Shown: positions 1-11,742 of the stretch, one piece after another
Numbering within the stretch: position 1 is the stretch's first letter
Layout: every line of letters begins with the position of its first letter
From: Candidatus Muproteobacteria bacterium
Lineage (GTDB): Bacteria; Pseudomonadota; Gammaproteobacteria; Acidiferrobacterales; Sulfurifustaceae
Assembly: GCA_023266455.1 (NCBI GenBank)
Contig: JAHFQD010000025.1
Location: 1 to 11,742, forward strand
Direction of reading: 5' to 3'
DNA: 11,742 nt
Made by a program: the position numbers and the translations under genes
The notes under the pieces: model-generated
What the model was told of the DNA's origin: nothing
The model's database searches: none
What the model saw: only the letters and a program-made list of their open reading frames with translations

Positions 1-1713
1 GCTCGGCGTCACGCCGACTTTGAGCGTCACGTAGCAATAAATGCCTTGTCCCTTGATGTCGTGCGGTAAGCCGACGACCGCCGCTTCCGCTACCGACTTG
101 TGCAACACCGAGGCGCTCTCGATTTCCGCGGTGCCGATGCGATGGCCGGAAACGTTCAATACGTCGTCGACGCGGCCGGTGATCCAGTAATACCCGTCCT
201 TGTCACGTCGCGCGCCGTCGCCGGTGAAATATTTGCCTGGATACGTTTTGAAGTACGTATCCACGAAACGCTGATGATCGCCGTAGACCGTGCGCATCTG
301 TCCCGGCCAGGAGCGGGTGAGCACAAGATTACCGCTGCACTCACCTTCCAAGGTTTTTCCGTCGGTATCCACGATCGCCGGCACCACGCCGAAAAACGGA
401 CGCGTGGCCGAACCGGGTTTCAGTTTGGTCGCGCCTGGCAACGGGGTGATCAACATGCCGCCGGTTTCCGTCTGCCACCATGTATCCACGATCGGCCGCT
501 TGCCGTCGCCGACGACGTGGTAGTACCACTCCCACGCTTCCGGATTGATCGGCTCGCCGACGGTACCGAGCAGCTTCAAACTCGCGCGCGAGGTTTTCTT
601 CACCGGCGCGTCGCCTTCACGCATCAGCGCGCGGATCGCGGTCGGCGCAGTGTAGAAAATATTCACCTTGTGCTTATCGATGACTTCCCAGAACCGCGAC
701 GACGTCGGATAAGTCGGTATGCCCTCGAACATCATTGTGGTCGCGCCATTGGCCAGCGGGCCGTAGACGATGTAGGAGTGGCCCGTCACCCAGCCGACAT
801 CGGCGGTGCACCAATAAATGTCGCCGTCGTGATAATCGAAAACGTATTGATGGGTTACCGCGACGAAGGTCAGGTAACCACCGGTGGTGTGCAACACGCC
901 CTTGGGCTTACCCGTAGAACCCGATGTATAAAGAATGAACAGCGGATCTTCGGCGTCCATTTCTTCCGGCGCGCATTCCGCCGAGGCTTTGGCCATTAAC
1001 TCGTGGTACCACACGTCGCGCGTGGCGTCCCAGGCGATCTCGCCGCCGGTATGTTTGATCACGATCGCGGTGTGTACGTTGGGGCAGTGCGCCAACGCCG
1101 CGTCAGTGTTTTTCTTTAACGGCACTTTTTTGCCACCGCGCACGCCTTCATCGGCGGTGATCAGCACGCGACAATAGGAATCGAGAATCCGTTCTTTCAA
1201 CGACTCTGGCGAAAAACCGCCGAAAACAACGGAGTGAACAGCGCCGATGCGCGTACACGCCAACATCGCCGCCGCGGCTTCGGGAATCATCGGCATGTAA
1301 ATACAAACGCGATCGCCTTTTTTCACACCACGACTTTTGAGCGCGTTGGCGAACTTGCAGACCATTTGATGCAATTCGCGATACGTGATTTTTTTATCCT
1401 GCTTGGGATCGTCTCCTTCCCACAAGATCGCGACTTGATCGCCGCGCTTTTCCAGATGTCGATCGATGCAGTTGTAGGAAACGTTTAGCTTGCCGCCTTC
1501 GAACCAACGAATGTAGAGATTCTTAGCGTCGTAGCTCCAATCGGAAATTTTTTTCCACGGCTTGAACCAGGTGACGAACGCGCGCGCTTGATCGGCCCAG
1601 AAACCGTCGGGATCCTTGATGGAGCGTTCGTACAATTCGCGATACTTCGCGTCATTGATATGCGCGTGGCGCGCGAATTCCGACGGAACGTCATAGACCT
1701 TTTCGTTCGACAT
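1..1713 (-). CDS. acs: Acetyl-CoA synthetase (AMP-forming), 3' end missing
   Basis: Activates acetate with ATP to acetyl-AMP and then to acetyl-CoA in the cytoplasm, feeding acetate into central metabolism. Reading the minus strand from the ATG at 1713 gives 571 uninterrupted codons that run off the window. Adenylate-forming family motifs are clear: the phosphate-binding loop [10 protein letters not shown] at residues 263-272, WWQTETGG starting at residue 412, and the hinge region [15 protein letters not shown] around 511-525. The numbering tracks E. coli Acs (about 652 residues) almost one to one. About 80 C-terminal residues are therefore missing, including the lysine in the PxxGK motif that is acetylated for regulation in this family. 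A GAAGGAA Shine-Dalgarno lies 8 bases before the start. It is the second minus-strand gene after the Sat-APS kinase fusion, separated by 123 bases with a hairpin, so it probably has its own transcript. Identification is near certain. Confidence 0.97.
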
Positions 1714-1721
1714 GTTTCCGG

Positions 1722-1728
1722 TTCCTTC
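1722..1728 (-). promoter_or_regulatory. acs ribosome binding site
   Basis: GAAGGAA on the minus strand, 8 bases upstream of the acs ATG at 1711-1713. It supports that start. I see no convincing -35/-10 pair in the roughly 70 bases between this site and the hairpin at 1784-1816. Confidence 0.6.
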
Positions 1729-1783
1729 GAAGCATCCTGATGAAAGGGGATTGTGTCGTATAGAGAGTTGTCACGACAAGCGC

Positions 1784-1816
1784 AGAGGGCCGGTTCGTAC
1801 ACCGAACCGGCCCTCT
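1784..1816 (-). terminator. 14-bp perfect hairpin downstream of the Sat-APS kinase gene
   Basis: AGAGGGCCGGTTCG (1784-1797) is the exact reverse complement of 1803-1816, with a 5-base loop. It begins 21 bases after the stop codon of the fusion gene, the usual place for an intrinsic terminator. No T-tract follows on either strand, so termination may be weak or Rho-assisted, or the hairpin may instead protect a 3' end. It also separates the fusion gene from acs. Confidence 0.5.
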
Positions 1817-1836
1817 GGGTAGTGCTTACTTTAATG

Positions 1837-3636
1837 TTAACGAGACGCGAATAAGTCGAGCCCGACGTGCGATACCGTCTCGCGTTCCTGATCGCGCACG
1901 ATAACGTTGTCGGAAGTCATTTCCGCCGGCGGTGCCAGCAGCCCCTCTTGCGTGAGATAGCCGATGATATGTTGCACCGCGTCGGCCACGGAGAACATCG
2001 CCGTGTCGATCACGATTTCCGCGTTGATCGGCGCTTCGTACGGATCGGAGATCCCGGTGAATCCTTGAATCAATCCCTTACGCGCCCGTGCGTACAACCC
2101 TTTACGATCGCGCGATTCGCACACATCCAACGAGGTCGAAACGTGCACCTCGATGAACGCGCCATGCGGCTCGACCATCGCGCGCGCTTGCGCGCGTGTA
2201 GCCGCGTACGGCGCGATCGGCGCGCAGATAGCAATGCCGCGATGCTGCGCAATCAAACTCGCGATATAACCCAGGCGCAGGATGTTGAGATCGCGATGCT
2301 CGCGCGTAAACCCCAATTCTGACGACAGATGTTTGCGCACGACGTCGCCGTCGAGCAAGGTGACATGACGCTCTCCCTGCTCCATGAGACGCGCGCGCAA
2401 CACGCGTGCGATCGTGGATTTGCCGGCGCCGGATAAGCCCGTGAAGAACAGGGTGAAGCCGCGGCGTACACTGGTGCGGAAAGGCCGTTGCAGTTCTTGC
2501 AAAACGTTCGGATAGGAGAAACGTTGGATAATTTCGCGCACGCGATCGTCTTCGGCGCGGCGCGGATCGCGCAGCAGCACTTCCGGACAATCTTCTTCCG
2601 GAATTAAATCGCGGAACGAAATCAGACTGAGATCATGATCGTCGGCAAACCGTTCTAGCAGCGCAATGTTTTGATATTGCCCGTAGCACGATTTACCAGC
2701 CGCGCCTTCGCCGACATCGTGCGTGTCGTGCTCCGCGATCCAATGCGTGCAACCGAAGTTGCGCGCGATGATGGCGTTGAGCAAGACGCTACGCGAACCG
2801 GCTTGACGCCACGACAACGGCAACACATTCAACTGCGCGGTGTGCTTCGGATAATGCTCCATCGCCGCGCGCATCGCGCGGATGCGCGTGTAGTACGAAG
2901 GTTCCTCCATCATGCGCTGTCCAACGGCGGCGAAGACGACCAACCTCGCTCCGTGTTTCAGCGCCGCTTGACGGCTGAATTCGACGTGCGCCCGATGCAG
3001 CAAACCACGCGGCGCATAACCGATAATGTTCGCGTTGTTCTCCGCAACCAACGTCTTACGTACTTGCGCGGGCGTTTGCCGGAGTGCGGTGAAATCGTGA
3101 TACATCGGCAACTCGACGACTTCCAAACGACCGGTGATACAAACGCAATCGGAACGTTTATATAAATAGCCAACGTCCGGATGATTGCCCTGCGGCGCTT
3201 CGTAAATTCTTTCCGCTTCCAAGCGGCGATGGCGTTCGAATATTTCTTCCAACGTCAGCACCGCCACCATTACACCCTCAGAGTCACACAGCGAGATGCG
3301 TGTACCCGGCGTCCACGCTTCGGCTTTCTTCGCCGGTGTTTCTAAAACAATCGGCAACGGCCAAAGCGTGCCGTCGCTCAAATGCATGTCGTTTAAAACG
3401 GATTCGTAATCGGCGCGATTCAAAAACGTCGTCAGCGGCGAGAACGCGCCGATGGCCAGCATTTCTAGATCGCAGAGTTCGCGCGAAGTAAGATCGAGGG
3501 AAGGAAAATCACGTGCCGCGGTTTTCAACTCCGCCGCGCGTTCGGGACTGACTAGTAGGTTGTTTAGCTTTTCTCCGTAGGGTGAAGCGACGTGAGTAAA
3601 ATTTTTGTCGATTCTAGAGGCTCGCGCTTTTTTCAT
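1837..3636 (-). CDS. Fused sulfate adenylyltransferase-like / adenylylsulfate kinase
   Basis: About 599 residues with an N-terminal ATP-sulfurylase fold (about 1-385) and a C-terminal APS kinase (about 390-575). The kinase makes PAPS from APS and ATP and looks complete: P-loop GLSGAGKS at 400-407, then LLDGD, an RDLNI segment, KGLYARARKG and FTGISDPYEAP. The sulfurylase half keeps HRAH (214-217). The usual QTRNP stretch just before it reads APRGL, and the region expected to carry GRDHAG reads AEHDTHD (A301-D304 and on). That half may therefore be inactive, altered or regulatory. Domain order is that of fungal and bacterial fusions, not animal PAPS synthases. The numbering uses the ATG at 3636. 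A TTG at 3645 is a possible start, but an AGGAG at 3649-3653 fits neither ideally (12 bases from the ATG, 3 from the TTG). The protein acts in cytoplasmic sulfate activation. Catalytic status of the first half is inference. Confidence 0.9.
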   Translation of the reverse strand: MKKARASRIDKNFTHVASPYGEKLNNLLVSPERAAELKTAARDFPSLDLTSRELCDLEMLAIGAFSPLTTFLNRADYESVLNDMHLSDGTLWPLPIVLETPAKKAEAWTPGTRISLCDSEGVMVAVLTLEEIFERHRRLEAERIYEAPQGNHPDVGYLYKRSDCVCITGRLEVVELPMYHDFTALRQTPAQVRKTLVAENNANIIGYAPRGLLHRAHVEFSRQAALKHGARLVVFAAVGQRMMEEPSYYTRIRAMRAAMEHYPKHTAQLNVLPLSWRQAGSRSVLLNAIIARNFGCTHWIAEHDTHDVGEGAAGKSCYGQYQNIALLERFADDHDLSLISFRDLIPEEDCPEVLLRDPRRAEDDRVREIIQRFSYPNVLQELQRPFRTSVRRGFTLFFTGLSGAGKSTIARVLRARLMEQGERHVTLLDGDVVRKHLSSELGFTREHRDLNILRLGYIASLIAQHRGIAICAPIAPYAATRAQARAMVEPHGAFIEVHVSTSLDVCESRDRKGLYARARKGLIQGFTGISDPYEAPINAEIVIDTAMFSVADAVQHIIGYLTQEGLLAPPAEMTSDNVIVRDQERETVSHVGLDLFASR

Positions 3637-3766
3637 GAGGTCCAATCTCTCCTAAAAGGGCGTGATTACAGCGCCGTCCATGGTGCGGCGTTTACTGCCC
3701 TCGTGCTACCCCCTGAGGTATTTCCTTCTTTTTCCTTAAAGAAGCACCGCACCCGTCTTGGTATAC

Positions 3767-3800
3767 GATAATCCTTCTACTACTTCGGTATAGGATTATC
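3767..3800. repeat. Inverted repeat GATAATCC / GGATTATC
   Basis: GATAATCC at 3767-3774 is the exact reverse complement of 3793-3800, with 18 bases between. The sequence GGTATA also occurs just before each arm (3760-3765 and 3787-3792), so the arms are partly a direct repeat too. The arrangement could be a protein-binding site in the divergent promoter region. No regulator can be named. Confidence 0.35.
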
Positions 3801-3807
3801 TAGACTA

Positions 3808-3835
3808 AATCTAGCTTCGTTCTCTAAATTGACAA
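3808..3835 (-). promoter_or_regulatory. Possible promoter for the Sat-APS kinase gene
   Basis: On the minus strand TTGTCA (3835-3830, 5 of 6 matches to the -35 consensus) is followed after 16 bases by TAGATT (3813-3808, 4 of 6 matches to the -10). It would give a leader of about 165 bases. The -35 box overlaps the plus-strand TTGACA at 3829-3834. Judged from consensus matches only. Confidence 0.25.
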
Positions 3836-3857
3836 CTAAGTGAGTTAGCCTGACGAT
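3829..3857 (+). promoter_or_regulatory. Possible distal promoter for the FimX-like gene
   Basis: A perfect TTGACA (3829-3834) is followed after 17 bases by GACGAT (3852-3857), a poor -10 with 3 of 6 matches. It is weaker overall than the candidate at 3883-3910. Confidence 0.25.
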
Positions 3858-3882
3858 AAGCGGCGGTTTTCGTTGGGATTTA

Positions 3883-3910
3883 TTTGCAGTTTCCCCCTCT
3901 AAAATATAAG
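3883..3910 (+). promoter_or_regulatory. Likely proximal promoter of the FimX-like gene
   Basis: TTTGCA (3883-3888, 4 of 6) and TATAAG (3905-3910, 5 of 6) are separated by 16 bases. Transcription would begin near 3917, leaving a leader of about 55 bases that contains the ribosome binding site AAGGAGAG at 3956-3963. Confidence 0.45.
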
Positions 3911-3955
3911 TCGCCCGTGCGGCTCGACGCCTGCCCCGACGTACTAATGTTAAGT

Positions 3956-3963
3956 AAGGAGAG
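3956..3963 (+). promoter_or_regulatory. Ribosome binding site that sets a TTG start
   Basis: AAGGAGAG ends 9 bases before the TTG at 3973. No ATG or GTG in the same frame lies between the site and that TTG, so this site decides the unusual start of the FimX-like gene. Confidence 0.65.
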
Positions 3964-3972
3964 TGCCCTTCC

Positions 3973-6267
3973 TTGGATAAAAAAATACTTCGCCTGTTGA
4001 TTATTGACGACTCGCCGGACGATGCCGATCGTGCCGCGACGGCGTTGCGCAAGCTCGGTTACATGCTAAAGACCCAGCGCATCCAAGATATGGCATCGAT
4101 GCAATCGGCGCTAGAGAAAGGCACCTTCGACGTCATCATCTCCGAACTCACCCTGGCGCATTTCGGTGCGCCGATGGCGCTCGACGTCGCGAAGCGTTTG
4201 GAATGCCGCGCGCCGCTGATCGTGTTCACCCGCACGATTCAAGAAGCCGACGTGCTCAAGTTGATGCGCGCCGGCGCGGTCGATGTGGTGCGCAAGGACG
4301 AAGCTTTCCGTTTAGTGCCCGTAATTGAACGCGAATTGCGCGTCGCCGACGAACGCCGCGACCGTTACGCGATGGAGCAAAAACTCAACGAGCTCGAAGG
4401 TAAACATCGCGCCATCGTCGAAGGCGCACGCGAAGCGATCGGTTACTGCCAAGACGGCATGCACACCGACGCCAACGTCACCTATCTCGAGATGTTCGGC
4501 TACTCGAAAGGCGAACTCGAAGGCGTGCCGATCATGAACTTGATCGACAAAAACGATCAAGCACGCTTCAAAGAATTTCTACGCAAGGGTGAAAAAGACA
4601 CGCAAGAATTCCTGGCGACGAAGAAAGACGGTGGACCGATACATATCGAGTTGCGCGCGTCGTCCATCACGCTAAACAGCGAGCCCTGCATTCAGGTCGT
4701 CGTCTCCGACATCTCCAAACGTAAAGCGGCGGAGAGCCGATTGCAGTATCTGAATCAACATGATCCGCTGACGGGTCTCTTCAACCGTTCTTATTTTCTG
4801 CAAGCGCTCAACACCGCGCTCGAAGAAGCGCGTTCGAAAGATATTTTGAGCGGCATCCTTTACTTCGATTTGCACCAGATCAAAGCCATCAACGAGGTCT
4901 TGGGACACGCCGCGGGCGACCGCGTATTGCTCAAAGTGGCGCGCTTGTTCCGCGACAAACTCGGCGACTACGGCGTGCTCGCGCGTTTCGGCGGCGACGA
5001 GTTCGCGATCCTGCTGAAGAACGCACCCGAAGAACAATTGAAATCGACAGGGCAAATGTTGGCCACGGCCATCAAAGAAGCCGCTTTCGTCGAAGGTGGC
5101 AAGACGTTCACTTTCCAAGGCGACTACGGCGCCGTTGTGATCGGCAAAGACGCGCCGAATCCGCAGAAACTGCTGTCCGACGTCTACCGTGCGGCGCAGC
5201 CGCCAACACCGGTGCCAGCCGCCGCGCCGGCTGCTCCGACGCCAACGTTAAGCGTCGCCCCGACACCGGTTGCCGCGCCAACCGCGGCGCCGACACCGCC
5301 GCAAGTACCAACGCTCACCGCTGTCGTGAATCTTTCAGAAGCGGCGCCGACACAAAAACCGCTCGCGGTCGCACCCGCTCCGACGCCCGTCGCGGCGGCG
5401 GTGCCAGCGCCGAAACCGACACCGCTTAAAGCCGAACCGCGACGTCCCGCGGTGAAGACGGCGGCGGTCGATCCGTGGACAGAAAGATTACAAACCGCGT
5501 TGGACAAAAACGGTTTCGAACTTTTTTATCAACCAATCGTGAATTTACACGGCGAACCCGCGGAGCTCTTCGAAGTACTCGTGCGTTTGCCGGACGAGAA
5601 CGGCAAAGTTATTCCGGCGGCACAATTCATGCCTGCCGCCGAACGCGCCGGCCTCGCGTCCGTGATCGATCGTTGGGTCGTCCGCCATGCGCTCGAAGCG
5701 CTGCGCGAACTACATAGCGAAGATCGGCGCGCGCGTTTCTTCGTTAACTTGTGTCCGGCCTCGTTCCGTGAACCGGAACTCATCGTGCAGACGCAGAAGC
5801 AGTTGTGGGAAATGCGCATCAAACCCAAATATCTTTCTTTCGAAGCGGACGAAGACGCGCTGCTCAAAGAACCCGCCGAAGCACGCACCTTCCTCGCCGC
5901 GGTCAAGAAAATCGGCTGTCGCTTCACCGCCGACAACTTCGGCAACCATATGTCGAACCTGAATCAGTTGCGCGATTTGCCGATCGACTTCCTTAAAATC
6001 GCCGGCTCACACATCCGCAACCTGAGCGAGGACAACCTCGCGCAGGCGTCGCTGAAAGCCTTGGTTCAAATCGCGAAATCGTTGGATAAAGTCGTCATCG
6101 CCAAATCGGTCGAAAAAGCCGAAGACTTGGCGATCCTTTGGAATCTCGGTGTCGATTACGTCCAAGGCCACTATTTCCAAGAAGCCGACGCGCAGCTCAA
6201 TTATGAATTTGGCGGCGAGTCCACCCTGTCCTCCGCCGACTCCCAGAAATTCACCTGGGCGCAGTAA
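3973..6267 (+). CDS. FimX-like REC-PAS-GGDEF-EAL c-di-GMP receptor
   Basis: A 764-residue cytoplasmic protein with a TTG start. Domains: receiver (about 5-125), PAS (about 135-250), GGDEF (about 255-405), a Pro/Ala-rich linker (about 409-498) and EAL (about 500-745). In the receiver the acidic pair D12-D13 is present, but E58 replaces the phosphorylated Asp. GGDEF is intact at 340-344, with no RxxD inhibitory site before it, and the end of that domain (SIG and GRN-type motifs) is missing. The EAL signature reads EVL (534-536). Phosphodiesterase residues are altered: D654-N655 for DD, A677 for the Asp of KID, and K711 for the Glu of AEGVE. This architecture and the EVL signature are those of FimX, a catalytically inactive c-di-GMP receptor that controls type IV pili and twitching in Pseudomonas and Xanthomonas. 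Loss of activity and a pilus role here are inferred, because no pilus genes are in view. Confidence 0.85.
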   Translation: MDKKILRLLIIDDSPDDADRAATALRKLGYMLKTQRIQDMASMQSALEKGTFDVIISELTLAHFGAPMALDVAKRLECRAPLIVFTRTIQEADVLKLMRAGAVDVVRKDEAFRLVPVIERELRVADERRDRYAMEQKLNELEGKHRAIVEGAREAIGYCQDGMHTDANVTYLEMFGYSKGELEGVPIMNLIDKNDQARFKEFLRKGEKDTQEFLATKKDGGPIHIELRASSITLNSEPCIQVVVSDISKRKAAESRLQYLNQHDPLTGLFNRSYFLQALNTALEEARSKDILSGILYFDLHQIKAINEVLGHAAGDRVLLKVARLFRDKLGDYGVLARFGGDEFAILLKNAPEEQLKSTGQMLATAIKEAAFVEGGKTFTFQGDYGAVVIGKDAPNPQKLLSDVYRAAQPPTPVPAAAPAAPTPTLSVAPTPVAAPTAAPTPPQVPTLTAVVNLSEAAPTQKPLAVAPAPTPVAAAVPAPKPTPLKAEPRRPAVKTAAVDPWTERLQTALDKNGFELFYQPIVNLHGEPAELFEVLVRLPDENGKVIPAAQFMPAAERAGLASVIDRWVVRHALEALRELHSEDRRARFFVNLCPASFREPELIVQTQKQLWEMRIKPKYLSFEADEDALLKEPAEARTFLAAVKKIGCRFTADNFGNHMSNLNQLRDLPIDFLKIAGSHIRNLSEDNLAQASLKALVQIAKSLDKVVIAKSVEKAEDLAILWNLGVDYVQGHYFQEADAQLNYEFGGESTLSSADSQKFTWAQ
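5197..5466 (+). repeat. Low-complexity Pro/Ala/Thr/Val linker coding region
   Basis: About 90 codons inside the FimX-like gene encode a linker made almost only of P, A, T and V, with recurring PTPVAAP-like units. It is in frame and joins the shortened GGDEF domain to the EAL domain. Such tracts expand and contract easily, so its length may vary between strains. Confidence 0.7.
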
Positions 6268-6292
6268 ATCTCCGACGTTCCAAAACCCCAGC

Positions 6293-6320
6293 TCGATAAC
6301 CTCGGGCCGAGCGGTATAAT
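6293..6320 (+). promoter_or_regulatory. ettA promoter
   Basis: TCGATA (6293-6298, 4 of 6) and a perfect TATAAT (6315-6320) are separated by 16 bases. Transcription would start near 6327, giving a leader of about 20 bases that contains AAGGGG (6334-6339) 7 bases before the ATG. No clear terminator separates it from the preceding gene. Confidence 0.65.
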
Positions 6321-6346
6321 CGCGCCTCTTCAAAAGGGGCTTCGCC

Positions 6347-8023
6347 ATGTCCGGTCAATACATTTTCACCATGCATCGCGTGACCAAGATGGTCCCGCCG
6401 AACCGCGCGATCCTCAAAAATATCTCGCTGTCGTTTTTCCCCGGCGCCAAGATCGGCGTGTTGGGTCTGAACGGCTCCGGGAAATCCACGCTGCTGCGCA
6501 TCATGGCCGGTGTCGATCAAGAGCACGACGGCGAAGCGCACCCGATGCCGGGCATCCGCATCGGGTACTTGTCGCAAGAACCGCAACTTGATCCGAAGAA
6601 GGACGTGCGCGGCAACGTCGAAGAAGCCGTCGCCGAAACCAAGGCATTGCTCGATAAGTTCAACGCCATCAGCACCAAGTTCGGCGAGCCGATGTCGGAC
6701 GACGAGATGAACAAGCTGCTCGAAGACCAAGCGAAAATACAAGAAAAAATCGACGCCGCCGGCGCCTGGGAACTCGAGCGCAAGCTCGAGATCGCCGCCG
6801 ACGCGTTGCGCCTCCCGCCGTGGGACGCGGACGTCACGAAGCTCTCCGGCGGCGAACGCCGGCGCGTGGCATTGTGCCAATTGTTGCTGTCGCAACCGGA
6901 CATGTTGCTGCTCGACGAACCGACGAACCATCTCGACGCCGAATCGGTCGCCTGGCTCGAACGCTTTCTGCACGAATATCCCGGCACCGTCGTGGCGGTG
7001 ACGCATGATCGTTACTTCCTCGACAACGTCGCGGGTTGGATTCTGGAACTCGACCGTGGCGAAGGCATTCCGTGGAAAGGTAATTATTCGTCGTGGTTGG
7101 ACCAAAAAGAAAAACGTCTCGCCGTGGAAGAGAAACAAGAATCCGCGCGTCAGAAATCGCTCAAGGAAGAACTCGAGTGGGTGCGCACCAGTCCCAAAGG
7201 TCGACATGCCAAGAGCAAAGCGCGTTTACAACGTTACGAAGAACTGGCGTCGCAGGAATACGCCACGCGTAACGAGACCAAAGAAATTTTCATCCCCGCG
7301 GGTCCGCGTTTGGGCGACGTCGTCGTGGAAGCCGGCAATCTCACGAAGGGTTTCGGCGATCGCGTGCTGATCGACGATCTGTCGTTCAATCTCCCGCGCG
7401 GCGGCATCGTCGGCATCATCGGTCCGAACGGCGCCGGCAAAACCACGTTATTCAAAATGATCGTCGGTCAGGAAAAACCCGACGATGGCGATCTGCGCGT
7501 CGGCTCGACGGTTAAGCTCGCGTACGTCGATCAGTCGCGCGATTCGCTCGATGGCAAAAAAACCGTGTGGCAGGAAATCTCCGACGGCCAAGACATCATG
7601 CTCATCGGCAAAACCGAAGTGCCGTCGCGCGCGTATTGCGGGCGCTTCAACTTCCGCGGCACCGATCAGCAAAAATTCATCAAAGATCTCTCCGGCGGCG
7701 AACGCAATCGCGTGCATTTGGCGAAGCTTTTAAAGAGCGGCGGCAATCTGCTGTTGCTCGACGAACCGACGAACGATCTCGATGTCGACACGCTGCGCGC
7801 GCTAGAAGAAGCACTGCTCGACTTCGGCGGCTGCGCGGTGATCATTTCGCACGATCGCTGGTTCTTGGATCGCGTCGCCACGCATATTCTGGCGTTCGAA
7901 GACGAATCGAAGGTTGTTTGGTTCGAAGGCAACTACGCCGACTACGAAGCCGACCGCAAACGTCGCCTCGGCGTCAACGCGGAGCAACCGCACCGAATTC
8001 GGTATAAACGACTGGTGCATTGA
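6347..8023 (+). CDS. ettA: Energy-dependent translational throttle protein EttA (ABC-F)
   Basis: A soluble ABC-F ATPase that binds the ribosomal E site and gates the first steps of elongation according to the ATP/ADP level. At 558 residues it matches the family length (555 in E. coli). It has two nucleotide-binding domains. Walker A loops are GLNGSGKS (40-47) and GPNGAGKT (359-366). Signature motifs are LSGGERRR and LSGGERNR, and Walker B motifs are [12 protein letters not shown] and [13 protein letters not shown]-switches lie in THDRYFLD and SHDRWFLD. The helical arm typical of EttA lies at about 80-150 and the charged P-site tRNA interaction linker at about 255-320. There are no membrane segments, so this is not a transporter. 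It has its own TATAAT promoter and a Shine-Dalgarno 7 bases before the ATG. The C-terminus ends in the RRLG segment typical of this subfamily followed by a basic tail. Confidence 0.96.
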
Positions 8024-8226
8024 TCGCGCATTTGCGCCAATTATCGATTATGCAAACGCTTTGATTCGGCGCCTCACGCTCGTATTTTTCGGCTTGATCA
8101 CTGGCACTTGGTATATCGCCGCGCAAGCGTACGATTCCTCGGGTAACAACAGCGGATTCTTGAATGAATTGGTATACGAAGTGAACTAGGCCTGAACTTG
8201 GCGTCTGCTTATTAGTCTAAGTAAAT
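8024..8226 (+). other. ettA to small Cys-protein intergenic region
   Basis: 203 bases. A small GCGCA/TGCGC inverted repeat follows the ettA stop (8026-8037), without a T-tract. From a TTG at 8061 to a TAG at 8187-8189 there is a 42-codon open frame with one hydrophobic stretch (LTLVFFGLITGTWYIAAQAY), but it has no ribosome binding site and no ATG. I do not call it a gene. No strong promoter for the gene at 8227 is visible; TTGGCG (8198-8203) is the best -35-like box. Confidence 0.4.
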
Positions 8227-8511
8227 ATGTTCCCCGTGCTGAAACAATTCGTGGTCGTGATGGGAAGCGTTTGCGTCCTCGTCGGCAACGCGCACGCGGC
8301 GGAAACGCCGCCCTCCGACCGTGTTAAATGCGAAGGCCTTTATCTAACATCGCAGCAATGCGAAGACGCCAAACGCACCGGCAGCCTCAAAAAATCCCCC
8401 GACGTTGTGAACGGCGATAAATTCCGTTGCGAAGCGCTGTATCTCAACCAGAAAGAATGTGACAACGCCAAAAAAGGTATCGATATAAAAAACGGCACCG
8501 GCACGCGCTAA
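8227..8511 (+). CDS. Small exported protein with two Cys-x9-Cys repeats, possible bufferin-like peptide
   Basis: I do not recognise this 94-residue protein. Residues 1-24 form a Sec signal peptide (hydrophobic core and an AHA site before A25), so it should reach the periplasm. The mature part is two copies of one module, C35-C45 and C68-C78, at a 33-residue spacing: CEGLYLTSQQCEDAK and CEALYLNQKECDNAK, each preceded by D-[RK]-x-[KR]. All four mature cysteines sit in these repeats. The first module opens DRVKCEG; the mature BufA2 peptide encoded 262 bases downstream opens DKVKCEG. With the MNIO enzyme and partner genes next door, it may be a second substrate or a metal-binding partner. That is inference; the repeat and the shared opening are seen. 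The start is the ATG at 8227, which gives the best signal peptide, though the Shine-Dalgarno is weak. Confidence 0.8.
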   Translation: MFPVLKQFVVVMGSVCVLVGNAHAAETPPSDRVKCEGLYLTSQQCEDAKRTGSLKKSPDVVNGDKFRCEALYLNQKECDNAKKGIDIKNGTGTR

Positions 8512-8546
8512 ATCCCGCTTGCCGCATCGAAATTTATCGCTCCACA

Positions 8547-8562
8547 CTGACCAAACGGTCAG
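8547..8562. promoter_or_regulatory. Palindromic operator-like site upstream of bufA2
   Basis: CTGACC and GGTCAG flank an AAAC centre, giving a 6-bp inverted repeat that resembles TetR-family operators. A GATAAT box (-10-like, 5 of 6) begins 4 bases later at 8566. A repressor here could control a bufA2 transcript starting near 8578. The 8-base string CAAACGGT inside it recurs at 8702-8709. No regulator gene is in the window and no T-tract follows, so a terminator role is unlikely. Confidence 0.35.
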
Positions 8563-8601
8563 CAAGATAATACTGCTCATCGTAATACTTTACGGTAGGA
8601 T

Positions 8602-8708
8602 GCCGCACGGCGATGCCTGCTTTTCAAGGACGGAAACGAACCTGTAAGGTGCGGCCTCGGCAATCGACTAATCGTCTGGTCCGTTGTATTGCGACGCAAG
8701 ACAAACGG
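8602..8708 (+). promoter_or_regulatory. Possible structured 5' leader of bufA2
   Basis: The 262 bases between the small Cys-protein gene and bufA2 contain no gene but several inverted repeats. GCCGCAC (8602-8608) pairs exactly with 8649-8655 and encloses GGC-GAT-GCC (8609-8617) and a CG-GAAA-CG tetraloop hairpin around 8627-8643. A second hairpin pairs CCGTTGT (8681-8687) with 8701-8708 (one bulge) and TTGC (8689-8692) with 8696-8699. A promoter near 8566-8571 would place all this in a leader of about 195 bases. It matches no riboswitch class that I can name. Confidence 0.3.
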
Positions 8709-8773
8709 TACATCCGATAGTTGCGTAATGACGTAATGCATTTGTTCCACAACCTTATATTTGGAGATGACGA

Positions 8774-9037
8774 ATGTTTAATGCTAAGAAACTTACCGGT
8801 TTGGCCATTGCTACCGCTGCGGCGGGTCTTTTCGCGGCGATGCCCGCCATGGCCGCTGGCCAAGGAACGGACGACAAAGTGAAGTGTGAAGGCGCCAACG
8901 GTTGTAAAGGTCAAGGCGCGTGCAAAACCGCCAAGAATGACTGCGCCGGCAAGAACGATTGCAAAGGTAAAGGCTGGGTCTCTGTCAGCGCCAAAGATTG
9001 CAAAGACAAGGGCGGCAAGGAAGCAAAGAAGAAGTAA
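8774..9037 (+). CDS. bufA2: BufA2-type periplasmic bufferin metallophore precursor
   Basis: An 87-residue precursor of a ribosomally made, modified metal-binding peptide. Residues 1-27 are a Sec signal peptide (KK, an Ala-rich core, AMA before A28). The mature part is rich in Lys, Gly and Cys, with six cysteines at 38, 44, 50, 57, 63 and 76 in units such as NGCKGQGACKTAKNDC and KNDCKGKGWVS. This pattern is that of the BufA2 family. In bufferin systems the MNIO enzyme and its partner oxidise selected cysteines of the peptide before Sec export, and the product binds copper in the periplasm. A GGAG Shine-Dalgarno at 8763-8766 lies 7 bases before the ATG. bufB starts 54 bases downstream, beyond a perfect palindrome. 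Which cysteines are modified cannot be read from sequence, and the preferred metal is inferred from the family. Confidence 0.88.
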   Translation: MFNAKKLTGLAIATAAAGLFAAMPAMAAGQGTDDKVKCEGANGCKGQGACKTAKNDCAGKNDCKGKGWVSVSAKDCKDKGGKEAKKK

Positions 9038-9048
9038 GTGCTACGCCA

Positions 9049-9076
9049 ACCAGGTGCCCGTTAACGGGCACCTGGT
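9049..9076 (+). terminator. Perfect 28-bp palindrome between bufA2 and bufB
   Basis: ACCAGGTGCCCG (9049-9060), a TTAA centre and the exact complement (9065-9076) form a 12-bp stem, followed by ATTTAG. It starts 11 bases after the bufA2 stop. With only three T's after it, it may be a partial terminator or a stabiliser of the bufA2 3' end, either of which would give more peptide than enzyme mRNA. Confidence 0.6.
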
Positions 9077-9091
9077 ATTTAGTATCTATCG

Positions 9092-9967
9092 ATGAATCCC
9101 TCCTCTCCTGTTAATTCCGAACGCCCCTACCTTGGTTTTGGCCTGGGATTGCGTCCGGTGCATTACGAAGAAATTCTTTCGAACCCGACACCGCCGAAGG
9201 TCGACTGGTTCGAAATCATTTCCGAAAACTACATGATCCCCGGCGGACGACCGCTGCATAACCTGGATCGTGTACGTGAACGCTTCCCCCTAGTGATGCA
9301 CGGCGTCTCGCTGTCTATCGGCAGCACCGACCCCCTCGATCGCGACTATTTAAAGAATTTGAAAGCGCTTGCGGACCGCGTACAGCCGGCATGGATTTCC
9401 GATCACTTATGCTGGACTGGCGCGCACGGTACTAACATGCACGACTTGCTGCCGCTTCCCTATACCGAAGAAGCGATTCGTCATGTCGTCGAGCGCGTCC
9501 AGCAAGTTCAAGAAACGCTCGGACGGCGCATCCTGCTCGAAAACGTTTCGAGCTATCTCACGTATAAGCAGTCGGCGATGACGGAATGGGAATTTCTGAG
9601 CGAAATCGCGCGCCGCGCCGACTGCCTGATTTTGCTCGACATCAACAATATCTACGTCAGCAGTTTCAACCATGAATTCGATCCGCTCGCGTACTTAAAC
9701 GGCGTTCCCGCCGAACGCGTGCGGCAGTTTCATCTCGCCGGCCATGAACATAACGGCGACATCATCATCGACACCCACGATCATCCCATCGTCGATTCGG
9801 TGTGGGATTTGTACGCGCACGCCCTACGCCGCTTCGGCCGGGTATCGACCATGATCGAACGCGACGATCACATCCCGCCGCTGGCGGAATTGCTTGCGGA
9901 ACTGGATCACGCGCGCACGCGCGCGGATGAGACGCTAGCCGCACCGCGCGTGGCGGCGCATCGATGA
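9092..9967 (+). CDS. bufB: BufB, DUF692/MNIO iron-dependent peptide-modifying enzyme
   Basis: A multinuclear non-heme iron oxidative enzyme (MNIO, formerly DUF692) with a TIM-barrel fold. It modifies cysteines of the bufferin precursor in the cytoplasm. At 291 residues it has the family length and the family opening [12 protein letters not shown]. Conserved likely iron ligands are visible in order: H70 (MHGVS), E150-N151 (LLENVSSY), D183 and N185 (LDINNIY), H194 (FNHEFDP), H214 and H218 (QFHLAGHEH), D227, H229 and H231 (DTHDHP), and E256 (IERDDH). Exact ligand assignment is from the family pattern, not shown here. The ATG at 9092 has no recognisable Shine-Dalgarno. bufC overlaps the end by ATGA, so the two are translationally coupled. 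The C-terminal tail (about 275-291) is Ala/Arg-rich. Confidence 0.95.
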
Positions 9968-10758
9968 ACGCCTCCGAACAACCGCCGCTGGCGCAGTTGC
10001 TGGCGGAATTTCGCCGGCACTTGCTGGATCAACCGAGCGACATTCAAACGCATATCGTCGACGCCGGCAGCGTCGACGCTGCCGGCCGACTTTCGGTTTA
10101 CGCCAACGCCTATCGATCGCGCTTGCTCGAAGCCTTGGACGCGAACTATCCCGAACTGCACAAATGGCTCGGCGACGAAGAATTCCGCCGCATCGGTCAG
10201 GCTTACATCGAACAACATCCGTCGCAGCACTATTCCATTCGCTGGTTCGGTCATCGGCTGTCCGAGTTCTTGCGCGCGACCGTCCCGTGGAATGAAGAAT
10301 ATTCAATGCAAGCGCTCGCCGACTTCGAATGGGCGACGTCCGAAGTTTTCGACGCCGCCAACGCCGACGTTGTCGCCATCGACCATATCGCTTCGCTGCC
10401 GCCGCCGACGTGGCCCACTATGCGCATGCAATTTCACCCTTCGCTGCGTCGTCGGCAATTGACCTGGAACGCACCGCCGATCTGGCGCGCGCTGACCCGG
10501 AACGAAACGCCGGACGAACCAAGCGAGACGGAATCGCCGATTACCTGGATCGTTTGGCGTCAAGCGTTCGCGATTTACTATCGCTCGCTCGACGTCGACG
10601 AATCGTGGGCGCTGGACGCGGCGTTGAACGGTGCTAATTTCGCCGAATTATGCGAAGGCCTGTGCGAATGGATCGACGCCGAACACGTCGCTGCCCGCGC
10701 CGCCGGCTTCTTGCGCCAGTGGGTACAAGACGGATTGATTACCCGCGTCGACGCCTGA
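9964..10758 (+). CDS. bufC: BufC, DUF2063/HvfC-type partner of the MNIO enzyme
   Basis: A 264-residue partner protein whose N-terminal DUF2063 domain (about 8-105) shows the family pattern: [20 protein letters not shown], then [14 protein letters not shown], then LSEFL. In bufferin and Hvf systems this protein forms a complex with the MNIO enzyme and is thought to help recognise or deliver the precursor peptide. It has no signal peptide or membrane segment, so it should act in the cytoplasm with BufB. The C-terminal part (about 150-264) is less conserved and includes a [13 protein letters not shown] segment. The start overlaps the bufB stop (ATGA at 9964-9967), a classic coupled pair. A 6-bp inverted repeat covers its stop codon. 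Function is inferred from family and position. Confidence 0.92.
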
Positions 10759-10776
10759 CGTACTGCCGCGCGTCAG
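10755..10776 (+). terminator. Weak inverted repeat at the end of bufC
   Basis: CTGACG (10755-10760) and CGTCAG (10771-10776) with a 10-base loop overlap the bufC stop codon. The stem is short and has no T-tract, so much transcription may continue into the ABC exporter gene. Confidence 0.2.
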
Positions 10777-10818
10777 CATCGGCTAAGATAGGCCGCCTTC
10801 GTAACTGCTTCGGTCATC

Positions 10819-11742
10819 GTGCAAGCCGCCCAAACACCCCAACGTCCCTCTACCTGGAAAACTATCCGCTCGTTGTTGCCGTATCTCTGGCAATACCGCG
10901 GCCGCGTCGCTATCGCGATGGCGTTTCTGATTCTGGCCAAGCTCGCCAACATCGGCGTGCCGTTGGTGCTCAAGGAAATCGTCGATCAATTCGGTCAGTC
11001 GCCGCCGCTGCTGGTGCTACCGATCGCCTTGTTCGTCGGCTACGGTCTGTTGCGGCTGGCGAGTTCGCTGCTCGGTGAATTACGCGACGTCGTGTTCGCC
11101 AAGGCGGCACAAGCGTCGATTCGCAATATCGCGCTGAAAGTCTTCGAGCATCTGCATAATTTATCGCTGCGCTTTCACCTCGAACGTCAAACCGGCGGCA
11201 TGTCGCGCGACATCGAACGCGGCACGGCAGGCATTCGCTTCCTGCTCAATTTCATGCTCTTCAACGTGCTGCCGACGCTGTTCGAAATCGGTCTGGTCAC
11301 GGTGATCTTGCTCGTCAAATACGACGTTTGGTTTTGCCTCATCACCGCCGCCACGCTCACGGTTTACATCCTGTTCACGCTTTGGATCACGAATTGGCGC
11401 ATGGTGTTTCGGCGCACGATGAACGAGATGGATTCGAAAGCGAACACGCGTGCGATCGACAGTTTGATCAACTACGAAACCGTTAAATACTTCGGCAACG
11501 AGACCTTCGAGGCGAACCGCTACGACGACACGCTGTCGCACTGGGAAAGAGCCGCGGTGCGCAACCAGACCTCGCTGTCGATCTTGAACGGCGGCCAAGC
11601 CTGCATCATCGCCGTCGGCATCACGCTGCTGATGCTGCTCGCCGGTTATCACGTACTCGACGGCAGCATGACGCTCGGCGATCTCGTGTTGGTCAACACG
11701 TTCTTATTGCAGTTGTATATGCCGCTGCACTTCTTGGGTTTC
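10819..11742 (+). CDS. Atm1/ABCB7-type ABC exporter, N-terminal part
   Basis: The first 308 codons of an inner-membrane ABC half-transporter, cut by the window end before the ATPase domain. The visible part is the transmembrane domain. Hydrophobic segments lie near residues 33-55, 64-88, 140-190 (two spans) and 254-280, with another beginning near the end. The stretch LINYETVKYFGNE at 216-228 is typical of the Atm1/ABCB7/HMT1 group, which exports glutathione-linked sulfur or metal compounds. The LRFHLERQTGGMSRDIERG segment also fits type IV exporters of this group. The frame opens after a TAG at 10789-10791. The first available start is the GTG at 10819, without a good Shine-Dalgarno, and the next in-frame ATG is about 100 bases on. 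It lies 60 bases after bufC, so it may belong to the same transcript. The substrate is not known. Confidence 0.88.
   Translation, partial: MQAAQTPQRPSTWKTIRSLLPYLWQYRGRVAIAMAFLILAKLANIGVPLVLKEIVDQFGQSPPLLVLPIALFVGYGLLRLASSLLGELRDVVFAKAAQASIRNIALKVFEHLHNLSLRFHLERQTGGMSRDIERGTAGIRFLLNFMLFNVLPTLFEIGLVTVILLVKYDVWFCLITAATLTVYILFTLWITNWRMVFRRTMNEMDSKANTRAIDSLINYETVKYFGNETFEANRYDDTLSHWERAAVRNQTSLSILNGGQACIIAVGITLLMLLAGYHVLDGSMTLGDLVLVNTFLLQLYMPLHFLGF

Follow-up and report, generated by a model that had tools for sequence, protein, structure and literature searches.

An exported-type protein with two Cys-x9-Cys modules, encoded beside bufA2-bufB-bufC, as a possible core-less relative of the bufferin BufA2

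The window analysed here is an 11,742-nucleotide stretch of DNA from Candidatus Muproteobacteria bacterium, and it contains an orphan gene whose 94-residue product is probably exported and consists of two Cys-x9-Cys modules. This protein may be a duplicated relative of the bufferin precursor BufA2 that lacks the CKG core, a reading to which we give just under an even chance. The two leading accounts are nearly even, with the other holding the orphan to be an unrelated, exported, disulfide-rich protein of separate origin, which would use a common Cys-strand-cap-helix-Cys design and lie in a permissive ettA-bufA2 gap; this we place somewhat short of an even chance. The features on which both accounts draw are collected in Table 1.

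Table 1. Features of the orphan gene and its neighbourhood, in window coordinates
Feature	Coordinates	Strand	Evidence
ABC-F ATPase, presumed ettA	6347..8023	+	ABC_tran domains; adjacency to bufA2 conserved in relatives
Orphan gene, 94 aa, two Cys-x9-Cys modules, probably exported	8227..8511	+	ORF, codon usage, repeat
Signal peptide of orphan, residues 1-24	8227..8298	+	By inspection; no match to BufA2 signal-peptide profile
Module 1 of orphan (C35, C45)	8314..8379	+	Predicted strand 33-35 (C35), strand 38-40, helix 42-50 (C45)
Module 2 of orphan (C68, C78)	8413..8481	+	Predicted strand 65-68, strand 71-73, helix 75-82; predicted strand 59-62 before
Intergenic stretch before bufA2, 262 nt	8512..8773	+	
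bufA2, bufferin precursor, Cys-Lys type	8774..9037	+	NF050166, 80.6 bits, cut-off 60
bufB, MNIO maturase	9092..9967	+	NF050167, 399.4 bits, cut-off 310; ERDD, Asp after presumed catalytic Asp
bufC, DUF2063 partner protein	9964..10758	+	PF09836, 77.3 bits

Codon usage identifies the orphan as a genuine gene and rules out an artefactual open reading frame at this position. In frame, the orphan scores 0.395 bits per codon, compared with 0.369 for bufB; the codon table was built on six window genes, of which bufB is one. None of 365 windows taken from non-coding frames of genes in the window reaches the score of the orphan, which exceeds that of 16 of the 73 coding windows. The start codon is preceded by a ribosome site that is weak at best. 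Judged by eye, the N-terminus (MFPVLKQF-VVVMGSVCVLVG-NAHA/AE) is a signal peptide, making export of the protein, as the first-pass annotation had it, likely. Cysteines are found at positions 16, within the signal peptide, 35, 45, 68, and 78.

The two modules align as DRVKCEGLYLTSQQCEDAK and DKFRCEALYLNQKECDNAK, with the local alignment of the two halves of the mature protein scoring 65, a value equalled by none of 5000 shuffles (best 40), and the two Cys-x9-Cys modules stand where they had first been placed. Nine of the 20 aligned codons specify identical residues, with synonymous differences in four of the nine pairs, which argues that the repeat is not recent and has been kept at the protein level.

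The likeness to BufA2 begins at the start of the mature protein, where DRVKCEG of the orphan matches DKVKCEG of BufA2 in six of seven residues; shuffling both mature proteins gives this identity in 14 of 3000 trials. The codons of this motif differ at four of the seven positions, and the earlier observation of a nearly identical start written in different codons is borne out. The score of the local alignment between the orphan and BufA2 is only marginal, being equalled or bettered in 446 of 5000 shuffles. Recent duplication of bufA2 was considered as a source of the orphan and discarded, as the codons differ and the likeness is limited to a short stretch.

The likeness also extends further than had been noted, with the second half of the module resembling the end of BufA2. 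This emerged from a tblastn search in which module 2 matched the BufA2 end in relatives (LYMSKAECDAAQ, E 4), and the idea of a core-less frame is an after-the-fact one because it came from this chance match. The BufA2 sequences used for profiles were collected by a motif requiring C-x-G and C-[KR], so that BufA2 column counts are biased by the C-[KR] that the motif itself asks for, and two repeat-rich oddities, L109 and L110, were left out of model building. The uncut BufA2 profile gives the orphan an E value of 140. A first cut of the core, keeping one more column than the best cut, gives E 2.1, and in each of three shuffle kinds no more than 1 of 3000 does as well. Both halves contribute some signal: for the half around the first Cys 25 of 3000 repeat-keeping shuffles are as good, and for the half around the last Cys 16 of 3000. 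The best of 351 cuts joins x-x-V-K/H-C-x-G directly to [LV]-x-M-[ST]-K-x-E-C-D, and scores 28.3 bits with 102 rows and 28.1 bits with 101 rows, the organism's own BufA2 being omitted from the latter. When the maximum over all 351 cuts is taken for shuffles in which the repeat and Cys positions of the orphan are preserved, this score is reached by 0 of 2000 with 102 rows and by 0 of 2000 without the own BufA2, whilst a set of 17 rows (near relatives, with the own BufA2 and G045 included) gives 21.1 bits, with 4 of 2000 shuffles as good.

In a search of 14,063 stop-to-stop ORFs, from which 105 BufA-like ORFs had been removed beforehand, a core-cut profile of 101 BufA2 sequences, excluding both the own BufA2 and the orphan, gives the orphan 27.8 bits and an E value of 1.7e-6 that is uncorrected for the choice of cut, with the next ORF for this best cut at E 0.14. 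The orphan also has the highest total score over the 351 cuts, followed by L109 and L110 (Legionella CKG repeats, 23.5 and 21.5) and a BufA1-like ORF of L162 (18.7), all of these runners-up being bufferin-type by eye. The shuffle result for the best of 351 cuts, and the matching of both ends of BufA2 in the right order in a protein encoded beside bufA2, argue against a separate origin of the orphan.

The strong score, however, hangs on one exact cut, as indicated by the E value of 2.1 obtained with one more column and by a scan of 91 cuts without the best one, which yields 11.4 bits at most (3 of 200 shuffles as good); shifting the cut by one column takes the score from ~28 to 11 bits. Furthermore, the 27.8 bits are a sum over two related modules, of 16.8 and 9.2 bits, and as the best single match over all cuts the orphan (16.8) comes second to a BufA1-like ORF (16.9) and is followed by an ORF of L064 (16.3). 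An orphan-free frame profile of 37 rows, run against 369 genomes, gives module 1 an E value of 0.0103 within the own genome and 18.2 bits, which makes it the best of the matches that span both Cys, with the next at 17.5, 17.5, and 17.3 bits; module 2 does not appear among the matches up to E 0.5. Of the 369 genomes, 82 contain some match within this limit, many covering the last-Cys half only, and in the loci checked, which were found with a like profile, such matches are mostly BufA2 ends. The frame match in the whole-genome search is not significant, and it gains weight only because the orphan stands beside bufA2. Both the dependence on one exact cut and a single module lying near the chance ceiling in 369 genomes favour an unrelated protein. 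Convergence may also account for the likeness, given that the helix start [ST]xxECxxxG is present in another exported protein, L202, and that Pfam returns for the orphan a trefoil match (PF00088) below threshold, at 18.2 bits against a cut-off of 21, which likewise favours a separate origin.

The orphan is a lineage-restricted protein. A search among 5.77 billion proteins scored two candidates and returned only the orphan itself, whose own database entry is one member sequence on three contigs, and a wider search, with 28 candidates scored, ended likewise at E up to 10; these large searches need shared five-letter words and therefore miss remote relatives. Among 96 genomes, comprising the organism's own and 95 relatives, the orphan is present in its own genome only, and tblastn against the loci fetched from relatives gave nothing significant. 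For a profile of the two modules the best other match in 369 genomes has E 0.003 and falls in a frame with stops, with some match at E up to 1 in 69 of these genomes. NCBIfam gave a single weak and irrelevant match, with none to the BufA2 model NF050166 at E up to 1, PHROGs gave 0 families, and the single matches from plasmids and, by sequence, from solved structures have E values of 0.4 and 0.62 respectively. That homologues were not found in the protein and 96-genome searches is a further point in favour of an unrelated protein.

Predicted structures bear on the same choice. The AlphaFold2 model of the orphan, made with no alignment, is of low confidence (pLDDT 61.7), as is that of BufA2, made from 43 sequences (pLDDT 60.9). 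Both modules of the orphan are predicted to follow one order of strand, strand, and helix (Table 1), whilst the BufA2 model has strand 35-39 (C38), helix 48-51, strand 68-72, helix 73-78 (C76), and strand 82-84. Compared by secondary structure, these low-confidence models agree in the order of elements and in where the first and last Cys fall, with the CKG core modelled as a loop between the two strands of the frame, and this agreement between predictions speaks against a separate origin. A Foldseek search of solved structures with the orphan model returned 207 matches at E up to 10 and none at 0.001.

Twin Cx9C (CHCH) proteins form a hairpin in which each Cys pair lies within a single helix. 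The presence of two Cx9C motifs within one small exported protein would suit a bacterial CHCH-like helical hairpin, however the model assigns a strand to the first Cys of each pair and a helix to the second, albeit at a pLDDT of 61.7, and solved structures provide no match, and we regard this assignment as very improbable.

The first-pass annotation had raised the possibility that the orphan is a second precursor modified by the same MNIO enzyme. This reading appears unlikely on the combined evidence of cysteine context, BufB type, signal peptide and neighbourhood, and as an account of the orphan we consider modification by BufB-BufC distinctly improbable. Its attraction lies in the position of the gene beside bufA2BC and in the D-x-V-K-C-E-G start of the protein. 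It is also in keeping with the available part of PMC12452194, in which bufferin clusters can have tandem precursor genes, and small exported Cys ORFs directly before precursor-less MNIO genes are thought to be precursors. However, the four mature Cys of the orphan are followed by E, E, E, and D, none by Lys, and the CKG core of BufA2 is absent, with the BufA2 rows having CKG motifs after the first Cys; the mature part has four cysteines, where BufA2 has six conserved cysteines and the core. BufA2 belongs to the Cys-Lys group, for which Asp251 of BufB2 has been modelled on the substrate Lys (PMC13097082, in part). The BufB of the window reads ERDD where 3bww reads ERDF and therefore fits the Asp type, an assignment made by alignment to 3bww, and this too counts against the orphan as a substrate. 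FonBC, an enzyme of another group, shows no processing when a charged residue follows Cys (PMC13097082, in part), which also weighs against modification of the orphan, but bears only indirectly on the BufB of the window because the unprocessed set includes Cys-Lys substrates.

The signal peptide is a further point against modification. For Buf1 there is preliminary evidence of a part for the signal peptide in recognition by BufB-BufC (PMC12452194, in part). A BufA2 signal-peptide profile built from 42 sequences gives the own BufA2 24.0 bits and the orphan -1.9, and the orphan does not have the type K..G.A.A.AAA.LF; as two further exported proteins, the BufA1 encoded in this genome (-0.5) and an unrelated one (0.0), also fail, the profile says "not BufA2-like" and no more. 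Additionally, although the orphan gene adjoins the bufB-bufC cluster, bufA2 intervenes between it and bufB, and the 15 relatives with ettA and bufA2 together lack the orphan.

The genes downstream were correctly recognised as bufA2-bufB-bufC, with matches to NF050166, NF050167, and PF09836, bufC scoring 42.2 bits against the HvfC model NF050145 (cut-off 142), and the orphan does lie just upstream, 262 nt before the start codon of bufA2. A scan of the intergenic stretch shows no terminator-like or sigma-70-like site, and the stretch folds with a z of -0.74. Words common to the regions upstream of 8227 and of bufA2 are matched by 33 of 40 shuffles, and this lack of a common regulatory word favours an unrelated protein.

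The ABC-F ATPase gene upstream, which we take to be ettA, occurs together with bufA2 in the own genome and in 15 relatives, 14 of the same family (G002, G003, G004, G005, G007, G008, G009, G011, G013, G014, G015, G017, G018, and G019, the ettA of G018 being a more distant copy with 70% identity) and one of the same order (G045), with the orphan gene absent from all 15. L050 was excluded from this count, its ABC-F match having only 28% identity, and G001, G012, and G016, of the same family, have ettA without bufA2 within the fetched stretch. In 13 of the 15 relatives the ettA and bufA2 matches are 213-421 nt apart, measured from where the first ends to where the second starts, compared with 1058 nt in G004, 1194 nt in G007, and 754 nt in the window. 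The gaps of those 13 hold mechanical ORFs of up to ~80 aa, none of which is related to the orphan by tblastn. As this neighbourhood is common to relatives without the orphan, closeness to bufA2 says little on function, and the location of the orphan is explained by the older ettA-bufA2 neighbourhood; position was therefore rejected as evidence of a Buf role. Different, unrelated exported-looking ORFs lie between ettA and bufA2 in G004 (L118) and G007 (L126). The gap thus seems to accept new genes, as the reading of the orphan as an unrelated protein would expect.

Among known systems, the closest comparison is with Buf2 (NF050166), the Cys-Lys captophorins. The orphan is likewise of exported type with its gene beside bufA2BC, and has a V-K-C-x-G start and an end segment [LV]-x-M-[ST]-K-x-E-C-D-x-A that resemble, and may correspond to, the frame segments of BufA2, with the predicted order of strand, strand, and helix in common, however it differs in having no CKG core, four mature cysteines compared with six, the frame twice, and another signal peptide, and it is missed by the BufA2 family model at its cut-off of 60 bits. 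The 12-Cys Buf2 proteins with a duplicated domain, described in the available part of PMC12452194, resemble the orphan in the internal duplication of a bufferin unit, but keep the six-Cys unit twice, whereas the orphan has the unit without its core twice. A BufA2-like precursor with extra Cys units was also seen in a Methylophilaceae MAG (L053).

DUF2282 BufA1 proteins have, as the orphan does, a KCxG start and a Cys-x-x-A some ten residues on, but also two further Cys that the orphan lacks, and neither Pfam nor NCBIfam matches the orphan to the DUF2282 family. In the organism's own genome (L162, contig C370 of G000, 2479-3951), two tandem DUF2282-like bufA1 ORFs were recognised by eye behind a sigma-factor-like ORF, with weak matches to the BufA2 model. 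The trefoil family shares the Cys-x9-Cys spacing with the orphan in the matched stretch, however the match covers only positions 4-24 of 43.

If the orphan is a core-less BufA2 relative, its two modules, arranged in tandem and each a strand-strand-helix unit with a single Cys pair, would each correspond to the BufA2 frame, with the strand of the first Cys joined to the second strand and the helix of the last Cys, and the CKG loop gone. A bufferin precursor would have lost its core and then undergone internal duplication. The first Cys of Buf1 is joined to the last by a disulfide whilst the central Cys are modified (PMC12452194, in part), and the same pattern is carried over to Buf2 by analogy. 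We infer that the orphan, exported by Sec, would have its Cys oxidised to two structural disulfides, with the pairing C35-C45 and C68-C78 a guess, and would not be modified by BufB. It would then form a stable periplasmic scaffold offering the same surface as the bufferin frame, with no copper in thiooxazoles, and could, as one example, pair with the bufferin or its partners. The fuller proposal, that an emptied and doubled bufferin scaffold has been kept as a non-RiPP periplasmic protein working with the bufferin or the maturation complex, as docking partner, competitor, or chaperone, we consider doubtful. Core-less bufferins are not mentioned in the parts of PMC12452194 and PMC13097082 available to us.

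Descent from a bufferin would imply that the frame and the RiPP chemistry of bufferins can be parted, the core being an insert between two strands whose loss leaves a disulfide frame still of use. The orphan would then be a natural unmodified reference for what the bufferin frame does, and a warning in genome mining that nearness to an MNIO gene does not by itself make a small exported Cys protein a substrate. An unrelated orphan would matter only as a reminder that function should not be read from gene neighbourhood.

Three further observations concern other parts of the window. A perfect 12-bp hairpin at 9049-9076, between bufA2 and bufB, is terminator-like and is perhaps a partial terminator setting the precursor above the enzyme; the single match from Rfam, below threshold, falls on it. 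Between ettA and the orphan, 8061-8189 may encode a 42-aa small membrane protein with a TTG start; its score of 0.349 bits per codon is matched or exceeded in 11 of 610 non-coding windows, and it has no relative in the fetched loci. On the minus strand, 1837-3645 encodes a fused sulfate adenylyltransferase and APS kinase (PF14306, PF01747, and PF01583).
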